From: Chloroflexota bacterium
GTDB lineage: Bacteria; Chloroflexota; Anaerolineae; Anaerolineales; Villigracilaceae
Direction: 5' to 3'
Assembly (NCBI GenBank): GCA_016213105.1
Contig: JACRBN010000026.1
Coordinates: forward strand, 62,001-126,000
DNA length: 64,000 bases
Under the pieces are notes generated by a model that saw only the letters and a program-made list of their open reading frames with translations, was not told where the DNA came from and did no database searches. The translations under genes were made by a program, and so were the position numbers. This document shows positions 1 through 64,000 of this stretch, piece after piece (position 1 is the first letter of the stretch; every line of letters begins with the position of its first letter).

Positions 1-162
1 GATCTCGCTCGTGGTCAGCTTGTTCTCCGCGCCGATGGAACCCTGAGTCTCCACCTTGATGGTGTGACCCAGTTTTTTCGCGCCGCGTTCCAGGCCTTCG
101 GCGGCCATGAAGGTGTGCGCGATCCCCGTGGGACATGAGGTAATTGCTACGATCTTTGCCAT
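1..162 (-). CDS. fruA: PTS fructose-specific EIIB domain (N-terminus of EIIBC), partial
   Basis: The first 54 residues of a fructose permease run off the left edge of the window. EIIB takes phosphate from EIIA and passes it to fructose during import through the membrane EIIC domain. The active-site motif SCPTGIAHT is visible, with the phosphorylated cysteine at residue 10, and the following helix ([15 protein letters not shown]) is typical of the Fru family. The ATG at 162 has an AAGGAG ribosome site 6 bases upstream. It is the third gene of a minus-strand operon, 33 bases after fruK. The EIIC part is expected outside the window. Confidence 0.9.
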
Positions 163-195
163 TTGATTCTCCTTGTTGATAATGGCTTTGACCAG

Positions 196-1145
196 TCAGC
201 CCTGCGGCTGCTCGATCACAAAGGGGGTGATGGTGACTTGTTTTTTATACGCATCGATCACGCCTGCTTCGGGACGTCCGCGCCCCAGGCGGGTGATCGC
301 ACTCAACGAGAACGCCGTCGCCAGGCGGGCACACTCGGTCAGTTTCAGATTTTGGGTCAGCCCGGCCACCAGCCCGGCTACCATCGCATCCCCCGCGCCG
401 ACCGTGGACTTAACCGCTACCATCGGCGGCCTAGCCACGAAAGCCTGGTCCCGCTCAACGAACAGGGCGCCCTCTCCGCCCATCGAGATGACCACCAGCC
501 GCGTGTCCGCGTTCAGCAGGGAGCGCGCCGCCTTGTGGATCGCAGGCAGGCCGCTCAAGGTTTCGCGCGTCAATTGGCTCAACTCATCCACGTTGGGCTT
601 GAGGATGCTCGGCCCCGCCAACAGGCCCGCGAACAGGGCGTCTCCGCTCGTGTCGAGCACGATCTGCTTGTTCTTCCGCTTCAGGATTTTGATGATCTGT
701 CCGTAAAAATCGGGGGCCAGCCCCGGCTGGAGGTTGCCCGCCAGGATGAACCAATCGCACGTCTCAGCCAGGAAATCGACCTGATCGAGCAGGTCATGAA
801 TTTTGTTCTCGTCTGCGGCCTGGCCCGGCATGTTGATGTCGGTGGTCTCCTGGTTGCGCTCGTCGGTGATCTTCACGTTGACGCGCGTCTCGCCGGGGAT
901 GCGCACGAAATGGTCGGCGATCTTCTTGTGCGCGAAATGCCGTTCGAAGATGGATGCGTTTTCCACGCCCAGGAAACCTGTCACAGCCACGTCCATGCCG
1001 TAGTCCGCGAGGAAGGAGGCCACGTTCACGCCCTTGCCGCCCGCATCGAAGCGCATCGCGCGTCCGCGGTTGACCGTCCCGATCTGGAAATCATCCGTGG
1101 ACACGGTCTGGTCGATGGCAGGGTTGAGCGTAACGGTTGCAATTC

Positions 1146-1149
<4 letters not shown>
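196..1149 (-). CDS. fruK: 1-phosphofructokinase
   Basis: A PfkB-family kinase of 317 residues that converts fructose-1-phosphate, the product of the fructose PTS, to fructose-1,6-bisphosphate. The N-terminus MRIATVTLNPAID and the C-terminal signature VKSTVGAGDAMVAG (anion hole and catalytic Asp of PfkB kinases) are both clear. The ATG overlaps the stop of the upstream PTS fusion gene as ATGA (1146-1149), so translation is probably coupled. The next gene is the fructose EIIB, which supports fruK over tagatose-6-phosphate kinase. Length and domain are normal for FruK. Confidence 0.93.
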
Positions 1150-3593
<2,444 letters not shown>

Positions 3594-3663
3594 GAAGACC
3601 TCATGATCGGGTTGGGGTGGAGATGAAACGTCCGGGCGGCATTGAAAACTGTAAGTTGTTTGC

Positions 3664-3698
3664 TGACAATAGTGTAAACGATTACATTACTATTGTCA
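3664..3698. promoter_or_regulatory. Nested operator-like palindromes upstream of the fructose operon
   Basis: An outer 10-bp perfect inverted repeat (TGACAATAGT, 3664-3673, with ACTATTGTCA, 3689-3698) encloses a LacI-type palindrome, TGTAAACGATTACA, at 3673-3686 with the central CG usual for LacI/PurR operators. It lies about 70 bp before the fruB start. A related copy lies next to the divergent regulator gene. It is probably the binding site of the LacI protein encoded at 3868. Confidence 0.6.
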
Positions 3699-3821
3699 AG
3701 ATGTTTCCCGAACACGTCGATAAGCTCTAATCTTTTCTTCCTTTTTCGACAACTAAATATAATTTTCACGTCGCTTTCGGAATGAAATGAAAATTACAGG
3801 CCAGGAATTAGCGTAATTTTA

Positions 3822-3861
3822 GGTAATCGTTTTCACTTTCTGTTACATAAAATGATATAAT
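3822..3861 (+). promoter_or_regulatory. Promoter and second operator of the LacI-type regulator gene
   Basis: GGTAATCGTTTTCA (3822-3835) differs at two positions from the inverted form of the palindrome at 3673-3686. It overlaps a -35-like TTCACT (3832-3837), which is followed 18 bases later by a perfect -10 TATAAT (3856-3861). The -10 ends 6 bases before the ATG at 3868, so the transcript would start at or next to the start codon. The overlap suggests autorepression. Confidence 0.6.
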
Positions 3862-3867
3862 GGAGGC

Positions 3868-4860
3868 ATGACAAGCATCAAAGATGTCGCCAAAGCCGCG
3901 GGGGTATCCACCGCCACCGTATCCAGGGTACTGGCCAACAAACCGCCCATCCGCCCCGAAACGCGCGAGCGCGTGATGGCCGCCATCGCCGAGTTGAATT
4001 ACCGTCCCAACCTGGTGGCGCGCAGTCTGCGCGCCCAGAAAAGCGCCAAGATCGGATTGGTCGTTTCTGATATTCGCAACCCGTTCTTCACCGCCATTGG
4101 CCGCGCCGTGGAGGATGCCGCCTATGAAAAGGGCTACTCCGTGCTCATGTGCAACACGGACGAGAATCCCGAAAAGGAAATGCTCTACCTGAACCTGCTG
4201 CACGACGAGAACGTGGCGGGCATCATCTTCTCCCCCACCAATCAGTTTTGCACCCAGGCCGCTGATTTCCACTTCGACATTCCCACCGTGCTGATCGACC
4301 GCTCCATGCAAAACAAGGAAGCGGACATGGTGCTGCTCGACAACGTCAGCGCCGCCTACGAATTGACCGAGCACCTGCTGGCAAACGGCTACCGCAAGAT
4401 CGCGGGCCTGTTCGGCGACGCCAGCACCACCGGTCCCGAACGCAGCCAGGGATTCAAAAATGCGCTCAAGGCCAATGGATTAAGTCCGTTCTCCGTGGAG
4501 TTCGTCTCGCCGCGCATCCGCTCGGGCTTCTCGGCGGCTTCCGCCCTGCTGCAGGGCGCGGATTGTCCGGATGCCATCTTCACCAGCAACAGCATGTTGA
4601 CCGCGGGCGCCTTCCAGGCCATCCGCGAGTTCAAGATGAATATCCCCGGGGAGATTGCGCTGGTCGGCTTCGACGTGACCGAATGGGGCGAATTCGTCGA
4701 CCCGCCCATCACGGTCATCGCCCAGCCCACCGAGGAGATCGGCCGCACGGCGGTCGAGTTGCTCTTCCAACGGTTATCGAATCCCAACCGCTCTGCGCGG
4801 ACCGTGATCCTGAAGGGGAATCTGTTGAAGCGCGGGTCGAGTGCGGTGAGAGCGAAATAA
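3868..4860 (+). CDS. LacI-family transcriptional regulator (probable fructose operon regulator)
   Basis: A 330-residue repressor-type protein. The N-terminal helix-turn-helix reads TSIKDVAKAAGVSTATVSRV, with the hinge helix near LVARSLRAQ. The rest is a periplasmic-binding-protein-like effector domain (about 60-330). It is divergent from the fru operon, and two LacI-type palindromes lie between them, so it most likely senses a fructose phosphate; the ligand cannot be read from sequence. The GGAGG in front of the ATG is only one base away and cannot serve as a ribosome site. The promoter position suggests a leaderless mRNA. Confidence 0.9.
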   Translation: MTSIKDVAKAAGVSTATVSRVLANKPPIRPETRERVMAAIAELNYRPNLVARSLRAQKSAKIGLVVSDIRNPFFTAIGRAVEDAAYEKGYSVLMCNTDENPEKEMLYLNLLHDENVAGIIFSPTNQFCTQAADFHFDIPTVLIDRSMQNKEADMVLLDNVSAAYELTEHLLANGYRKIAGLFGDASTTGPERSQGFKNALKANGLSPFSVEFVSPRIRSGFSAASALLQGADCPDAIFTSNSMLTAGAFQAIREFKMNIPGEIALVGFDVTEWGEFVDPPITVIAQPTEEIGRTAVELLFQRLSNPNRSARTVILKGNLLKRGSSAVRAK

Positions 4861-4883
4861 ACATGTAAGTCTACACAAAGAAA

Positions 4884-4916
4884 ATGCCCAAATCAGGAAA
4901 GACTTGGGCATCTTTG
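4884..4916 (+). terminator. Weak hairpin terminator after the LacI gene
   Basis: ATGCCCAA (4884-4891) pairs with TTGGGCAT (4904-4911), followed by a short CTTT. It lies 23 bases after the stop codon. The T tract is poor. Confidence 0.45.
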
Positions 4917-4958
4917 GAATGACATTCTCTGCCGTCACCGTTTTTTACGAGAGAACCC

Positions 4959-5639
4959 ATGCCAATATCCGGGATTAAACATTTGGAGTTGCGGGCTTTG
5001 GTTTTTGATGGATTTGGCACGCTGTTCGATCTGGAATCTGCAACCCCGGCATTTGAAGCAGTTGTCCCTGGCAGGGGACGCGAGATCCTGTACTGGTGGC
5101 GTGAGCGACAACTGGCTTATACGCGGCAATGCGTCCTGACCCGTCGGTATCGAAACCTCTGGACACTCATGGAACAGGCATTGGAGGATGCATGCCGCCA
5201 TTTCCAGGTGGTCATGACTCCCCAGGTGCGGCAGGAATTATGCTCGCAGTATCTGACATTGGAAACCTTCCCCGAAGTCAGGCAAATTTTGGGCTTCCTG
5301 CGAAGCCGCTACCAACTGATCCTGCTCTCCCACGGAACACAGGCCATGCTGGATGCAGTGCTCGAACATAATCAGCTTGTCCCACTCCTCGATGCCGCAT
5401 TGAGCGTGGATGCCGTGCGCGCCTATAAACCTGACCTCCAGGCGTATGAACTAATTACACAAAAAGTGGACCTGCCGGTCCACGAATTTGGTTATACGGG
5501 CGTCAACCCAATGGATATTGCAGGCGCCAGGGCATTTGGCATGAAAACCATCTGGCTGCATCCCCATGCTCCCGAAAATCGTCTCATGGGCCTGATTGCC
5601 GATGTGCGGATCAGGAACTTGCAGGAACTGGTCTCTTAA
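4959..5639 (+). CDS. HAD-superfamily hydrolase, 2-haloacid dehalogenase-like
   Basis: 226 residues. HAD motif I is FDGFGTLFD (nucleophile D17), motif II is LLSHGTQ, motif III is the Lys of AYKPD, and motif IV is the GVNPMDIAGA segment. The helical cap between motifs I and II and the last motif resemble type II haloacid dehalogenases more than phosphoglycolate phosphatases. The substrate is unknown, because many members with this architecture are phosphatases. The start at 4959 has a GAGAG ribosome site. Its stop overlaps a convergent small ORF by 4 bases. Confidence 0.75.
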   Translation: MPISGIKHLELRALVFDGFGTLFDLESATPAFEAVVPGRGREILYWWRERQLAYTRQCVLTRRYRNLWTLMEQALEDACRHFQVVMTPQVRQELCSQYLTLETFPEVRQILGFLRSRYQLILLSHGTQAMLDAVLEHNQLVPLLDAALSVDAVRAYKPDLQAYELITQKVDLPVHEFGYTGVNPMDIAGARAFGMKTIWLHPHAPENRLMGLIADVRIRNLQELVS

Positions 5640-5761
5640 ACGTTCGCGCTGGACTGGGGGAAAATGACTGGTCCCAATCCAATCAAGACGCAGATGCCGG
5701 CCACGGCCAGGAAAACCAACAAGGCCAGGAACTTGTACACTTTATTGACGGCTTTCTTCAT
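5636..5761 (-). CDS. Predicted 41-residue single-pass membrane peptide
   Basis: A short ORF beginning MKKAVNKVYKFLALLVFL. It has a positively charged N-terminus, one hydrophobic segment (about residues 10-34) and a short polar tail, which suggests a membrane-anchored peptide. The ATG at 5761 has a strong GAGGAG ribosome site about 6 bases upstream, which makes chance unlikely. The stop overlaps the convergent HAD gene stop by 4 bases. It lies downstream of the unknown membrane-associated gene at 5801-6925 on the same strand and may be cotranscribed with it. No family recognised. Confidence 0.55.
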   Translation of the reverse strand: MKKAVNKVYKFLALLVFLAVAGICVLIGLGPVIFPQSSANV

Positions 5762-5800
5762 GGTTTACTCCTCGAAAATGAGACAGTTCCGGGAACATCC

Positions 5801-6925
5801 TCAACTACGATGTGGCTCCTGGGAGCGGCACGCATAAATGCTGCGCTGCAGGATCTTCTCACGAGCAGCCAACAGCTTGGGGATTAACACTTCACGGACA
5901 TATTTTACTGGAAAAGTATATCTTTCTGCAATTGCCAGGGCGGATGGAAGCGGTTGTCCGTCTAGGTCGGCGATGACTTCCCCATCCCTCCACAGTGGTC
6001 GCGGGGTTGTCGTTGCCTTTGCCCAACCCGACACAAGAATCCGCGCAACGATATCGGGGCGGTTGGTTCCATTTGCGCGGACCGTCGGCTCGATTTCAAC
6101 GCCTGACCAACGAAAAAACTGGAAGAAAATCTCGTAACGCGCAGATTTGATCTCGTGTCCGAACTGATATATGGCAAACAGGGGACATAAACAGGCGTTC
6201 TCGAAAACCAAAAGCGTCATAAGATGGTTTGCCTCCGTTCGATAGCGGAAAGGACGCCGCAAATATCGCGGATCGAAAATCCATGGGGAACGGCGCAGGG
6301 CAATTCCACGCAGAAGATCGGGGTTGCTGGACCAGCCGGCGTGAACGAATATCTCCCCGCGTGCAACGTCACGAACCGCGCCCGAACGCAGGCCCAGCCC
6401 ATCAGGCACAATGCGGAAGGCCGTCACGTACCTCATCTTTGCCGCCGTTTGGTCTGTGCCACGGAGTTTGACCAGGGCTTTCAGCCTACGCATGGACCTT
6501 TCCAACCGTTGCGCATCTGTCAACACATAATAACTGGCGTATCGCTGCAAAGGGCGGGAATATGTTCTGCCACGCATCCATTGGGCGATTCTGCGATGCG
6601 GAAGCGCCTGCCAGAAGGCGCTCAAAATCATGATGCCTTTTTCGGTGATGAGCCTGACGCATTCGGCTGCCGCGGATATGTCGACAAGCAAAGCAAGCCA
6701 ACTGGGTGAATGTGATGCCAAAAAAAGATAAAATATCCAGGCAGTACATCCCAAGTTAAAAAAGTCCCCCGCTGTACGCACCGCCTGGACAGAGTATTGG
6801 CTCCAGAATGCTTCAAAAGCATCCTTCAGGAAATACCGTAAGGCCAGTTTGATCAGGTACGGAAGCACGGCAAACGGCAGGCGCAGCAGGGACAGAATAC
6901 GGGCGACAAAAAATAAAATAGGCAT
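5801..6925 (-). CDS. Unknown protein with N-terminal membrane region
   Basis: 374 residues, not recognised. The N-terminal ~110 residues have hydrophobic stretches (for example PILFFVARILSLLRLPFAVL and LGCTAWIFYLFLASHSPSWL). The remainder is basic and soluble-looking, with many Arg and aromatic residues. The start codon lies 5-11 bases from that of the divergent DUF962 gene, so any promoter must lie inside coding sequence, or the true start is internal. Base composition is a little less GC-rich than its neighbours. No catalytic motif is visible. Confidence 0.6.
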   Translation of the reverse strand: MPILFFVARILSLLRLPFAVLPYLIKLALRYFLKDAFEAFWSQYSVQAVRTAGDFFNLGCTAWIFYLFLASHSPSWLALLVDISAAAECVRLITEKGIMILSAFWQALPHRRIAQWMRGRTYSRPLQRYASYYVLTDAQRLERSMRRLKALVKLRGTDQTAAKMRYVTAFRIVPDGLGLRSGAVRDVARGEIFVHAGWSSNPDLLRGIALRRSPWIFDPRYLRRPFRYRTEANHLMTLLVFENACLCPLFAIYQFGHEIKSARYEIFFQFFRWSGVEIEPTVRANGTNRPDIVARILVSGWAKATTTPRPLWRDGEVIADLDGQPLPSALAIAERYTFPVKYVREVLIPKLLAAREKILQRSIYACRSQEPHRS

Positions 6926-6936
6926 GGAGCGTGAGT

Positions 6937-7278
6937 ATGATCAAAAGCTACCTGAATTCGCTATACAATTTCTGGCCCTTTTACGTCCGCGCTCACAGCC
7001 GCCCAGGCACCCGCTGGCTGCATTTCATAGGAAACACTAATCTGTTCATCTGGTTGTTCCTGGCCGCAGTTCAGCGTTCCCTGCCCGTGGCGGTTCTTGG
7101 GGTGATGACCTCTTACACTTTTGCCTGGATCGGCCACTTCCTGGTCGAGCGAAATGTTCCTGCCACCTTTCGATACCCGTTGAAGGCGGGCATTTGCGAC
7201 ATGGTCATGTATTACAAAATGTGGAAAGGCGAAATGGCTGCCGAGGTCAAAAAGTACGTGACAGACGCGCGTAGTTAA
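6937..7278 (+). CDS. DUF962 / Mpo1-like small membrane protein
   Basis: About 113 residues with the family pattern RxHSRPGTRWLHFIGN near the N-terminus, then hydrophobic segments, AWIGHFLVERN and PATFRYPLKAG. Yeast Mpo1, a relative, is an iron-dependent dioxygenase acting on 2-hydroxy fatty acids; the bacterial function is unproven. The ATG at 6937 is preferred because GGAG lies 7 bases upstream; a GTG at 6931 in the same frame is possible. The stop codon overlaps the convergent fakB stop (7275-7278). Confidence 0.75.
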   Translation: MIKSYLNSLYNFWPFYVRAHSRPGTRWLHFIGNTNLFIWLFLAAVQRSLPVAVLGVMTSYTFAWIGHFLVERNVPATFRYPLKAGICDMVMYYKMWKGEMAAEVKKYVTDARS

Positions 7279-8120
7279 ACGGCACCTGCCTTCACCGCCG
7301 CAAACCCCAGCCCATGCGGACCGACGTGTGTGCCGATGACCGTGGTCACGTTGACCAGCAGAATGTCCCGCGGCACGGACTGGCTGGCTTTTTGCATCAG
7401 CACGGTCAGGAATTCCCGGGCGCGCGATTCGAGTCCCGAGTGCATGATGGCCAGGCGTTCCAGGGGACCCAGGTCGAGCAGGAAATTCAACATGCGTTCG
7501 TTGGCCTGGTGGGTGGTGCGCGCGGCGGCAATCGCCTTGACCACGCCGTCGGTCAGATCCACCAGCGGCTTGATCGAGAGCAGGCCCCCCAGCGCGGCCA
7601 CTGCGCCCGGGACGCGCCCGCTGCGGCGCAGGTATTCCATCGTATCCAGCGCGGCGTTGACGGTCAGCCGCTTGCGGGTGGATTCGATCGCGGCGAGCGC
7701 TGCCTGCAGTCCCAGTTCGGCGGCTTCAGCGGCGGCCAGCACCTGGAAGCCAAGTCCCAGCGAGAGCGAGCCGCTGTCGATACAGGTGACCTTGCCCGGG
7801 AAGTCCCTGGCTGCCAGGTAGGCGGTTTGAATGATGGAAGTCAATTTCCCCGCCGCATGAATGGACAGAACGTGCTCACAGCCCTGGCTGAGCAGGGACT
7901 CGTAACGGGACGAGTATTCGCCCAACGCGGGCGCGGCCGTCGTCGGCGGGGTGCGCAGGGCGGGCAGGCGCTTGTAGAACTCGTCGCGGGTGATGTTCCG
8001 CCCGTCGATGTATTCCCTGTCCTCCAACACCAGGATCGAGGGAATGACCTCCAGACCATGCTGTTCGACCAGGTGGGCGGGGATGTCGCAGGTTGAGTCG
8101 GTTACGATGCCAATTTTCAT
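7275..8120 (-). CDS. fakB: DegV-family fatty acid-binding protein (FakB-like)
   Basis: 281 residues with DegV hallmarks: TDSTCDIP at the N-terminus, the RTPPTTAAP segment, IDSGSLSLGLGFQ and LRRSGRVPG...LSIKPLV. In Firmicutes, FakB holds a fatty acid that FakA phosphorylates to acyl-phosphate for phospholipid synthesis. The FakA homologue is the next gene upstream (8205-9872), which supports that role. Translation is taken from ATG 8120 (MKIGIVTDST), since longer reading adds residues unlike the family. A terminator-like hairpin separates it from fakA, so expression may be reduced relative to fakA or independent. Confidence 0.85.
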   Translation of the reverse strand: MKIGIVTDSTCDIPAHLVEQHGLEVIPSILVLEDREYIDGRNITRDEFYKRLPALRTPPTTAAPALGEYSSRYESLLSQGCEHVLSIHAAGKLTSIIQTAYLAARDFPGKVTCIDSGSLSLGLGFQVLAAAEAAELGLQAALAAIESTRKRLTVNAALDTMEYLRRSGRVPGAVAALGGLLSIKPLVDLTDGVVKAIAAARTTHQANERMLNFLLDLGPLERLAIMHSGLESRAREFLTVLMQKASQSVPRDILLVNVTTVIGTHVGPHGLGFAAVKAGAV

Positions 8121-8149
8121 TTGTCTGTTTTGGCCGCCGTCCTCGGCAG

Positions 8150-8194
8150 CGGAAAATAAAAGGCGGGGTGGACTCTGCAAAGTCCACCCCGCCT
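8150..8194 (-). terminator. Hairpin with T-rich tail between fakA and fakB
   Basis: On the minus strand a long stem (GGCGGGGTGGACT pairing with AGTCCACCCCGCC, 8162-8193) is followed by TTTTATTTT. It lies 11 bases after the fakA stop and before the fakB start, so it is a terminator or attenuator inside the gene pair. Confidence 0.75.
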
Positions 8195-8204
8195 GATGAT
8201 GAAT

Positions 8205-9872
8205 TTACTCCACTGACACGATGAACTGGTAATGCGGCTGGCCGCCTTCCTGCACCTCGATCTCGAGCGCGGGATATTTGCCGCCAATCACATCCTTGAT
8301 GCGGTTGGCCTCGGCATGGGTCATACCTTCGCCGTAGAACAGGGTCACGAGTTCATGATTCGCGGCGTCGGCTTTTTCGAGCAGGCCGAGCACGCCTTCC
8401 TCCACGCTGTTTGCGGAGAGCACCAGCTTGCCGTCCAGCAGCGCGATGACCTGGCCCGATTCCACGTTCACGCCGTCGATCTCCACGGTGCGGGTGGCGA
8501 CCGTGATCTCGCCGGTCTTGACCATGCTTATGGCGCGGGTCATTTTCTCGGCCACGGCATTGAGATCGCCTTCAGGGGTGAGCGAGAGCATGGCGGCCAG
8601 GCCCTGGGGCACGGTGCGGGTCGGCACCACGGCCACCTTCTTGACCGTCACGTCCTTGGCCTGGTTGGCGGCCATGACGATGTTCTTGTTGTTCGGCAGG
8701 ATGATGACCTTGTCGGTCGGCAGGTTCTCGAAGGACTTCAAAATATCCTGCGTGGACGGGTTCATGGTCTGCCCGCCCTCGACCACGGCGGCCACGCCCA
8801 GGCTGGCAAAGATGCGGCTGAGGCCCGCACCGGGCGAGACAACCACCACGGCGATCTGTCCGGGCTCCACGGTCGCAAACTCGATGCGCGCCGCCTTGCC
8901 CTTCTGGATGTCATCCATCTGGGCCAGCAGGTTTTCGATGGCCACCTTCGTGACCGTGCCGATGCCCATGATGTAATCGATCGGCTCGTAGCGCTTCTCG
9001 GTCGGCACGTGGATGTGCATACGGTACATGCCGTCGCCTTCACCGACCTGGATGGACGTGCCCATCTCCTCCAGGCGGCCGTAGAACGACAGCAGGTTCA
9101 ACTCTTCATTCGGGAAAAAGTCCACCACCACTTCGTAGTCCTGGCCCTCTTCCACATCTTCCATCGCATCCTGCATGCTCATCGCCGACAAGGGCTGGAC
9201 GCTCATCGTGGGCGTATCCAGCGACTCGCCGTAGACGTGCCGCAGCATCCCCTCCAGGATGAAGAACAGCCCCTTGCCGCCCGAGTCCACCACGCCCGCC
9301 TGTTTGAGCACCGGCAAAAGGTCGGGGGTGGATTGAACGGCCACATCCGCGGATTTGACCGCAATCTCCAGCATGTCGACAGCATCCTTCGCGGACCCGA
9401 GGCCGGCTTCCGTACCCGCGGCGATGCCCTTGGCGACGGTCAGGATCGTGCCCTCCACCGGGCGGACGACGCCCTTGTAGGCCGTGTCGCGCGCCTCGGC
9501 AAAGGCTTTGACTAGCGCGGCGTTGTCCAGCACATCCTTGTCATGCACACCGCGCGCAAATCCGCGCCACAACTGGGAGAGGATCACGCCCGAGTTGCCG
9601 CGCGCGCCCATCAGCGCGCCCTGCGAAATGGCGGTAGCCATTTTTCCGATGTGGCGCTCACCCGAATCCTTGATTTCGTTCCAGGCCGCGGTCATGGTCA
9701 GGAGCATGTTCGTGCCCGTATCCCCATCGGGGACCGGGAATACATTCAGGGCGTTGACCGTCTGCTGGTTGGTGCGCAGCCAGGCCAGCCCTGCCTCGAC
9801 CAGCCGCTTGAGCGACTGGCCATCGATGGGTTGTCTACGAAATTTCTCTACACGTGCGTTATCCACAGCCAT
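8205..9872 (-). CDS. fakA: DAK2/DhaL-domain protein, fatty acid kinase FakA (YloV family)
   Basis: 555 residues. The N-terminal DhaL domain (about 15-205) contains NVFPVPDGDTGTNM and GARGNSGVILSQLWRGF, the nucleotide- and Mg-binding loops of dihydroxyacetone kinase L subunits. A central region and a C-terminal DegV-like domain follow, matching the full YloV architecture. In Staphylococcus, FakA phosphorylates FakB-bound fatty acids. It follows the Asp23 gene by 16 bases and precedes fakB, and divergent rpmB is close by, which is the arrangement known in Bacillus. Length is normal. Confidence 0.9.
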   Translation of the reverse strand: MAVDNARVEKFRRQPIDGQSLKRLVEAGLAWLRTNQQTVNALNVFPVPDGDTGTNMLLTMTAAWNEIKDSGERHIGKMATAISQGALMGARGNSGVILSQLWRGFARGVHDKDVLDNAALVKAFAEARDTAYKGVVRPVEGTILTVAKGIAAGTEAGLGSAKDAVDMLEIAVKSADVAVQSTPDLLPVLKQAGVVDSGGKGLFFILEGMLRHVYGESLDTPTMSVQPLSAMSMQDAMEDVEEGQDYEVVVDFFPNEELNLLSFYGRLEEMGTSIQVGEGDGMYRMHIHVPTEKRYEPIDYIMGIGTVTKVAIENLLAQMDDIQKGKAARIEFATVEPGQIAVVVVSPGAGLSRIFASLGVAAVVEGGQTMNPSTQDILKSFENLPTDKVIILPNNKNIVMAANQAKDVTVKKVAVVPTRTVPQGLAAMLSLTPEGDLNAVAEKMTRAISMVKTGEITVATRTVEIDGVNVESGQVIALLDGKLVLSANSVEEGVLGLLEKADAANHELVTLFYGEGMTHAEANRIKDVIGGKYPALEIEVQEGGQPHYQFIVSVE

Positions 9873-9888
9873 GAGGGATGCTGGTCTC

Positions 9889-10245
9889 CTAATCTATACT
9901 GCTGACACGCAGGCCCGACACGTGGACGTTGACGGTGTTAACCCTTAAGCCCAATGCCTTCTCCACGTGGAAGCGTACGGTGTTGGCCACACTTTCGGCC
10001 ACCGAATTGATGCGCGTACCGTATTCCACGACGACGTGGATGTCGATATCGATGCTCTCGCCGTCATAGTGAACCGTCACGCCGCGGGTCGGTTCGCGCG
10101 TGATGGTATGCACCAGCCCGTCGGCCAGGTTTTTGGGGGCCAGCCCCACCACACCATAGGAGCGCAGGGTCGCGTGATAGGCGATGGTTGCCACTGCGTT
10201 GGGGGAGATGTGGATCCCGCCCAGGGATGTCGTTTCTTCTGCCAT
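9889..10245 (-). CDS. Asp23/Gls24-family envelope stress protein (YloU-like)
   Basis: 118 residues matching Asp23/Gls24: GGIHISPNAVATIAYHATLRSYGVVG, then IDIDIHVVVEYGTRI and a C-terminal VNTVNVHVSGLRV. Members are cytoplasmic, often membrane-associated through a partner, and linked to envelope stress in Gram-positives. It is the first gene of the asp23-fakA unit and is divergent from rpmB. The ATG has GAGGA upstream, and TAAAAT (10265-10270 on the minus strand) is a likely -10. Confidence 0.88.
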   Translation of the reverse strand: MAEETTSLGGIHISPNAVATIAYHATLRSYGVVGLAPKNLADGLVHTITREPTRGVTVHYDGESIDIDIHVVVEYGTRINSVAESVANTVRFHVEKALGLRVNTVNVHVSGLRVSSID

Positions 10246-10278
10246 AGGTTTCCTCTGTGTCTATTTTAACATCTCGAC

Positions 10279-10307
10279 TTGAAGAAGGTTGCGATTTGTG
10301 GTAAAAT
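10279..10307 (+). promoter_or_regulatory. Promoter of rpmB
   Basis: TTGAAG (10279-10284), a 17-base spacer and TAAAAT (10302-10307). The leader to the ATG is about 50 bases. Confidence 0.65.
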
Positions 10308-10364
10308 GCCGTGCCTTTGAAAAGGCCAGTACTATCGGAATCATCAAGAAAGGATGTTTGTAAG

Positions 10365-10550
10365 ATGGCTAAATGCGCTCATTGTGGCAAGTCGACCACC
10401 TTCGGCCATAATCGTTCGTTCTCCCAGCGTGCCACCAATCGCAAGTTCAAACCGAATTTGCAGAAGGTCAGCATTTTGGAGAAGGGCAACCTGGTCCAGA
10501 AGACGCTGTGCGCCAAGTGCATTCGCACGCTGGCCAAGACGGCGGTCTAG
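10365..10550 (+). CDS. rpmB: 50S ribosomal protein L28
   Basis: 61 residues beginning MAKCAHCGKSTTFGHNRSFS, with the L28 core RATNRKFKPNLQKV and a C-terminal CAKCIRTLAK. The CxxC pairs at both ends make it a zinc-binding (C+) L28. The ATG at 10365 is preceded by AAAGGATG. The gene is monocistronic between a clear promoter and a strong terminator. Its neighbours asp23 and fakA on one side and rpe and a kinase on the other repeat the Bacillus gene neighbourhood. Confidence 0.95.
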   Translation: MAKCAHCGKSTTFGHNRSFSQRATNRKFKPNLQKVSILEKGNLVQKTLCAKCIRTLAKTAV

Positions 10551-10571
10551 TCGCCTGCTTCCCTTGCAAAG

Positions 10572-10601
10572 ATCGCGGCCATGAGCCGCGATTTTTGTTT
10601 T
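10572..10601 (+). terminator. Intrinsic terminator of rpmB
   Basis: ATCGCGGC (10572-10579) and GCCGCGAT (10584-10591) form the stem, followed by TTTTTGTTTT. It abuts the stop codon of convergent rpe. Confidence 0.88.
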
Positions 10602-11265
10602 AAGCGCCTGCCTCGCGCAGGGCCTGCACCCCGGCCGCGATGCCCTGCGGGTGCTTGAAGACGGCATTGCCGGCCACGAAGACATTTGCGCCCGCTGCCC
10701 GCATTCTGGGAAGGGTATCAGCCACCATGCCGCCGTCCACTTCCAGCCAGGCGGGGGAGCCGAGCGCATCCAGGCTCTGGCGGATCGCCGCGACCTTCGC
10801 GATGGTTTCTGGGATGAAGGCCTGGCCCGAGAAGCCGGGGTTGACGCTCATTACCAACACCAGGTCGACCAGCGGCAGGATGGGTTCGAGCATTGCTGTG
10901 GGAGTGGCGGGGTTAAGTGTCACGCCCGCCTTGCAGCCCAGCGACTTGATCTCCTGGAGCGTGCGGTGCAGATGCGGGCAGGTTTCCACGTGAACGGTGA
11001 GGTGGTCGGCGCCGGCCCTGGCAAAATCAGCCAGCAGGCGTTCGGGTTGTTCGATCATCAGGTGCACGTCGAGCGGCAGGTTCGTGGCGCGGCGGCAGGC
11101 TTCCACGATGAAAGGGCCCATCGTCAGGTTGGGGACGAAGTGTCCGTCCATGACGTCGATGTGAATCCAGTCCGCACCGGCGGCTTCACAGGCGGCAATC
11201 TGTTCCCGCAGTTGCAGGAAATCAGAAGCCAGGATGGAGGGGGCAATCAGAATGTTTCGATTCAC
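10600..11265 (-). CDS. rpe: Ribulose-phosphate 3-epimerase
   Basis: 221 residues, a TIM-barrel epimerase interconverting ribulose-5-phosphate and xylulose-5-phosphate. The motifs APSILASDF, HIDVMDGHFVPN (metal-binding His and Asp), PLDVHLMIEQPE, VMSVNPGFSGQ and EVDGGM are all present, so the active site is complete. It starts 9 bases after the stop of the upstream Ser/Thr kinase, so the two form an operon, as they do in Bacillus, where prkC and rpe are near each other. Confidence 0.96.
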   Translation of the reverse strand: MNRNILIAPSILASDFLQLREQIAACEAAGADWIHIDVMDGHFVPNLTMGPFIVEACRRATNLPLDVHLMIEQPERLLADFARAGADHLTVHVETCPHLHRTLQEIKSLGCKAGVTLNPATPTAMLEPILPLVDLVLVMSVNPGFSGQAFIPETIAKVAAIRQSLDALGSPAWLEVDGGMVADTLPRMRAAGANVFVAGNAVFKHPQGIAAGVQALREAGA

Positions 11266-11274
11266 AGGCGGCGC

Positions 11275-12366
11275 TCAGGGGTTGTATGCAAAGTAGACCG
11301 AAATCCACAGCGGGACCAGGCCACCGACCATAAACAGGGCCAGCAGACCAAGTCCTATCGTCACCCAGTCAATGTCCAGGTCGAAGGTGATCGGGGCCGG
11401 GGCAGGCTGGAAAACGGGAACAGGCCGGGGCGGCGGGGTATGCCTGCCCGTGGGGAATTCCGCGGGGGATGGGGGCGGCTCGGGCTGTTTGAAGTTCGTC
11501 ACGGCTTCGGGCGTCAACGAAAGGGGCGTCGGGGCATCATCCCGTTGGGTGCCAAATTTGAGCAGGACGCGCCCCAACTGGTCGGCGGTGCGGTAGCGGG
11601 CAGACGGTTCCTTCGAGAGCACCTTCAATAAAATCGCTTCGAGTGCGCTGGGAATGTCTGGCACGTATTCGCGGATCGGGACGGGCTCGGCCTCGATGTG
11701 CAGGCGCGCCAGTTCGTCGGCGGTGCTGGCCGTGAAGGGCGGCGTGCCGCTCAACATTTCGTACATGACCACGCCCAGGGAATACACATCGGAGGCGGGC
11801 GAGGGCGCTTCGCCGGACGCCTGCTCGGGCGCGAAGTATTGCGGCGAGCCCCAGACCACGTCGCTGCGTTCGCCGGGCTGAATGGTGGCGAGGGCGCGGG
11901 CGATGCCGAAGTCCGTGACTTTGAGGCGCTGATCGGGGGTGACGAGCATGTTGTGCGGCTTGACGTCGCAGTGCACCAGCCCGGCGCGGTGGGCATATCC
12001 CAGCCCCGCGCAGGCCTGCACGATCAACGGGATGGCCTCCTCCACGTTGAAGCGTCCGCGTTTGCGAATGAGGGTCTTGAGGTCGGTGCCTGGGATGTGC
12101 TCCATCACGATGTAGAGCTGTCCCTCGGCCAGGCCGAAGTCATGCACGGTGACAATGTTGGGATGGGAAAGATTGGCCGCGGCGCGCGCCTCCTGGCGGA
12201 AGCGCTCCTGGAAGGCATCGTTCTCGGTGTAATCCTTGCGCAATACCTTGATCGCGACATAACGGTCGAGCATCACGTCGCGGGCGCGGAAGACCTCGGC
12301 CATTCCACCCGTGCCGAGACGCTCCAGCAGTTGGTAGCGGTTGTTGAGCAGGCTGCCTTCGTTCAT
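11275..12366 (-). CDS. Ser/Thr protein kinase (PrkC/PknB type), C-terminal membrane anchor, no PASTA domains
   Basis: 363 residues. Kinase domain about 10-270: glycine loop LGTGGMAEVF, ATP-binding K40 (VAIKVL), metal-binding DFG (VTDFGIAR) and activation segment ending SPQYFAPEQ. The catalytic loop reads HCDVKPHN, so the usual HRD arginine is cysteine (non-RD kinase). A Pro-rich linker (about 290-330) leads to one membrane helix near the C-terminus, ending YFAYNP with almost nothing outside. Extracellular PASTA repeats of PrkC are missing, so it probably does not sense muropeptides. It is cotranscribed with rpe, and its promoter suggests a leaderless mRNA. Confidence 0.92.
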   Translation of the reverse strand: MNEGSLLNNRYQLLERLGTGGMAEVFRARDVMLDRYVAIKVLRKDYTENDAFQERFRQEARAAANLSHPNIVTVHDFGLAEGQLYIVMEHIPGTDLKTLIRKRGRFNVEEAIPLIVQACAGLGYAHRAGLVHCDVKPHNMLVTPDQRLKVTDFGIARALATIQPGERSDVVWGSPQYFAPEQASGEAPSPASDVYSLGVVMYEMLSGTPPFTASTADELARLHIEAEPVPIREYVPDIPSALEAILLKVLSKEPSARYRTADQLGRVLLKFGTQRDDAPTPLSLTPEAVTNFKQPEPPPSPAEFPTGRHTPPPRPVPVFQPAPAPITFDLDIDWVTIGLGLLALFMVGGLVPLWISVYFAYNP

Positions 12367-12379
12367 CGAAAGGATTATA
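12367..12379 (-). promoter_or_regulatory. Leaderless-type promoter of the kinase gene
   Basis: On the minus strand TATAAT occupies 12379-12374 and ends 7 bases before the ATG at 12366. No ribosome site fits in that space. Confidence 0.55.
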
Positions 12380-12416
12380 ACATGTGGGTTTTGGGGGAAA
12401 GAGAGCAGGAAAAAGG

Positions 12417-12458
12417 GAGCAGAGAGTGGAGAGCAGAGAGTGGAGAGCAGAGAGTAGT
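12417..12458. repeat. Tandem 14-bp repeat, three copies
   Basis: GAGCAGAGAGTGGA is repeated perfectly at 12417-12430 and 12431-12444, with a third copy at 12445-12458 ending in AGT. It lies in the 516-bp gap between the divergent kinase and lipid kinase genes. Confidence 0.85.
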
Positions 12459-12540
12459 AAAAAGGAAGTGGCTCATATGTAATCTCTGTGCAGATTCTGT
12501 GTTTTTGCTAGCCGACCAAATTTTTATTGCAAGATACTCC

Positions 12541-12716
12541 GGTGGTCGAGTAGGCGGTGTTCGTCCGCCGTACACCTGCACTTGCGCCAGGTGCAAGTGT
12601 CGAGACCACCAAGTAAGCAAAATGCTCAAAATTTTGGGACTGTGTGGTCTCGACACCGTACTTGCGCTCGGTGCAAGTGTACGCCCTCCGCTGGCGCGTC
12701 GGGCTACTCGACCACC
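12541..12716. repeat. Inverted pair of ~70-bp palindromic repeat units
   Basis: Unit 1 (12541-12610) begins GGTGGTCGAGTAG and ends GTGTCGAGACCACC. Unit 2 (12644-12716) is the same kind of unit in reverse, beginning GTGGTCTCGACAC and ending CTACTCGACCACC. Each has an internal hairpin near TGCACTTGCGCCAGGTGCA or its relative. A 33-bp AT-richer spacer separates them. With the tandem repeat, this accounts for most of the 516-bp gap at 12367-12882, where no gene is seen. Confidence 0.8.
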
Positions 12717-12870
12717 TTTGGATTCGAAAAGGTCAAGTGGTTAGTTTGTTCCAAACCGCATTTGTACATCTTCTACACATGAGCCAAAGGAAGTAAATTT
12801 TGAAACATCATACATCCGTGCCCATATCTCTTACGGCTCACTATTCCCTATTCTCTATTCCCCCCTCAGG

Positions 12871-12882
12871 TATAATCACCGC
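12871..12882 (+). promoter_or_regulatory. Leaderless-type promoter of the diacylglycerol kinase-like gene
   Basis: TATAAT at 12871-12876 ends 6 bases before the ATG at 12883. Upstream is a pyrimidine-rich stretch without a ribosome site. Confidence 0.55.
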
Positions 12883-13824
12883 ATGCGGCGCGGACTTTTA
12901 CTCTACAACCCTGCGGCGGGACGCCTTTCGGTGCGGCCCTATTTGGGACGAGTCCTGCGCATTTTGCGCGCGGCGGGCTGGAAGATGGAAGTGGACGTGA
13001 CCCTCAACGGGCGTCACGCCGCGCAGGCCGCGCGCCAGGCCGCCGCGGAAAAGTTCGAGGCGGTCTTCGCCGTTGGCGGCGACGGTACGATGGGCCAGGT
13101 CACCAGCGGCCTGCTCGGCAGTGAGACAGCGCTGGGCATCCTGCCGGCCGGCACCACCAACGTCCTTGCGCGTGAGATGGGCATGCAGTCCTTCGAGTGG
13201 CATCGCTGGTGGGCGCTCAACGAGAACACCCGTCTGCTGGCCAATGCCACACCCCAATCCATCGACGTGGGCCTGTGCAACGACCAGCCCTTCCTGCTGT
13301 GGGCGGGCATCGGTCTAGACGCGGTGGCCATCCGAAGGCTGGAGCCGCGTTCGCGCTTCTTTAAATATATTTCGGTGCCGCATTATTTCGCCACCACGGT
13401 CTGGAGCGCCGCGTTCTGGAACGGCATGGATTTGCGCGTCATTGCCGATGGAACCGAGGTGGATGGGCATTTCCTGCTGGCGGTCAGCACCAATATCCGC
13501 CATTACGTGGGCGGCATGGCGGTCATCTCACCGAACGCCTACCTCGACGACGGCCTGATGGATTTGTGGCTGCTGAGCGGCGCGAACGTGGCCGACGCCT
13601 TCCGTCACTTCTTCGACATGCTGGCGGGCCGCCACCTCACCTCCGACCAGGCGCGCTGCATCCCCTTCCGCTCGGCGCGCATCGAGTCGGACCTGCCCTT
13701 CTCCATTCAAATGGACGGCGAGCCGATGCTGGGCGGCCTTTGTGCCGAGATCGTGTCGAGGCCGCGCGCGCTCAAACTGCTGATGCCCTCCCACGCCTTG
13801 AACCTGTTGCAGAGTCCCGTATGA
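12883..13824 (+). CDS. Diacylglycerol kinase-family lipid kinase
   Basis: 313 residues. The DAGK catalytic domain shows LLLYNPAAGR at the N-terminus and the nucleotide-binding VGGDGTMGQV (about 64-73), then LGILPAGTTNVLAREMG, and a C-terminal domain with DDGLMDLWLL. Bacterial members phosphorylate diacylglycerol or related lipids and act at the membrane surface. The downstream SH3b protein overlaps by ATGA (13821-13824), so the two are one operon. The substrate cannot be fixed from sequence. Confidence 0.88.
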   Translation: MRRGLLLYNPAAGRLSVRPYLGRVLRILRAAGWKMEVDVTLNGRHAAQAARQAAAEKFEAVFAVGGDGTMGQVTSGLLGSETALGILPAGTTNVLAREMGMQSFEWHRWWALNENTRLLANATPQSIDVGLCNDQPFLLWAGIGLDAVAIRRLEPRSRFFKYISVPHYFATTVWSAAFWNGMDLRVIADGTEVDGHFLLAVSTNIRHYVGGMAVISPNAYLDDGLMDLWLLSGANVADAFRHFFDMLAGRHLTSDQARCIPFRSARIESDLPFSIQMDGEPMLGGLCAEIVSRPRALKLLMPSHALNLLQSPV

Positions 13825-14294
13825 GATTATCCGATTATTTCAACCGCTGGGTTATCCTGGGTGCGCTGGGAATTGCCGCCCTGCTGCTGGTCGTGACCCT
13901 GATCCTGATCGGCCTGACCAGTCCGCGCACCGCGCCTGACGTCGGATTTGTCCCCGCCGACCTGACCATGATCCCCGCCCCAACGAACACCGTGCTGGCC
14001 CCGCCCACGCCGACCCTCGACCCGAACGTCACCCCCACCCTGGCCGAGGGCGTGATCGGACTCGGCGCCTACGTTCAAATCACGGGCACGGGTGGAGATG
14101 GCCTGCGTCTGCGCAGTGGAGCGGGCCTGGGCAGCGAACAGGCCTTCCTCGGCTTCGACGAGGAGGTCTTCCTGGTCAGCGACGGGCCGCAGGTGGCGGA
14201 CGGGTATACCTGGTGGTATCTGGTCGCTCCGTATGATGAAACCCGCGCAGGCTGGGCCGCCGCCGATTTTTTGACCGTGGTGCCTTCGCCTTAA
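13821..14294 (+). CDS. Membrane-anchored SH3b-domain protein
   Basis: 157 residues. One N-terminal membrane segment (about 11-33, WVILGALGIAALLLVVTLIL) is followed by a Pro/Thr-rich linker (about 45-75). A bacterial SH3-like domain follows, with GLRLRSGAGLGSEQ and ends WWYLVAPYDETRAGWAAADFL. Such domains usually bind cell-wall or peptide ligands outside the cell. It is translationally coupled to the lipid kinase in front. Confidence 0.8.
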   Translation: MRLSDYFNRWVILGALGIAALLLVVTLILIGLTSPRTAPDVGFVPADLTMIPAPTNTVLAPPTPTLDPNVTPTLAEGVIGLGAYVQITGTGGDGLRLRSGAGLGSEQAFLGFDEEVFLVSDGPQVADGYTWWYLVAPYDETRAGWAAADFLTVVPSP

Positions 14295-14339
14295 ATTCTC
14301 ACCCCGCCCCTCTCCCGAATGAGAAGGAGAAAGTGGAAC

Positions 14340-14687
14340 ATGCACGAAAAGCCAACTGGAATTACCGCCAACAAGACCGCCCGTGAGTTCACCATCACCT
14401 GGAACGACGGGCATACCAGCGTCTACCCGTTTGGATTGCTGCGGGCAGCCTGTCCGTGCGCATCCTGCCGCGGCGGACATGAGAACATGAAGTCCGAGCC
14501 GGATGCCGAGGTATTCACCATGCAAATGGACGAATCACCGGCCACGCGCATCAGCAACGTGGTGGCGGTCGGCTCCTACGCGCTGACCGTGGTGTGGGAG
14601 GACGGCCACGATTACGGCATTTACAACTGGCACTTCCTGCGTGCGCTCTGTCCGTGCGCGGAGTGCAGGACGCAATACGCAAAGTAG
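14340..14687 (+). CDS. DUF971-family protein
   Basis: 115 residues with two related halves: FTITWNDGHTSVYPFGLLRAACPCASCRGG and LTVVWEDGHDYGIYNWHFLRALCPCAEC. This matches the DUF971 domain, also found at the N-terminus of gamma-butyrobetaine hydroxylases and near Fe-S carrier proteins. The CPCxxC motifs could bind metal. ATG 14340 is chosen because AAGGAG lies about 10 bases upstream; ATG 14319 has no site. Function unknown. Confidence 0.82.
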   Translation: MHEKPTGITANKTAREFTITWNDGHTSVYPFGLLRAACPCASCRGGHENMKSEPDAEVFTMQMDESPATRISNVVAVGSYALTVVWEDGHDYGIYNWHFLRALCPCAECRTQYAK

Positions 14688-14691
14688 AAAA

Positions 14692-14725
14692 ACAAAACGG
14701 CGCAATCAGCGCCGTTTTGTTTTTG
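14692..14725 (+). terminator. Intrinsic terminator after the DUF971 gene
   Basis: ACAAAACGGCGC (14692-14703) pairs with GCGCCGTTTTGT (14709-14720), followed by TTTTT. Confidence 0.9.
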
Positions 14726-14749
14726 AGTCCAACGACTCCTGTCATTGGT

Positions 14750-14775
14750 ATTCCAAAGTCGGGAGACTTTGGAAT
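14750..14775. repeat. ATTCCAAAGTC hairpin repeat, copy 1
   Basis: ATTCCAAAGTC and GACTTTGGAAT form an 11-bp stem. The same stem recurs at 20898-20927. Both copies lie between a terminator and the stop codon of a convergent gene. Confidence 0.8.
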
Positions 14776-14780
14776 CCACT

Positions 14781-15296
14781 TCACGCCAGCACAGCGCCTT
14801 CGAGTTGCAGCAACCATTCCTTGGTGGGCAGGCCGTCGCCGCCGCCGTAGCCGTGGAGCTTGCCGTCCATGCCGATCACGCGATGACAGGGAATGACCAG
14901 CGGCATGGGATTGGTGGCATTGGCCCGTCCCACCGCGCGGTAGGAGTTGGGACGCCCGATCTGCGCCGCGATCTCCGCATAGGTGCTGGTCTCACCGTAG
15001 GGGATGGCGTATACCGCCTCCAGCACCATCCGCTGAAAGGGACGCAGGACCGACCAGTCGATGGCAAAGGTGAACTCACGAAGTTGGGCGGTGAGATATC
15101 GAAAGACCTGCTCTGCATAAGGAGCGACACAACCCTCATCCGTTATGACGGGATGCGCCAACCGCCGCAGAAAGCGATCCAACTCGGGGCGGGCAGCGGC
15201 CCATTCCACGGCGACCAGGCCAAGGTCCGAGACAACCAGCTGCAGATCCCCCACGGGAGTGTGATTCAGATTCCCAAGATATAAATTCTGAGCCAT
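14781..15296 (-). CDS. ogt: Methylated-DNA--protein-cysteine methyltransferase
   Basis: 171 residues. The C-terminal domain has FQRMVLEAVYAIPYGET, the helix-turn-helix arginine region YRAVGRANATNP and the acceptor motif IPCHRVIG with C137. It repairs O6-alkylguanine by irreversible alkyl transfer to that cysteine. The N-terminal Ada-type ribonuclease-like domain is shorter and divergent, as in many Ogt proteins. The ATG has GGAGG about 5 bases upstream. Monocistronic. Confidence 0.93.
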   Translation of the reverse strand: MAQNLYLGNLNHTPVGDLQLVVSDLGLVAVEWAAARPELDRFLRRLAHPVITDEGCVAPYAEQVFRYLTAQLREFTFAIDWSVLRPFQRMVLEAVYAIPYGETSTYAEIAAQIGRPNSYRAVGRANATNPMPLVIPCHRVIGMDGKLHGYGGGDGLPTKEWLLQLEGAVLA

Positions 15297-15442
15297 TCGA
15301 CCTCCGATGAACGTGAAAAACTTGCATTGATGTTAGTTGTCGTACAATCGTAGGGGAAGCGTAGGTTGGGCGTCAAGTAGTATTCGGACAAGCATGATAA
15401 ATTAGAGGGCGTAAGGTGATTTCTCTTCTCCTCCTTTCAAGG

Positions 15443-15467
15443 GAACCGCGGTCGGCGTCCGCGGTTC
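15443..15467. repeat. Short palindrome in the ogt-tyrA intergenic region
   Basis: GAACCGCGG and CCGCGGTTC form a 9-bp stem with a 7-base loop. It lies in a 232-bp gap that otherwise shows only a TATAAT near 15497. Confidence 0.7.
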
Positions 15468-15528
15468 TCGAACTTTAACGGGGGGATGTTGGCAGTATAA
15501 TCCCACTATCTCAAGTTGTGAGGATGAA

Positions 15529-16515
15529 ATGGCGATACAAATCACAATCATTGGACTTGGACAAATTGGCGGCTCGATCGGCCTTGCGCTGGGCGGGCAC
15601 AAAGCCGCGCTCAAACGCGTGGGCCATGACAAGAAGGTGGATGTGGAGCGCGCCGCCCAGCAAAAGGGTGTTGTGGATGAAGTGAAGCATAACCTGCCCT
15701 CCGCCGTGCGCGATGCGGAGATCGTGATGTTATGCCTGCCCGTCAGCCAGGTGCGCGAGACACTGGAATTCATCGCGCCAGACTTGAAGGAGGGCGCGGT
15801 GGTGCTGGACACTTCACCCGTCAAGAGCGGCGTCTTCGAGTGGGTTAGAACCATCCTGCCGCCGGATCGTTACTTCGTCGGTCTGGTGCCCGCTGTTAAT
15901 CCCGATGCTCTGCACGAAATCAAATTCGGTCTGGAAGCGGCCCGCGCCGACCTGTTCCAAAAGGGAATGATGATCATCGACGCGCCGCGCGGCACCCCGG
16001 GCGATGTCGTCCAACTGGCCTCGGACCTGACCCGCCTGCTGGGGGCCGACCCGCTGCTGGCCGACCCGATCGAATCGGATGGGCTGATGGCGCGTATGCA
16101 CCTCCTGCCGCAGTTGGCCGCCGCCGCCCTGCTCAATGCCACCGTCGATCAGCCCGGCTGGCTGGAGGCCCGCAAGGTGGGCGGACGCGCCTACGCCGCC
16201 GTGACGGCCGGCCTGGCCTACCAGGATGAGATCGACTCCCTGCGCATTTCCGCCGTGCAGAATCGCGCCAGCACCGTCTACGCCCTGGATGTGATGATCG
16301 CCGCGCTGCAAGGCATACGCAACGACATCGAAGCGGGGAACGAGGATGGCATCGCAGCCCGACTCGAACAGGCGCTCGAAGGCCGCAACAGTTGGATGAA
16401 TGACCGCTTGAAGGCCGAATGGGCCACAGGTGTGGAGCGCAAGCCCATTGATATCCCCGGCTTTGCCGAACGTTTCTTTGGCAGTGTCTTCGTTAAACGC
16501 AACTCGGGCCAATGA
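15529..16515 (+). CDS. Prephenate dehydrogenase-like protein (TyrA fold) lacking the usual catalytic motif
   Basis: 328 residues. The Rossmann motif IIGLGQIGGSIGLAL and the all-helical C-terminal dimer domain resemble TyrA. In true prephenate dehydrogenases the segment after FVG reads HPMAG or similar, with an essential His; here it reads FVGLVPAVNPDAL. The later SHLPH region reads MHLLPQ. It may therefore act on another substrate or be a paralogue. A GGAT-containing site precedes the ATG, and the next gene overlaps by ATGA. Confidence 0.75.
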   Translation: MAIQITIIGLGQIGGSIGLALGGHKAALKRVGHDKKVDVERAAQQKGVVDEVKHNLPSAVRDAEIVMLCLPVSQVRETLEFIAPDLKEGAVVLDTSPVKSGVFEWVRTILPPDRYFVGLVPAVNPDALHEIKFGLEAARADLFQKGMMIIDAPRGTPGDVVQLASDLTRLLGADPLLADPIESDGLMARMHLLPQLAAAALLNATVDQPGWLEARKVGGRAYAAVTAGLAYQDEIDSLRISAVQNRASTVYALDVMIAALQGIRNDIEAGNEDGIAARLEQALEGRNSWMNDRLKAEWATGVERKPIDIPGFAERFFGSVFVKRNSGQ

Positions 16516-16751
16516 CGTGTTATTGCTACATTGTCGAATGCGCGGACGGAACCTTCTACACCGGCTGGACGACTGACCCCGAGCGGCGGGTCAAAACACA
16601 TAACGCGGGGCGCGGCGCAAAATACACCCGCACCCGCCGTCCCGTGAAACTGGTCTACGTGGAGGAGCAGCCCGACCGCGCAACCGCCATGAAACGTGAG
16701 AGGGCCATCAAGGCCCTCCCGCGTGAAAAGAAAATGAAATTGTTTTTGTAG
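16512..16751 (+). CDS. GIY-YIG domain protein (UPF0213/YhbQ type)
   Basis: 79 residues. The domain reads CYIVECADGTFYTGWTTDPERRVKTHN, with the GIY-equivalent CYIVEC, the YIG-equivalent YTGWT and the following arginine, and ends with RERAIKALPREKKMKL. Members of this small family are single-domain nucleases of uncertain role. It overlaps the TyrA-like gene by ATGA, so the two are coupled. The stop codon falls inside a GC palindrome. Confidence 0.88.
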   Translation: MTCYCYIVECADGTFYTGWTTDPERRVKTHNAGRGAKYTRTRRPVKLVYVEEQPDRATAMKRERAIKALPREKKMKLFL

Positions 16752-16771
16752 GGGCGGGGTCCTCCCGCCCC
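16751..16771. repeat. GGGGCGGG palindrome overlapping a stop codon
   Basis: GGGGCGGG (16751-16758) pairs with CCCGCCCC (16764-16771). It begins on the last base of the GIY-YIG stop codon and ends 7 bases before the convergent gene. It may act as a bidirectional terminator. Confidence 0.65.
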
Positions 16772-16778
16772 TGTGCGT

Positions 16779-17330
16779 TTAATCCTTGAACAACGGCAGA
16801 TGCCCCAGCGCGGTGATGTGCATCCACTGGGCGCGGTCGCCTTCGGTGAAGATGGCGGCCTCAGCGGCCACGCTGGCATTCGTCTTGTCGAGGATCAGGC
16901 GCATGCCCTGCAAGGTCGAGCCGGTGCTGATCACATCGTCGAGGATGACCACCTTCCTGCCCTGGATCAACTCGCGATCCTTTTCGTCGAGGATCAGGGT
17001 CTGCGGCTGGCCGGTGGTGATGGACAGGGTCTCGGTCTGGATGGCGTCGCCCATGTAGGGCTTGTAGGACTTGCGCAGGACAACGTACGGCTTGTTCATC
17101 TCTGCCGAGAGCGCATAGGCCAGCGGAATGGACTTGGCCTCGGCTGTCATAAACAGGTCGAAGTCCACCTCCTTCAAACGCTGGGCCAATTCCTTCGCGC
17201 AGGCTTGCACCAGCTCCGTGTCGCCCAGGATGTTCAGGATGGCGATGCGCAGCCCGGGCGCCACTTCGAAGAGGCGCAGGTCGCGTTTGACACCGGCCAC
17301 TTCCACGGGATAGGTTTCATGTGGGGTCAT
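16779..17330 (-). CDS. Adenine/xanthine-type phosphoribosyltransferase
   Basis: 183 residues of the type I phosphoribosyltransferase fold, with the PRPP-binding signature VVILDDVISTGST near residue 130 and a FDLFMTAEAKSIPLAYALS region. It would salvage a purine base with PRPP; adenine is likely, but xanthine or a regulatory role cannot be excluded. The start at 17330 has GGAGG 6 bases upstream. A degenerate palindromic repeat lies upstream, between this gene and the divergent DUF951 gene. Confidence 0.8.
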   Translation of the reverse strand: MTPHETYPVEVAGVKRDLRLFEVAPGLRIAILNILGDTELVQACAKELAQRLKEVDFDLFMTAEAKSIPLAYALSAEMNKPYVVLRKSYKPYMGDAIQTETLSITTGQPQTLILDEKDRELIQGRKVVILDDVISTGSTLQGMRLILDKTNASVAAEAAIFTEGDRAQWMHITALGHLPLFKD

Positions 17331-17369
17331 GACGATCCTCCAAAGGTATGTGTAGACAATCAGAAGCGT

Positions 17370-17443
17370 ATTATACCCAGCGCAGCCGCAAATCCCGTTT
17401 TTTTGGAAGAGGGAAAAACGCAATTTGTGACGGGCATTGTATG
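17370..17443. repeat. TATAAT-ended hairpin repeat, degenerate copy C
   Basis: In reverse orientation it matches the repeats at 25706 and 27231. It has a GCTGCGCTGGGTATAAT end, a CGTCACAAATTGCG arm and a poly-A loop, with many changes in the other arm. It lies in the divergent gap between the phosphoribosyltransferase and DUF951 genes. Confidence 0.7.
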
Positions 17444-17484
17444 GCTCGATGCAGACATTCAAAAGCCCCCTGCGCCTGGCGCGG

Positions 17485-17496
17485 TATAATCCCTGC
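17485..17496 (+). promoter_or_regulatory. Leaderless-type promoter of the DUF951 gene
   Basis: TATAAT at 17485-17490 ends 6 bases before the GTG start at 17497. There is no ribosome site. Confidence 0.5.
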
Positions 17497-17712
17497 GTGC
17501 TTACGGACTTGCAACTTAACGATCTGTTACGCCTGCGCAAGCCCCATCCCTGCGGCTCCTACGAGTGGACCGTGTTCCGCCTCGGCGCCGACATTGGCCT
17601 GGAGTGCAAGGGCTGCGGGCGGCGCGTGCTGCTCACCCGCCGTGAACTGCTGCGGCGGCTGAAAGCCAACCTGACCCCCCACGAAACCCAATCCGATGAT
17701 AACTCCCAATAA
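17497..17712 (+). CDS. DUF951-family small protein
   Basis: 71 residues from GTG 17497: LTDLQLNDLLRLRKPHPCGS, then EWTVFRLGADIGLECKGCGR and a basic tail. The KPHPCGS...DIGLECKGCGR pattern is that of DUF951, small proteins often encoded next to chromosome-partition genes in Firmicutes, with a likely zinc-binding Cys set. An ATG 60 bases upstream in the same frame lies inside the repeat and before the promoter, so GTG is preferred. It overlaps the glycosyltransferase start by 17 bases. Confidence 0.82.
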   Translation: MLTDLQLNDLLRLRKPHPCGSYEWTVFRLGADIGLECKGCGRRVLLTRRELLRRLKANLTPHETQSDDNSQ

Positions 17713-18826
17713 AAAACCGCATATCCTTTTTCTCTTCTCCGACACGGGCGGCGGACATCGCTCCGCCACCGAGGCCGTCATCGAAGCCCTGCATCTCGAA
17801 TTCGGCGACGCCGTCACCACCGAGATGGTGGACTTCTTTAAGGATTACGCGCCCCTGCCCTTCAACAAGATGCCCGACTGGTATCCCGAGATGGTCAAGG
17901 CCCCGCGCCTGTGGAAGGCCTCCTTCTACGCCACCGACGGCCGCGCCCGCGCCCGCGCCATCACCACCGCGCTTTGGCCCTACGCGCGCCAGGCGGCCAA
18001 CGCCCTCATGCGCGCGCACCCGGCGGACATCGTGGTTACCATCCATCCGTTCGCCAATTCCCTGGCGCTCAAGGCCCTTGGCAAGAACCACCTGCCGTTC
18101 ATCACCGTCGTCACCGACCTGGTCACCACCCACGCGTTGTGGTTCGACAAACGCGCCAACCTGATCCTGGTGCCCACCGAGATCGCCCGCCAGCGCGCCA
18201 TCCGCTATCACATGGATCCAGACCGCGTTCTCACCGTGGGCCTGCCGGTGGCCGACCGCTACTGCACCCCGCTCGGCGACAAGCGCATCCTGCGCGAAAG
18301 ACTCGGCTGGCCGCAGGATAAACCCATTGTGCTGATGGTGGGTGGCGGCGAGGGGATGGGCCCGCTCGGCAAGATGGCCCGCGCCGTGGATGAATCCGGC
18401 CTGGACCTGGGGTTGGTCGTCGTGGCCGGGCGGAATCAGCGCCTGCAAGCGGCCCTCGAAGCCGTGCCCTGGGAGAATCCCGCCTTCATTTACGGCTTCA
18501 CCCGTGAGATGCCCGACTTCATGCGCGCCGCCGATTTTATCGTTACCAAGGCTGGCCCGGGCACCATTGCCGAAGCCGTCAACGCCGAACTGCCGATCAT
18601 TCTCTACGCCAAACTGCCCGGGCAGGAGGATGGCAACGTCACCTTCGTGGAGGAGGAGGGCGCAGGTGTCTGGGCGCCCTCGCCGCAACTGGTGGTGCGC
18701 GCCCTCACACGCTGGATCAGCCGTCCGGGCGAGAAGGCCGCCGTCGTGGAAAACTGTCGACGTGTGGCGCGGCCCGCCGCGGCGCGTGAAATTGCGCGGG
18801 CGATCATGGGGTTCATCTCGAAATAA
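17696..18826 (+). CDS. MGDG synthase / UgtP-type glycolipid glycosyltransferase
   Basis: 376 residues. The N-terminal MGDG-synthase domain begins HILFLFSDTGGGHRSATEAV, and the C-terminal GT28-like domain contains VMVGGGEGMGPL and the nucleotide-sugar segment TKAGPGTIAEAVNAELPIIL. Relatives transfer galactose or glucose from UDP-sugar to diacylglycerol at the inner membrane. With the diacylglycerol-kinase-like gene at 12883 and fakAB, this region holds several membrane-lipid functions. It is cotranscribed with DUF951. Confidence 0.88.
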   Translation: MITPNKKPHILFLFSDTGGGHRSATEAVIEALHLEFGDAVTTEMVDFFKDYAPLPFNKMPDWYPEMVKAPRLWKASFYATDGRARARAITTALWPYARQAANALMRAHPADIVVTIHPFANSLALKALGKNHLPFITVVTDLVTTHALWFDKRANLILVPTEIARQRAIRYHMDPDRVLTVGLPVADRYCTPLGDKRILRERLGWPQDKPIVLMVGGGEGMGPLGKMARAVDESGLDLGLVVVAGRNQRLQAALEAVPWENPAFIYGFTREMPDFMRAADFIVTKAGPGTIAEAVNAELPIILYAKLPGQEDGNVTFVEEEGAGVWAPSPQLVVRALTRWISRPGEKAAVVENCRRVARPAAAREIARAIMGFISK

Positions 18827-18831
18827 AAACA

Positions 18832-18861
18832 GCGACGGGCTAAAACCCGTCGCCGTTTTTT
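18832..18861 (+). terminator. Intrinsic terminator after the glycolipid glycosyltransferase
   Basis: GCGACGGG (18832-18839) and CCCGTCGC (18846-18853) form the stem, followed by CGTTTTTT. It touches the stop codon of the convergent hydrolase gene. Confidence 0.88.
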
Positions 18862-19738
18862 ATGGGAACGCGGTTTCGAAGAATTCGATCACCCGTCTTT
18901 CGTATTCCTCGGGAAATTTTGCATACATGTTCAGGTGATATGCCTTGTCCTCCGTCCATAAGGAACGTGGTTCCCCTGCGGTGTCATACAATTGCTGCGC
19001 CGACTCGACGGGAATGGCTGCATCGCTCATACCCTGGATGATCAAGACCGGCCGCGGACTGATGCGCCCAATGTCATCCACGGCGCGCACCTCCTGAACA
19101 TTGACTCCTGTCTGTGCTTCGGCCCAAAAACGGACCAACTCTCGAAAGCCTGGATAAGGCACGCGCAGGTTGATTTCGTCCGCCAGGGTGTTGAAGGCGC
19201 TATCGGCCACAACCGCCTCGATCTGCGGGTAGCGGGCGGCAGCGCGGATCATGGTCACAGCGCCCATCGATCCGCCCCAACCCGCCACATGCTCCACGCC
19301 CGGCTGCGCCAGCGCATAGTCCAACGCGGCCTTCACATCCCGCACTTCATAATAGCCCAGCGACGTGAAGTCGCCTTCGCTTTCGCCATGCGCGCGGAAG
19401 TCCCAGGCCAGCACGCCATAGCCGTGCTTTGCGAACAACGCGTACATATCCACGGGGATCGAAGCCGCGTGTCCATGGGCCACCAGGATCACCACGCCGT
19501 TTTGCGGCGGCGTGTACCAGGCGTGCAATTTGAGCCCATCCTCTGTAACCAGTGTTACTGTCTGAAATTCGACGCCTTGCTTTTCGAGAAGAATGGGGGA
19601 AGCTATGTTTCGGGCCGGGCGCAGATAGAGTTGCGTCTGGTAATAGCTTGTTCCAAACGCTGCTCCCGTGGAGATAATCGACAGAAACAGTCCCGCGGCC
19701 AGTAACAGATTGAGCCAATAACGCAGGGGGCGCTTCAC
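18860..19738 (-). CDS. Membrane-anchored alpha/beta hydrolase
   Basis: 292 residues with an N-terminal hydrophobic segment (about 7-30) and an alpha/beta-hydrolase fold. The nucleophile elbow is GWGGSMGA, the acid is in GMSDAAIP and the catalytic His is in AYHLNMY near the C-terminus. The closest type is the bacterial YfhR/BEM46-like family. The start is GTG 19738, 2 bases after panC, with GGGG as ribosome site, so it is the second gene of a panC operon. The substrate is unknown. Confidence 0.85.
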   Translation of the reverse strand: MKRPLRYWLNLLLAAGLFLSIISTGAAFGTSYYQTQLYLRPARNIASPILLEKQGVEFQTVTLVTEDGLKLHAWYTPPQNGVVILVAHGHAASIPVDMYALFAKHGYGVLAWDFRAHGESEGDFTSLGYYEVRDVKAALDYALAQPGVEHVAGWGGSMGAVTMIRAAARYPQIEAVVADSAFNTLADEINLRVPYPGFRELVRFWAEAQTGVNVQEVRAVDDIGRISPRPVLIIQGMSDAAIPVESAQQLYDTAGEPRSLWTEDKAYHLNMYAKFPEEYERRVIEFFETAFP

Positions 19739-19740
19739 CT

Positions 19741-20574
19741 TTACCCCAGCACGAAATTATCGATCAATCTTGTCCTGCCGATCAGCACCGCCATCGAGAG
19801 CAGGGTCTTGCCGGTCACGGCGTCGAGTTCGGCCAACGTCTCATAGTCCGCGCAGGAGACGTATTGCAACTGTGCGCGCGGCTCGGCGGCGATCACGTCT
19901 TTCATCTTTCTTCTCAGTTTCTCCGCATCCCGTTCGCCTGCATCGTATAGTTCCTTCGCGGCGGTCAACGCGTGCGACAATACCAGCGCCGCTTTGCGTT
20001 CATCGCCTTCGAGGTATTTGTTGCGGCTGGACATAGCCAGCCCATCGGCTTCGCGCACAATCGGACACACCACGATCTCGATGGGGTAACTCAGGTCGCG
20101 CGTCATCTGGCGCAGGACCGCCGCCTGCTGGGCATCCTTCTGTCCGAAGTAGGCCTTGTGCGGCTGGACGGCGTTGAACAGCTTGGACACCACCGTGGTC
20201 ACGCCGCGGAAGTGGGTCGGACGCAGCGACCCTTCGAGCGGCTTCGTCAGTGTCTCCACCTCGACCCAGGTCTGGTACCCGCTCGGGTACATCACTTCGG
20301 CGGTGGGAGTCCATACCAGGTCCACGCCGAGCGGCTCGATCAGGCGCAGGTCGCGCTCCAGGTCGCGCGGATATTTGGACAGGTCCTCGCTCGGGCCGAA
20401 CTGGGTCGGGTTGACGAAGATGCTGACAGCCACGTGGTCGCACTCCGCTTTGGCGCGGCGGATGAGCGAGAGATGACCCTCGTGCAGGTATCCCATCGTC
20501 GGGACCAGGCCCAGCGTCCCGTGCAGGGTGGCGCGGGTGGCCCATAACTTGTCTAGGTCAATCGTAATTTTCAT
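19741..20574 (-). CDS. panC: Pantothenate synthetase
   Basis: 277 residues. PTMGYLHEGHLSLIRRA holds the HIGH-like ATP-binding motif, IFVNPTQFGPSEDLSKYPR binds substrate, and FGQKDAQQAAVLRQM and MSSRNKYL complete the class signatures. It joins pantoate and beta-alanine using ATP in coenzyme A synthesis. ATG 20574 (MKITIDL) is chosen, with AGGA about 8 bases upstream. No panB or panD is present in the window. Confidence 0.96.
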   Translation of the reverse strand: MKITIDLDKLWATRATLHGTLGLVPTMGYLHEGHLSLIRRAKAECDHVAVSIFVNPTQFGPSEDLSKYPRDLERDLRLIEPLGVDLVWTPTAEVMYPSGYQTWVEVETLTKPLEGSLRPTHFRGVTTVVSKLFNAVQPHKAYFGQKDAQQAAVLRQMTRDLSYPIEIVVCPIVREADGLAMSSRNKYLEGDERKAALVLSHALTAAKELYDAGERDAEKLRRKMKDVIAAEPRAQLQYVSCADYETLAELDAVTGKTLLSMAVLIGRTRLIDNFVLG

Positions 20575-20586
20575 GGCTAATCCTTG

Positions 20587-20614
20587 TTGACAGTTAGAAA
20601 ACATGTGCTAGAAT
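20587..20614 (+). promoter_or_regulatory. Promoter of the 63-residue protein gene
   Basis: TTGACA (20587-20592), a 16-base spacer and TAGAAT (20609-20614). The promoter and leader resemble those of ssb at 21966-22040, including GTTAGAA, TGTGCTA and a TTTAGAAAAGGAGA ribosome site. Confidence 0.7.
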
Positions 20615-20647
20615 GAACATCCAATCCGCTTTAGAAAAGGAGATCCA

Positions 20648-20839
20648 ATGGCTTACAGCTTCACAAACTCAAAAGGAACCACCTACTATCTACATGCAAA
20701 GAAGACCGGCGATGCAGGCAAGGAACGCACCCTTTTCTTCTTCTCGAAGGAGATCAAGGACGGCGCAATCGATGCGGTGCCTGCAGGCTACACTGTGGCT
20801 GAGATGAAGACGGGGCTGCCCGTTTTGAAGAAAGCATAA
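20648..20839 (+). CDS. Small conserved-looking protein, unknown
   Basis: 63 residues: MAYSFTNSKGTTYYLHAKKT, then GKERTLFFFSKEIKDGAIDA and a C-terminal Lys-rich end. It is soluble, rich in aromatic and Lys residues, with no membrane segment. It has a near-consensus promoter, an AAGGAGA ribosome site 6 bases before the ATG and its own terminator, so it is a real, probably well-expressed gene. I do not recognise a named family. Confidence 0.8.
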   Translation: MAYSFTNSKGTTYYLHAKKTGDAGKERTLFFFSKEIKDGAIDAVPAGYTVAEMKTGLPVLKKA

Positions 20840-20861
20840 TCCTGAACCACGTCGAGGAAAA

Positions 20862-20887
20862 ATCCAGCGGAAACGCTGGATTTTTTG
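20862..20887 (+). terminator. Intrinsic terminator of the small gene
   Basis: ATCCAGCG (20862-20869) and CGCTGGAT (20874-20881) form the stem, followed by TTTTTTG. Confidence 0.9.
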
Positions 20888-20897
20888 TTGGCGTATT

Positions 20898-20927
20898 GGA
20901 TTCCAAAGTCTCCTGACTTTGGAATCC
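20898..20927. repeat. GGATTCCAAAGTC hairpin repeat, copy 2
   Basis: GGATTCCAAAGTC (20898-20910) and GACTTTGGAATCC (20915-20927) form a 13-bp stem. It shares its stem with the copy at 14750 and again lies between a terminator and a convergent stop codon. Confidence 0.8.
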
Positions 20928-20930
20928 GTG

Positions 20931-21953
20931 CTACGGACACCTCGGCTGGGGACGCGGCGCGTCGTCGTAGCCGCCAAAGGCTTCGAGCACGGGACGTCCG
21001 TTCCACTCGGATGGGATCGGCAGGCCCAGCGCCCAGGCGGCGGTGGCGGCGGTGTCGGTCGTGTTGATGGCACTTGTCAGCACCCGCGGCTGGATGCCGG
21101 GTCCGACAGCCACCCACGGGATGGTCATGTCGGAGGGAATGTCGTAGCCGTGGGTCGTGCCGTGCCCGCCGTGGTCGGCGGTGACGATGATGAGCGTGTT
21201 CTCGCGCATCTTCTGTTTGTCGAGCGCATCCAAAATGATCTTGATGGCAGAGTCGGTGCGGCGCAGGGTGAGCAGCTGCGTCATGGACATCCAGCCGTAG
21301 GTGTGCCCGTCCGTATCGGGATCGGGGAAGTGAACGAAAAGCAGGCTGAAGCCGTTTTTGATCGCCTGGGCGGCGCGTTCGGCGATGACCGGGTCGGGGT
21401 CGTTGACGTGGATGAAGACATCAGTGCTTTCGGGTTCGGTCACCTGGCGCAATTTCTCCTTGCCGACGATCATCACGGTGCGCATCCCTTCGGCGTGGGC
21501 CAGGTCGAACAGGTCGGTGCCCTGGGCGAATCCGTTTTCGGGCAGGTACTCGTTCCAGGTGACGCCGTGCGCAGAGGGGCACAAACCTGTCAGCATGGAA
21601 GCGTGCGCGGGCAGGGTGACGCTGGGCATGACCGTCTGCGCTGTATAGGTGTACGCGCCCTGCATGGTCAGTCCCTGCAAGGTGGTCATCGGAATGTAGT
21701 CGATGGCGTCGGGCCGCAGGCCGTCAATGCTGATAATGACCACGCGGGTGATGTCCGGGCGCGGAATTTTCGTGGGGGTGGAGGTCGGCGCGGGCGTGGG
21801 GGTATCGGTCGGCAGCGGGGTGGCCGTCTCCGTCGGGATGGGAGTGGGGGACGCAGTCGGCGTGGGCGTGGCGATGAAGCCTGGCAGCCCGGGCAGGCAG
21901 GATGTCAGGCTCAGGGCGAGCAGAAAAATTACAAAATTGCGAAGTCGTTTCAT
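20931..21953 (-). CDS. Lipoprotein phosphodiesterase/alkaline phosphatase superfamily
   Basis: 340 residues. The signal peptide ends in a lipobox, SLTSC, followed by a long Thr/Pro linker (about 28-65). The catalytic domain belongs to the type I phosphodiesterase/nucleotide pyrophosphatase group: IISIDGLRPDAI, nucleophile Thr in PSVTLPAHASMLTG, and metal ligands in DPDTDGHTYG and VTADHGGHG. It would hydrolyse phosphate esters outside the membrane. The substrate is open. Confidence 0.88.
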   Translation of the reverse strand: MKRLRNFVIFLLALSLTSCLPGLPGFIATPTPTASPTPIPTETATPLPTDTPTPAPTSTPTKIPRPDITRVVIISIDGLRPDAIDYIPMTTLQGLTMQGAYTYTAQTVMPSVTLPAHASMLTGLCPSAHGVTWNEYLPENGFAQGTDLFDLAHAEGMRTVMIVGKEKLRQVTEPESTDVFIHVNDPDPVIAERAAQAIKNGFSLLFVHFPDPDTDGHTYGWMSMTQLLTLRRTDSAIKIILDALDKQKMRENTLIIVTADHGGHGTTHGYDIPSDMTIPWVAVGPGIQPRVLTSAINTTDTAATAAWALGLPIPSEWNGRPVLEAFGGYDDAPRPQPRCP

Positions 21954-21965
21954 CCAAAAGTCCTA

Positions 21966-21993
21966 TTGACGGTTAGAATGTTTGTGCTAAAAT
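21966..21993 (+). promoter_or_regulatory. Promoter of the ssb leader ORF and ssb
   Basis: TTGACG (21966-21971), a 16-base spacer and TAAAAT (21988-21993). It is closely similar to the promoter at 20587-20614. Confidence 0.68.
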
Positions 21994-22040
21994 GCAATCA
22001 CAACTAAATATTCTGCTCTTTTAGAGAAAAGGAGACTTGT

Positions 22041-22112
22041 ATGACACATACACATTTGGCCTCTAAAAGTATAACCGACAGCGCTGATAGGAGGTTAACA
22101 TGCCAGCACTAA
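22041..22112 (+). CDS. 23-codon upstream ORF overlapping the ssb start
   Basis: It starts MTHTHLASKSITDS and ends at TAA 22110-22112, 10 bases inside ssb, in another frame. AAAAGGAGA lies 5 bases before its ATG. Translation would carry ribosomes across the ssb ribosome site AGGAGG (22089-22094), so it may serve for translational coupling or control. The peptide itself shows no motif. Confidence 0.5.
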   Translation: MTHTHLASKSITDSADRRLTCQH

Positions 22113-22480
22113 ACCGCGTTCAACTGATTGGAAGGCTCGGAAAGGATCCTGAAGGCCGCTTCACGCCCACGGGCAAGAAGGTGACTTCCTTTAGTATCGC
22201 CATTTCGAACCGCTGGAAAAGCGGCGGCGAGATGAAGGAATACACCGAGTGGGTCAACGTCGAGGCCTGGGGGCGGCTGGGCGAAGTGTGCCAGGAGTAC
22301 CTGCACAAGGGCAGCCTGGTGTATATCGAAGGCCGCCTGAAGACCGAGCGCTACGAAGACAAGGGTGAGACGAAGTACTTCACCAAGGTCGTGGCGCTGG
22401 CCCTGCAGTTCCTGGACAAGAAACCCGCCGAGGAGCCGATGATGCAGGTCGAGGAAGAAGCCGGCGAGTACGAGGCCTAG
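22100..22480 (+). CDS. ssb: Single-stranded DNA-binding protein
   Basis: 126 residues. The OB-fold begins MPALNRVQLIGRLGKDPEGR and includes FSIAISNRWK, EYTEWVNVEAWGRLGEVCQEYLHKG and IEGRLKTERYEDK. The length is short, with almost no linker. The usual C-terminal tip DDDIPF, which recruits partner proteins, is absent: the chain ends EEEAGEYEA, acidic but without the final Pro-Phe. A second ssb elsewhere would be expected if this one cannot recruit partners. The ribosome site AGGAGG lies 5 bases upstream, inside the overlapping short ORF. Confidence 0.94.
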   Translation: MPALNRVQLIGRLGKDPEGRFTPTGKKVTSFSIAISNRWKSGGEMKEYTEWVNVEAWGRLGEVCQEYLHKGSLVYIEGRLKTERYEDKGETKYFTKVVALALQFLDKKPAEEPMMQVEEEAGEYEA

Positions 22481-22526
22481 CTTGGATCGATAAAGGCGGG
22501 ACTGTAACTCTACAATCGAAAATAGG

Positions 22527-22568
22527 ATGGCGCGGCTGCGAATTTGCGCAACCGCGCCATTTGCTTTT
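22527..22568 (+). terminator. Terminator after ssb
   Basis: ATGGCGCGG (22527-22535) and CCGCGCCAT (22552-22560) form an outer stem, with an inner TGCG/CGCA stem, followed by TTGCTTTT. Confidence 0.78.
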
Positions 22569-22608
22569 ATAATACGGATGTTCTATTTTGGTATCCATCC
22601 TGATAATT

Positions 22609-22657
22609 CGCCCTGAGCGGAGGTTGAGCGCTCTTTGCGAAACCGCAGTCGAAGGGC
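22609..22657. repeat. GCCCTGAGCGGAG...CAGTCGAAGGGC repeat
   Basis: About 49 bp with GCCCT/AGGGC ends and an internal GAGCGCTC palindrome. It shares the words TGAGCGGAG, GAGCGG/CGCTC and GCAGTCGAAG with the region at 48011-48096. With the terminator it explains part of the 353-bp gap 22481-22833; the rest shows no gene. Confidence 0.65.
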
Positions 22658-22833
22658 AATAGATCAGAAGAATGTCCTTCGAATACGCAGCAACAACCTG
22701 CCCTGCGACTGAATGGAGTGTCGATGGCGGGACATGCGGCTCCACTCACGTGTGTCTGCGGCTCGGTGCGGGCAGGATGATTTGAATTATTTCCACGAGC
22801 GTCCAGGTTCGCCTGCCGCGAAAGAGGTTCCAA

Positions 22834-24273
22834 ATGGCTAAAACTCACACCCGCTTTGTATGCCAGGAATGTGGACGCGTGTCCGCATCGTATATGGGCA
22901 AGTGCCCGCAGTGTGGAGCGTTCAACTCGATGGTCGAGGAGGTCATCCACGACGAGCCGGTCGCCAAGCAGACCGCCGTGCGCGGGCTGTCGGGGCGCTC
23001 CCAGCCGCGGCCGATCGGCGAGATCAGCGGCGATGAGGAGGACCGCATCCACCTGCCGATTGGTGAGTTTGCGCGCGTGCTGGGCGGCGGCATCGTGCCC
23101 GGCTCGATCGTTCTCGTCAGCGGCGACCCGGGCATCGGCAAGTCCACGTTGATGCTGCAAATGGCGATGGAGATGGGCAAACGCCAGCGCGTGCTGTACG
23201 TCTCGGGCGAGGAGTCCGAGCGGCAGATCAAGATGCGCGCCGCCCGTTTAACGGGAGCCGGCACAGGCTCCGCCCCGGGCAAGGCCGCAGGCTCCATGCC
23301 TGCGACGTTGTACCTCGTCACCGAGACGAATCTGGAGATCATCCTCAACCACGTGCGCGAGTTCAAGCCTGACCTGCTGATCGTTGACTCGATCCAGACC
23401 ACCTACCTATCCGAGTTGGATTCGAGCGCGGGGTCGGTCTCGCAGGTGCGCGAGTGTTCGTCGCAGTTGCGCGAGCTGGCCAAGTCGAGCGGCATCACGG
23501 TCTTCGTGATCGGCCACGTCACCAAGGAGGGCACCATCGCGGGGCCGCGCGTGCTGGAGCACATCGTGGATACGGTGCTGTACCTCGAAGGCGACCGCTT
23601 CCAGGCCTACCGCCTGCTGCGTTCGGTCAAGAATCGCTTCGGGGCAACCTCGGAGGTGGGTGTGTTCGAGATGCGCGAGGGTGGCATGATCGAGGTGACC
23701 AACCCCAGCGAAGCCTTCCTGGCGGAGCGCATGATCAATGCCGCGGGTTCGGCCATCGCGGTGACGATGGAGGGCACGCGCCCGATCCTGGTGGAAATCC
23801 AGGGACTGACCTCGCCGACCCAGTTCGGCAACGCGCGCCGCACCGCCAACGGCGTGGACTTCAATCGCCTGCTGTTGACCACCGCGGTGCTGACCCGCCG
23901 CGTGGGACTCAAGCTGGCGGAGCAGGACATCTTCGTCAACGTGGTGGGCGGCATCCAGATCGACGAGCCTGCCGCGGACCTGGCGGTGGCCGCTGCGATT
24001 GCGTCCTCCTGGCGCGATGTGTCCATCCGCGCGGACATGGTGTTGATCGGCGAGATCGGCCTGGCGGGCGAGCTGCGTATGCCTGGGCAGATGGTGGCGC
24101 GCCTGCGCGAGGCGCAGAAATTGGGCTTCAAGAGCGCCATCGTGCCGAAGGCCATCCGCAAGGGCGAAGCCTACCCGGGCGGGATCGAGATCATCGAAGT
24201 GCGTTCGCTCGACCAGGCGCTGGCCGCGGCGATGAAAACGGGGGAACCGCGCAAGGGGCGGGAGGTGGCGTAA
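22834..24273 (+). CDS. radA: DNA repair protein RadA
   Basis: 479 residues. A zinc finger (CQECGRVSASYMGKCPQCG, about 10-28) is followed by a RecA-like ATPase with Walker A GDPGIGKST, Walker B LLIVDSIQT, the RadA-specific KNRFGATSE and a Lon-like C-terminal domain. RadA helps process branched recombination intermediates. About 17 residues (around 140-157, TGSAPGKAAGSMP region) are extra relative to the family and are encoded by two adjacent hairpins (23254-23304). It is followed after 1 base by a deaminase gene. Confidence 0.95.
   Translation: MAKTHTRFVCQECGRVSASYMGKCPQCGAFNSMVEEVIHDEPVAKQTAVRGLSGRSQPRPIGEISGDEEDRIHLPIGEFARVLGGGIVPGSIVLVSGDPGIGKSTLMLQMAMEMGKRQRVLYVSGEESERQIKMRAARLTGAGTGSAPGKAAGSMPATLYLVTETNLEIILNHVREFKPDLLIVDSIQTTYLSELDSSAGSVSQVRECSSQLRELAKSSGITVFVIGHVTKEGTIAGPRVLEHIVDTVLYLEGDRFQAYRLLRSVKNRFGATSEVGVFEMREGGMIEVTNPSEAFLAERMINAAGSAIAVTMEGTRPILVEIQGLTSPTQFGNARRTANGVDFNRLLLTTAVLTRRVGLKLAEQDIFVNVVGGIQIDEPAADLAVAAAIASSWRDVSIRADMVLIGEIGLAGELRMPGQMVARLREAQKLGFKSAIVPKAIRKGEAYPGGIEIIEVRSLDQALAAAMKTGEPRKGREVA
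23254..23304. repeat. Double-hairpin element inside radA, in frame
   Basis: GGAGCC/GGCTCC (23254-23271) and CGCAGGC/GCCTGCG (23286-23304) form two hairpins separated by GCCCCGGGCAAGGC. The layout is like the intergenic double hairpins at 27950 and 50057. It adds residues absent from typical RadA without breaking the frame. Confidence 0.55.
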
Positions 24274-24274
24274 T

Positions 24275-24760
24275 ATGCTGGCTCCTGAATTGGCAGGGCT
24301 TGACCTGGAAGGCTTCATGCGCGAGGCGCTGGCCGAGGCGGAGGCTGCGGGCCGGGCGGGCGAACTGCCCATCGGCGCAGTGGTCGTGCTGGATGGCAGG
24401 ATCATCGGGCGCGGACGGGCGCGGCACCAGGAGTTCAGAAACCAGATCCGCCATGTCGAGTTGAACGCCCTGCTCGATGCCGAGTCGTCGCTGTTCACGG
24501 AATACAAACGCGCCATCCTGTTCACCACCGTCGAGCCGTGCCCCATGTGTCTGGGCGCGGCCGTGATGGCCGACATTCCACACATCGTTTTTGCCATTCA
24601 TGACATGGTCGTCCACTCGCAGACCACCATCGAGGTCAACCCCTACGTGCGGCGACACATCCAGAGCTACCACGGCGGCGTACTGCGGGAGGAAGCGGCG
24701 GGTATCTTTGCCCGCTATAAACCCGCCGACCTGAAGTACATCGAAACGGGCGGAAAATAG
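24275..24760 (+). CDS. Nucleoside/tRNA-adenosine deaminase-like protein
   Basis: 161 residues of the cytidine-deaminase-like fold. Zinc ligands and proton donor are H60-V-E62 and C89-P-M-C92 (EPCPMCLGAA). It resembles TadA and guanine deaminases; the HAE of TadA is HVE here and the C-terminus is longer and different (VVHSQTTIEVNPYVRRHIQS), so tRNA-adenosine deamination is not certain. It starts 1 base after the radA stop, so it is coupled to it. Confidence 0.8.
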   Translation: MLAPELAGLDLEGFMREALAEAEAAGRAGELPIGAVVVLDGRIIGRGRARHQEFRNQIRHVELNALLDAESSLFTEYKRAILFTTVEPCPMCLGAAVMADIPHIVFAIHDMVVHSQTTIEVNPYVRRHIQSYHGGVLREEAAGIFARYKPADLKYIETGGK

Positions 24761-24811
24761 CCTGCAACCGAAGTCCCTTCCCGGCGTATGGTGTGTAGAA
24801 GGAGATTTCCC

Positions 24812-25663
24812 ATGAACCTCAAAATCTTTGCCGCCATTCTTATTTTGGCATTGGCCAGCCTGGCCTGTAGTTTTAACGTTGACCTGCCCGAATCGCCCAA
24901 GCCCGGGCCTGATGTCACGGATCAAATTACGGTGCCCGCCCCCAAGTCCGGAGACGCGAAGTTGGAGATCAACTTCGGCGCAGGGGAATTGAACCTGGCC
25001 CCCGGCGCGGAAGGCGGACTCGTCAGCGGCACCGCCACCTACAACATCCCCGATCTCAAGCCATCCATCGAACAGGATGGAAACGACACCCTCATCCGCC
25101 AGGGCCCGTATGAGTTCCAGGGCGTCCCCACGCTCAGCAATATCAAGAACGTCTGGGACCTGAAGTTGGGCTCCGCGCCGATGGAGTTGATCATTGCTGC
25201 GGGTGCCTACGACGGCAACATGGACCTGGGCGGCCTCTCGCTCACCAACCTGACCATCAAGGACGGTGCCGCGGACGTGAAGCTGAACTTCTCCTCGCCG
25301 AACAAAATCGAAATGACCGTCTTCCGTTACGAGACCGGCGCCTCCGATGTGACCATCAGCGGCCTGGCCAACGCCAATTTCAGCACCATGATCTTCAGCG
25401 GCGGCGCGGGCGGCTATGACCTGGGCTTCGACGGCGACCTGCAGCGCGATGCGACCGTTACCATCGACAGCGGCTTGAGCGACCTCACCCTGCGCATCCC
25501 CAAGGGAGTCCATGCGGTGGTCACCGTGGAGGGCGGCCTGAGCAACGTGAACACCAGTTCGAGCTGGTCACAAGATGGCGGCAGCTACACCCAGGAGGGC
25601 AGCGGCCCGACCCTGACGATCATCATCCAATTGGGCGCCGGCTCCCTGACGTTGACGGACTAA
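24812..25663 (+). CDS. Lipoprotein with toast-rack-like beta domain
   Basis: 283 residues. Lipobox LASLAC (Cys about residue 19), then a repetitive beta-rich region with alternating LEINFGAGELNLAPGA and DVKLNFSSPNKIEMTVF, typical of the DUF2154 (toast-rack) domain seen in LiaF-like proteins. ATG 24812 has AAGGAG 8 bases upstream; a longer reading lacks a site. It is probably anchored on the outside of the membrane. Function unknown. Confidence 0.78.
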   Translation: MNLKIFAAILILALASLACSFNVDLPESPKPGPDVTDQITVPAPKSGDAKLEINFGAGELNLAPGAEGGLVSGTATYNIPDLKPSIEQDGNDTLIRQGPYEFQGVPTLSNIKNVWDLKLGSAPMELIIAAGAYDGNMDLGGLSLTNLTIKDGAADVKLNFSSPNKIEMTVFRYETGASDVTISGLANANFSTMIFSGGAGGYDLGFDGDLQRDATVTIDSGLSDLTLRIPKGVHAVVTVEGGLSNVNTSSSWSQDGGSYTQEGSGPTLTIIIQLGAGSLTLTD

Positions 25664-25676
25664 ATTCCCCAAAACC

Positions 25677-25706
25677 AGAATCCCCTCCCTGCCAGGAGGG
25701 GATTCT
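25677..25706. terminator. Hairpin after the toast-rack lipoprotein
   Basis: AGAATCCCCTCC (25677-25688) pairs perfectly with GGAGGGGATTCT (25695-25706). There is no T tract, because it runs straight into the TATAAT-ended repeat. Confidence 0.6.
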
Positions 25707-25780
25707 ATAATACCCACGGTCACAAATTGCGCATTCCCCGCTCTAAAAAAGCGCAATTTGTGACCGCGCTGGGTATAATT
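25706..25780. repeat. TATAAT-ended hairpin repeat, copy A
   Basis: TATAATACCC at one end and GGGTATAATT at the other. Arms CGGTCACAAATTGCGC (25717-25732) and GCGCAATTTGTGACCG (25751-25766) are a perfect 16-bp inverted repeat around an A/C-rich loop. It is nearly the same as 27231-27304. Confidence 0.9.
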
Positions 25781-25852
25781 TGGAGTAAAAGGTCATATTT
25801 TCTCCATGACCTACATCACTTGCTTTGTGCGGAGCGTCACAATAAAATCGAG

Positions 25853-25873
25853 TATAGTAGGTCAATATTACCT
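25853..25873 (+). promoter_or_regulatory. Promoter -10 and operator-like palindrome of the Rrf2 gene
   Basis: TATAGT (25853-25858) is followed at once by AGGTCAATATTACCT (25859-25873), an imperfect palindrome with 6 of 7 pairs. The position fits autorepression by the Rrf2 protein. No good -35 is visible. Confidence 0.5.
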
Positions 25874-25891
25874 GTTTTAGAAAGAGGCAGT

Positions 25892-26314
25892 ATGCAAATT
25901 ACCCGTCAAGCGGATTATGCTGTGCGCGCAGTGTTATACCTGGCCCGCCTGGGACAGGATGAACGCGCCGCCACCAGCCAGGTCGCTCATGAACAGCACA
26001 TCCCCCCCTCGTTCCTGGCCAAGATCATCTCCCAGCTTTCCATTGCCGGGTTGTTGCACACCTCGCGCGGCGCGCGCGGCGGTGTCACCCTGGCCCGCGA
26101 ACCCAAGGAAATTACCCTGCTCGAGGTCATCGAAGCCATTGATGGACCGATCATGCTCAACGAGTGTGTGGGCGAAAGCGGCTCCTGCACGTTCGATGAA
26201 GATTGTCCCCTCCGTCCGGTCTGGTGCGAAGCGCAGAACGATCTGGTCGCGCGCCTCAAGAGCACCAACTTTGCGCAGATGATTGCACAGGGTCAGGAAA
26301 CCGTCGTCGCGTAG
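25892..26314 (+). CDS. Rrf2-family transcriptional regulator, probable Fe-S sensor
   Basis: 140 residues. The winged helix begins MQITRQADYAVRAVLYLARL, with PPSFLAKIISQLSIAGLL and the wing TSRGARGGVTLA. Three cysteines (C92, C99, C105; ECVGESGSCTFDEDC) match the cluster-binding loop of IscR, NsrR and RsrR, so it probably binds an iron-sulfur cluster and senses redox, NO or Fe-S status. It is monocistronic, with an operator-like palindrome at its promoter. No isc or suf gene is adjacent. Confidence 0.9.
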   Translation: MQITRQADYAVRAVLYLARLGQDERAATSQVAHEQHIPPSFLAKIISQLSIAGLLHTSRGARGGVTLAREPKEITLLEVIEAIDGPIMLNECVGESGSCTFDEDCPLRPVWCEAQNDLVARLKSTNFAQMIAQGQETVVA

Positions 26315-26330
26315 TTCCTTTAAAACCAGT

Positions 26331-26358
26331 GAGTCCTTTTCCAAGAGGAAAGGGACTC
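26331..26358. terminator. Hairpin between the Rrf2 and lipoprotein genes
   Basis: GAGTCCTTTTCC (26331-26342) pairs with GGAAAGGGACTC (26347-26358). It lies 17 bases before the next start codon and lacks a T tract, so it could terminate or stabilise. Confidence 0.5.
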
Positions 26359-26375
26359 ATAATGGGAGGTCAAAA

Positions 26376-27188
26376 ATGAAAAAAATCTCGTCCCGTACCG
26401 CACTTGCAGCCATGTTGCTTTTGGTGACAACCCTGGCCTGTAATTCCGCCAATGTCCTGCCTGGTCTGTTCGCCACCGCCACGCCCACTTTCACCATCAC
26501 CCCCACCTTCACCCCAACCCTGACGCCCAGCCCCACATCCACCTCGACCCCAACGCCGACGCTGACGCCCACACCCCTGCCCAGCGGCGTATCGAAGGTG
26601 GAAAAGCCGGGCGGCGGCACCGTCTTCACCGATTATGATGCGGGATTCACCCTGGAACTCTCCGCGGATTGGCTGGTCATCCCGGCCACTGTCGAGGATC
26701 TCGAGCAAATGAGCGAGGGCCTGAAGGCTTCCAACCCGGACCTGGCCAAGGCCATGCAAAACCTGAAGTCGGTGGACAGCGACGCCCTGCGCCTGATGGC
26801 CTTGAATCAAAACAAGGAAGCCCAGGCAGGCACCATGATTTCGAACGTCAACATCGTGATCCAGCAGGATGACCTGGTCATGGCCTTTCCATTGGATTTC
26901 TTCCTGGACCTGAATGTCGAGCAGATCAAGGCGGCCCTGCCGGGCGCCAAGGTGCTTTCGTCGGGTATCTCCGAAAATGCCAATGGCGTGGAGATCGGCG
27001 TCATCGAAATCGAACTCAAGGCCAGTACTACCGTCGGCCAGTCGGTGACGGCGTATGAGAAGCTGGTGTTCATCAAAACCGAAACAGCCATGTGCGTCAT
27101 CACCTTTGCCGGCCCGAACACTCTTAGGAAAAATGTCACTCCCATGTTTGACGAGGTTGTCGACACGATCCGGCTCATTCAGCCGTAA
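26376..27188 (+). CDS. Lipoprotein with Thr/Pro linker, unknown
   Basis: 270 residues. Lipobox TTLAC, then a long Thr/Pro/Ser linker (about 35-70, repeated TPTFTP and TPTPTL words), then a ~190-residue globular domain beginning YDAGFTLELSADWLVIPAT and ending DEVVDTIRLIQP. Domain size and pattern resemble surface-exposed PsbP-like or SRPBCC-like lipoproteins, but I cannot assign it. The ATG has GGGAGG 6 bases upstream. Confidence 0.75.
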   Translation: MKKISSRTALAAMLLLVTTLACNSANVLPGLFATATPTFTITPTFTPTLTPSPTSTSTPTPTLTPTPLPSGVSKVEKPGGGTVFTDYDAGFTLELSADWLVIPATVEDLEQMSEGLKASNPDLAKAMQNLKSVDSDALRLMALNQNKEAQAGTMISNVNIVIQQDDLVMAFPLDFFLDLNVEQIKAALPGAKVLSSGISENANGVEIGVIEIELKASTTVGQSVTAYEKLVFIKTETAMCVITFAGPNTLRKNVTPMFDEVVDTIRLIQP

Positions 27189-27230
27189 AATGCTCATCCA
27201 AATTTCACAAACCATAATTCCTCCCGTTTT

Positions 27231-27304
27231 ATAATACCCACGGTCACAACTGCGCTTTTCCCGCTTTAGATAAGCGCAATTTGTGACCGCGCTGGGTATA
27301 ATTG
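27231..27304. repeat. TATAAT-ended hairpin repeat, copy B
   Basis: TATAATACCC (27231-27240), arm CGGTCACAACTGCGC, a loop with TTTAGATAA, arm GCGCAATTTGTGACCG and end GGGTATAATT. The right-hand TATAAT (27298-27303) lies 22 bases before the methyltransferase ATG and could be its -10. Confidence 0.9.
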
Positions 27305-27324
27305 GCGGGAGGAATTTTTTTCAC

Positions 27325-27945
27325 ATGACTTCAATATTGCATCGTCAAGAAACAAGTCCATCGTTCAGGGATTGGGTATCCGAAACCTTTCCAATCGAAC
27401 AAGCCTACCGCGCCCACCGCATCGAACACAGCATCCGCAAACACCTGGATGGCGCCAACACCCTCCTGGATTGCGGGAGCGGATCCATGCGGGTGGCCAA
27501 GCTGGTCGAACGCCGCACGGGAATCAAAGCCTATGGCACGGATGTGATCCACCTCAAGGCGGGGCATTCCCGCTTCTGTCTGTGCGCGGGCGAGCACCTG
27601 CCCTTCGCCGACAATTCCTTTGACGTGGTCACGCTGATGTTCGTCCTGCATCACACCAGGGATGCGGAGGTCGCGATCAGGGAATGTGCCCGTGTGGCCC
27701 GCAAGAGTGTATTGATCTTGGAAGATATTTACAGTCATCCACTCGAAAAGGAATGGCTCAAGTTCCTGGATGTGCTGGGCAACTTTACGATTTCGATGGA
27801 CATGCCCTTCCCCTTTACCTTCAAGACCATCGCCGAATGGGAGCGCATTTTTGCGAACCTCGGCTTGCGCCTAGCCGCTTCCGAGAAGATCGTGCCCAGT
27901 CCGCTGCGCCCCAGCCGTCATCGTTTGTTTTTCCTCGAAAAGTGA
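27325..27945 (+). CDS. SAM-dependent methyltransferase (Methyltransf_11 type)
   Basis: 206 residues. SAM-binding motif I is LLDCGSGSMRVAKLV; the acidic motif II (AYGTDVI) and the post-motif ADNSFDVVTLMFVLHHTRD follow in the usual order. The start at 27325 has GGGAGG about 11 bases upstream; the longer frame begins inside the repeat. The substrate is unknown. It stands alone between the TATAAT-ended repeat and a double-hairpin repeat. Confidence 0.85.
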   Translation: MTSILHRQETSPSFRDWVSETFPIEQAYRAHRIEHSIRKHLDGANTLLDCGSGSMRVAKLVERRTGIKAYGTDVIHLKAGHSRFCLCAGEHLPFADNSFDVVTLMFVLHHTRDAEVAIRECARVARKSVLILEDIYSHPLEKEWLKFLDVLGNFTISMDMPFPFTFKTIAEWERIFANLGLRLAASEKIVPSPLRPSRHRLFFLEK

Positions 27946-27949
27946 ATTT

Positions 27950-28008
27950 GGAGTCCAGAAGCTCTGCTTCTGGACAATGAATTTCCGCAAGCAGAGCTTG
28001 CGGAGTCC
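27950..28008. repeat. Double-hairpin repeat (GGAGTCC type), copy 1
   Basis: GTCCAGAAGC/GCTTCTGGAC (27953-27975) and TCCGCAAGC/GCTTGCGGA (27984-28004) are joined by AATGAATTT and bounded by GGAGTCC words. The same two hairpins occur in inverse order at 60255-60314. Confidence 0.88.
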
Positions 28009-28035
28009 ACATAGTAAACACGCAAGGAGATTTTC

Positions 28036-29688
<1,653 letters not shown>

Positions 29689-29690
29689 GC

Positions 29691-30260
29691 ATGGACAAGA
29701 AACGTTTACTCATCATCCTTTCCATCGCAGGGATCGCCGCCCTGCTGGTTATCGTTACGGCCGGCACGCTGATCTCCAGGTATCTGCGCGAACGCGAAGT
29801 CAGGTCCGCCGTCGAGGTGGTCAACATCACCGCCTGCGACGCGGATGCGAGCGGGCTGTGTGTGGTCTCCTTCGGCGCGGATAATGTCGACCGCATGGTC
29901 ATCAATTTCCAACTGCCCTCGGAGGACTTTGCCGCCTTCTACGTCAAGGCCCGCTACGATGACACGACCCTGGTCTTTCCCTGCCAGGTGGTGGCGGGTG
30001 TTCCGACCAGCGTCTATTGCACCGGTGAACGCACGCCGCTGGGCTTGCCCATCGAGATCGAGGCCTACGCCACCGAAGGCGACGTGATGATCGCGCGCGG
30101 CATCCTGCTCGTCTCGGCGGTGGCCCTGCCCACCATGGCCCAGCACACCCAAACGCCCACCCCCACCTCTACCTACACCCCGGGCCCGACGCCGTTGATA
30201 ACGCCCACTCCGACGATATCCACGCCGCCTGTCGTAACACCGAGCAGCTATCCAAATTAG
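29691..30260 (+). CDS. Membrane-anchored protein with Thr/Pro-rich tail, unknown
   Basis: 189 residues starting 2 bases after hutU. One membrane helix (about 6-28), a ~110-residue domain with two cysteine pairs (TACDADASGLCVV; FPCQVVAGVPTSVYC) and a C-terminal Thr/Pro tail (about 150-189). It is probably extracytoplasmic. Cotranscription with hutU may be incidental. No family recognised. Confidence 0.7.
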   Translation: MDKKRLLIILSIAGIAALLVIVTAGTLISRYLREREVRSAVEVVNITACDADASGLCVVSFGADNVDRMVINFQLPSEDFAAFYVKARYDDTTLVFPCQVVAGVPTSVYCTGERTPLGLPIEIEAYATEGDVMIARGILLVSAVALPTMAQHTQTPTPTSTYTPGPTPLITPTPTISTPPVVTPSSYPN

Positions 30261-30267
30261 CGGTCAT

Positions 30268-30297
30268 TTCCCCAGCGCCATCCAGCGCGCTGGGGAA
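30268..30297 (+). terminator. Hairpin after the hutU operon
   Basis: TTCCCCAGCGC (30268-30278) and GCGCTGGGGAA (30287-30297) form the stem, followed by TCTTCCCT. Confidence 0.65.
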
Positions 30298-30308
30298 TCT
30301 TCCCTCCT

Positions 30309-31937
30309 GTGAATAACAACCTGCTTCAAAACGTCGCACTAGCCCTCGGGCAGGATGGGGGGCTAGTGCTTGCCTGCCTCGTCCTTGTAGCCTGGGGCGG
30401 GCTGCTGGTGTTTGCGTACCTGAAAAAGGCTGCGGCGGAGCGCTTCACAGATGTGGAATTGGCTGCTCTGGCATTGAGCGGATGGCCCCTGCCGGCGCTG
30501 CTGCTTTCCCTGTCGATCCTTCTTTTGCGCTTGATCCTGCCCGCGGTGTGGGTGAACGGCCTGGTTCTGGGAATGATGCTGGTCACGGGCGGGATGGCGC
30601 TCCGCGGCGTATGGGGAAGATTCAAGTCGGTCATCGTCCTGCCGCTGCTGTTCTTTTTATTCTTCCTCCTGCTGCGCATCGGTTACGTGGCTGCGGCGGT
30701 GCTGCCCGCCTACTTCGATTCCCCCGAACATTACCGCATCATTCAAGCCCTGCTCGATGTTCGGCCCGCCTGGCCGACCGACTCGTATTATCACCTCGGG
30801 TATCACATCCTCACCGCCGGGTTCGTGGCCTTCACGGGCGCGGATATTGCGCGGGTGATGCTGGTCTTCGGCCAGGTCATCGTGGCGGCTATGCCCCTGC
30901 CCATGTACGTCTTTGTCCGCCGCGTCACGGGGTCGGAGCGCGCCGCCTTCCTGGCGGTCGTGTTCGCGGGAATTGGCTGGTTCGTGCCCGCGCACGCCGT
31001 CAATTGGGGCAAGTATCCTGCCCTGCTGGGCATGCTCGTTTTTCAATTCACGCTGGGACTGGCGCTGCTGGATCTGCGCAAAGCCGCGCTGGCGGCCGCT
31101 GTCTTTGCGGTGTCGATCCACACGCGTATGGCGGTGCTGCCGGCTGTCTGTCTCGCGGCGTGGCTCCTGATGACCCGTCCGAAACTGGGCTGGATTCTCT
31201 CGCTCGGCATCCTGGGAGTCCTGGGCTGGCGATACCAGGATCTGGGAGCGCTGTGGGGCGCCTATGGAAACGGAGCGCTGCTGCTCGCCGCGCTTTTGGC
31301 GGGCCTGTCGATCCGCACCCGGCCGCGCCTGGTGGCGGGTTCCGTGTTTGCCATTTTGATCGGCCTGGCCCTGACCGTGCTCCCGCCCGCCTTCCCCATC
31401 CTCGACCGCCCGTTGACCGAGATGCTGCTCAGCCTGCCGCTGGCCTTCCTAGGCGGCTTGGGCGCCGCGCGCCTGCCAAAGTGGAGTGTGGCCCTGCTGG
31501 CGGTGGTCCTCCTGGCGCATGCGCTGACGATGTACTCCTTTGCGCCCTCCGATTGCTGCCAATTGGCGGGGCGCGATGATATGGCCGCCATGCAGTGGAT
31601 CGAAAAGAATACGCCCGAGGATGCGATCATCCTCATCGCCCGCGCGGACTACAGCCTGGGCGGCGCGACGTTGTATGGGATGGGCACCGATGCGGGCATG
31701 TGGATCACGCCGCTGACGGGGCACGTCACGCCGGCCCTCCCGTACGCCACCGATTTCAGCCAGTTCGACTCCTATCGCAGGTTGTGTTGGGGGGAGGTGT
31801 CCTACGTGTATGTGGGCAACCGGGACGTGAGTTTCAACCTGACTGGCCTGCAAAGCAATCCCGCATGGTACCGGAGCACGTTCTCCCTTCCGACCGTAAC
31901 CATTATTCAGGTGCTCGGCTGCCCGGCCGTGGAATAA
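30309..31937 (+). CDS. Polytopic membrane protein, GT-C-like
   Basis: 542 residues from GTG 30309, with about 10-12 hydrophobic segments and a C-terminal extracytoplasmic part of about 130 residues. That part (DDMAAMQWIEKNTPEDAIIL) is the pattern of the soluble end of many GT-C mannosyl/oligosaccharyl-transferase-like proteins. An acidic loop after the early helices (YFDSPEHYRI) could hold a catalytic Asp/Glu. A specific function is not assignable. No strong ribosome site is visible. Confidence 0.65.
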   Translation: MNNNLLQNVALALGQDGGLVLACLVLVAWGGLLVFAYLKKAAAERFTDVELAALALSGWPLPALLLSLSILLLRLILPAVWVNGLVLGMMLVTGGMALRGVWGRFKSVIVLPLLFFLFFLLLRIGYVAAAVLPAYFDSPEHYRIIQALLDVRPAWPTDSYYHLGYHILTAGFVAFTGADIARVMLVFGQVIVAAMPLPMYVFVRRVTGSERAAFLAVVFAGIGWFVPAHAVNWGKYPALLGMLVFQFTLGLALLDLRKAALAAAVFAVSIHTRMAVLPAVCLAAWLLMTRPKLGWILSLGILGVLGWRYQDLGALWGAYGNGALLLAALLAGLSIRTRPRLVAGSVFAILIGLALTVLPPAFPILDRPLTEMLLSLPLAFLGGLGAARLPKWSVALLAVVLLAHALTMYSFAPSDCCQLAGRDDMAAMQWIEKNTPEDAIILIARADYSLGGATLYGMGTDAGMWITPLTGHVTPALPYATDFSQFDSYRRLCWGEVSYVYVGNRDVSFNLTGLQSNPAWYRSTFSLPTVTIIQVLGCPAVE

Positions 31938-32008
31938 GTTCACATCCCCAATCCCTCGATTATCCCGACATAAACCGCGTTTTCGTTCTTGACATTATAT
32001 TATTGCTC

Positions 32009-32037
32009 TTGACATACTGTATGCTGTACAGTATAAT
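32009..32037 (+). promoter_or_regulatory. Consensus promoter with embedded PadR-type operator
   Basis: TTGACA (32009-32014), a 17-base spacer and TATAAT (32032-32037), both perfect. Between them ATACTGTA (32014-32021) and TACAGTAT (32027-32034) form an 8-bp inverted repeat with a 5-base spacer. PadR binding there would block RNA polymerase. Confidence 0.78.
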
Positions 32038-32054
32038 GCAATCAAAGGTGAATA

Positions 32055-32387
32055 ATGGAAAACGATGAATTGGTTCAAAACATGATCCTGGAACTGCGGC
32101 GCGGGCTGATCTCTATTGCAGTGCTCAGCCAGCTCGACAGGGAGGAGTATGGTTACTCCCTGCTGAAGGCGCTCTCCGACCGCGGCCTGGAGGTGGATCA
32201 GAGCACGCTCTATCCCCTGCTGCGACGGCTCGAGTCGCAGGGCCTGCTCCAGTCCGATTGGCGCATCATGGACGAGTCCCGTCCGCGCCGCTATTACGTT
32301 ATCAGCGCCCAGGGACGCCAGGTGCTGGCACAGTTGAAAAAAGAATGGACTGCCATGACGGAGTCCATGCAAAAGATGTTGTCATAG
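32055..32387 (+). CDS. PadR-family transcriptional regulator
   Basis: 110 residues, the short (class 2) PadR form: winged helix with ISIAVLSQLDREEYGYSLLKAL, DQSTLYPLLRRLESQGLL and DESRPRRYYVISAQGRQVL, then a C-terminal dimer helix. It is followed after 14 bases by a HAAS/DUF1700-like membrane protein, the standard pairing for such regulators. The promoter contains a palindrome that fits autorepression. The inducer is unknown. Confidence 0.92.
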   Translation: MENDELVQNMILELRRGLISIAVLSQLDREEYGYSLLKALSDRGLEVDQSTLYPLLRRLESQGLLQSDWRIMDESRPRRYYVISAQGRQVLAQLKKEWTAMTESMQKMLS

Positions 32388-32401
32388 AAAGGAATAACCT
32401 G

Positions 32402-33409
32402 ATGAACCTGATCGAAAAATACGCTGCTGAAGTTGGCAAGTACCTGCCCCGCAGGAACCGCGCGGATATCGAAGCCGAAATCCGCTCGACGCTGGAGGAT
32501 ATGCTCGAAGAACGGGCCCAGGCTCCGGGCGCGGACCGCGATGCGCTCAGCCTGCAATTGCTCCAGGAATACGGCGCGCCGCGCAAGGTGGCCGAATCCT
32601 ATGGCGCCGTACAGTACCTGATCGGCCCACGCCTGTTCCCCATTTTCGAATTGGTGCTCAAGATCGTGGCCGCCGTTCTTCTGGGGGTTGGCCTGCTGGG
32701 TTTTGGATTCAACGTGGTCCGCATGGATATGGCTGGCCCGGCCTTGGTGGAAGCGCTGGGTAAATTGATAATGGATTCGTTCGGCGGTGTGTTGATGGCA
32801 TTCGGCAATATCGTGCTGGTCTTTGCCATTCTCGAACGCGTCCTGCCCGCCTCGGAACAGGCGGATTTGAACGACAAATGGGAGCCTGCCGAGTTGGCAA
32901 AGGAACCGCACCCCGACCAGGTCAAAACGGCCGACCTGGTAGCCGAGGTGGTTTTCACGGTCATCTTCCTGGCGCTCTTCAACCTGTACCCGCAATACGT
33001 GGGCATTGTCCTCTTCAGCGACGGGCAATGGAGCTTCATCCCCGTTCTGACGGAAGCCTTCTTCCGTTACATGCCGTGGATCAACCTGCTGTGGATATTA
33101 CAGATCGGCTTGGATGTCTGGCTGTTGCGCAAGAGCATGTGGGATGTGCCCACCCGCTTGGTCAACCTGGCCCTCAAACTGGGTTCCATCGCCGTGGCCT
33201 ACGCCATGCTGATCGGGCCTGCCATCATAAAGATCAGCACGGAGTCCCTGGCGGGCACCAGCCTGGCGGATTTAGCCAGGGAATTGTCCCCGCTCTCGCA
33301 GTTCATCCTGATCCCGTTCCTGATTGCCATGATCATCGCCCCGGTCGTGGAGATCATTCAGACCGTCTATCATCTGTTTCGCCATCGCTCCCCGCGCCAT
33401 TTGAAGTGA
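32402..33409 (+). CDS. HAAS-domain (DUF1700-like) multi-pass membrane protein
   Basis: 335 residues. The N-terminal cytoplasmic helical domain (MNLIEKYAAEVGKYLPRRNR... EEIRSTL-type, about 1-70) resembles the HAAS signalling domain encoded next to PadR regulators. About 6 membrane helices follow. ATG 32402 follows AGGAAT. It is probably the target gene of the PadR regulator in the same operon; the family's precise role is not established. Confidence 0.78.
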   Translation: MNLIEKYAAEVGKYLPRRNRADIEAEIRSTLEDMLEERAQAPGADRDALSLQLLQEYGAPRKVAESYGAVQYLIGPRLFPIFELVLKIVAAVLLGVGLLGFGFNVVRMDMAGPALVEALGKLIMDSFGGVLMAFGNIVLVFAILERVLPASEQADLNDKWEPAELAKEPHPDQVKTADLVAEVVFTVIFLALFNLYPQYVGIVLFSDGQWSFIPVLTEAFFRYMPWINLLWILQIGLDVWLLRKSMWDVPTRLVNLALKLGSIAVAYAMLIGPAIIKISTESLAGTSLADLARELSPLSQFILIPFLIAMIIAPVVEIIQTVYHLFRHRSPRHLK

Positions 33410-33426
33410 AGTGATGACCGCAACAA

Positions 33427-33468
33427 AAGCAGGCGCCAGCCGCCGGGTGACTGGCGCCTGCTTATTTC
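33427..33468 (+). terminator. Intrinsic terminator of the PadR operon
   Basis: AAGCAGGCGCCAG (33427-33439) pairs with CTGGCGCCTGCTT (33451-33463), followed by ATTTC. Confidence 0.85.
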
Positions 33469-33513
33469 AACGAACTTGGCATCTTCTAAAAAATTTGGGG
33501 TGAAATTCCAGAT

Positions 33514-33600
33514 CTAAAGGTTTTCCGCATTAACCATCGTTATATTTGGCAGGAATCCCTTGCGCACCGAGACGGCTGATAGCATAGGAAACCTTTAGGG
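33514..33600. other. Long-range stem in a non-coding gap
   Basis: CTAAAGGTTTTCC near 33514 pairs, apart from one bulge, with GGAAACCTTTAG near 33587, closing a ~60-base loop. It is the first part of the 549-bp gap 33410-33958, which is visibly AT-richer than its surroundings. No protein gene is convincing there. Confidence 0.4.
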
Positions 33601-33616
33601 TCTTTCCCCCATTTTA

Positions 33617-33876
33617 TTGAGAAGATACGTAATTGGACTATATTGGTAGGATAAACCTGGTACTGTGGTAGGACTTGATTTCCTCAGTAAAAGAGAGTAA
33701 GATATAAGCACCTAACAAAAATGCAAGGTTATGAAAGTCGAATACGACCAACCTCCCTCACAGGTAAGGTTGTAGATTTATCGGTGCTTTACTGGTATTT
33801 ATCGGTAGTCAACAAAGCTTTATTGGTAGGAGAGAGAGTGAGCGGACCTCTGACCAGGGTCCGCTCATTGTGTTTT
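33617..33876 (+). ncRNA. Candidate small RNA gene
   Basis: TTGAGA (33617-33622), a 16-base spacer and TATATT (33639-33644) form a plausible promoter. A hairpin terminator follows at 33839-33867 with TTGTGTTTT. The ~225-base transcript would have no credible ORF, and repeats of the words TTGGTAGG and CGGTAG occur along it. I cannot match it to tmRNA, 6S, RNase P or SRP RNA. Confidence 0.35.
33839..33876 (+). terminator. Orphan plus-strand terminator
   Basis: TGAGCGGACC (33839-33848) pairs with GGTCCGCTCA (33858-33867), followed by TTGTGTTTT. No annotated plus-strand gene ends in front of it. Confidence 0.75.
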
Positions 33877-33885
33877 AAACAGCAA

Positions 33886-33939
33886 ACGTCCCGCAGAGTT
33901 TTGTCCCCCAACTGGGAGACCATCAACTCTGTGGGACGT
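33886..33939 (-). terminator. Terminator of glnA
   Basis: ACGTCCC(A/G)CAGAGTT arms at 33886-33900 and 33925-33939, with an inner CTCCCAGTTGGGGG hairpin. Read on the minus strand, the structure follows the glnA stop by 20 bases and ends in TTGCTGTTT. Confidence 0.75.
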
Positions 33940-33958
33940 TATTTTTCTGGAGCTTATT

Positions 33959-35380
33959 TTACACGTCGAAGTACAGGCTCATCTCGTACGGGTGCGGACG
34001 ATTGCGCACGGCGAAATACTCCGCATTGCGCTTGTAGTCCACCCACTGCTGGAGCATCTCCGCGCTGAAGACGCCGCCCGCGGTGAGGAAGTCGTGGTCC
34101 GCTTCGAGGGCGGACAAGGCTTCGTTAAGGGAGGCAGGCAGGGGCTTGATTTTTGCGCGCTGCTCATCGCTCCAGGAAAAGACGTTCGCGTCGAACGGGC
34201 CGAAGCCTTCGGCGGTTGGGTCGATCTGGTTGCGGATCCCATCCAGGCCGGCCATCAACTGCGCGGCCAGCATCAAATACACGTTGCCGGTGGCGTCGGG
34301 CGGGCGGAATTCCATGCGGGCGGTGTCGGGCTGGGTGGCGTACTTGGGGATGCGCACCGCGGCGCTGCGATTGCCCAGCGAGAAGAAGGAGTTGACCGGG
34401 GCTTCAAATCCAGGCACCAGGCGGCGGTAGGAATTGGTCGACGGGTTGGTCAGCGCCAGCACGGCGGGTCCGTGCTTGAGCAGGCCGCCGATGTAGTACA
34501 GTCCCGTCTGGCTCAAACAGCCGTAGCCTTTGGCGTCGTAGAAAACATTCTTTTGATTCTTGAACAGGTGCTGGTGGAAGTGCATGCCGCTGCCTGCCTC
34601 GCCGAAGAGCGGCTTGGGCATGAAGGTGGCGGTCTGCCCGCTTTCGTGCGCGGTCATCTTGGTGACGTACTTGATGATCATGGTCGCGTCGCCCGCCTGG
34701 ATGAGTCCCATCATGGGCGTTTCGATTTCGCACTGGCCCGGGCCACCGACCTCGTGGTGATGGTACTTGACGGGCACGCCCATGCGCTCCATGTGCGCGG
34801 TCATGCGCGTGCGGATCTTGTAGAGCTGATCCTTGGGCGGGATGGCGTGGTAACCGCCGTGCAGGGGGATGTAGTGGCCGTGGCCGCCGTCCCCGCTGTT
34901 CCAATCGGCTTCGTTGCTCTGGACGGTGTAGCCCGCGCGGTTGACGCCGTTCTCGTAGCTGACGCTGTCGAAGATGTAGAACTCGAACTCGGGCCCCCAG
35001 CGGCTCTCGTCCGCGATGCCGGTGGAGCGCATGTACTCCTCGGCGCGGATGGCGATGTTGCGCGGGTCGTTCGTGAAGATCTCGTGCGTGTCGGCTTCGA
35101 GCGTGCGGCAGATGAAACTGAGGGTGGCCGTTTCCCAGAAGGGATCGAGGAAGGCCGTGCCCAGGTCGGGGACGAGCACCATGTCGCCCGCCTTGACCGA
35201 CTTCAGCCCGACGGAAGACCCATCGAAGCCGATGCCGTCCTCCATTAACTTGGGCTCGAACTGGCTGGCGGGGATGGTGAGGTGATGCCAGCGTCCCCAC
35301 AGATCGCAGAACTTCAGGTCGATAACCTGAACGCCCTGCTCGGCGATGTAATGTTGCGCCTGTTCAAAAGTTTGAAACAT
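33959..35380 (-). CDS. glnA: Glutamine synthetase, type I
   Basis: 473 residues. It makes glutamine from glutamate, ammonia and ATP. DGIGFDGSSV, the metal-binding WGPEFEFYIF, HHEVGGPGQCEIE, the latch MPKPLFGEAGSGMHFHQHLF, NRSAAVRIP and RMEFRPPD are all present. The adenylylation-site tyrosine region of enterobacterial GSI (NLYDLPP) is NVFSWSDEQ here, so adenylylation control is unlikely. GGAG lies 5 bases before the ATG. It is monocistronic, with a structured terminator. Confidence 0.97.
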   Translation of the reverse strand: MFQTFEQAQHYIAEQGVQVIDLKFCDLWGRWHHLTIPASQFEPKLMEDGIGFDGSSVGLKSVKAGDMVLVPDLGTAFLDPFWETATLSFICRTLEADTHEIFTNDPRNIAIRAEEYMRSTGIADESRWGPEFEFYIFDSVSYENGVNRAGYTVQSNEADWNSGDGGHGHYIPLHGGYHAIPPKDQLYKIRTRMTAHMERMGVPVKYHHHEVGGPGQCEIETPMMGLIQAGDATMIIKYVTKMTAHESGQTATFMPKPLFGEAGSGMHFHQHLFKNQKNVFYDAKGYGCLSQTGLYYIGGLLKHGPAVLALTNPSTNSYRRLVPGFEAPVNSFFSLGNRSAAVRIPKYATQPDTARMEFRPPDATGNVYLMLAAQLMAGLDGIRNQIDPTAEGFGPFDANVFSWSDEQRAKIKPLPASLNEALSALEADHDFLTAGGVFSAEMLQQWVDYKRNAEYFAVRNRPHPYEMSLYFDV

Positions 35381-35496
35381 AGTTTCTCCATGTCAGGAAA
35401 ATGCGGACCTGCATACGATAGCACGGAAGCGACTTGGGGATAAGTGAATTCCATCCTTGCGAAGGGCTGGGCCTGTCACGTCTTGGCCGTGATGGA

Positions 35497-35547
35497 TTGA
35501 CAAGCCCCCCTGTACATTTTACAATCATAACTGAACATTGTTCGGTT
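35497..35547 (+). promoter_or_regulatory. Promoter and operator of the TetR-family gene
   Basis: TTGACA (35497-35502), a 17-base spacer and TACAAT (35520-35525). AACTGAACA (35529-35537) and TGTTCGGTT (35539-35547) form an inverted repeat with 8 of 9 pairs right at the expected transcription start, as for TetR autorepression. Confidence 0.72.
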
Positions 35548-35593
35548 ATTGTCGTATTTTATCCCTGCCTGCCCTTGAGGAAAACCTGCCTTT

Positions 35594-36217
35594 ATGCCCA
35601 AGCCTGATGTCAGTGAACAGCGCACGGCCCAGATCCTGGAGGCCGCGCGCAAGATCTTTACCAGTGAGCCGTATGAAGCCGTCACCATGCGGGACATTGC
35701 GCATACCGCCGAATTGAGTGTCGGCGGCGTGTATTGGTATTTTCAGAGCAAGGAGGAGATCCTGGCCGCCCTGCTCGAAAGGAATGCCGACGCGAACCTG
35801 GCCCTGATGCGGCAGACGCTTGCCGTCGACGAGCCGGCCTCCCGCCGCCTGCTGCTCATTTTCGAATTTATCGCGGGCCAGGTGGAGGGTCAGTCCCAGT
35901 TGTACCTGATGGGCGCGAAATACCGCGCCATGCTCAGCCGCAATCCGCAAACCCGCGCCGCGCTGGATCGTCTGGGCGCGGACTATCGCGCAGGCCTGGC
36001 GGCGCTCATCGGGCAAGGCGTTGAACGCGGCGAATTCGCCGAAGTGGATGCCGACCAGGCGGCGGCAGCCTTCATGGGCCTGTACGAAGGCCTGATGCTG
36101 ATGTGGGTCATGTCGCCGAAAACCCTGAGCCTCAAAGAGAATCTCCAGGCGGCCGCGCGGATGATGATGGCAGGCCTGATGTGCGTGGAGCGCCAGATCG
36201 ATCGGGAGGAAGCATGA
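35594..36217 (+). CDS. TetR/AcrR-family transcriptional regulator
   Basis: 207 residues. The DNA-binding domain (about 8-55) reads QRTAQILEAARKIFTSEPYE, then TMRDIAHTAELSVGGVYWYF and KEEILAALL. The C-terminal ligand domain is all helical. It overlaps the WD40 gene by ATGA (36214-36217), so it probably regulates that operon and itself. The ligand is unknown. Confidence 0.92.
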   Translation: MPKPDVSEQRTAQILEAARKIFTSEPYEAVTMRDIAHTAELSVGGVYWYFQSKEEILAALLERNADANLALMRQTLAVDEPASRRLLLIFEFIAGQVEGQSQLYLMGAKYRAMLSRNPQTRAALDRLGADYRAGLAALIGQGVERGEFAEVDADQAAAAFMGLYEGLMLMWVMSPKTLSLKENLQAAARMMMAGLMCVERQIDREEA

Positions 36218-38307
36218 ACACCAGAATGGCAAGAAAGAGGAAATCAGGTCTTCGCATCGAGGTGATCGTGGGGTTGATTTGGACGCTGGTCGGGGCGGCA
36301 GTGGTCTGCTCTCTGTTGGGGGTCTTTCTCTTGCCGCGTTTCCTGCCCGCGGCGCCTCCGCCCGCGCAAACCCTTCCCTCGGCAACCCTCATGCCGCCGC
36401 CCACTTTGGCGCCCACCTTCACGCCGATTGCCCTGCCGCCGACGATGACCCCCACGCTGGCTCCAGCCGCCTCCGTCCCGATCAGCCTGCTCAACGCCAG
36501 CCAGATGGTTGAGGCGGGCAGCCCCATCAAGGGCGTGATCGCTCAAGTGGCTTTCTCGCCGGATGGGAGTCGGATCGCCGTTGCGGCCTCGACGGGCATC
36601 CACTTGTACGATGCCGTTTCGCTGACGGAGGTCGGCCGCTTCGCAGTGGAGGACTGGATCGCCAGCCTGGCGTATGCCCCCGACGGCAGGACGCTGGCCG
36701 CCTGGCATCCCGACGGAAGCGTTTCGCTCTGGGACGCGGCCACGGCGGAGCGCCTGCAAACCCTGGCCGTGGCGTCGCCCACGGGCAGCATCCGCTTCAC
36801 GGCGGACGGGATGCACAACGTGGCCTTTTCGGCAGACGGCAAATTTCTCGCCGCGGGGCACGGGGACGGCTATGTCCATCTGTGGGACCCCGTCAGCGGC
36901 GGGCTGATTCGCAGCATCAAAGCCTCGGAGACTTCCATCGAAGGCGTCGCCCTCTCGCCTGATGGGCGGCTGCTGGCCAGCACTGCCGTCTTCGAAGGCA
37001 TCGTGCGCGTATGGGATGTGGCCAGCGGGGAAAAGGTCAGGGAACTGACGGTGAAGGGCAGCCCGCTGTTGAATGCGACCTTTTCGCCGGACGGCCGTTT
37101 GCTGGCCGTTTCGGGCGCGGTCCTGTCCCAGTCCAATGCGAGGGTCGAGACGGTGGTGATCCTGTGGGATACGACCCGTTGGAAGGAAGTCCGCAAGCTG
37201 GCGGCCCGTGAGGGTGGCGCCTGGCGCGTGGCCTTTTCCCCGGATGGGAGAACGTTCGCATTGGGCATGGGGTCCAACTCCCTGGCGGTGTGGGACACCG
37301 CCAGCGGGATTCAACTCCGCGCCCTCGATCATGGAGGAGCCGTCAGCAGTGTTGCCTTTTCGCCCGACGGGCTGAGGCTGCTCTCCGGGGCGGCCGACGG
37401 CTCCTTGCGTTTGTGGGATCTGGCGGGCGGCGTCGAGGTGAAATCCATCCAGGAGTATGGCGACCGCCTCAACGACATCGCGCTTTCCCCCGACGGCGCC
37501 GTGCTGGCGGTTGCCTCGGAAAACGGCGAAGTCGCCCTGTGGGATGCGGTCGCACAACAACGGATGCGCAGCCTGGTCACCGCCGAGCGCGCCCCGACCT
37601 GCCTGGCCTTCTCCCCCGACGGGTTGCTGCTGGCAGTCGCCTTCGAGGATGATCTCATCCTCATCTGGGACGTGAACAGTGGCGCGGAGATCCGCACCCT
37701 GGAGGGCCACGAATCCGACATCAACGATCTGGTCTTTTCCCCCGACGGTACTTTGCTTGCCTCCGCCTCGGATGACAAGACGATAATCCTGTGGAACGTC
37801 GCGGACGGGCAGCCGCTGCGCGCGTTGGAAGGCAGCGTGGGCATGATCCTTAACCTGTCCTTCTCCCCCGATGGCACACGCCTGCTTTCGAGTTCGCACG
37901 AAGGCGAGCTCAAACTATGGGACGTTGCCTCCGGTCGCGAGGTCTACGCCCTGAGCGAGTTCACGTTCAGCCTGCTCAGCTGTCTCTCGCCCGATGGGTT
38001 GTTCTTCGCCTCAGCCGATTTCAACACGATCAAACTATGGAATGCCGCGGATGGGAAGAACTTGCGCACCTGGGAGGCAGGCCAACTGGGCGTGGATGTC
38101 GTGGCGTTTTCCTGCGACGGGCAGATCCTGGTCAGCGGCGGCGCAGATGGCAGCCTGAAACTATGGGATGCCAACACCTCGCTCCTGCTTGCGTCCCTCG
38201 ATGGACATAATGGCGGGATCAGCGGCATTGTCTTCAGCCCGGACGGCAGGACGCTGATCACGGCTTCGTCGGACGGGACGGTCCGATTCTGGAATGTAAT
38301 TCAATAA
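36214..38307 (+). CDS. Membrane-anchored WD40-repeat protein, 14 repeats
   Basis: 697 residues. Basic N-terminus, one membrane helix (about 15-45), a Pro/Thr linker (about 46-85), then 14 WD40 repeats, each with an FSPDG-type turn and a WD-type end (for example LWDAATAERLQTL, LWDVASGREVYAL, FWNVIQ). Fourteen repeats fit two seven-bladed propellers outside the membrane. It is probably a scaffold. It is coupled to the TetR gene by ATGA; GGGAGGA precedes the start. Confidence 0.88.
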   Translation: MNTRMARKRKSGLRIEVIVGLIWTLVGAAVVCSLLGVFLLPRFLPAAPPPAQTLPSATLMPPPTLAPTFTPIALPPTMTPTLAPAASVPISLLNASQMVEAGSPIKGVIAQVAFSPDGSRIAVAASTGIHLYDAVSLTEVGRFAVEDWIASLAYAPDGRTLAAWHPDGSVSLWDAATAERLQTLAVASPTGSIRFTADGMHNVAFSADGKFLAAGHGDGYVHLWDPVSGGLIRSIKASETSIEGVALSPDGRLLASTAVFEGIVRVWDVASGEKVRELTVKGSPLLNATFSPDGRLLAVSGAVLSQSNARVETVVILWDTTRWKEVRKLAAREGGAWRVAFSPDGRTFALGMGSNSLAVWDTASGIQLRALDHGGAVSSVAFSPDGLRLLSGAADGSLRLWDLAGGVEVKSIQEYGDRLNDIALSPDGAVLAVASENGEVALWDAVAQQRMRSLVTAERAPTCLAFSPDGLLLAVAFEDDLILIWDVNSGAEIRTLEGHESDINDLVFSPDGTLLASASDDKTIILWNVADGQPLRALEGSVGMILNLSFSPDGTRLLSSSHEGELKLWDVASGREVYALSEFTFSLLSCLSPDGLFFASADFNTIKLWNAADGKNLRTWEAGQLGVDVVAFSCDGQILVSGGADGSLKLWDANTSLLLASLDGHNGGISGIVFSPDGRTLITASSDGTVRFWNVIQ

Positions 38308-38329
38308 TTTCGGTAACAAGGAGTCAACC

Positions 38330-39064
38330 ATGCAATCCAACGCAATCATTTTGCTGGCCGTCGTATGCGGCTTCTTCCTTGTGTTGGCGGGGATGGTGGC
38401 CCTCGTGGTCTATGCCGCCCGTAAGGATGCGGAAAAAAAGGCGATGATCGCCCAGACCCTGGGATTATCTCCCGTCGAAGATACGCAATCCCTGCTGCAA
38501 AAGGTGGCCTACGTCAACGGATTGAATCGGGTCAAGGTGTACAGACTCACCCATGTCTTTTTCCGCCACCACGTCGCGGGCGGGGACGTGTACCTGTTCA
38601 GTCTGCATCGCAACCGCTTCGACGAGGAGGGAGTCAGCCGCGGAAAACGCGCCTCAAAATCACATTACTTCCCGCTGGAGCAGGATGCGCTGGCCTTCAT
38701 TTCCCCGGCCTGGACGCTGCCGCGCTTCACCGCCATGCCGCGCCTCAGGGGAGGTAAGCTGGCTGGGATGGGCAACCGCGTGGCCGAAGCAGCGATGGAG
38801 ATCAAACATTCGGTGCTCACCTTCCAGCACATCCCCAACCTGGATGACCAGTACCTGATCGCCACGCCCGAAACACCCGCCTCCCAGGTGCGTCCCTCCG
38901 ACGGGTTTCTGCGCGTGCTGGCGGCCCATCCCGACCTGCACATTCATGCGGGCGGCGACACGCTGACCCTGTCCTATGCCGACACCGTGACCAATCCGCC
39001 CGACGCGCAGCGGATGATGGAACTCTACAAGATCGGGATGCAGATGGCGCGCGAATTGCCATAA
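38330..39064 (+). CDS. Unknown protein with one N-terminal membrane helix
   Basis: 244 residues. One helix (about 5-29, IILLAVVCGFFLVLAGMVALVV) and a cytoplasmic-looking basic segment precede a ~200-residue domain (HVFFRHHVAGGDVYLFSLHR; SHYFPLEQDALAFISPAW). No catalytic motif recognised. AAGGAG lies 8 bases before the ATG. It lies 22 bases after the WD40 gene, so it is probably the third gene of the TetR operon. Confidence 0.7.
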   Translation: MQSNAIILLAVVCGFFLVLAGMVALVVYAARKDAEKKAMIAQTLGLSPVEDTQSLLQKVAYVNGLNRVKVYRLTHVFFRHHVAGGDVYLFSLHRNRFDEEGVSRGKRASKSHYFPLEQDALAFISPAWTLPRFTAMPRLRGGKLAGMGNRVAEAAMEIKHSVLTFQHIPNLDDQYLIATPETPASQVRPSDGFLRVLAAHPDLHIHAGGDTLTLSYADTVTNPPDAQRMMELYKIGMQMARELP

Positions 39065-39189
39065 CGCTCGCCGCTTCCCCCGGCTTTTGAGCCTGCTTTT
39101 GCCTGTGATACAATCCGCCAATTCATGGGGCTGTACACGCCCCCTGCCCCCATCCAACCGAGGGGTCTGTTCAGAGGAGACAAGACAGC

Positions 39190-40260
39190 ATGAGAATCAA
39201 TACCATTCTTCGTTCCGTGGCCGCACTCGCGGCCCTGACCCTGGTCCTGGCTTGCAGTTCGTTCCTGCCGTCTGCGGGGACCGCCGAACCTGCGCCGACT
39301 GAGTCCATTGTCGTGGCGCCGCCGACAGCCGAGGCCGTGGACCCGACCGCCGTGCCGGCAGCGGGTGCCCTCATCCGCCTGGGGCCTGGTAAATTCGAAC
39401 AGCCGATCTGGCTGGAGGTGCTGGAGGGTGAGTATCACCTGAACGACGGCGCGACCCTGTTGACCGGTTCGGCCGTGGGCGTCTATACCGAGGATCTGGC
39501 TTTTTCGCCCGGCCTGCGCATCGAGATCAGTGAAGACGGCCTGGTCCTGCTGGGCGTGACCTATGAGGCGGGCAGCGAATTGGTTGTGGATGAAGGCGGG
39601 ACGCTCGTCCTGACGGATGGCACCGCGGCCCGGCCCGGCCTGCCTCCGGGTGGAAATGCGGGCGCCCTGTACCGTGAGGATTTCAGCGCGAACGACAGGG
39701 AATGGGAGGTGGGCCTGGAATCCGATGAGAGCGGCAGCGTGACGCGTGAGATCGTGGATGGACAATACATCCTGACCGCGACGAGCGCTGAGGAATATTT
39801 CATCATCCTGAATTCCGTCCCCGGCTTTACGGGCGCCGATTTCACTCTGAGCATGGATGTGACCGTGCTGGAGAGCAGCGCGGCAAGCGGCAACTTTTCC
39901 CTCGAATTCTCCCTGCGTGAAGCGGACGGGATCTCGGGCAGGCATTACGCCTTTGTCTTCTACAACGACGCCACCTCCTACGGGGAGGTCTGGGCAACGG
40001 GCGATTACGACAGCATCACCCCGTTCTGGGAGGGCGAACCGAACAGCGCCATCCGGTTGGAGCCTGGCGTGAAGAGCACGATCCGCATCGAGGCCATCGG
40101 CGCGAGTTTTTCGGTCTACATCAACGATCAGTTGATCAACACCGTAACCGACGGCACGATCCCGGATGCGGGCGGCATGAGCATCAACCTGTCCCTGCGG
40201 GAGCCAGGTGAGACGATCAAGCTGGCCTTCGACAACCTGGTCATCACGGCCGTGCCGTAA
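39190..40260 (+). CDS. Lipoprotein with C-terminal jelly-roll domain
   Basis: 356 residues. Lipobox LVLAC (Cys about 22), a Pro/Ala linker and a middle beta domain (EQPIWLEVLEGEYHLNDGAT). The C-terminal ~190-residue domain (LYREDFSANDREWEVG... ending IKLAFDNLVITAVP) has the pattern of concanavalin/LamG-like domains. It is probably surface-exposed and glycan-binding. GAGGAG lies upstream of the ATG. Confidence 0.75.
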   Translation: MRINTILRSVAALAALTLVLACSSFLPSAGTAEPAPTESIVVAPPTAEAVDPTAVPAAGALIRLGPGKFEQPIWLEVLEGEYHLNDGATLLTGSAVGVYTEDLAFSPGLRIEISEDGLVLLGVTYEAGSELVVDEGGTLVLTDGTAARPGLPPGGNAGALYREDFSANDREWEVGLESDESGSVTREIVDGQYILTATSAEEYFIILNSVPGFTGADFTLSMDVTVLESSAASGNFSLEFSLREADGISGRHYAFVFYNDATSYGEVWATGDYDSITPFWEGEPNSAIRLEPGVKSTIRIEAIGASFSVYINDQLINTVTDGTIPDAGGMSINLSLREPGETIKLAFDNLVITAVP

Positions 40261-40292
40261 GCTTGCATGCGCGTATTGGTTTTGTAAAAAAC

Positions 40293-40322
40293 AGAACTCC
40301 GAGGTAACTCGGAGTTCTTCAT
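40293..40322 (+). terminator. Terminator after the jelly-roll lipoprotein
   Basis: AGAACTCCGAG (40293-40303) and CTCGGAGTTCT (40308-40318) form a perfect 11-bp stem with a 4-base loop, followed by TCATT. Confidence 0.72.
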
Positions 40323-40362
40323 TATCCAGGTTCCCCGTAATTTTCGGGAAACCTTTTTCAAA

Positions 40363-40474
40363 CACAAAGGACACGACGGTCGCGCAGGAAAAACGCGAGC
40401 AATCAAGGCTTTTACTCCTTTGTGTCGCTTCGATACTCCTTACAGTCGCAGCACAAGACTTTGTGTCCTTTGTG
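40363..40474. repeat. 112-bp segment with CACAAAGGACAC terminal inverted repeats
   Basis: CACAAAGGACAC (40363-40374) and GTGTCCTTTGTG (40463-40474) are perfect 12-bp inverted ends. The inside has no ORF. It looks like a small non-autonomous element or a degenerate repeat. Confidence 0.6.
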
Positions 40475-40515
40475 GTGAGACTCTTTCCCGTTGAAAACGG
40501 TAGAGCCCATTATCC

Positions 40516-41778
40516 TTATCCTGCGGCGATCTTCGCCAGCGCATCTCTGAACCTGGACACTTCGTCCAGGGTGTTGTAATGCGCCGCGCCGACGCGTACC
40601 ATGCCGCCTGTATCGAGCAGGCCCAGGCGTTCGACCACGGCCAGCGCATAGTAGTGGCCGTCCCACACGTAGAAGCCCGCGTCGCCGAGTTTCTCAGCCA
40701 CCTCGGCGGGGTGACGTCCCTCCAGCGTGAAGGAGACGGTCGGCACACGTTCGTCGAGACGCTTCATATCCGTCAGGCCGTGGATGTGCGTGCCAGGCAC
40801 GGACTGCACCGCTTCGATCAACGCGCGGGACAGTTCGAACTCGTAGGCGCGCACGGCGGACATGGCCTGTTTGAAGACCAGCCTGCGTCCGCTAAAGCCC
40901 GTTTCCTTCCAGCCCTCGGCCTGTTTGCCGCCAAACTGGATTCCCAGCCACTCGAAGTATTCCAGCGCGCCCAGCACACCGGCGATGCCCTCGTGATTCT
41001 GCGTGCCCGTCTCGAACTTGCCCGGCAGTTCATTCGTCGCCGGGCGCACCTTGTAGGCCTTCAATTCGTCCAGAAGGTCGTGGCGTCCGTACAGCGCGCC
41101 GGCGTGCGGCCCGAAGAATTTGTAACTGCTGCATACCAAAAAGTCGCAGCCGATGTCCTGCACGTCGATGGGACCGTGGGGCGCGTATTGCACCGCGTCG
41201 ATGTAGACCAGCGCGCCCGCCTCCTTCGCCATCTTCGTCAGCTTGCGCACGGGGTTGATCGTGCCCAGCGCATTGGAGGCATACCCGAAGGCTGCGATCT
41301 TCGGCTTGCGCTCCATCGCTTTGGCAAACTCGTCCACTTTGAGCGTGCCGTCCTCCACGTCGAAATCCACCCAGGTCAGCTTGCAGCCGCGGTCCTCGGC
41401 GATCAGCATCCACGGCGAGATGTTGGCGTCGTGATCCATGCGTGTGACGACGATCTCGTCGCCGGGGTTCAGCGTCCGCGCCAGGGAACGGGACATGTGC
41501 AGGCTGAGGGTGGTCATGTTGTTGCCGAAAATAATTTCCTCGGGACGGCTGGCGTTGAGGAAATCGGCCATGGCCGCATGCGCCGCGTACAGAATTTCAT
41601 CCGATTTGCGGCTGGTCTCGAACAGGCCTTCGTGGTTGGCATTGCATTCGAGCAGGTAGCGGGTGATGCGGTCGAGGCTGGTTTTGGCGATCTGCGTTCC
41701 GCCCGGGTTGTCGAGGAAGACGGCGGGGCGGTCGAGCGAGGGGAACTGCTGGCGGATAAGGTTAAGGTCGAGGGTCAT
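40516..41778 (-). CDS. Cysteine desulfurase-like aminotransferase (class V) without the catalytic cysteine loop
   Basis: 420 residues of PLP fold type I. N-terminal FLDNPGGTQ, cofactor residues in YIDAVQYAPH, and the PLP lysine in CSSYKFFGPH. The C-terminal region, where SufS enzymes have a reactive cysteine (RxGxHCA), reads VRVGAAHYNT, so classical sulfur transfer is unlikely. This matches a subfamily often called cysteine desulfurase-like; the reaction is unknown. GGAG lies about 7 bases before the start. It is divergent from the universal stress gene. Confidence 0.82.
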   Translation of the reverse strand: MTLDLNLIRQQFPSLDRPAVFLDNPGGTQIAKTSLDRITRYLLECNANHEGLFETSRKSDEILYAAHAAMADFLNASRPEEIIFGNNMTTLSLHMSRSLARTLNPGDEIVVTRMDHDANISPWMLIAEDRGCKLTWVDFDVEDGTLKVDEFAKAMERKPKIAAFGYASNALGTINPVRKLTKMAKEAGALVYIDAVQYAPHGPIDVQDIGCDFLVCSSYKFFGPHAGALYGRHDLLDELKAYKVRPATNELPGKFETGTQNHEGIAGVLGALEYFEWLGIQFGGKQAEGWKETGFSGRRLVFKQAMSAVRAYEFELSRALIEAVQSVPGTHIHGLTDMKRLDERVPTVSFTLEGRHPAEVAEKLGDAGFYVWDGHYYALAVVERLGLLDTGGMVRVGAAHYNTLDEVSRFRDALAKIAAG

Positions 41779-41843
41779 ACCATGCTCCGGGAAGGTGGAT
41801 TTGTACTATACTGGGATTGTACCCCCGCTGACAGGAGGCCAAA

Positions 41844-42266
41844 ATGTTCGAGAAAATTTTGCTCGCAGTGGATGGTTCGGAGCACGGGATGCGCGCCGCC
41901 CAAATGGCCGGCGATCTGGCCCGCGCGATGAACTCCGCGTATCTTCATATCATTGTGGTATATGACCCAATTCCGCCCTACCTGGGGGAGCCCAACCTGC
42001 AACACGCCATCGACGCGCGGCTGGTCAATGCCAACGCCATCCTGGCGGAGGGCGTCAAGGTGGTCGGGGATGTGCCGGCCGAGATCCACACGGAATTGAT
42101 CGAGGGTTCGTCTGCCGAAGCCATCATCAGCGTGGCCGTCATACGTCACAGCGATGTGATCGTCATGGGCTCGCGCGGCCTGGGACGCATTGCCGGGGCG
42201 GTATTGGGCAGCACCAGCCAGAAGGTCGTGGCGCATGCCCCCTGCCCGGTGCTAATCGTCCGCTAG
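41844..42266 (+). CDS. Universal stress protein (UspA family)
   Basis: 140 residues. N-terminal KILLAVDGSEHGMRAAQ and the C-terminal ATP-binding pattern MGSRGLGRIAGAVLGSTSQKV (GxxG-9x-GS) indicate the ATP-binding class. ACAGGAGG lies before the ATG. Its stop overlaps convergent mobA by 15 bases. Confidence 0.92.
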   Translation: MFEKILLAVDGSEHGMRAAQMAGDLARAMNSAYLHIIVVYDPIPPYLGEPNLQHAIDARLVNANAILAEGVKVVGDVPAEIHTELIEGSSAEAIISVAVIRHSDVIVMGSRGLGRIAGAVLGSTSQKVVAHAPCPVLIVR

Positions 42267-42830
42267 GGCGATGCGCTCTGCTTCGGCGAATTCCCCGGGC
42301 GTGTTCACGTTCCAGAACGGGCGCTCATCGTCCACTGCCAGTTCGAGGACTTTGACCTGCGGAAACCAGGCGATGACCTTCCACTGGTCGGCTTCGATGG
42401 CCGACGTGATGGCGGGCAGACAGGTCTCACGGCGGTAGACGGCGTGCAGCGGCTCCAGCCCCTCGACCGAGCGCGGGATGACCACATCCGCGTTTTCCTC
42501 GACGAGCAGCCTGGCTGCCGTTTCGATCAGCGGGGCGCTGGCGAAGGGCATGTCGCAGGCCACCACGGCCACCAGCGGCAATTTGGCGGAAGCGATGGCA
42601 GCGTGGAGTCCGCCCAGGGCGCCGCGGCCCGGCTTGAGGTCCAGGAAGAGCGGCAGGTGCAGGAAGGCGTAATCGGCGGGACGGTTGGTCGTCACGATCA
42701 GTTCATCTGCAATCGGCTGGAGGCGATCGATCACGCGCGAGATGAGCGGACGTCCCAGGAAGGGCTTGAGGGCCTTGTCCTCCCCCATGCGCGAGGATTG
42801 ACCACCGGCTTGAATGGCAACAGTAAGCAT
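42252..42830 (-). CDS. mobA: Molybdenum cofactor guanylyltransferase
   Basis: 192 residues. AIQAGGQSSRMGEDKAL is the nucleotide-binding loop; CDMPFASAPLI and the ending VNTPGEFAEAE follow the MobA pattern. It adds GMP from GTP to molybdopterin-Mo to make the guanine dinucleotide cofactor. Start 42830 (MLTVAIQAGG) is preferred over 42851 because a TATAAT ends 6 bases upstream and the longer form would overlap the divergent gene. No other moa/mob gene is nearby. Confidence 0.88.
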   Translation of the reverse strand: MLTVAIQAGGQSSRMGEDKALKPFLGRPLISRVIDRLQPIADELIVTTNRPADYAFLHLPLFLDLKPGRGALGGLHAAIASAKLPLVAVVACDMPFASAPLIETAARLLVEENADVVIPRSVEGLEPLHAVYRRETCLPAITSAIEADQWKVIAWFPQVKVLELAVDDERPFWNVNTPGEFAEAERIALADD

Positions 42831-42842
42831 AGGTTTATTATA
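42831..42842 (-). promoter_or_regulatory. Leaderless-type promoter of mobA
   Basis: On the minus strand TATAAT spans 42842-42837 and ends 6 bases before the ATG at 42830. It also touches the start codon of the divergent radical SAM gene, so the two are separated by only 11 bases. Confidence 0.55.
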
Positions 42843-43954
42843 TGACTTCAACGGCTGAGATACTAGATGCTTTAACGGTACAAGGCGAACTCTATACGGC
42901 GGAAGCCGATGCTTCGGTGCGCTGCTTTGCCTGCGGGCACCGCTGCCTGATCCGCCCGGGCAAACGCGGCATTTGCCAGGTGCGCTTCAACGAGGGCGGA
43001 AAGCTGCGTGTGCCCTTCGGTTACGTGGCGGCTTTGCAAAGCGACCCCATCGAGAAGAAACCCTTCAACCACGTGCTGCCCGGCGCGACTGCGCTGACCT
43101 TTGGGATGCTGGGTTGCGATTTTCACTGTTCCAACTGCCAGAATCATTTCACCTCCCAGGCCATGCGCGACCCGGCTTCGGATGAGGCGGTCAACTACAT
43201 CCGCCGCGTGACGCCTGCGCAGGTGGCGCAAACCGCGCAGCGCACGGGAGCGTCCATCATCGTATCCTCGTATAATGAGCCGCTTATCACCAGCGAGTGG
43301 GCCGCCGCGATTTTCAAGGAGGCCAAGGCTGCCGGCTTGAAATGCGCCTACGTCTCGAACGGCAACAACACGCCCGAGGTAATGGAATACCTGCGTCCCT
43401 ACCTGGATGCCTACAAGGTCGATCTGAAGAGCATGAACGATAAGAACTATCGCAGCCTGGGCGGGGTATTGAAAAATATACTTGATGGAATCCAGCGCGC
43501 GCGGGACATGGGACTGTGGGTCGAGGTGGTCACGCTGGTCATCCCCGGCTTCAACGACTCCAACGCGGAGCTGTGGGAGGTGGCCCGTTTCCTGGCAGGA
43601 CTCTCGCCCGACATTCCCTGGCACGTGACCGCCTTCCACAAGGATTACAAGATGACCGATCCCGACAACACCGATGCGGCCACGCTCCAGCGCGCCGCCG
43701 ACATCGGGCGCGAGGCCGGGCTGCGTTACGTCTACGCCGGCAACCTGCCGGGGCGGGTGGGGGAATATGAAGACAGCCATTGTCCCAACTGCAACCGCGT
43801 GCTGATCAAGCGCCGCGGCTATGTCATCCGCGAATATAACCTGACCGCGCAGGGCGCCTGCCCGCAGTGCGGAACGAAAATTCCCGGCATGTGGCCGTCG
43901 GATCCTTCCAAAGCCCGTTTGAATGCATCCGTCCTGCCTGTTCCGATCTGGTGA
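42842..43954 (+). CDS. amrS: AmmeMemoRadiSam-type radical SAM enzyme (AmrS-like)
   Basis: 370 residues. The radical SAM cluster cysteines are C92, C96 and C99 (GCDFHCSNC). An N-terminal CFACGHRCLI with a later GICQ, plus C-terminal CPNC and CPQCG knuckles, match the AmrS/PflA-like family. Members pair with AMMECR1 and Memo proteins in a system of unknown substrate; those partners are not in this window. AGG lies 8 bases before the ATG, a weak site. Confidence 0.85.
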   Translation: MTSTAEILDALTVQGELYTAEADASVRCFACGHRCLIRPGKRGICQVRFNEGGKLRVPFGYVAALQSDPIEKKPFNHVLPGATALTFGMLGCDFHCSNCQNHFTSQAMRDPASDEAVNYIRRVTPAQVAQTAQRTGASIIVSSYNEPLITSEWAAAIFKEAKAAGLKCAYVSNGNNTPEVMEYLRPYLDAYKVDLKSMNDKNYRSLGGVLKNILDGIQRARDMGLWVEVVTLVIPGFNDSNAELWEVARFLAGLSPDIPWHVTAFHKDYKMTDPDNTDAATLQRAADIGREAGLRYVYAGNLPGRVGEYEDSHCPNCNRVLIKRRGYVIREYNLTAQGACPQCGTKIPGMWPSDPSKARLNASVLPVPIW

Positions 43955-44013
43955 TTGGGGAAGGCGCGGGGAAAATCAGTTGCTGGGTGGGGTCGAAAAG
44001 ACGACTTTTGCTG

Positions 44014-44019
44014 TATAAT
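44014..44019 (+). promoter_or_regulatory. -10 element of the peptide ABC transporter operon
   Basis: TATAAT at 44014-44019, with a poor -35. The mRNA would start near 44026 and include the upstream ORF at 44053. Confidence 0.55.
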
Positions 44020-44052
44020 TTATTTGCATACTTGAAAGGAGGTACGGTTGTA

Positions 44053-44127
44053 ATGTTCCATTCAACCCTGACTTGTATGTGTTCGTGCCCCATCCATCTT
44101 TTTTATCTCCGGAGGAGAAAACTGTGA
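44053..44127 (+). CDS. 24-residue Cys-rich upstream ORF overlapping the binding-protein gene
   Basis: MFHSTLTCMCSCPIHLF and a basic end; three cysteines lie within five residues. AAAGGAGG lies 10 bases before the ATG. Its TGA (44125-44127) overlaps the GTG start of the next gene. The peptide passes over the second ribosome site (GGAGGAG), so it can couple or attenuate translation. Cys-rich upstream ORFs are known as cysteine-responsive attenuators in mycobacteria; a parallel here is only a suggestion. Confidence 0.5.
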   Translation: MFHSTLTCMCSCPIHLFYLRRRKL

Positions 44128-45803
44128 AACGCCATGTCTCTGTTCTGCTTACGCTGGTCGTCCTGGCCAGCCTGCTGCTGGCGGCCTGCGGCGGTGGTTC
44201 CCAACCCGCGGTCCAAACTGAAGGCCTGAAGGAAGAGGCCTTTGCCCCCACCAAGCTCGAAGCCCCCGATTGTGAATACGGCGGCGAGATCAAGTCCATC
44301 GAAGCGGTGGATGAACTCACAGTCAAGATCACACTGTGCGTGCCCGATCCTGCCTTCCCCTCGAAGATTGCATTCACCTCCTTCGCGGTCCAGCCCCGGG
44401 AATATCTCCAGTCGACCGGTGGAAATGGTGCCCTGCTCGAGAAACCGATCGGCACCGGCCCGTACTATGTGGCGCAGTGGGAACGCGGCAACCAGCTCGT
44501 CTTCAAGGCCTTCGGCGATTATTGGGGCGAAAAGGCCAAGGTCGATACCCTGGTCTTCCGCTGGGGCACTGAGTCTGCCCAGCGCCTGCTCGAACTGCAG
44601 TCCGGCACAGTGGACGGCATCGACAATGTCGGCCCGGATGATTTCGCCACCGTCGAGGGTGACTCGAACCTGGCGCTCATGACCCGCCCGGCCCTCAACA
44701 TCATGTACATCGGCATCAACAACACCTTCGCGCCCTTCGACAACGAACTGGTGCGCCAGGCCTTTGCCCAGGCGATTGACCGCCAGCGCATCGTGGATAA
44801 CTTCTACCCGGCCGGCTCCGAAGTGGCTTCCCACTTCACCCCGTGCTCCATCCCGAACGGCTGCGTGGGCGATGCCTGGTATGACTTCAATCCTGATGCC
44901 GCCAAGGCCCTGCTCGAAGAAGCCGGCTACAATGCCGACAATCCCTTCCCGACCATCAAGCTGCACTACCGCGACGTCGTGCGCGGCTACCTGCCCGACC
45001 CGAACGTTGTGGCGCAGGACATCCAGGCCCAGTTGAAGGAAAACCTGGGCGTGACCGTTGAAATCGACGTGATGGAATCCGGCGCGTTCCTCGATGCGGC
45101 CGACTCCGGCTCGCTCGACGGCCTGCACATGCTGGGCTGGGGCGCGGACTATCCCGACCAGACCAACTTCGTCGGCTACCACTTTGGCGCCGGCTCCTCC
45201 AAGCAGTTTGGTGACAAGTACGAAGATCTCGTGGCTGCCATCGAGTCGGGCGCCCAGCTTGCCACCGATGCGGAGCGCAAACCCTTCTACGAGGAAACCA
45301 ACAAGCTCATCAAGCAGCACGTCCCGATGATTCCCGTGGCTCACGGCGGCTCGGCTGTGGCCTACAAGGCGGCTGTGACGGGTGGCCATGCCAGCCCGCT
45401 CGGCAACGAAAGCTTCTCGGTGATGTCCAACGGCGCCGACACCTTCGTGTGGATGCAGAACGCCGAACCCATCTCGCTCTACTGCGCGGATGAGACCGAC
45501 GGCGAATCCCTGCGCGCCTGCGAACAGGTGACGCAGTCCCTGCTCGGCTACGAAGTTGGCGGCACCGCTGTCGAGGCTGTCCTGGCTGAGTCCTACGAAG
45601 CCAGCGACGACCTGATGACCTGGACCTTCAAGCTGCGCCCGGACGTCAAGTTCCACAACGGCTTCACCCTGGATGCCGCCGACGTCGTGGCCTCGCTTGT
45701 CCTGCAATGGGATGCTTCCAACCCGCTGCATACCGGCAACACCGGTGCGTTCTCCTACTGGAGCGGCCTCTTTGGCCCGTTCCTGAACGCCCCGGCAGAG
45801 TAA
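44124..45803 (+). CDS. Peptide/dipeptide ABC transporter substrate-binding lipoprotein, apparently circularly permuted
   Basis: 559 residues from GTG 44124 (GGAGGAG 6 bases upstream), lipobox LLAAC (C22). The fold is SBP_bac_5, but in an unusual order. After the linker, residues about 50-435 correspond to the middle and end of normal family members (IKSIEAVDELTVKITL, GTGPYYVAQWERG, DYWGEKAKVDTLVFRW, GGHASPLGNE). The part normally at the N-terminus comes last (about 439-559: FVWMQNAEPISLYCADETDG, AESYEASDDLMTWTFKLRPD, VKFHNGFTLDAADVV). The C-terminal end GLFGPFLN would normally run straight into IKSIEAVD. It carries several close Cys pairs. It is followed by a hairpin and two permeases. Confidence 0.85.
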   Translation: MKRHVSVLLTLVVLASLLLAACGGGSQPAVQTEGLKEEAFAPTKLEAPDCEYGGEIKSIEAVDELTVKITLCVPDPAFPSKIAFTSFAVQPREYLQSTGGNGALLEKPIGTGPYYVAQWERGNQLVFKAFGDYWGEKAKVDTLVFRWGTESAQRLLELQSGTVDGIDNVGPDDFATVEGDSNLALMTRPALNIMYIGINNTFAPFDNELVRQAFAQAIDRQRIVDNFYPAGSEVASHFTPCSIPNGCVGDAWYDFNPDAAKALLEEAGYNADNPFPTIKLHYRDVVRGYLPDPNVVAQDIQAQLKENLGVTVEIDVMESGAFLDAADSGSLDGLHMLGWGADYPDQTNFVGYHFGAGSSKQFGDKYEDLVAAIESGAQLATDAERKPFYEETNKLIKQHVPMIPVAHGGSAVAYKAAVTGGHASPLGNESFSVMSNGADTFVWMQNAEPISLYCADETDGESLRACEQVTQSLLGYEVGGTAVEAVLAESYEASDDLMTWTFKLRPDVKFHNGFTLDAADVVASLVLQWDASNPLHTGNTGAFSYWSGLFGPFLNAPAE

Positions 45804-45828
45804 GTTTCGGAACGGTTTGACCCTTTCA

Positions 45829-45861
45829 GACCCCCGACGAGGCCTGTCCCCGTCGGGGGTC
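45829..45861 (+). terminator. Strong hairpin between binding protein and permease genes
   Basis: GACCCCCGACG (45829-45839) pairs perfectly with CGTCGGGGGTC (45851-45861), with no T tract. Such hairpins commonly protect the binding-protein mRNA and reduce permease expression. Confidence 0.75.
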
Positions 45862-45874
45862 TCCCAAAGAAGCC

Positions 45875-46954
45875 ATGACCACTTACATCCTGCGACGTCT
45901 CCTGCTTAGTATTCCCGTTCTCATTGGAATTTTATTTGCCACATTTGCGTTGAGTCGGCTGATCCCCGGTGACCCGTGTCGTGCCATGCTGGGTGAAAAG
46001 GCGACCGACGCTGTGTGTAATGAATTCATCTCAAGGCATGGGCTGGACAAGCCCATCTTGGTGCAGTTTGGGGTGTACGTCAACGAGATCGCGCATGGCG
46101 ACTTTGGACGCTCCTTCCGCTTTTCCAAGCCGGTCACCGATCTGTTGATGGAGCGCCTGCCCATCACGGTCGAACTGGCTGTTTCGGCCCTGCTGGTCAG
46201 CATCCTCGTGGGGGTGCCGTTGGGCGTGATTTCCGCAGTACGCCACAACTCCTGGGTGGACGTGCTTACCATGTTGTGGGCCAACATCGGCGTCTCGATG
46301 CCGGTCTTCTGGCTGGGTTTGATGCTGGCCTACGTCTTTGCCCTGGCCCTAAAAGATACCCCCTTCCAGTTGCCGCCTTCGGGCCGGCTTTCGCCCGGCA
46401 TTATCACCGTGCCTTTTTATGAGGTGTGGGGCATGTCGCTGGGGCAGGGTGGTTTCTTTTATAACCTTGCCGATTTCGTCGGCCGCATGAACATCCTGAA
46501 CTCGGTCCTGTCCGCCAACTGGGAAACCCTCGGCGATGCGCTCAAACACTTGATCCTGCCCGCCGTTGCCCTGGGCACCATCCCGATGGCGCTGATCGCC
46601 CGCATGGCGCGCTCGGCCATGCTGGAGGTGCTCGGCCAGGATTACATCCGCACGGCGCGCGCCAAGGGCCTGACCCGCAACGTGGTTATCATGAAACACG
46701 CCTTCCGTAACGCCCTGCTCCCGCTGGTGACGGTCATCGGCCTGTCGCTGGGCGGCCTGCTGGGCGGCGCGGTGCTGACCGAGACGGTCTTCAATCTCTC
46801 GGGCGTGGGACGCATTTTATACGATGCCATCACCGCCCGCGATTATGGCATCGTCCAGGCCTTCACGGTCGTCATCGCCGTGTTCTTTGTTGTCCTCAAT
46901 CTGATCGTGGATATTTCGTACGCCTATCTCGATCCGCGCATTCGCCTGAACTAG
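45875..46954 (+). CDS. ABC transporter permease, DppB/OppB type
   Basis: 359 residues, 6 predicted membrane helices. N-terminal YILRRLLLSIPVLIGILFATF with the RLIPGDP motif, and the EAA loop MLEVLGQDYIRTARAKGL that contacts the ATPase. The early extracytoplasmic segment has a Cys pair (GDPCRAMLGEKATDAVC) unusual for the family. It pairs with the DppC-type permease 9 bases downstream. Confidence 0.9.
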   Translation: MTTYILRRLLLSIPVLIGILFATFALSRLIPGDPCRAMLGEKATDAVCNEFISRHGLDKPILVQFGVYVNEIAHGDFGRSFRFSKPVTDLLMERLPITVELAVSALLVSILVGVPLGVISAVRHNSWVDVLTMLWANIGVSMPVFWLGLMLAYVFALALKDTPFQLPPSGRLSPGIITVPFYEVWGMSLGQGGFFYNLADFVGRMNILNSVLSANWETLGDALKHLILPAVALGTIPMALIARMARSAMLEVLGQDYIRTARAKGLTRNVVIMKHAFRNALLPLVTVIGLSLGGLLGGAVLTETVFNLSGVGRILYDAITARDYGIVQAFTVVIAVFFVVLNLIVDISYAYLDPRIRLN

Positions 46955-46963
46955 GACAGTCTC

Positions 46964-47920
46964 ATGTCTGCCGACACACCCAAAATCGCAAAACTCGACG
47001 CGGAAGGCCTGTCCCTCAAATCTGTCAGCTTGTGGCAGATCACCTGGCGGAGACTCTTCAAACGCAAATCGGCCGTGCTGGGCATGGTCATTCTGGGCAT
47101 CATGGTCTTCGTGGCGCTGACCGCCCAGTGGATCGCGCCCTATCCCCCGACCCTCTCGATGCTGGATGCGAAGCCGCCCCAGAACCTGGACAAACGCTCG
47201 TCCCCCTGCATTCACCTGTTCGGCTGCCCCGCCGACCAGCCCCAGCACATCCTCGGCACGGACGGCAACATCCGCGACGAGTTCAGCCGCCTGCTCTTCG
47301 GGTCGCGCCTGAGCCTGATGGTCGGCCTGGCCACGGTCAGCTTTGCCATTGCCATCGGAACCGTGCTGGGCGCCCTGAGCGGATATTTCGGCGGCTGGGT
47401 CGACAACCTCATCATGCGCATCATGGATGTGCTGCTGGCCTTCCCCTCGCTGCTGCTGGCGATTGCCATCGTGACCGTGCTCGGCCCCGGGCTGATCAAC
47501 GCCCTGCTAGCGATTGGCATCGTCTCCATTCCCTCCTATGCCCGCGTGGTGCGCGCCTCGGTGCTCTCGGTGCGCGAGATGGACTACGTCTCGGCCACAC
47601 GCGCGCTGGGCGGCAACACCAACCAGATCCTGTTTCACCGCATCCTGCCCAACGCCTTGACGCCGTTGATCGTGCAGGGCACGCTCGGCATCGCCACCGC
47701 CATCCTGGACGCCGCGGCGCTTTCCTTCCTGGGCCTGGGCGCACAGCCGCCGACGCCCGAATGGGGTTCCATGCTCGGCGCGGAACGCAACCAGGTTTTC
47801 ACCGCTCCGCACCTGGTCTTCTACCCGGGCCTGGCCATCATGCTGACCGTGCTCTCCTTCAACCTGCTTGGCGACGGCCTGCGCGATGCGCTCGACCCGC
47901 GCCTGGCGCATGTCAGTTAG
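46964..47920 (+). CDS. ABC transporter permease, DppC/OppC type
   Basis: 318 residues with the N-terminal OppC segment (LWQITWRRLFKRKSAVLGMV), an extracytoplasmic insert with a Cys pair (SPCIHLFGCPAD), the HILGTDGNIRDEFSRLL-type motif and the EAA loop VREMDYVSATRALGG. The operon ends here with a terminator. No DppD/DppF ATPase gene follows, so ATPases must be supplied from another locus. Confidence 0.9.
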   Translation: MSADTPKIAKLDAEGLSLKSVSLWQITWRRLFKRKSAVLGMVILGIMVFVALTAQWIAPYPPTLSMLDAKPPQNLDKRSSPCIHLFGCPADQPQHILGTDGNIRDEFSRLLFGSRLSLMVGLATVSFAIAIGTVLGALSGYFGGWVDNLIMRIMDVLLAFPSLLLAIAIVTVLGPGLINALLAIGIVSIPSYARVVRASVLSVREMDYVSATRALGGNTNQILFHRILPNALTPLIVQGTLGIATAILDAAALSFLGLGAQPPTPEWGSMLGAERNQVFTAPHLVFYPGLAIMLTVLSFNLLGDGLRDALDPRLAHVS

Positions 47921-47939
47921 TGAAACCACTGAAACCAGA

Positions 47940-47967
47940 ACGAGGCCATTACGGCCTCGTTTTTTAT
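47940..47967 (+). terminator. Intrinsic terminator of the ABC transporter operon
   Basis: ACGAGGCC (47940-47947) and GGCCTCGT (47953-47960) form the stem, followed by TTTTTTATT. Confidence 0.92.
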
Positions 47968-48010
47968 TACATCCTGACGTTTCGCAGGTTGGATATTTTT
48001 CACACCATGT

Positions 48011-48096
48011 CCTTCGACCGCGCTCCTCGACTTACGCTCCGTAGTTCGCGCTGAGCGGAGAGCGGGCGCTCCCTCCCGCTCGCAGTCGAAGCGCAG
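48011..48096. repeat. GAGCGGAG/CAGTCGAAG mosaic repeat
   Basis: Words CCTTCGAC, GCTGAGCGGAG, GAGCGGGCGCTCCCTCCCGCTC and GCAGTCGAAGC occur within 86 bp, with an internal GAGCGGG/CCCGCTC hairpin. It is related to 22609-22657. No gene in this 222-bp gap (47921-48142). Confidence 0.6.
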
Positions 48097-48142
48097 TACG
48101 TAACATCAATTACATCTTTGTTCATCCCCGTTTATCTCTGGT

Positions 48143-48919
48143 TCACCTCATCATCCCCCACACCGCCAGACCCACGAAGGGCAGCAGGACGGCCATAACG
48201 GCAATGAGCACATCCTGTGCCGTGCGTTCATCCACTAGGCTGAAGGAGGGGAAGATACCCTCCACCTTCCAGTTTGGACCGCCGAACCAGGTGAAGATCA
48301 ACCCGCCGAGCAGGCCGCCGACGTGCCCCCACATGTCGATGCCGGGCGTCAGGCCGATGATCAGATTCATGGCGATCACGAAGATGACATTGTTGATGGC
48401 GCCTTTGACCTGTTCCCCGAACAGCTTGCGATTCTGGTAAAGGAAGATGCCTTCCGCGCCGATCAGCCCGAAGACGGCCGTCGAAGCGCCGACGGAGAAG
48501 CTGGCATCGTTCATGAGCAGGAAGGAAAAAGCGTTGCCCGCAAACGCGCCCAGAATGTACAGCAACACGAACCGTCCGTGCCCAAAGTGGCGTTCGAGGT
48601 TCGACCCGAAGGTGAAGAGGGCGTACATGTTGAACAGCAGGTGCGGCGGCGACGCGTGCAGCAGGGCGGGCGTGAAGAAGCGCCATAACTCGCCCGCGCG
48701 GATCAGTTCATTGATGCGCGCGCCGTACAACTCCAGGTAATCCATGCCCTGGACGAAGCTTCCAAAAACGGCAACGCTGACCAACTGCAAAACATAGACC
48801 AGCGCCGTCACCCCGATGATCACATAGGTCGCATAGGGAACGGAAACAGGCAGAGGAACGCGGATCGCCCGGGGCGGGGAGGCCGGCTGGGGGGCAGGCG
48901 GGAGCGGGTTTTCGTTCAC
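48143..48919 (-). CDS. Rhomboid-family intramembrane serine protease
   Basis: 258 residues, about 6-7 membrane helices after a Pro-rich cytoplasmic N-terminus (1-20). The catalytic serine S146 lies in GASTAVFG and the catalytic His H199 in WGHVGGLLGG. HLLFNMYALFTFG is the usual helix-2 motif. It cleaves membrane helices; substrates are unknown. It overlaps gmk by ATGA (48916-48919) and is the second gene of that operon. Confidence 0.93.
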   Translation of the reverse strand: MNENPLPPAPQPASPPRAIRVPLPVSVPYATYVIIGVTALVYVLQLVSVAVFGSFVQGMDYLELYGARINELIRAGELWRFFTPALLHASPPHLLFNMYALFTFGSNLERHFGHGRFVLLYILGAFAGNAFSFLLMNDASFSVGASTAVFGLIGAEGIFLYQNRKLFGEQVKGAINNVIFVIAMNLIIGLTPGIDMWGHVGGLLGGLIFTWFGGPNWKVEGIFPSFSLVDERTAQDVLIAVMAVLLPFVGLAVWGMMR

Positions 48920-49539
48920 AGCGTTACCTTGCGCGGTTTGACGCGGTGGTGCTCGGCGTTGATGATGGCTTCGATCAGGTCGACCGTCTCGTCCTGGCGG
49001 TCGTCGCAGTTGAATACAACGTAATCAAAGGCCTCCACACGCTTCAATTCCTTGCGGGCGGTGGCGATGCGCAGGGCCAGTTCATCGAGTGTCTCGGTCC
49101 TGCGTTCGCGCAGGCGGCGCTCCAATTCCTCGCCGTTCTCGGTGGTGATGAAGATCAGCAGCGCATCCCCGGCCAGCTTGCGGACGGTCTCCGCGCCCTG
49201 CACGTCCACCCGCATGACCACATCCTTGCCGCTGGCCAGGGCCTCGCGCACCTGCGACTTGGGGATGCCCTTGTAATCGCCGTACACGATGGCGTACTCG
49301 ATCAACTCGTTCTGCTCGATCATGCGCGCGAATTCCTCCTTCGAGACGAAGAAGTAATCCTTGCCGTTGATCTCGTTGGGACGTTTGGGGCGGGTGGTGG
49401 CGGTGACGACAAAATGGAATGGCAGTCCGCGCTCCTTCATGAGCTGGACGACCGTGTCCTTGCCCGCGCCCGAGGGACCGGAGATGACGATTAGCAGCGG
49501 GGTGGGATGGTAGATGTCGAAATCGGGATCGGAATTCAT
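48916..49539 (-). CDS. gmk: Guanylate kinase
   Basis: 207 residues. P-loop VISGPSGAGKDTVV, GMP-binding TATTRPKRPNEINGKDYFFV and DVQGAETV. It phosphorylates GMP to GDP. The N-terminus has a 15-residue extension before the core strand. TACAAT ends 6 bases before the ATG, suggesting a leaderless mRNA. Confidence 0.96.
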   Translation of the reverse strand: MNSDPDFDIYHPTPLLIVISGPSGAGKDTVVQLMKERGLPFHFVVTATTRPKRPNEINGKDYFFVSKEEFARMIEQNELIEYAIVYGDYKGIPKSQVREALASGKDVVMRVDVQGAETVRKLAGDALLIFITTENGEELERRLRERRTETLDELALRIATARKELKRVEAFDYVVFNCDDRQDETVDLIEAIINAEHHRVKPRKVTL

Positions 49540-49595
49540 GCGGCAATTGTACCCGTTTCCTCCCCACGGACGGCAGTTTCCGTTAAAATTGGGAC
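49540..49595. promoter_or_regulatory. Divergent leaderless-type promoters of gmk and the FmdB gene
   Basis: In 56 bp there are two -10 elements facing apart: TACAAT (49551-49546, minus) ending 6 bases before gmk, and TAAAAT (49584-49589, plus) ending 6 bases before the ATG at 49596. Neither gene has a ribosome site. Confidence 0.6.
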
Positions 49596-49985
49596 ATGCC
49601 TACCTATGATTACGTATGTCTTTCCTGTCACCAACGCTTCGACGTGTTCCTGTCCTACAGCGAATACGGCGTGAAGAAGGTCACCTGCACCCTGTGCGGC
49701 AGCGCGGATGTGAAGCGCCGCCTCAACCGCATCCGCGTCCTGAAATCGGAGAACAGCCGCATGGAAAGCATGGCCGACGATCTCTCCGGCTTCGAAGGGC
49801 TGGAGGACGACCCCAAGGCGCTCGGTTCGATGATGCGCAAGATGGGCCGCGAGATGGGCGAGGAATTGCCGCCCGAATTCGACGACGTGGTCGACCGCCT
49901 CGAATCAGGCCAAAGCCCCGAGGAGATCGAATCCGCCCTGCCCGACCTGGGCGGCGCTGTCGGCGGCGGGGACGACGATTTATAG
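49596..49985 (+). CDS. FmdB-family zinc-ribbon protein
   Basis: 129 residues. The N-terminal zinc ribbon (MPTYDYVCLSCHQRFDVF, then CTLCGSADVKR) gives the CxxC pairs of the FmdB regulatory-protein family. The C-terminal half is acidic and low-complexity, ending GGGDDDL. Function is not well established; some members are called putative regulators. It is divergent from gmk. Confidence 0.88.
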   Translation: MPTYDYVCLSCHQRFDVFLSYSEYGVKKVTCTLCGSADVKRRLNRIRVLKSENSRMESMADDLSGFEGLEDDPKALGSMMRKMGREMGEELPPEFDDVVDRLESGQSPEEIESALPDLGGAVGGGDDDL

Positions 49986-50020
49986 GTCAGACCTGCGGCC
50001 TGACAGTCGCAAAAACACGA

Positions 50021-50055
50021 GACCCACTCGATTAGGAGTGGGTCCCTTATTTTTT
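50021..50055 (+). terminator. Intrinsic terminator of the FmdB gene
   Basis: GACCCACTC (50021-50029) and GAGTGGGTC (50036-50044) form the stem, followed by CCTTATTTTTTT. Confidence 0.9.
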
Positions 50056-50056
50056 T

Positions 50057-50114
50057 GGAGTGCAGACTTCAGTCCGCTTTTTCTTTTACAAGTGCAGACT
50101 GAAGTCCGCACTCC
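50057..50114. repeat. Double-hairpin repeat (GGAGTGC type)
   Basis: GGAGTGCAGACTTCAGTCCG at 50057 and GCAGACTGAAGTCCGCACTC ending at 50113 are each hairpins and are also mutually inverted. A T-rich 14-base spacer joins them. GGAGT and ACTCC bound the element. A half copy lies at 60178-60198. Confidence 0.85.
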
Positions 50115-50117
50115 ATG

Positions 50118-51134
50118 TTATGCAGACGTTTCCAGCCCGTTGGACGAGGCGAACGCATCCAGCAGGATGTCGACCTCGTCGAGGTACTGATCGAGCGCTT
50201 CCACGCGTTGGGCGAAGTTACCGCCCGCCAGTCCCAGGGTGGCGCAAGCCGCAAGCCAGGGAGCGGTGTCCTCCCCGGGCAGGACCTGCGCGGCGAGTGT
50301 CCAGGTTTGCATCAGCGGCCAGAGTGCGGCGCTTGGGTGATCGCTCTCCAGCATGGACCTGAAGGCCTTCTCGTAATAATTCACGCGCGCGGAATGGATG
50401 CGCCCGTCCACCTTGGCGTTGCCGCTGGCGGCCGTGAAGGCCTCCTTCCACTGCGGCAGCCACGTGGAGAGGGTCTCCGCCCCCACGCCGCTTGCGCCGA
50501 TCAGGCCAAACAGTCCCGCCGTCAGGTTCGGGCGTTTGGCCGCCTCGGCTCGCGCGGGAAACTCCAACAGCAGGCGCCGTTCCTGGATGGGCGGGCCGCT
50601 CAACTCGGCGACCGCGTTGACGGCATGGAACAGCGACTTGAAATACTTGGAGACTTCATTCGGGCCGCCCTGTTCGATGTCGCTCAGGTCGATCCAGATC
50701 TGGCGGCCGTGATTGTACAGCCTGCGGCAGCGCTGCAGGGTCATGGCGGGACCTTCGAATTCATTGCCGGCGCGCAGGGCGGCCTGCACGAAGTCGAATA
50801 TCTTTTCGCGCTCGTAGATCAGCATCGGCGCGAACATCTCGTAGCCCAGCCAGGGATCGCTGCGCAGTTCGCGCGGGGACTTGAATTCCGCCCTGGCGCG
50901 ATGGCCGATGTCGAGGTGGAAATCGGGCGTCAGCTTGACCAGTTCGCGCTTCAGCATCGGCGTGGAGGCGTGGACGAAGATCAGGTCAATGTCGGCGGTG
51001 CCGCCCAGCATCGGGTCGGGCTTGTCGACCAGCGACCCGGTCAGGTAGGCGGCCACGATATTCCTGTCATTGTAGGACCGCTCCTGGGCGGTTTCCTTGG
51101 CAATGCGGATCAGGGTTTCACGGGTGACGCGCAT
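50118..51134 (-). CDS. Nucleotidyltransferase-domain protein
   Basis: 338 residues. The N-terminal nucleotidyltransferase fold has YLTGSLVDKPDPMLGGTADIDLIFV, matching the GS...DxD metal motif of the Pol-beta superfamily. The helical remainder is unknown. It starts 6 bases after the deoxynucleoside kinase stop and is probably coupled to it. Substrate unknown. Confidence 0.75.
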   Translation of the reverse strand: MRVTRETLIRIAKETAQERSYNDRNIVAAYLTGSLVDKPDPMLGGTADIDLIFVHASTPMLKRELVKLTPDFHLDIGHRARAEFKSPRELRSDPWLGYEMFAPMLIYEREKIFDFVQAALRAGNEFEGPAMTLQRCRRLYNHGRQIWIDLSDIEQGGPNEVSKYFKSLFHAVNAVAELSGPPIQERRLLLEFPARAEAAKRPNLTAGLFGLIGASGVGAETLSTWLPQWKEAFTAASGNAKVDGRIHSARVNYYEKAFRSMLESDHPSAALWPLMQTWTLAAQVLPGEDTAPWLAACATLGLAGGNFAQRVEALDQYLDEVDILLDAFASSNGLETSA

Positions 51135-51140
51135 GGTCGG

Positions 51141-51782
51141 CTAGGCCTCCGCTAGCGGCAGGCTCGGCTGGAACGGAAGCAGGCCGAGGCTTTCACGGAT
51201 GCGGTTTTCGATGTAGCCCAAATGCTCCGTGTTCTGGATGATGTTCAGGTTGTTGGTGTCGATGGTCAGCACGGGCGTGTGATCAAAGGTCTTCGAGAAG
51301 AAATCATCGTACGCGCGGTTGAGTTCATCGATGTAATCGCGTTCCATCTGGCGCTCGTAGGGGCGGTCACGGAAGGCGATGCGCTGCATCAGCACCTCGG
51401 TGCTGGCCTGCAAATACACCACCAGGTCGGGCTTGGGGATCTTCTCGCCCAGCGCCTCGTGCACCTTGTCATACATCGTCAACTCGTCGCCGCCCAGGTT
51501 GATGCGCGCGAAGAGTGCATCCTTGGCGAAGGTGTAATCGGCCAGCAGGCTTTTCCCCTCCGCGAGGATTTTGGGCACGGTGCTGTTTTGCTGGCGATAG
51601 CGGCTGAGCAAAAAGAATATCTGGGTCTGGAAGGCATAGCGCTGACGGTCGCCGTAGAAATCGGAGAGGAATGGGTTCTCTTCGAAGATTTCCAACAGCA
51701 GGTCGGAATTGAAGCGGGACTGGAGCAGGCGCGCCAGCGTAGTTTTTCCCACACCGATCACGCCTTCGATGGCTACGTACAT
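51141..51782 (-). CDS. Deoxynucleoside kinase (deoxyadenosine/deoxyguanosine kinase type)
   Basis: 213 residues. P-loop YVAIEGVIGVGKTTLARLL, the substrate motif FEENPFLSDFY, the DRS-like segment LADYTFAKDALFA and lid arginines in RIAFRDRPYERQ. It phosphorylates deoxynucleosides in salvage. ATG 51782 has GGAG 8 bases upstream. Specificity (dA, dG or dC) cannot be read safely. Confidence 0.9.
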   Translation of the reverse strand: MYVAIEGVIGVGKTTLARLLQSRFNSDLLLEIFEENPFLSDFYGDRQRYAFQTQIFFLLSRYRQQNSTVPKILAEGKSLLADYTFAKDALFARINLGGDELTMYDKVHEALGEKIPKPDLVVYLQASTEVLMQRIAFRDRPYERQMERDYIDELNRAYDDFFSKTFDHTPVLTIDTNNLNIIQNTEHLGYIENRIRESLGLLPFQPSLPLAEA

Positions 51783-51833
51783 GGACGACTCCCAAATGAG
51801 ATAGGTTAAGCATACCATAAGACACGGTCACGG

Positions 51834-51845
51834 TATAATCTTTTT
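51834..51845 (+). promoter_or_regulatory. Leaderless-type promoter of the glycosyltransferase operon
   Basis: TATAAT at 51834-51839 ends 6 bases before the ATG at 51846. No ribosome site is present. Confidence 0.58.
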
Positions 51846-52871
51846 ATGTCTCGCATTTGCATCACCCCCCGCGTGGAAGCGGGCGGCATGGCCTCCTTTC
51901 GACTCAAGTTCGAGGCGGGATTGCGCGCCCGCGGCGTGGACGTGACCTACGACCTCTCCGCCGAAGTGGACGCGACCCTCGTCATCGCCGGGACCCGCCA
52001 TCTGCTCCCGTTATGGCAGGCGCGCCGCCGCGGAGGGCGCATCGCCCAGCGCCTGGACGGCATCAACTGGGTGCATCGCCGCCGCCGCACGGGACTCAAA
52101 CACTTCCTGCGCGCCGAGTACGGCAACTTCGTGCTGTCCTTCATCCGCGCCAACATCGCGAACAAGATCATCTATCAGAGCGACTTCTCGCGCCGTTGGT
52201 GGGAGGACTGGTACGGCCAGCCGCGCATCCCCTCCGTCACCATCCACAACGGTGTGGATTTAAAAATGTATTCACCGGTAGGGCGAGATAATATCTCGCC
52301 TTACCCGCCTTATCGTCTGCTGCTGGTCGAAGCCAGCCTGGGCGGCGGCTACGACATGGGACTCGACAATGCCATTGCCCTGGCCGAAGCCTTGCAGGAG
52401 CAACACAGCCTCCCAATGGAACTGATGGTGGTCGGCAAGATTACCGACGAACATCGCGCGCGCGTGGACACTCGCTGCGCTCGCAGCCGCGTGAACATCG
52501 ACTGGGTCGGCAGCGTGCCGCGCGAGCGCATCCCCGAGATCGACCGCTCCGCGCACCTGTTCTTTTCCGCCGACCTGAACGCCGCCTGCCCGAACGCCGT
52601 CATCGAAGCGCTGGCCTGCGGACTGCCCGTGGCCGCCTTCGACACGGGCGCGCTCAACGAGTTGGTGCTGGGTGACGCGGGGCGGCTGGCCCCCTACGGC
52701 AGCGATCCGTGGAAGATCGAGCCGCCCGATGTCCCGACCCTGGCCGCCTCAGCCGCTGAAATTTTGCGGAACCCGCTCCACTTCCGCCAGGCGGCGCGCG
52801 CCCAGGCCGAATCCGCGCTGGGATTGGACACAATGGTCGACAAATACCTCAAGGCCCTGTTGGAGGATTGA
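51846..52871 (+). CDS. Glycosyltransferase family 4-like protein
   Basis: 341 residues, GT-B fold. The C-terminal nucleotide-sugar region has VEALACGLPVAAFDTGALNELV-type residues (AVIEALACGLPVAAFDTG). The N-terminal half is short. Nine in-frame codons (52278-52304, VGRDNISPY) are a perfect-armed palindrome that looks inserted after NGVDLKMYSP. First gene of a four-gene run with the SnoaL-like, membrane and second glycosyltransferase genes. Confidence 0.86.
   Translation: MSRICITPRVEAGGMASFRLKFEAGLRARGVDVTYDLSAEVDATLVIAGTRHLLPLWQARRRGGRIAQRLDGINWVHRRRRTGLKHFLRAEYGNFVLSFIRANIANKIIYQSDFSRRWWEDWYGQPRIPSVTIHNGVDLKMYSPVGRDNISPYPPYRLLLVEASLGGGYDMGLDNAIALAEALQEQHSLPMELMVVGKITDEHRARVDTRCARSRVNIDWVGSVPRERIPEIDRSAHLFFSADLNAACPNAVIEALACGLPVAAFDTGALNELVLGDAGRLAPYGSDPWKIEPPDVPTLAASAAEILRNPLHFRQAARAQAESALGLDTMVDKYLKALLED
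52278..52304. repeat. 27-bp palindrome in frame inside a glycosyltransferase gene
   Basis: Arms GGCGAGATA and TATCTCGCC, flanked by GTA and TAC. The unit is exactly nine codons and starts on a codon boundary. Confidence 0.7.
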
Positions 52872-53303
52872 ATGGACGAGGAGATCCGCGACTTTCTGTT
52901 GCGCCACTTGCAAGCGGTTCAGGAGAATGACCTGGCCGCCTATCGCGCCACCACCGCCGAAGACCTGACGCTTTACGAGTGGTGGGTCACGCCGCACCGC
53001 CTGGACGGGATCCCCTTCCACGAGTTCATGATGAGCGCCAATGCTGCGCGCGGAACCGTCTTTGGCGCGGAAGGCGCGACGGAAAAAGCCCAGACCCGCT
53101 TCGATTTGTCCAACCTGCACATCCAGCGCTACGGCGACACGGCGGTTGCCAGCTACACCCTGCTGGTCAGCACCGCCACGCCCGAAGGCGTCAAAGTCGC
53201 GGCGCACAACGAAAGCCGTGTCATCGTCAAGCTGGATGGCGCCTGGAAGATCGTGCACGTTCACAAGTCGCCTGCCTACGCTGCTCCCCATGTCCAACCC
53301 TGA
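52872..53303 (+). CDS. SnoaL-like / DUF4440-type small protein
   Basis: 143 residues with the NTF2-like pattern: RDFLLRHLQAVQENDLAAYRATTAEDLTLY at the start, a beta-sheet segment YGDTAVASYTLLVS and ending SRVIVKLDGAWKIVHVHKS. This fits nuclear-transport-factor-2-like proteins of the SnoaL/CaMKII-association type. It begins directly after the glycosyltransferase stop. The ligand or reaction is unknown. Confidence 0.78.
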   Translation: MDEEIRDFLLRHLQAVQENDLAAYRATTAEDLTLYEWWVTPHRLDGIPFHEFMMSANAARGTVFGAEGATEKAQTRFDLSNLHIQRYGDTAVASYTLLVSTATPEGVKVAAHNESRVIVKLDGAWKIVHVHKSPAYAAPHVQP

Positions 53304-54729
53304 TATGCAGCGCACCTCTCGCAGTTATGACCTGCTTTGGCTTAGCCTGGCGCTCCTGCCGTTGGTGGGACTGTCATTCCTCTTTCCGATCCAGCCGCAG
53401 GATTACTGGTGGGTCATGCGCGTGGGACAGGAGACGCTCCTGTACACGGCCGTCCCGGTCACCGACACGATCAGCCTCAGCCAGGCCGGTCAGCCCATCA
53501 CCTACCAGACCTGGCTGGCGGGGGTTATCTTTTGGCTGGTCTACAAGCTTGGCGGCATTCCGCTGACCTTTCTGCTGCGCGCGGTGCTGCTCGGGCTGAC
53601 CTATGGTGGCATCTGGGGCATGCTGCGCAATGCATCCGGGCCGCGCCTGGCGACGGTCCTGGTGATCGTGATGGGACTGGCCAGCGCCAATAACTGGGCC
53701 ATGCGTTCGCAATTGTTCGCCTACCCGCTTTTCGTCTGGTGCTTGTGGATCCTGTTGCACTGGCAGGCTGGACGCGAGCGCTTCCTGTGGGGGCTGCCGG
53801 TCATTTCACTGTTATGGGCCAACCTGCACGGCTCCTTTATCCTGCCTTTCATCCTGGTGGGAACGGCCCTGCTCTTCGGATGTGGAAACCGCAAGTCCCT
53901 GGCACTGTTCCTCCTGTTGATGTCCCTGACGACCCTGTTCAACCCGCGCGGATTGGGTGTCTGGCAGTATTTCGCATTCATGATTACCTCCCCCTCCGAC
54001 CATGTCTTCAGCGTGGAATGGCATCCGCCGTCCAACCTGGGCTGGCAGATGAATCTCTTCTTCGGCTGGATGCTGGCCTTCGCGCCCCTTGCGGCCCTCT
54101 CGCCGCGCAAGCTCTCCCTGCTGGAGTGGACCTGGTTCCTGGGCTTTGGCTGGCTGGCGCTCTCGGGCATGCGCTACGTGATCTGGTTCCTGATGATTGC
54201 CGTTGTTCTCACCGCAGCTCTGCTGGCGGAGTGGAGCAGCCGTTTCCTGGATCGCCCCGTGAAGGTCACCTTCCCTCCCATCAACCTGGCCCTGTCGGCG
54301 GTCTTCCTCTTGTGCCCGCTGCTCTTCCTGCCCGGCTTGCGCGAGTCCTGGCTGCCGCAGTCCGCGCCCATCTATGAGATGGAGACGACCCCCGTTGCGG
54401 CGACCGAATGGCTGGCCGCGCATCCCGAGCTGCCCGGGCCGCTGTGGTCGGACTACGCTTTCGGCGGCTATCTGTGCTTTGCCCTGCCCGACCGCCACCC
54501 GTGGATGGACAGCCGCTTCAACGCCTTCCCGCCCGAGCAGTGGGAGGAATATGTGCAAGTCAGCAAAGGCGGGACGGCCTTCTTCGAACGCGAGTCGATC
54601 AACCTGTTGATGTTGTCCACGATAGCCCAGCCCAAACTTGTCGAAGCCGTGGAGAGTTCGCCCGCCTGGTGTGAGAAATACCGCGATCAATACGCCATGA
54701 TCTTTGCGCGCTGCGAGGCGCTTCCATGA
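53290..54729 (+). CDS. Polytopic membrane protein, GT-C-like
   Basis: 479 residues, about 10-11 hydrophobic segments (for example LLWLSLALLPLVGLSFLF, LALFLLLMSLTTLF) and a soluble C-terminal part of about 110 residues (TEWLAAHPELPGPLWSDYAF). This is the layout of GT-C glycosyltransferase-like membrane proteins. Start 53290 overlaps the previous gene by 14 bases; ATG 53305 is also possible. Its end overlaps the next gene by ATGA. Confidence 0.65.
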   Translation: MSNPDMQRTSRSYDLLWLSLALLPLVGLSFLFPIQPQDYWWVMRVGQETLLYTAVPVTDTISLSQAGQPITYQTWLAGVIFWLVYKLGGIPLTFLLRAVLLGLTYGGIWGMLRNASGPRLATVLVIVMGLASANNWAMRSQLFAYPLFVWCLWILLHWQAGRERFLWGLPVISLLWANLHGSFILPFILVGTALLFGCGNRKSLALFLLLMSLTTLFNPRGLGVWQYFAFMITSPSDHVFSVEWHPPSNLGWQMNLFFGWMLAFAPLAALSPRKLSLLEWTWFLGFGWLALSGMRYVIWFLMIAVVLTAALLAEWSSRFLDRPVKVTFPPINLALSAVFLLCPLLFLPGLRESWLPQSAPIYEMETTPVAATEWLAAHPELPGPLWSDYAFGGYLCFALPDRHPWMDSRFNAFPPEQWEEYVQVSKGGTAFFERESINLLMLSTIAQPKLVEAVESSPAWCEKYRDQYAMIFARCEALP

Positions 54730-55826
54730 AGTACCCCGGCCGCCTGGCCTTGCAGCAGCGCGTCCTGCCGGGGTACCGCATCCCGTTCTTCGATCTGCTG
54801 GCCGAAGCCTGCGCGGGTGGACTGGGTCTCTTTGCAGGCCAGCCGCGCCCCGTGGAAAGCATCGCTGGCGGACAGCCGCATGTGGCGCAGCTTGTCCTCG
54901 CGCAAAATGTTCACCTGTTGTCTGGCCCGCTCTATCTCTGCTACCAACGTGGATTTTTACACTGGCTGGAGCAAACCAATCCCGACGCGCTGATCGTGGA
55001 AGCCAACCCGCGCTACCTGGCTACCCCCGCTGCTGTGAAGTGGATGCATGCTCAAAAGCGTCCCGTCCTGGGCTGGGGACTCGGCTCCCCGCCGCTCTCT
55101 GGACATTTGAGCGGATTCCATCAAACGCGCCGGCTCGCCTTCCTGCGCCAATTCGACGGCCTGCTGGCCTACAGTCAGCGCGGCGCGGACGAATACGCCG
55201 CCCTCGGCTTTCCCCCCAACAAAATTTTCGTCGCCCACAATTCCGTCTCTCCAAAACCCTTTCAACCTCCCCCACGGTCCGCCGTTCATCATCCACCGTC
55301 CCTCCTTTTTGTCGGCCGCCTCCAATCCCGAAAACGGGTTGACTTGTTACTCCGCGCCTGCGCCCAACTCCACGTTCCCCCCCGCCTCGTCATCGTCGGC
55401 GACGGGCCTGAGCGTGCGGCGCTCGAAGCGCTGGCGCGCGAGGTGTACCCGTCCGCGCAGTTTATCGGAGCCAGGCACGGGAACGAGTTGAAGCCGTATT
55501 TCGCGGAAGCCGACCTGTTCATCCTGCCGGGCACGGGCGGATTAGCCGTCCAGGAGGCGATGAGTCACGGCCTGCCCGTCATCGTCGCGCAAGGGGACGG
55601 CACGCAAGACGACCTCGTCCGCGCGGGCAACGGCTGGCAGATTCCCCCCGACGATTTCGACGTGCTGGTCTCCACATTGAAAGACGCGCTCTCCGACCCT
55701 GCCCGCCTGCGTGCGATGGGCGCGGAGTCCTACCGCATCGTCAGCGAAGAGATCAACCTGGGGAAGATGGTCGAGACGTTCGTGCGGGCGTTGAATGAAA
55801 TTATTTCCCAAAAGTCGCAACCGTGA
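54726..55826 (+). CDS. Glycosyltransferase family 1/4
   Basis: 366 residues, GT-B fold. LLFVGRLQSRKRVDLLLRA opens the C-terminal domain, followed by LVIVGDGPERAALEAL and the donor site LPGTGGLAVQEAMSHGLPVIVA. It probably transfers a sugar to a cell-surface glycan or glycolipid together with the neighbouring enzymes. It overlaps the membrane protein by ATGA. Its end overlaps a convergent small gene by 26 bases. Confidence 0.9.
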   Translation: MKYPGRLALQQRVLPGYRIPFFDLLAEACAGGLGLFAGQPRPVESIAGGQPHVAQLVLAQNVHLLSGPLYLCYQRGFLHWLEQTNPDALIVEANPRYLATPAAVKWMHAQKRPVLGWGLGSPPLSGHLSGFHQTRRLAFLRQFDGLLAYSQRGADEYAALGFPPNKIFVAHNSVSPKPFQPPPRSAVHHPPSLLFVGRLQSRKRVDLLLRACAQLHVPPRLVIVGDGPERAALEALAREVYPSAQFIGARHGNELKPYFAEADLFILPGTGGLAVQEAMSHGLPVIVAQGDGTQDDLVRAGNGWQIPPDDFDVLVSTLKDALSDPARLRAMGAESYRIVSEEINLGKMVETFVRALNEIISQKSQP

Positions 55827-56148
55827 TCCCGACAAAGAGAATCATAAATCCGCCAACCACAATCGACATGCAACCAATCGTTCCGACTCCATAAACCAGG
55901 GAACGTATTTGCTTGCCATGTGTGTCTTTCCCCATGAATTGCGTCTTCTCAAAATCGGAAATATCCTTATATTTCTCGGCCGTGACCGCCACGGCAACGA
56001 GAATTACAATACCGATCAGGATCAAACTGAAGGGAAAGATTTTTACAAAGATCGGATTATCCCTGAGTAAGGAAGACGCCAATACAAGCGCTCCAAGAAT
56101 GACGAATAGAATTACCCACCCTCTTAGTTCATCATGGCTTGATCTCAA
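55801..56148 (-). CDS. Small membrane protein, unknown, TTG start
   Basis: 115 residues, three hydrophobic segments (about 12-28, 36-55, 88-110). The only start that fits the strong AAGGAGG site (5 bases) is TTG 56148. The gene is less GC-rich than its neighbours and runs into the convergent glycosyltransferase end. No family recognised. Confidence 0.7.
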   Translation of the reverse strand: MRSSHDELRGWVILFVILGALVLASSLLRDNPIFVKIFPFSLILIGIVILVAVAVTAEKYKDISDFEKTQFMGKDTHGKQIRSLVYGVGTIGCMSIVVGGFMILFVGITVATFGK

Positions 56149-56163
56149 AATTTCCTCCTTAAT

Positions 56164-56221
56164 GTTCCCGCTGGATTTGCAAATCCAGCGGGAACAAGGC
56201 GGCGGATTTAAAATCCGCCGC
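56164..56221. repeat. Double-hairpin repeat (GGATTTGCAAATCC type)
   Basis: 56164-56195 is a perfect 32-bp palindrome centred on TTTG/CAAA. 56199-56221 is a second one with GCGGCGGATTT/AAATCCGCCGC arms. Only 3 bases lie between them. A related single hairpin is at 61409-61429. Confidence 0.85.
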
Positions 56222-56232
56222 GAGCAATGAAT

Positions 56233-56949
56233 TCATTTCACTTCCCGCCCGTGTGCTTCCTCCTGGATCAACGTGGCGGGAATCTGCGCCAGAAATGCCT
56301 CGGGGTCATCGGGCGTGAGCAGGATCTGTCCCAGTTGATTCGAGAAGCCGTCCATCAATTTGGCCACCAGCAGAATGCCCTCCTTGCGTCCGCGCACGGG
56401 ACTGAGCACGGAGGTGTTGGTGGGCAGCTTGTCGCCCGCGCGGATGCGCGTCACGTAGTTGATCTCGGTGTAGCGGATGAACAACCGATAGTCCACGTGG
56501 CCGGGGATGTAGCGCGCGCCGATCCCGCGCGGGGTGACGAGGTACACGGCCGTCGCGCCGAACAACATCGCATCGCGGTACAGGAACATGAAGCCCGAGG
56601 TCAGCAGGAACCATTGCACCCCTGTCATGTTCAGACGGTCATGCAGCATGAACGCCACGAAGAGGCTGCCAGCCAGCACCCAGGCGGCATTCTGGAGCTG
56701 GGTCCCGATGGGCATACGCGGCTGGACGCGATACGGCGTGCCCTCCTTCTGAAATTCGCGCTGGATCTTCGCTTCCCAGAAACGCTGCTGCAAGGCCATC
56801 AGCCATAGTCCCAGCGCAATGATGAGCACCAGAAGCGCTGAGAGGGCCGGTGCCCAGGTCAGAAAGATGATCGCGAAGAACCAGGAGTAGGGGATCTTCT
56901 TCAGGAACAGGTAGGGGATATCGAGGACGAAATTTTCGAGGAAGCTCAT
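56233..56949 (-). CDS. Membrane protein, unknown
   Basis: 238 residues. About four hydrophobic segments in the first 160 residues (YSWFFAIIFLTWAPALSALL, ALGLWLMALQQRFW, LAGSLFVAFML, WFLLTSGFMFLY), then a soluble PH-like or beta domain (VTPRGIGARYIPGHVDYRLF). No strong ribosome site before ATG 56949. Function unknown. Confidence 0.65.
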   Translation of the reverse strand: MSFLENFVLDIPYLFLKKIPYSWFFAIIFLTWAPALSALLVLIIALGLWLMALQQRFWEAKIQREFQKEGTPYRVQPRMPIGTQLQNAAWVLAGSLFVAFMLHDRLNMTGVQWFLLTSGFMFLYRDAMLFGATAVYLVTPRGIGARYIPGHVDYRLFIRYTEINYVTRIRAGDKLPTNTSVLSPVRGRKEGILLVAKLMDGFSNQLGQILLTPDDPEAFLAQIPATLIQEEAHGREVK

Positions 56950-56990
56950 ACAGCATCCGTAGCTTTCAGTGTGACAATTTCAAGGAACAA

Positions 56991-58433
56991 TTACGTCGCA
57001 GACGTGACCTGCGCGGGCAGCGCAGGCAGCTCGTTCAGCCACTGATTGGCGCGGCGGAACCAGTCCGATTCGCCCGCGGGATGGGTGGTCGCGCGCCCCA
57101 GCATCCACAGCAGGATCAGGGGCGTCAACATGCGCGCGTAGGACCACGGGAAAAAGTCGAAGGTCGGGATCAGGTATTGAACGAAGTAGAAGATTCCGAA
57201 CCAGGTCCACTCGGCGGGCGTGGACAGGACCTTCATCAGCACGAAGACCGCCAGCACGAGGAACACGCCGTGATGTTCCCACACCAGGGGCGAGTACATG
57301 TTCATCAGGATCAGCAGCGGCGGCAGGGCGTTGAACAGGGCCGCATGCTCCCCCTGGTGGAAGGTGCTATTGCGCACGCTGCGCGCCAGCACGAACAGCG
57401 TCCCCAACCCGAGCAATACCTTGGAAATGTAGATCGGGATGCGCGCGGCGCTGAAATCGAGTTTCAGCATTTGCACGATGGCCCAGAAGAACGAATCGAA
57501 GGAGGTCTCGCGGAAGTTCAACCCGTGCGGCTCGTTGAGCAGGCCCAGGTTGTAGAGATAACTCTCGTACGGCATCCAGCCGTCCGAGACCAGCGTCACG
57601 CCGAAGATGAACAGGCCGAAGAAGGTCAGCCAGGCCAGCCAGCGCCAGTCGCGTTCGAACAGGAAGGGCAGCGCCAGCACCAGCGGCGAGGCCTTGAGGT
57701 GTACCGCCAGCGCCAGCGCCAGGGCCGAGAGCATGCGCGAACGCGGATACAACAGCAGGCTCAGGAAGATCAAATTCAACACGTGCAGGTTGACCTGCAT
57801 GTAGAACATCGTGCGGAACATCGCCATGTTGGCGACCATGAAGACCGTCACCGCCAGCGCGGCCATGCGCGGCGAGAAACCGTAGCGTTCGAGCACGCCG
57901 TGCAGCAGGAAGTAGAACAGCATCAGCGAACCCAGGTTCAAGGCCCACAGCACGTTCAGGAAGGTTTCCTCTCCGTGGCCCACCAGCGGCTGGAGGATCA
58001 TCGCAAAGAACGGCGGATAGATGTACAGGCGGTCGAACGGCTCGCCCCTCGACAGGTTCGTCGCGCCCAGCACGTACGAGGTCAGGTCGCCGTATTGCAG
58101 GCGCTCGCGCATCAGGTTCAGGAACAGGATCGAGACGATGAAGAAGCCGATCCAGGTCAGCAGGTTGCCCGCGTGTATGCGGCCCGTCGATAGCAGGGCC
58201 AGGGCCAGTCCGCCCAGCAGCCAGGTCATCAGCACCGAAAGGAAGGTCAGCCAATATTTTGAGAACGGGCCCGTGATCATGACGATCTCCAGCCCCCTGG
58301 GTCCCTTCCACTGATACACGGCGGCCAGGCTGGCAGCCACCAGCAGCGAGAGGATCACCCATGCCGCCAGCGCAACGCCGGCCGCCTGCCTGCCCGGGTG
58401 CGACGTTTTTTCACTTTGCATGACTACACTCAT
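56991..58433 (-). CDS. DUF2029 / GT87-like mannosyltransferase
   Basis: 480 residues with about 10-11 membrane helices. The pattern GDLTSYVLGATNLSRGEPFDRLYIYPP is the GT87-type loop after helix 1-2, containing the acidic catalytic candidate (GDLTSYV). Members use polyprenyl-phosphate mannose to glycosylate lipids. ATG 58433 overlaps the previous gene stop (ATGA, 58430-58433). The glycosyltransferases at 51846 and 54726 on the other strand suggest a surface-glycan region. Confidence 0.78.
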   Translation of the reverse strand: MSVVMQSEKTSHPGRQAAGVALAAWVILSLLVAASLAAVYQWKGPRGLEIVMITGPFSKYWLTFLSVLMTWLLGGLALALLSTGRIHAGNLLTWIGFFIVSILFLNLMRERLQYGDLTSYVLGATNLSRGEPFDRLYIYPPFFAMILQPLVGHGEETFLNVLWALNLGSLMLFYFLLHGVLERYGFSPRMAALAVTVFMVANMAMFRTMFYMQVNLHVLNLIFLSLLLYPRSRMLSALALALAVHLKASPLVLALPFLFERDWRWLAWLTFFGLFIFGVTLVSDGWMPYESYLYNLGLLNEPHGLNFRETSFDSFFWAIVQMLKLDFSAARIPIYISKVLLGLGTLFVLARSVRNSTFHQGEHAALFNALPPLLILMNMYSPLVWEHHGVFLVLAVFVLMKVLSTPAEWTWFGIFYFVQYLIPTFDFFPWSYARMLTPLILLWMLGRATTHPAGESDWFRRANQWLNELPALPAQVTSAT

Positions 58434-58873
58434 TTTTCCTGTAATCCGCCGCGGTAGGCTTCCTTCACCAGCGCGGCCAGTTCCTTGTCCAGTTGGGATG
58501 TTTCCGTCAAGCGGAATATGTACACGAACTCGCGTTCCGTTTCGCGCTGCACCCGTGTGAACAGCGGATGTGTTGCCGCGCGTTTCAACCACAGCCCGCA
58601 CTCGATCCAGTTCCTGCGGACCACCGCGCTCGCAAAGCGCCTGTGCGCCATAAAGCCGATGCGCGTCTTCTGCGGCAGCACCGTGATCGGCCCGCCGTTG
58701 TTTTCCACGAAGGCCAGCCAGGCCTCGTACAACCCGCGGATGTTCGCGGGCTTGTCCGCAAAGTGTTCGTCCAGTTCGCGCTGGCTGCAAGCGTGCCAGA
58801 CATTGGCGGCCAGGAAGCGCCGCCCGCAGCGCGCGCAGGTCCACAGCGGAGTTGTCTTCTCAGCGACAGACAT
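58430..58873 (-). CDS. DUF5655-like protein with zinc-finger-like Cys/His motif
   Basis: 147 residues. TCARCGRRFLAANVWHACSQREL carries CxxC and H/C residues, followed by FADKPANIRGLYEAW and a second half, ITVLPQKTRIGFMAHRRFAS, typical of DUF5655. The start at 58873 is chosen because the longer frame reads into upstream GC-rich sequence. It is the first gene of a unit with the GT87-like protein. Function unknown. Confidence 0.75.
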   Translation of the reverse strand: MSVAEKTTPLWTCARCGRRFLAANVWHACSQRELDEHFADKPANIRGLYEAWLAFVENNGGPITVLPQKTRIGFMAHRRFASAVVRRNWIECGLWLKRAATHPLFTRVQRETEREFVYIFRLTETSQLDKELAALVKEAYRGGLQEK

Positions 58874-58962
58874 GGTCACATCTAATCTCTTTGGGAGGAC
58901 GCCCCGCCCGTTCCGGACCTTGAGCCTGGTCCCGTGTGCGGGCGGAATCGGCGTCCCGCAGG

Positions 58963-60126
58963 TTACTTCAACTCGACCAGCTCGGCCTGGATATAGCCGC
59001 GCTTGGCCGTGGCATAGCGCACGTTGAGCCACTGGCCCTTCACGCCCACCTTGGGACGCGCCACGTCGGGCGTCTCGATGCAGGACAGCACCGCGCCCGC
59101 AGCCTGCCTGGAGACAACCTTGCCTCGCGTCGAGGCGCGGTCATAGACCTTCGCGCTGGATTTGACGACCACCCTGAGCCGCGTCGGCGTGTCATCGCCG
59201 GGGGTGGGAACCGGCTCGGGTTGGGGTTCGGGCTGCGGCGTGGGCGGCACGGATTCAGGTTCAGGCACGGGCGGCGGAGTCGGGACGGGAGCCGGGAGCA
59301 CCTTTTCCAGGTACCAGGCGGCGGCGTAGCCTTCCTTCCCTGCGGGCGTGCGAACGCGCACCCACTGGTTGACCGCGCCAACGCGATTCCAGCCATCCGC
59401 TTCGAGCAGGGTCAGCTGCGTGCCCGCGGGCGCGACTTCGAGAATGTTGGCCGGGCTGGAGGTGTCGATGCTGGAGCGGACGTTCAGGCCCCAGACCACC
59501 TCGGCCTTGACGCGCGCCAGCGAGCCGCTCGGCGCGGGCGGCGGCGGGGTGGTGTTACTGCCGTCGGGCAGGGCAATGATCCCATCGGCGGCGGCGTTTT
59601 GATAGAGGATGACGTGCATGATCGAGCGTTGCAGCGCGCGTCCCTGGCTGTAACGCGGCATCAGGAGGGTTTCCTTCGTCACGTCCGTTTGGTAGGGCCA
59701 CGGGTCGAGCATCAGGTAGTCGTCGCCCTTGCGCGCATAGAGCAGCATCCAGTGGGTCTGCAAGCCCGCGGCGGGACTGTTATCGACCATGACGATGGCG
59801 GGCTGGCCGGCGGCCAGGGCCGCGTCGATCTGCGCCAGCGGCGCGTCGCTGGTGGCGCATGGGATGAAGGACTGGAGCGTCACCTGCGGGTACAACTGCG
59901 TCACCGCACTCCAACGGATGCCCGCACCTGCAAAGCCGCCCACCCCTTTGAGCTTCTCGTTGAGGCTTTTGGGCGTTTCGGCGAAGCCATGTCCGCTGAG
60001 CAGCATAGCCACGCTGGACAGCGCGCACCCGACGTAGCCGATGGTATCGCCCGGGTCGCCGAAGCCGAGGAGGTCGGATTTCCATTTTGGGTCCTGCTGG
60101 GAATAGTACACGAGCTGGAAGGGCAT
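58963..60126 (-). CDS. C39-like peptidase domain protein with two SH3 domains
   Basis: 387 residues. The N-terminal cysteine-peptidase-like domain (about 1-175) has C34 in GYVGCALSSVAMLL, H125 in THWMLLYAR and D141 in LDPW, the Cys-His-Asp set of C39-like enzymes. Two SH3b domains follow (about 200-285 and 318-387), separated by a Pro/Glu-rich linker. There is no signal peptide, which is odd for cell-wall-type SH3b domains. GAGGT lies 5 bases before the ATG. Confidence 0.85.
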   Translation of the reverse strand: MPFQLVYYSQQDPKWKSDLLGFGDPGDTIGYVGCALSSVAMLLSGHGFAETPKSLNEKLKGVGGFAGAGIRWSAVTQLYPQVTLQSFIPCATSDAPLAQIDAALAAGQPAIVMVDNSPAAGLQTHWMLLYARKGDDYLMLDPWPYQTDVTKETLLMPRYSQGRALQRSIMHVILYQNAAADGIIALPDGSNTTPPPPAPSGSLARVKAEVVWGLNVRSSIDTSSPANILEVAPAGTQLTLLEADGWNRVGAVNQWVRVRTPAGKEGYAAAWYLEKVLPAPVPTPPPVPEPESVPPTPQPEPQPEPVPTPGDDTPTRLRVVVKSSAKVYDRASTRGKVVSRQAAGAVLSCIETPDVARPKVGVKGQWLNVRYATAKRGYIQAELVELK

Positions 60127-60177
60127 GGGTACCTCGCTAATTTTGCAGGGAAGGGACGCTGGGTCCTACAGTTCCCG

Positions 60178-60198
60178 GAGCGCAGACTTCAGTCCGCA
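60178..60198. repeat. Half copy of the GGAGTGC double-hairpin repeat
   Basis: GGAGCGCAGACTTCAGTCCG matches the left hairpin at 50057 except one base. The right hairpin is absent. Confidence 0.75.
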
Positions 60199-60254
60199 AT
60201 TCCAGAGCAGACTTTCGGACGGTCTCTAATTATAAACTGCAAAAGCCACAGGGC

Positions 60255-60314
60255 GGAGTCCGCAAGTTCTACTTGCGGAAATAAAAAAGTCCAGAAGCAG
60301 AGCTTCTGGACTCC
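60255..60314. repeat. Double-hairpin repeat (GGAGTCC type), copy 2, inverted
   Basis: TCCGCAAGT/ACTTGCGGA (60259-60279) and GTCCAGAAGC/GCTTCTGGAC (60289-60311) are joined by AATAAAAAA. Reverse-complemented it matches 27950-28008. It lies 19 bases after the ychF stop. Confidence 0.88.
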
Positions 60315-60333
60315 AAAAAACGGCGGTTCGATC

Positions 60334-61392
60334 TTACAGGCTGGAGCGGATGTGGACGATGTCGCCGTCCTTGACAAGGTATTCCTTGCCTTCCAGGCGG
60401 AATTTGCCTTTGGCCTTCGCCTCCGCCATCGACCCGAGGGTGACCAGATCCTCGTAGGCCACCACCTCAGCCCGCACGAATCCGCGCTGCAGGTCGGTGT
60501 GGATCTCGGCCGCGGATTCCTGGGCGGTCGCGCCGCGGCGGGTTGTCCATGCGCGCACCTCGTCCTCGCCGACGGTGAAGAAGGTTTGCAGGGTCAGCAG
60601 GTCGAAGGACAGGCGGATCATGCGGTTGAGGCTGAGTTCCTCGATGCCGTATTCCTGCATGAACATGGCCGCATCCTCGGCGGGCAGCTGCGCCAGTTCC
60701 ATTTCCAGCTTGCCCTGCAGCGCAATGGACTGGTGGTCGAGCTTGACCTCGGGCGCGCTCTGGCCGTCGCTCAGGTTGAAGACGGTCAGCATGGGCTTGC
60801 GCGAGAGCAGGCCGAAGGAGGCCAGTTCGCGTGCTTCCTCGGGGTTGAACTCCATGTCGCGCAGGGGCTTGTTCTCGGACAGGGTCTTGTGCAGGCGCTC
60901 GAACAGTTCGGTCTGGCGCGCATTGATGATCTTGTCGGTGCCACCTTTGCGGCGCTCGTCGGTCAGCTTTTCGAGTTTGCGCTCGACCGTGATCAGGTCA
61001 TTGAGCAGCAGCTCCTCGCCCATCGAAACCGCATCGCGGACAGGGTTCACGTTGCCGCTGGGGTGCGGGACGTTGTCGTTCTCGAAGCCGCGCACCACGT
61101 GGATGAAGGCCTCCATCTGCGCGAGCTGATTCAGCAACTGGCCCGAGATGCCGCTTTTGGCGGAACCCGACTCCAGCCCCGCGATGTCGGCGTAGGTGAC
61201 CTTGGCGTAGATGGTCTTCTTCGGCTTGTACATCTCCGAGAGAAGCGTCACGCGCGGGTCGGGCACATCCACCACGGCGTTGTGGACTTCGAAGCGTCCG
61301 GCCGAGGCGGTGGTGGGCGTGTTGCCGCGCGTCAGTGCGTTGAAGATCGTGGTCTTTCCTGATTGGGGCAGTCCGATGATTCCTAGTTTCAT
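60334..61392 (-). CDS. ychF: YchF/OLA1-family ATPase
   Basis: 352 residues. P-loop GLPQSGKTTIFNALT, DVPDPRVTLL switch region and a C-terminal TGS domain (LLTLQTFFTVGEDEVRAWTTRRG ... HTDLQRGFVRAEVV ... GKEYLVKDGDIVHI). YchF binds ATP and associates with ribosomes. The base-specificity motif normally NMxE reads NLSD. Start 61392 (MKLGIIG) is the family start. A GGCGGATTT hairpin lies just upstream. Confidence 0.94.
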   Translation of the reverse strand: MKLGIIGLPQSGKTTIFNALTRGNTPTTASAGRFEVHNAVVDVPDPRVTLLSEMYKPKKTIYAKVTYADIAGLESGSAKSGISGQLLNQLAQMEAFIHVVRGFENDNVPHPSGNVNPVRDAVSMGEELLLNDLITVERKLEKLTDERRKGGTDKIINARQTELFERLHKTLSENKPLRDMEFNPEEARELASFGLLSRKPMLTVFNLSDGQSAPEVKLDHQSIALQGKLEMELAQLPAEDAAMFMQEYGIEELSLNRMIRLSFDLLTLQTFFTVGEDEVRAWTTRRGATAQESAAEIHTDLQRGFVRAEVVAYEDLVTLGSMAEAKAKGKFRLEGKEYLVKDGDIVHIRSSL

Positions 61393-61408
61393 TTCAACCT
61401 TTTTGTGG

Positions 61409-61429
61409 GGCGGATTTGCATAATCCGCC
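61409..61429. repeat. GGCGGATTTGCATAATCCGCC palindrome
   Basis: Nine-base arms around a short loop; related to 56199-56221. It lies between the divergent ychF gene and the tRNA promoter. Confidence 0.7.
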
Positions 61430-61440
61430 ATAAATTTGTC

Positions 61441-61469
61441 TTGACCCTGGCCTGGGAAGTAGTTATACT
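61441..61469 (+). promoter_or_regulatory. Promoter of tRNA-Leu
   Basis: TTGACC (61441-61446), a 17-base spacer and TATACT (61464-61469), 12 bases before the tRNA. Confidence 0.75.
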
Positions 61470-61481
61470 ATCGCTCGCCTG

Positions 61482-61563
61482 GCCGGAGTGGCGGAATAGG
61501 CAGACGCGCACGACTCAAAATCGTGTACCTTCGGGTATGAGGGTTCGATTCCCTCCTTCGGCA
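61482..61563 (+). tRNA. tRNA-Leu (anticodon CAA)
   Basis: GCCGGAG and CTTCGGC form the acceptor stem. The anticodon stem CACGA/TCGTG encloses CTCAAAA, giving anticodon CAA for codon UUG. A long class II variable arm (TACCTTCGGGTA) and T arm GAGGGTTCGATTCCCTC follow. The discriminator is A; CCA is not encoded. Confidence 0.96.
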
Positions 61564-61597
61564 CCTGGGAACCTTACCCGAAAGGGTATTATAACCG

Positions 61598-61635
61598 AAC
61601 GCCCTCCTCGCAAAGGAGGGCGTTTTGGTTTTTGC
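61598..61635 (+). terminator. Terminator after tRNA-Leu
   Basis: AACGCCCTCCT (61598-61608) pairs with AGGAGGGCGTT (61614-61624), followed by TTGGTTTTT. Confidence 0.88.
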
Positions 61636-61656
61636 CGTATGCGAAGTGGTATCCCG

Positions 61657-61669
61657 TATAATGGCCTGC
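61657..61669 (+). promoter_or_regulatory. Leaderless-type promoter of the reductase operon
   Basis: TATAAT at 61657-61662 ends 7 bases before the ATG at 61670. Confidence 0.55.
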
Positions 61670-62683
61670 ATGAAAACCCTTATCACAGGAGCCACAGGAT
61701 TTCTCGGCGGAGCGCTGGCGCGGCGGCTGCACGGCCTGGGCTGGGACGTCACCGCGCTGGGGCGCAATCCGCGCGCGCTGGCTTTGCTCGAATTAGACGG
61801 CATCCGCGTAATTCAGGCTGACCTCGCTGACGAAACCGCTATCCTCTCCGCATGTAAACATCAGGACATCGTCTTCCACTCGGGGGCGCTGTCCACGCCG
61901 TGGGGGCGGGCCGAAGAATTTTATCGCGCCAACGTGCTGGGCACGCGCAACATTGTGCGCGGCTGTCAGGAGGCGAACGTTCAGCGCCTGGTGCATGTGT
62001 CCACGCCCAGCATTTACTTCCGCTACGAGCCGCGGCTGAATGTTAAAGAATCTGATCCGCTGCCCGCCCGCCCCGTCAACGAGTATGCGTACACCAAACT
62101 GCTGGCCGAGGCTGAAGTCGACCGCGCCCACGCGGTCGGCTTGCCCGTCGTGACCATCCGTCCGCGCGCGATCTTTGGCCCAGGTGACACGACCATCCTG
62201 CCGCGGCTGATCGAGCGACTCCGTTCAGGCCGTCTGCCCGTCATCGGCGACGGGAAAAATATCGCCGATCTGTCCTACGTCGAGAACGTGGTCGATGCGC
62301 TGCTGCTGTGCGCCGAGTCGCCCAAATCCACATTGGGCCAAAAATACAACATTACCAACGGCGAGCCTGTCGTCCTATGGGACATGGTTCACAAGGTGGC
62401 GGACGCACTCGGTTACCCGCCGCCGCGCGGACGCATCCCATATCGCATCGCGGACACGGCCGCAGGGTTACTGGAAGTGCTGTGCCGTTTGCTTCCATCC
62501 CAGCCTGAGCCGCCGCTGATGCGCTACACCGTCGGTGTGATTGCCAACAGCGCCACGCTCGACATCTCCGCCGCGCGTCACGACCTCGGATACCATCCGC
62601 GCATCTCGGTTGAGGAAGGTTTTGATGAGTTTATTCGTTGGTGGAAGGCTACTGTCATTGCGAGGAGGGTTGAGACGCGATAG
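61670..62683 (+). CDS. NAD(P)-dependent 3-beta-HSD/epimerase-family dehydrogenase (OleD-like)
   Basis: 337 residues. N-terminal TLITGATGFLGGALARRL (NAD(P)-binding GxxGxxG), catalytic YAYTK (YxxxK) and the later segment YNITNGEPVVLWDMVHKV, which matches the ISNGEPVPLWDM pattern of OleD-type reductases. OleD reduces 2-alkyl-3-ketoacids in long-chain olefin synthesis, but this assignment is inference. The last nine residues (VIARRVETR) are encoded by a repeat (62654-62763), so the natural C-terminus has been replaced. MBL and unknown genes follow. Confidence 0.8.
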   Translation: MKTLITGATGFLGGALARRLHGLGWDVTALGRNPRALALLELDGIRVIQADLADETAILSACKHQDIVFHSGALSTPWGRAEEFYRANVLGTRNIVRGCQEANVQRLVHVSTPSIYFRYEPRLNVKESDPLPARPVNEYAYTKLLAEAEVDRAHAVGLPVVTIRPRAIFGPGDTTILPRLIERLRSGRLPVIGDGKNIADLSYVENVVDALLLCAESPKSTLGQKYNITNGEPVVLWDMVHKVADALGYPPPRGRIPYRIADTAAGLLEVLCRLLPSQPEPPLMRYTVGVIANSATLDISAARHDLGYHPRISVEEGFDEFIRWWKATVIARRVETR

Positions 62684-62763
62684 CGTCGAAACCCGACGAA
62701 GCAATCTCAAGTAACCATAAACCATGAGATTGCTTCGTCGGCCTACGGCCTCCTCGCAATGAC
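62654..62763. repeat. 110-bp GTCATTGCGAGGAG repeat forming the reductase C-terminus
   Basis: Ends GTCATTGCGAGGAG (62654-62667) and CTCCTCGCAATGAC (62750-62763) are a perfect inverted repeat. Inside, GACGAAGCAATCTCA and TGAGATTGCTTCGTC pair. The type resembles widespread intergenic repeats of the CATTGCGAGGA kind. The reductase stop codon TAG (62681-62683) lies inside. Confidence 0.88.
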
Positions 62764-62772
62764 GAAACAATT

Positions 62773-63600
62773 ATGAAAATCACCATCCTTCACGCTGGCT
62801 ATTGCACCGCCCCCGAACACATCGCCATTCAGGGTGGGGCATGGAAGCACATCCATTTTCCCGCCATGTTCGCCGTGCTGGAGCATCCGCGCTTCGGGCC
62901 GATGTTGTTCGACACGGGCTACTCGCAGCGTTTCTTTGACGCGACGCGCAAGTTCCCGTATCGGCTCTATCGTCACGCCACGCCTGTAACCATGCGCGAG
63001 GATGAACTGGCCGTCCACCAACTTTCGACCTTTGGCCTTCGACCCCGGGACATCACGCGGATTTTCATCTCCCACTTCCACGCGGATCACATCGCCGCGC
63101 TCGACGCATTCGCCCGCTCCCGTTATGTCTACCTGCCCCACGCCTATGAAGCTGTCCGTCAAAAGCGCGGACTGGATGCTCTGACTTCCGCCTTCCTGCC
63201 CGACCTGATTCCCGCCGACTTCGACGAGCGCGCTGCCCCCGTGGATGTTCACGCCGCCATCCCGCTGCCGCCCGAGTACGCGCCCTTCACGCGCGGATAC
63301 GACCTGCTGGGCGATGAGTCGGTCATCGCGGTCGAGCTGCCAGGTCACGCCGTCGGCCAGATGGGACTGATCGTCCGCGACGAGGCGCGTACCTATTTTT
63401 TTGTGGCGGATGCCGCCTGGCAGGGGCGTTCGGTCACGGAGCATCGTCCGCCGCATCCGCTGGCGAACCTGATCTTCGCTGATCCAAAAGCTTATCGCGC
63501 CACGCTCACGGATTTGCACACGTACCATCAGTCCCATCCCAGCGCGGAAGTGATCCCTTCGCATTGCGAAGAAACGCTTTCCAGACTGGCTCCAAAATGA
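62773..63600 (+). CDS. Metallo-beta-lactamase-fold hydrolase
   Basis: 275 residues. SHFHADHIAAL is the HxHxDH zinc motif; further ligands are in ELPGHAVGQMG, FFVADAAW and the C-terminal IPSHCEET. It would hydrolyse an ester, thioester or lactone. It follows the repeat and lacks a clear ribosome site. It overlaps the next gene by ATGA, forming an operon with the OleD-like gene. Confidence 0.88.
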   Translation: MKITILHAGYCTAPEHIAIQGGAWKHIHFPAMFAVLEHPRFGPMLFDTGYSQRFFDATRKFPYRLYRHATPVTMREDELAVHQLSTFGLRPRDITRIFISHFHADHIAALDAFARSRYVYLPHAYEAVRQKRGLDALTSAFLPDLIPADFDERAAPVDVHAAIPLPPEYAPFTRGYDLLGDESVIAVELPGHAVGQMGLIVRDEARTYFFVADAAWQGRSVTEHRPPHPLANLIFADPKAYRATLTDLHTYHQSHPSAEVIPSHCEETLSRLAPK

Positions 63601-64000
63601 AGGCAGAACTCTTCACCCGCGAGAACATCGCCGCGCTCGACTGGCCGTCCACACCCGACGGGGAGTATGCGCGCAACTACCTGCTGCCGATGATTCAAAA
63701 TGCCCCGCAGACTTACATCCGCAACGTGCATAACACCGAGGTGATGATCGCCAAAGTGGACGAGACACTGCTGCCCATCACGGTCACGGACTTTCATCCC
63801 GACAACACCTATACCTGCTCGCCGTACAGTCACTACATTTCGTATGGCGGCTATGAGGAAGTGCGCCACCTGGAGAATCCTCCTGTTGAAGCGCTGGTCA
63901 AACTCATCCTGCATCCCGTGGCGGCCTGGCTGCGTCACAGCGACTTCGACCGCGTGGTCTTCGTCAACAACTGGTTGCTCTCGACGAATCTATATCCGTC
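63597..64000 (+). CDS. Unknown protein, N-terminal part, cut by the window end
   Basis: 134 residues visible: MKAELFTRENIAALDWPSTP, HPDNTYTCSPYSHYISYGGY and VVFVNNWLLSTNLYPS. It is soluble-looking. The pattern might suit an acyltransferase of the GNAT-like kind, but I cannot assign it. It starts by ATGA overlap with the MBL gene. The right end is outside the window. Confidence 0.6.
   Translation, partial: MKAELFTRENIAALDWPSTPDGEYARNYLLPMIQNAPQTYIRNVHNTEVMIAKVDETLLPITVTDFHPDNTYTCSPYSHYISYGGYEEVRHLENPPVEALVKLILHPVAAWLRHSDFDRVVFVNNWLLSTNLYP

Follow-up and report, generated by a model that had tools for sequence, protein, structure and literature searches.

The DNA analyzed here (the window) is a stretch of 64,000 nucleotides from a Chloroflexota bacterium. 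It holds a gene, which we named CP1, for a lipoprotein of the SBP_bac_5 family (PF00496) whose chain order is circularly permuted, followed by genes for two permeases. The features to which the text refers are the following.

44111..44117, forward strand: RBS-like GGAGGAG, 6 bases 5' of the GTG start, by direct reading
44124..45803, forward strand: CP1, circularly permuted SBP_bac_5 lipoprotein, 559 aa, open frame throughout
44124..44189, forward strand: signal peptide that forms the new N-terminal anchor; lipobox LLAAC (Cys22) by inspection
44256..45422, forward strand: segment B, residues 45-433, the family core and old C-terminus; from structure alignment and HMM B
44982..44984, forward strand: Arg287 codon, aligned with DppA Arg355 (Arg383 with signal peptide), the carboxyl clamp
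45147..45149, forward strand: Asp342 codon, aligned with DppA Asp408 (Asp436 with signal peptide), the amino clamp
45405..45443, forward strand: residues 428-440, where the old C-terminus is fused to the old N-terminus; from the sequence
45423..45800, forward strand: segment A, residues 434-559, once the N-terminal part of the family and here at the C-terminus; from structure alignment and HMM A
45875..46954, forward strand: DppB-like permease, matching E. coli DppB (8z1v) at E 5e-77
45995-46000, forward strand: scoop-loop pair Glu41/Lys42 of the DppB-like permease, aligned with E. coli Glu41 and Arg42
46964..47920, forward strand: DppC-like permease, 295.6 bits to NCBIfam DppC PRK10913, missing the cut-off of 483

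The CP1 protein starts with a lipoprotein-like signal containing LLAACGGG, and a tether follows the signal peptide to about residue 44. The order in the gene is lipobox and tether, then the core and old C-terminus (residues 45-433), then the N-terminal part (434-559); HMM A and HMM B, with which the segments were read, were both derived from the permuted family. Every peptide fragment quoted in an earlier note on this DNA, which had proposed a true circular permutation, was found in the open reading frame. Directly 5' of CP1, at 42842-43954 on the forward strand, lies a gene for an AmmeMemoRadiSam system radical SAM enzyme (TIGR04337), an arrangement that is also seen in many relatives.

The CP1 protein scores 265 bits against Pfam SBP_bac_5 (gathering score 32.4; E 1.5e-78), and the match falls into two stretches, the best of which places residues 53-358 on profile positions 62-365. 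A search of the genome with the same profile located the second stretch, corresponding to profile positions 2-52, 3' of the first. Members of the family carry the N-terminal part before the core; in CP1 the core comes first, and the protein is a permuted form of the SBP_bac_5 family rather than an ordinary member. Alignments with solved structures gave the same picture. Residues 441-549 align with HbpA 5-120 and residues 55-426 with HbpA 125-497, and for E. coli DppA residues 472-554 align with positions 35-123 and residues 56-432 with 124-502. In both cases the stretches are swapped and do not overlap, which shows that the segment order is reversed and that the pieces are complementary.

Rotation of the chain provides further support. 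Against a profile of length 498 built from 13 unpermuted relatives, the natural CP1 chain gave two pieces in reversed order (324.7 and 83.2 bits), and the chain rotated to place A before B gave a single match of 419.8 bits over profile positions 6-497. When the chain was rotated in 25-residue steps, only the three of 22 rotations that adjoin the true seam gave a single piece, the others giving two. At the seam between B and A, a median of 0 residues were gained or lost (range -2 to 4) in 113 ORFs, three of which are copies of the window gene and all of which were measured with models from the same family. The pairwise distances of A and B correlate across 100 permuted rows (Mantel r 0.775, a value reached in none of 500 permutations). 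One protein with a single history would show such a correlation between its parts. CP1 thus has the properties of a natural circular permutant: it is complete after rotation, its old ends are joined, its new ends lie elsewhere, and its fold is given by a model. Taken together, window positions 44124-45803 encode one complete, non-overlapping SBP_bac_5 protein in true circularly permuted order. The claims of the earlier note that the two halves are jointly complete and that the old C-terminus runs directly into the old N-terminus hold as well. For annotation, the case illustrates that linear profiles break permuted proteins into odd pairs of matches.

By structure alignment, the chain is cut at about DppA 123/124 and OppA 134/135. 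The earlier note had placed the new termini in domain I. The position in the first lobe stands, and the name depends on the scheme: under the OppA scheme, in which we take domain II to span about 45-168, the cut would fall in domain II, whereas in the available part of PMC7312458 the first lobe is domain I and the wording is fair.

An AlphaFold prediction of the CP1 protein, made with 45 sequences, gave one fold with a mean pLDDT of 90.0 and a pTM of 0.87. Ten-residue blocks over segment A have pLDDT values of 81-98, and residues 1-17 of the mature chain lie below 50. The model was compared with solved structures using Foldseek and VIA-align, and only segment B was aligned (model residues 22-417); these aligners keep chain order, so that segment A was left out and its place in the fold comes from the model alone. 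Segment B superposes on DppA (1dpp) with a Z score of 29.5 and 2.1 Å over 381 residues, pairing model residues 31-416 with chain residues 120-507. Among the matches listed (the best 60 of 100, and the best 50), the solved structures that match CP1 are family-5 binding proteins. From the model, we infer that the CP1 protein folds like DppA.

The permuted order is not confined to the window. Among 79 loci fetched from one-per-species genomes, 74 share the CP1 order, which answers the search for homologues suggested in the earlier note; four have a second order (CP2, described below), and one, L078, is a frameshifted copy of a permuted gene that the HMMs left unclassified. The 79 loci are partly non-independent (L027 and L028 come from a single bin), and four of the 74 are cut at the 5' end (L027, L028, L059, and L066). 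By record title the 74 comprise 63 Chloroflexota, seven Actinomycetota, three Promineifilum (phylum lacking in the look-up), and one Acidobacteriota bin. Ilumatobacter nonamiensis YM16-303 (L046), the record of which is not marked as a metagenome bin, has the CP1 order, and the nearest relative of that order, from a different assembly, is 89% identical (L001). In a second collection, a CP1-type protein was found in 38 of 301 genomes of the window's phylum, the window genome included; the order was read by HMM for 36 of these, and the match in G227 spans residues 13-413 only. Identity among the CP1-order matches runs from 100% down to 37% (lowest in G104:C23, order read at L136). The other matches begin at 38% identity and cover residues of about 50-435, with one (G070) reaching 475 through a stop, and the 13 fetched loci among them all have A followed by B. 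CP1 is a member of a large permuted clade, mostly of Chloroflexota, and not a one-off.

For phylogenetic analysis, the sequences were rotated to a common order and 17 duplicate, partial, or N-containing loci were left out, which left 96 CP1, 4 CP2, and 16 unpermuted rows, 116 in all. From these, 68 rows went into the first tree (50 CP1, of which 28 were hand-chosen and 22 random, 4 CP2, and 14 unpermuted). The second tree used 48 rows under other sampling, with six unpermuted, and excluded 10 partial, broken, or repeated loci. Both trees separate the permuted proteins as a single clade from the unpermuted ones (support 100/98 and 100/100, respectively). Since the unpermuted order is general in the SBP_bac_5 family, as the Pfam profile likewise reflects, the permuted order is probably derived. 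The clade also differs from its unpermuted relatives in three cysteine sites. LC, SLYC, and LRAC carry Cys in 96/96, 95/96, and 95/96 CP1 rows, compared with 0/16, 1/16, and 2/16 unpermuted rows, and disulfides formed by these cysteines are possible.

Within the clade lies a second permutation. In L071-L074 the HMMs read the order B(219-386), A, B(2-226), which we named CP2, and the alignment of L071 with HbpA breaks into three stretches, of which the third comes first, followed by the first and the second. Against the unpermuted profile, L071 gave 294.6 and 105.4 bits in its natural order and a single match of 409.0 bits when rotated. CP2 occurs in 10 of 147 genomes of one family, all in one genus (g213), and its order was read at L165-L174, with L169 missing the 5' part and L170 containing an in-frame stop. 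Relatives of the same family at 65-71% identity have the CP1 order (e.g., L175-L186), as does G422 of genus g213. The CP2 clade (support 100/100) is nested in CP1, with stars on several of the branches that enclose it together with CP1 rows; support for its immediate sister is lower (85/82). Holding the CP1 rows together to the exclusion of CP2 cost 25.6 log units in the second tree (AU p 0.025, a post hoc value, as the test was applied after the first tree was known). A structure prediction for CP2 from four sequences reached a pLDDT of 41.5, too poor for use. CP2 adjoins dppB and dppC in all four loci, as CP1 does in relatives. Another CP2 copy, L205, has one in-frame stop. A contig at first taken to hold CP2 fused to another protein (G438:C222, L202) was dropped, as the remainder is AT-rich and unrelated and the contig is probably chimeric.

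The CP2 proteins retain traces of the order from which they came. They keep the fused seam of CP1 (SPLGNENFSVxSNGTDTFVWMQNGEP), and the loop at the site of the CP1 ends holds what appears to be the former CP1 N-terminal extension (DNGGLLSMTAPNCDYGG-like). No such extension was seen in the 14 unpermuted relatives compared. The Cys column of the extension has Cys in 67 of 96 CP1 rows and a gap in 19; in all 16 unpermuted rows it is a gap or non-Cys. Retention of a former N-terminal extension in an internal loop indicates the direction CP1 to CP2, and in-frame fusion of two CP1 copies with later trimming would be expected to leave both the seam and the internal extension. Our working model is that CP1 would have arisen by tandem gene duplication, in-frame fusion, and trimming of both ends, and that CP2 would have arisen by the same steps acting again on the permuted gene. 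Two different CP1 genes do stand in tandem in G351:C93 (L200, 2061-5927, reverse strand; frames of 589 and 580 aa), raw material for such a route. This locus was the only candidate for a fused-duplicate intermediate in the loci read (a 1289-aa frame), and it was rejected because it reads as two separate CP1 frames. G422 was likewise considered as a gene split at the CP2 cut site and rejected; both of its frames carry an undetermined residue at the break, for which reason an assembly gap is assumed.

Other accounts of the CP1 order were weighed against these data. Most of the sequences come from metagenome bins, which could raise the suspicion that assembly, binning, or frame errors produced the order; its recurrence at 74 of 79 loci, across identities down to 37% and in I. 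nonamiensis YM16-303, reduces the probability of such an error to nearly nothing. It is also very improbable, if slightly less so, that a second, degenerate binding domain makes up the C-terminal segment, a reading to which the two stretches reported by Pfam might lead. The stretches (profile 62-365 and 2-52) are complementary with no repeat, the C-terminal piece is the sole copy of the N-terminal segment, the rotated chain matches the unpermuted profile in one piece, and AlphaFold returned one high-confidence model. The earlier note had named both an error and a second domain as grounds for abandoning its proposal, and neither was found. As to the route, the same permuted protein could result from gene fission and reversed re-fusion or from recombination of two binding-protein genes. 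Fission and fusion are named among the routes to circular permutants in the accessible part of PMC2395249, and a fused duplicate is missing from the loci read. We nevertheless regard such a history as unlikely, given that A and B have a single shared history, that the vestigial extension inside CP2 is a prediction of head-to-tail CP1 fusion, that tandem CP1 genes are present in G351, and that the break between the two frames of G422 is better read as an assembly gap than as a fission. Tandem duplication, in-frame fusion, and trimming is the most likely origin of the permutation.

The gene context points to a dipeptide importer. The closest solved permease to the window's DppB is E. coli DppB, even though its score against the NCBIfam DppB model (295.6 bits) is below the cut-off of 590. 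Where the locus extends far enough, genes for dppB and dppC usually adjoin CP1; they are non-adjacent in some members (e.g., L109, L111, and L136). Among the DppB matches of at least 50% identity in the fetched loci, the scoop pair is Glu-Lys or Glu-Arg in 109 of 111. No match to a DppD/F-type ATPase (oligo_HPY) was found within the window; elsewhere in the genome there are 12 matches, 11 of them above the cut-off, which suggests that the energy subunits are probably shared. Scanned for promoters and terminators, the surroundings of the operon gave no excess over shuffled sequences (2 against a shuffled mean of 1.2, sd 1.3, and 3 against a mean of 4.7).

E. coli DppA grips its dipeptide through Asp408 at the amino end and Arg355 at the carboxyl end, as stated in the available part of PMC8566422. 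In the excerpts of PMC12136057, which numbers these residues 436 and 383, a charge swap of the two abolishes binding, and Glu41 and Arg42 of DppB form salt bridges to the same two residues. The CP1 protein has both, as Arg287 and Asp342 (DppA Arg355 and Asp408 in mature numbering). The Arg is kept in 95/96 CP1, 4/4 CP2, and 14/16 unpermuted rows and the Asp in 96/96, 4/4, and 15/16, respectively; being equally common in unpermuted relatives, the residues speak for the ligand class and not for the permuted clade. Against the NCBIfam DppA equivalog NF043070, CP1 scored 196.3 bits in two stretches, with a cut-off of 1005. It may be a relative of DppA, possibly DppA-like in action, that does not belong to the same equivalog. 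With DppB and DppC as neighbors and both clamp residues in place, CP1 is most likely the binding protein of a dipeptide importer, and we consider it very probable that the gene encodes a circularly permuted substrate-binding lipoprotein of the DppBC type. The protein would then work like DppA, with dipeptide binding and transport predicted from sequence.

Our current hypothesis for the mechanism is as follows. A turn a few residues long would join the old C-terminal strand to the old N-terminal one, with the chain reopened in a first-lobe loop that now bears the signal peptide, the lipid anchor, and the tether. The CP1 protein would close on a dipeptide with Asp342 at the amino end and Arg287 at the carboxyl end, and the loaded protein would dock on DppBC. 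The DppB scoop loop (Glu41/Lys42) would take over the clamp and the peptide would pass into the channel, with ATPase subunits presumably supplied from other loci of the source genome.

The same permuted fold could instead serve a ligand other than a dipeptide, such as glutathione, heme, an opine, or a metal chelate, or have a sensing role. Several observations are in keeping with this: the best structural relatives among the matches listed include the glutathione-binding GbpA/HbpA besides DppA, the family binds mixed ligands (judging by the names among those matches), the NCBIfam equivalog cut-offs were missed, and an additional binding domain from a different family is present in some members. 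Moreover, the clamp residues also align in HbpA/GbpA and do not exclude such ligands. However, the near-complete conservation of both DppA clamp residues in the CP1 rows and the finding that no solved permease is closer to the window's DppB than that of E. coli make another ligand or role the less probable option, and we favor a dipeptide for CP1. Two diverged permuted paralogues, L207 and L208 (G421 and G429), lie outside the 96 rows and by eye are without the carboxyl-clamp Arg; matches similar to them occur in G418, G424, and G427, and the ligand of these paralogues is perhaps a different one. As L207 and L208 seem to have no clamp Arg, not every member need bind dipeptides.

A search of the source genome revealed 13 SBP_bac_5 genes (15 matches, two genes having two each), one of which is a second permuted lipoprotein, named CP3, recognized by profile comparison with 7fi3 and located as follows.

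G000:C24:552058 on, equal to 1059-3656 of L212 (G000:C24:551000-561000), forward strand: CP3, second permuted SBP_bac_5 lipoprotein, 865 aa

CP3 has an Ig-like C-terminal extension, recognized by eye. Its unpermuted relative is the OppA-like protein of PDB 7fi3 (732 aa, presumably archaeal), compared with which the chain order is reversed: in a profile of 14 CP3 family sequences, positions 480-733 match 63-306 (E 8.9e-14) and positions 68-311 match 323-586 (E 6e-34). Relatives of CP3 occur in 21 of the 201 genomes searched in the phylum. In 16 the match is single and colinear over most of the query, in one (G168) it is split into two pieces without a change of order, and in four it is distant (27-30% identity). 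Downstream of CP3 are two OppD/DppF-like ATPases and a permease that shares 28% identity with the window's DppB along part of its length. Projected on DppA, the cut sites are at about 210 for CP3, about 123 for CP1, and about 340-350 for CP2. By these profile comparisons, CP3 is a third permutation, cut elsewhere and independent of CP1 and CP2.

Natural circular permutants are often spotted by remote structural comparison once their history is lost, and circular permutation among OpuAC-type proteins has already been described. The glycine-betaine- and molybdate-binding proteins compared with CPSARST (PMC2395249, in its accessible part) are related by circular permutation among ABC binding proteins, as is CP1 to its family; unlike CP1, that case is a remote, structure-level relation between families (<24% identity). 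A closer precedent is TpMglB-2 (Tp0684; 'Type Ic', 'Cluster Bc'), a natural permuted ABC binding lipoprotein with ligand binding retained, described in the available part of PMC4990184. It is a cluster B sugar binder, of another fold class than CP1, in which Pfam detects SBP_bac_5 alone at E values up to 0.1. The same part of PMC4990184 makes no mention of a second permutation for TpMglB-2, whereas one is present in the CP1 clade. E. coli DppA and H. parasuis HbpA/GbpA (PF00496, cluster C) resemble CP1 in family, in the predicted fold of segment B, in the clamp Arg and Asp, and in the DppB/DppC partner. They differ in having A before B and lack the lipid anchor that CP1 carries on a first-lobe loop. 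Permuted ABC binding proteins are thus already known in other clusters, and none was found in family 5 among the papers listed: our search for a permuted family-5 or oligopeptide-binding protein covered a literature that mostly excluded subscription titles. CP1 offers a protein of more than 500 residues with unpermuted relatives, a permuted clade, a nested second permutation, traceable identities, and the same operon type. Because the unpermuted, CP1, and nested CP2 forms can all be traced, the duplication model is testable step by step; the nested permutation and the separate CP3 add to the interest of CP1.

The authors of PMC4990184 raise, in its available part, the possibility that permutation suits membrane tethering, and CP1 makes it testable whether the position of the anchor matters for docking on the permease. 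We tentatively suggest, at somewhat less than even confidence, that permutation in family-5 binding proteins of Chloroflexota is recurrent and even serial (one step from canonical to CP1, a further step to CP2 in place inside a single genus that left an internal N-terminus fossil, and, apart from these, CP3 in an OppA-like family), and that the moves of the anchored end, which in CP1 also gave a site for the attachment of a second binding domain at a minimum of three tree places, would have been selected because the proteins are tethered. At the new N-terminus, where the lipid anchor sits on a first-lobe loop, seven loci carry a second binding domain, which is Peripla_BP_6 in L019, L023, and L101 and SBP_bac_3 in L021, L024, L029, and L045 (L023, L029, and L101 extend to the end of the DNA examined). 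This pattern of anchor and added domains fits, without proving, a permutation that suits tethered binding proteins. The added domains fall at three places in the first tree, namely L021/L024/L029, L045, and L019, with L023 and L101 outside that tree.
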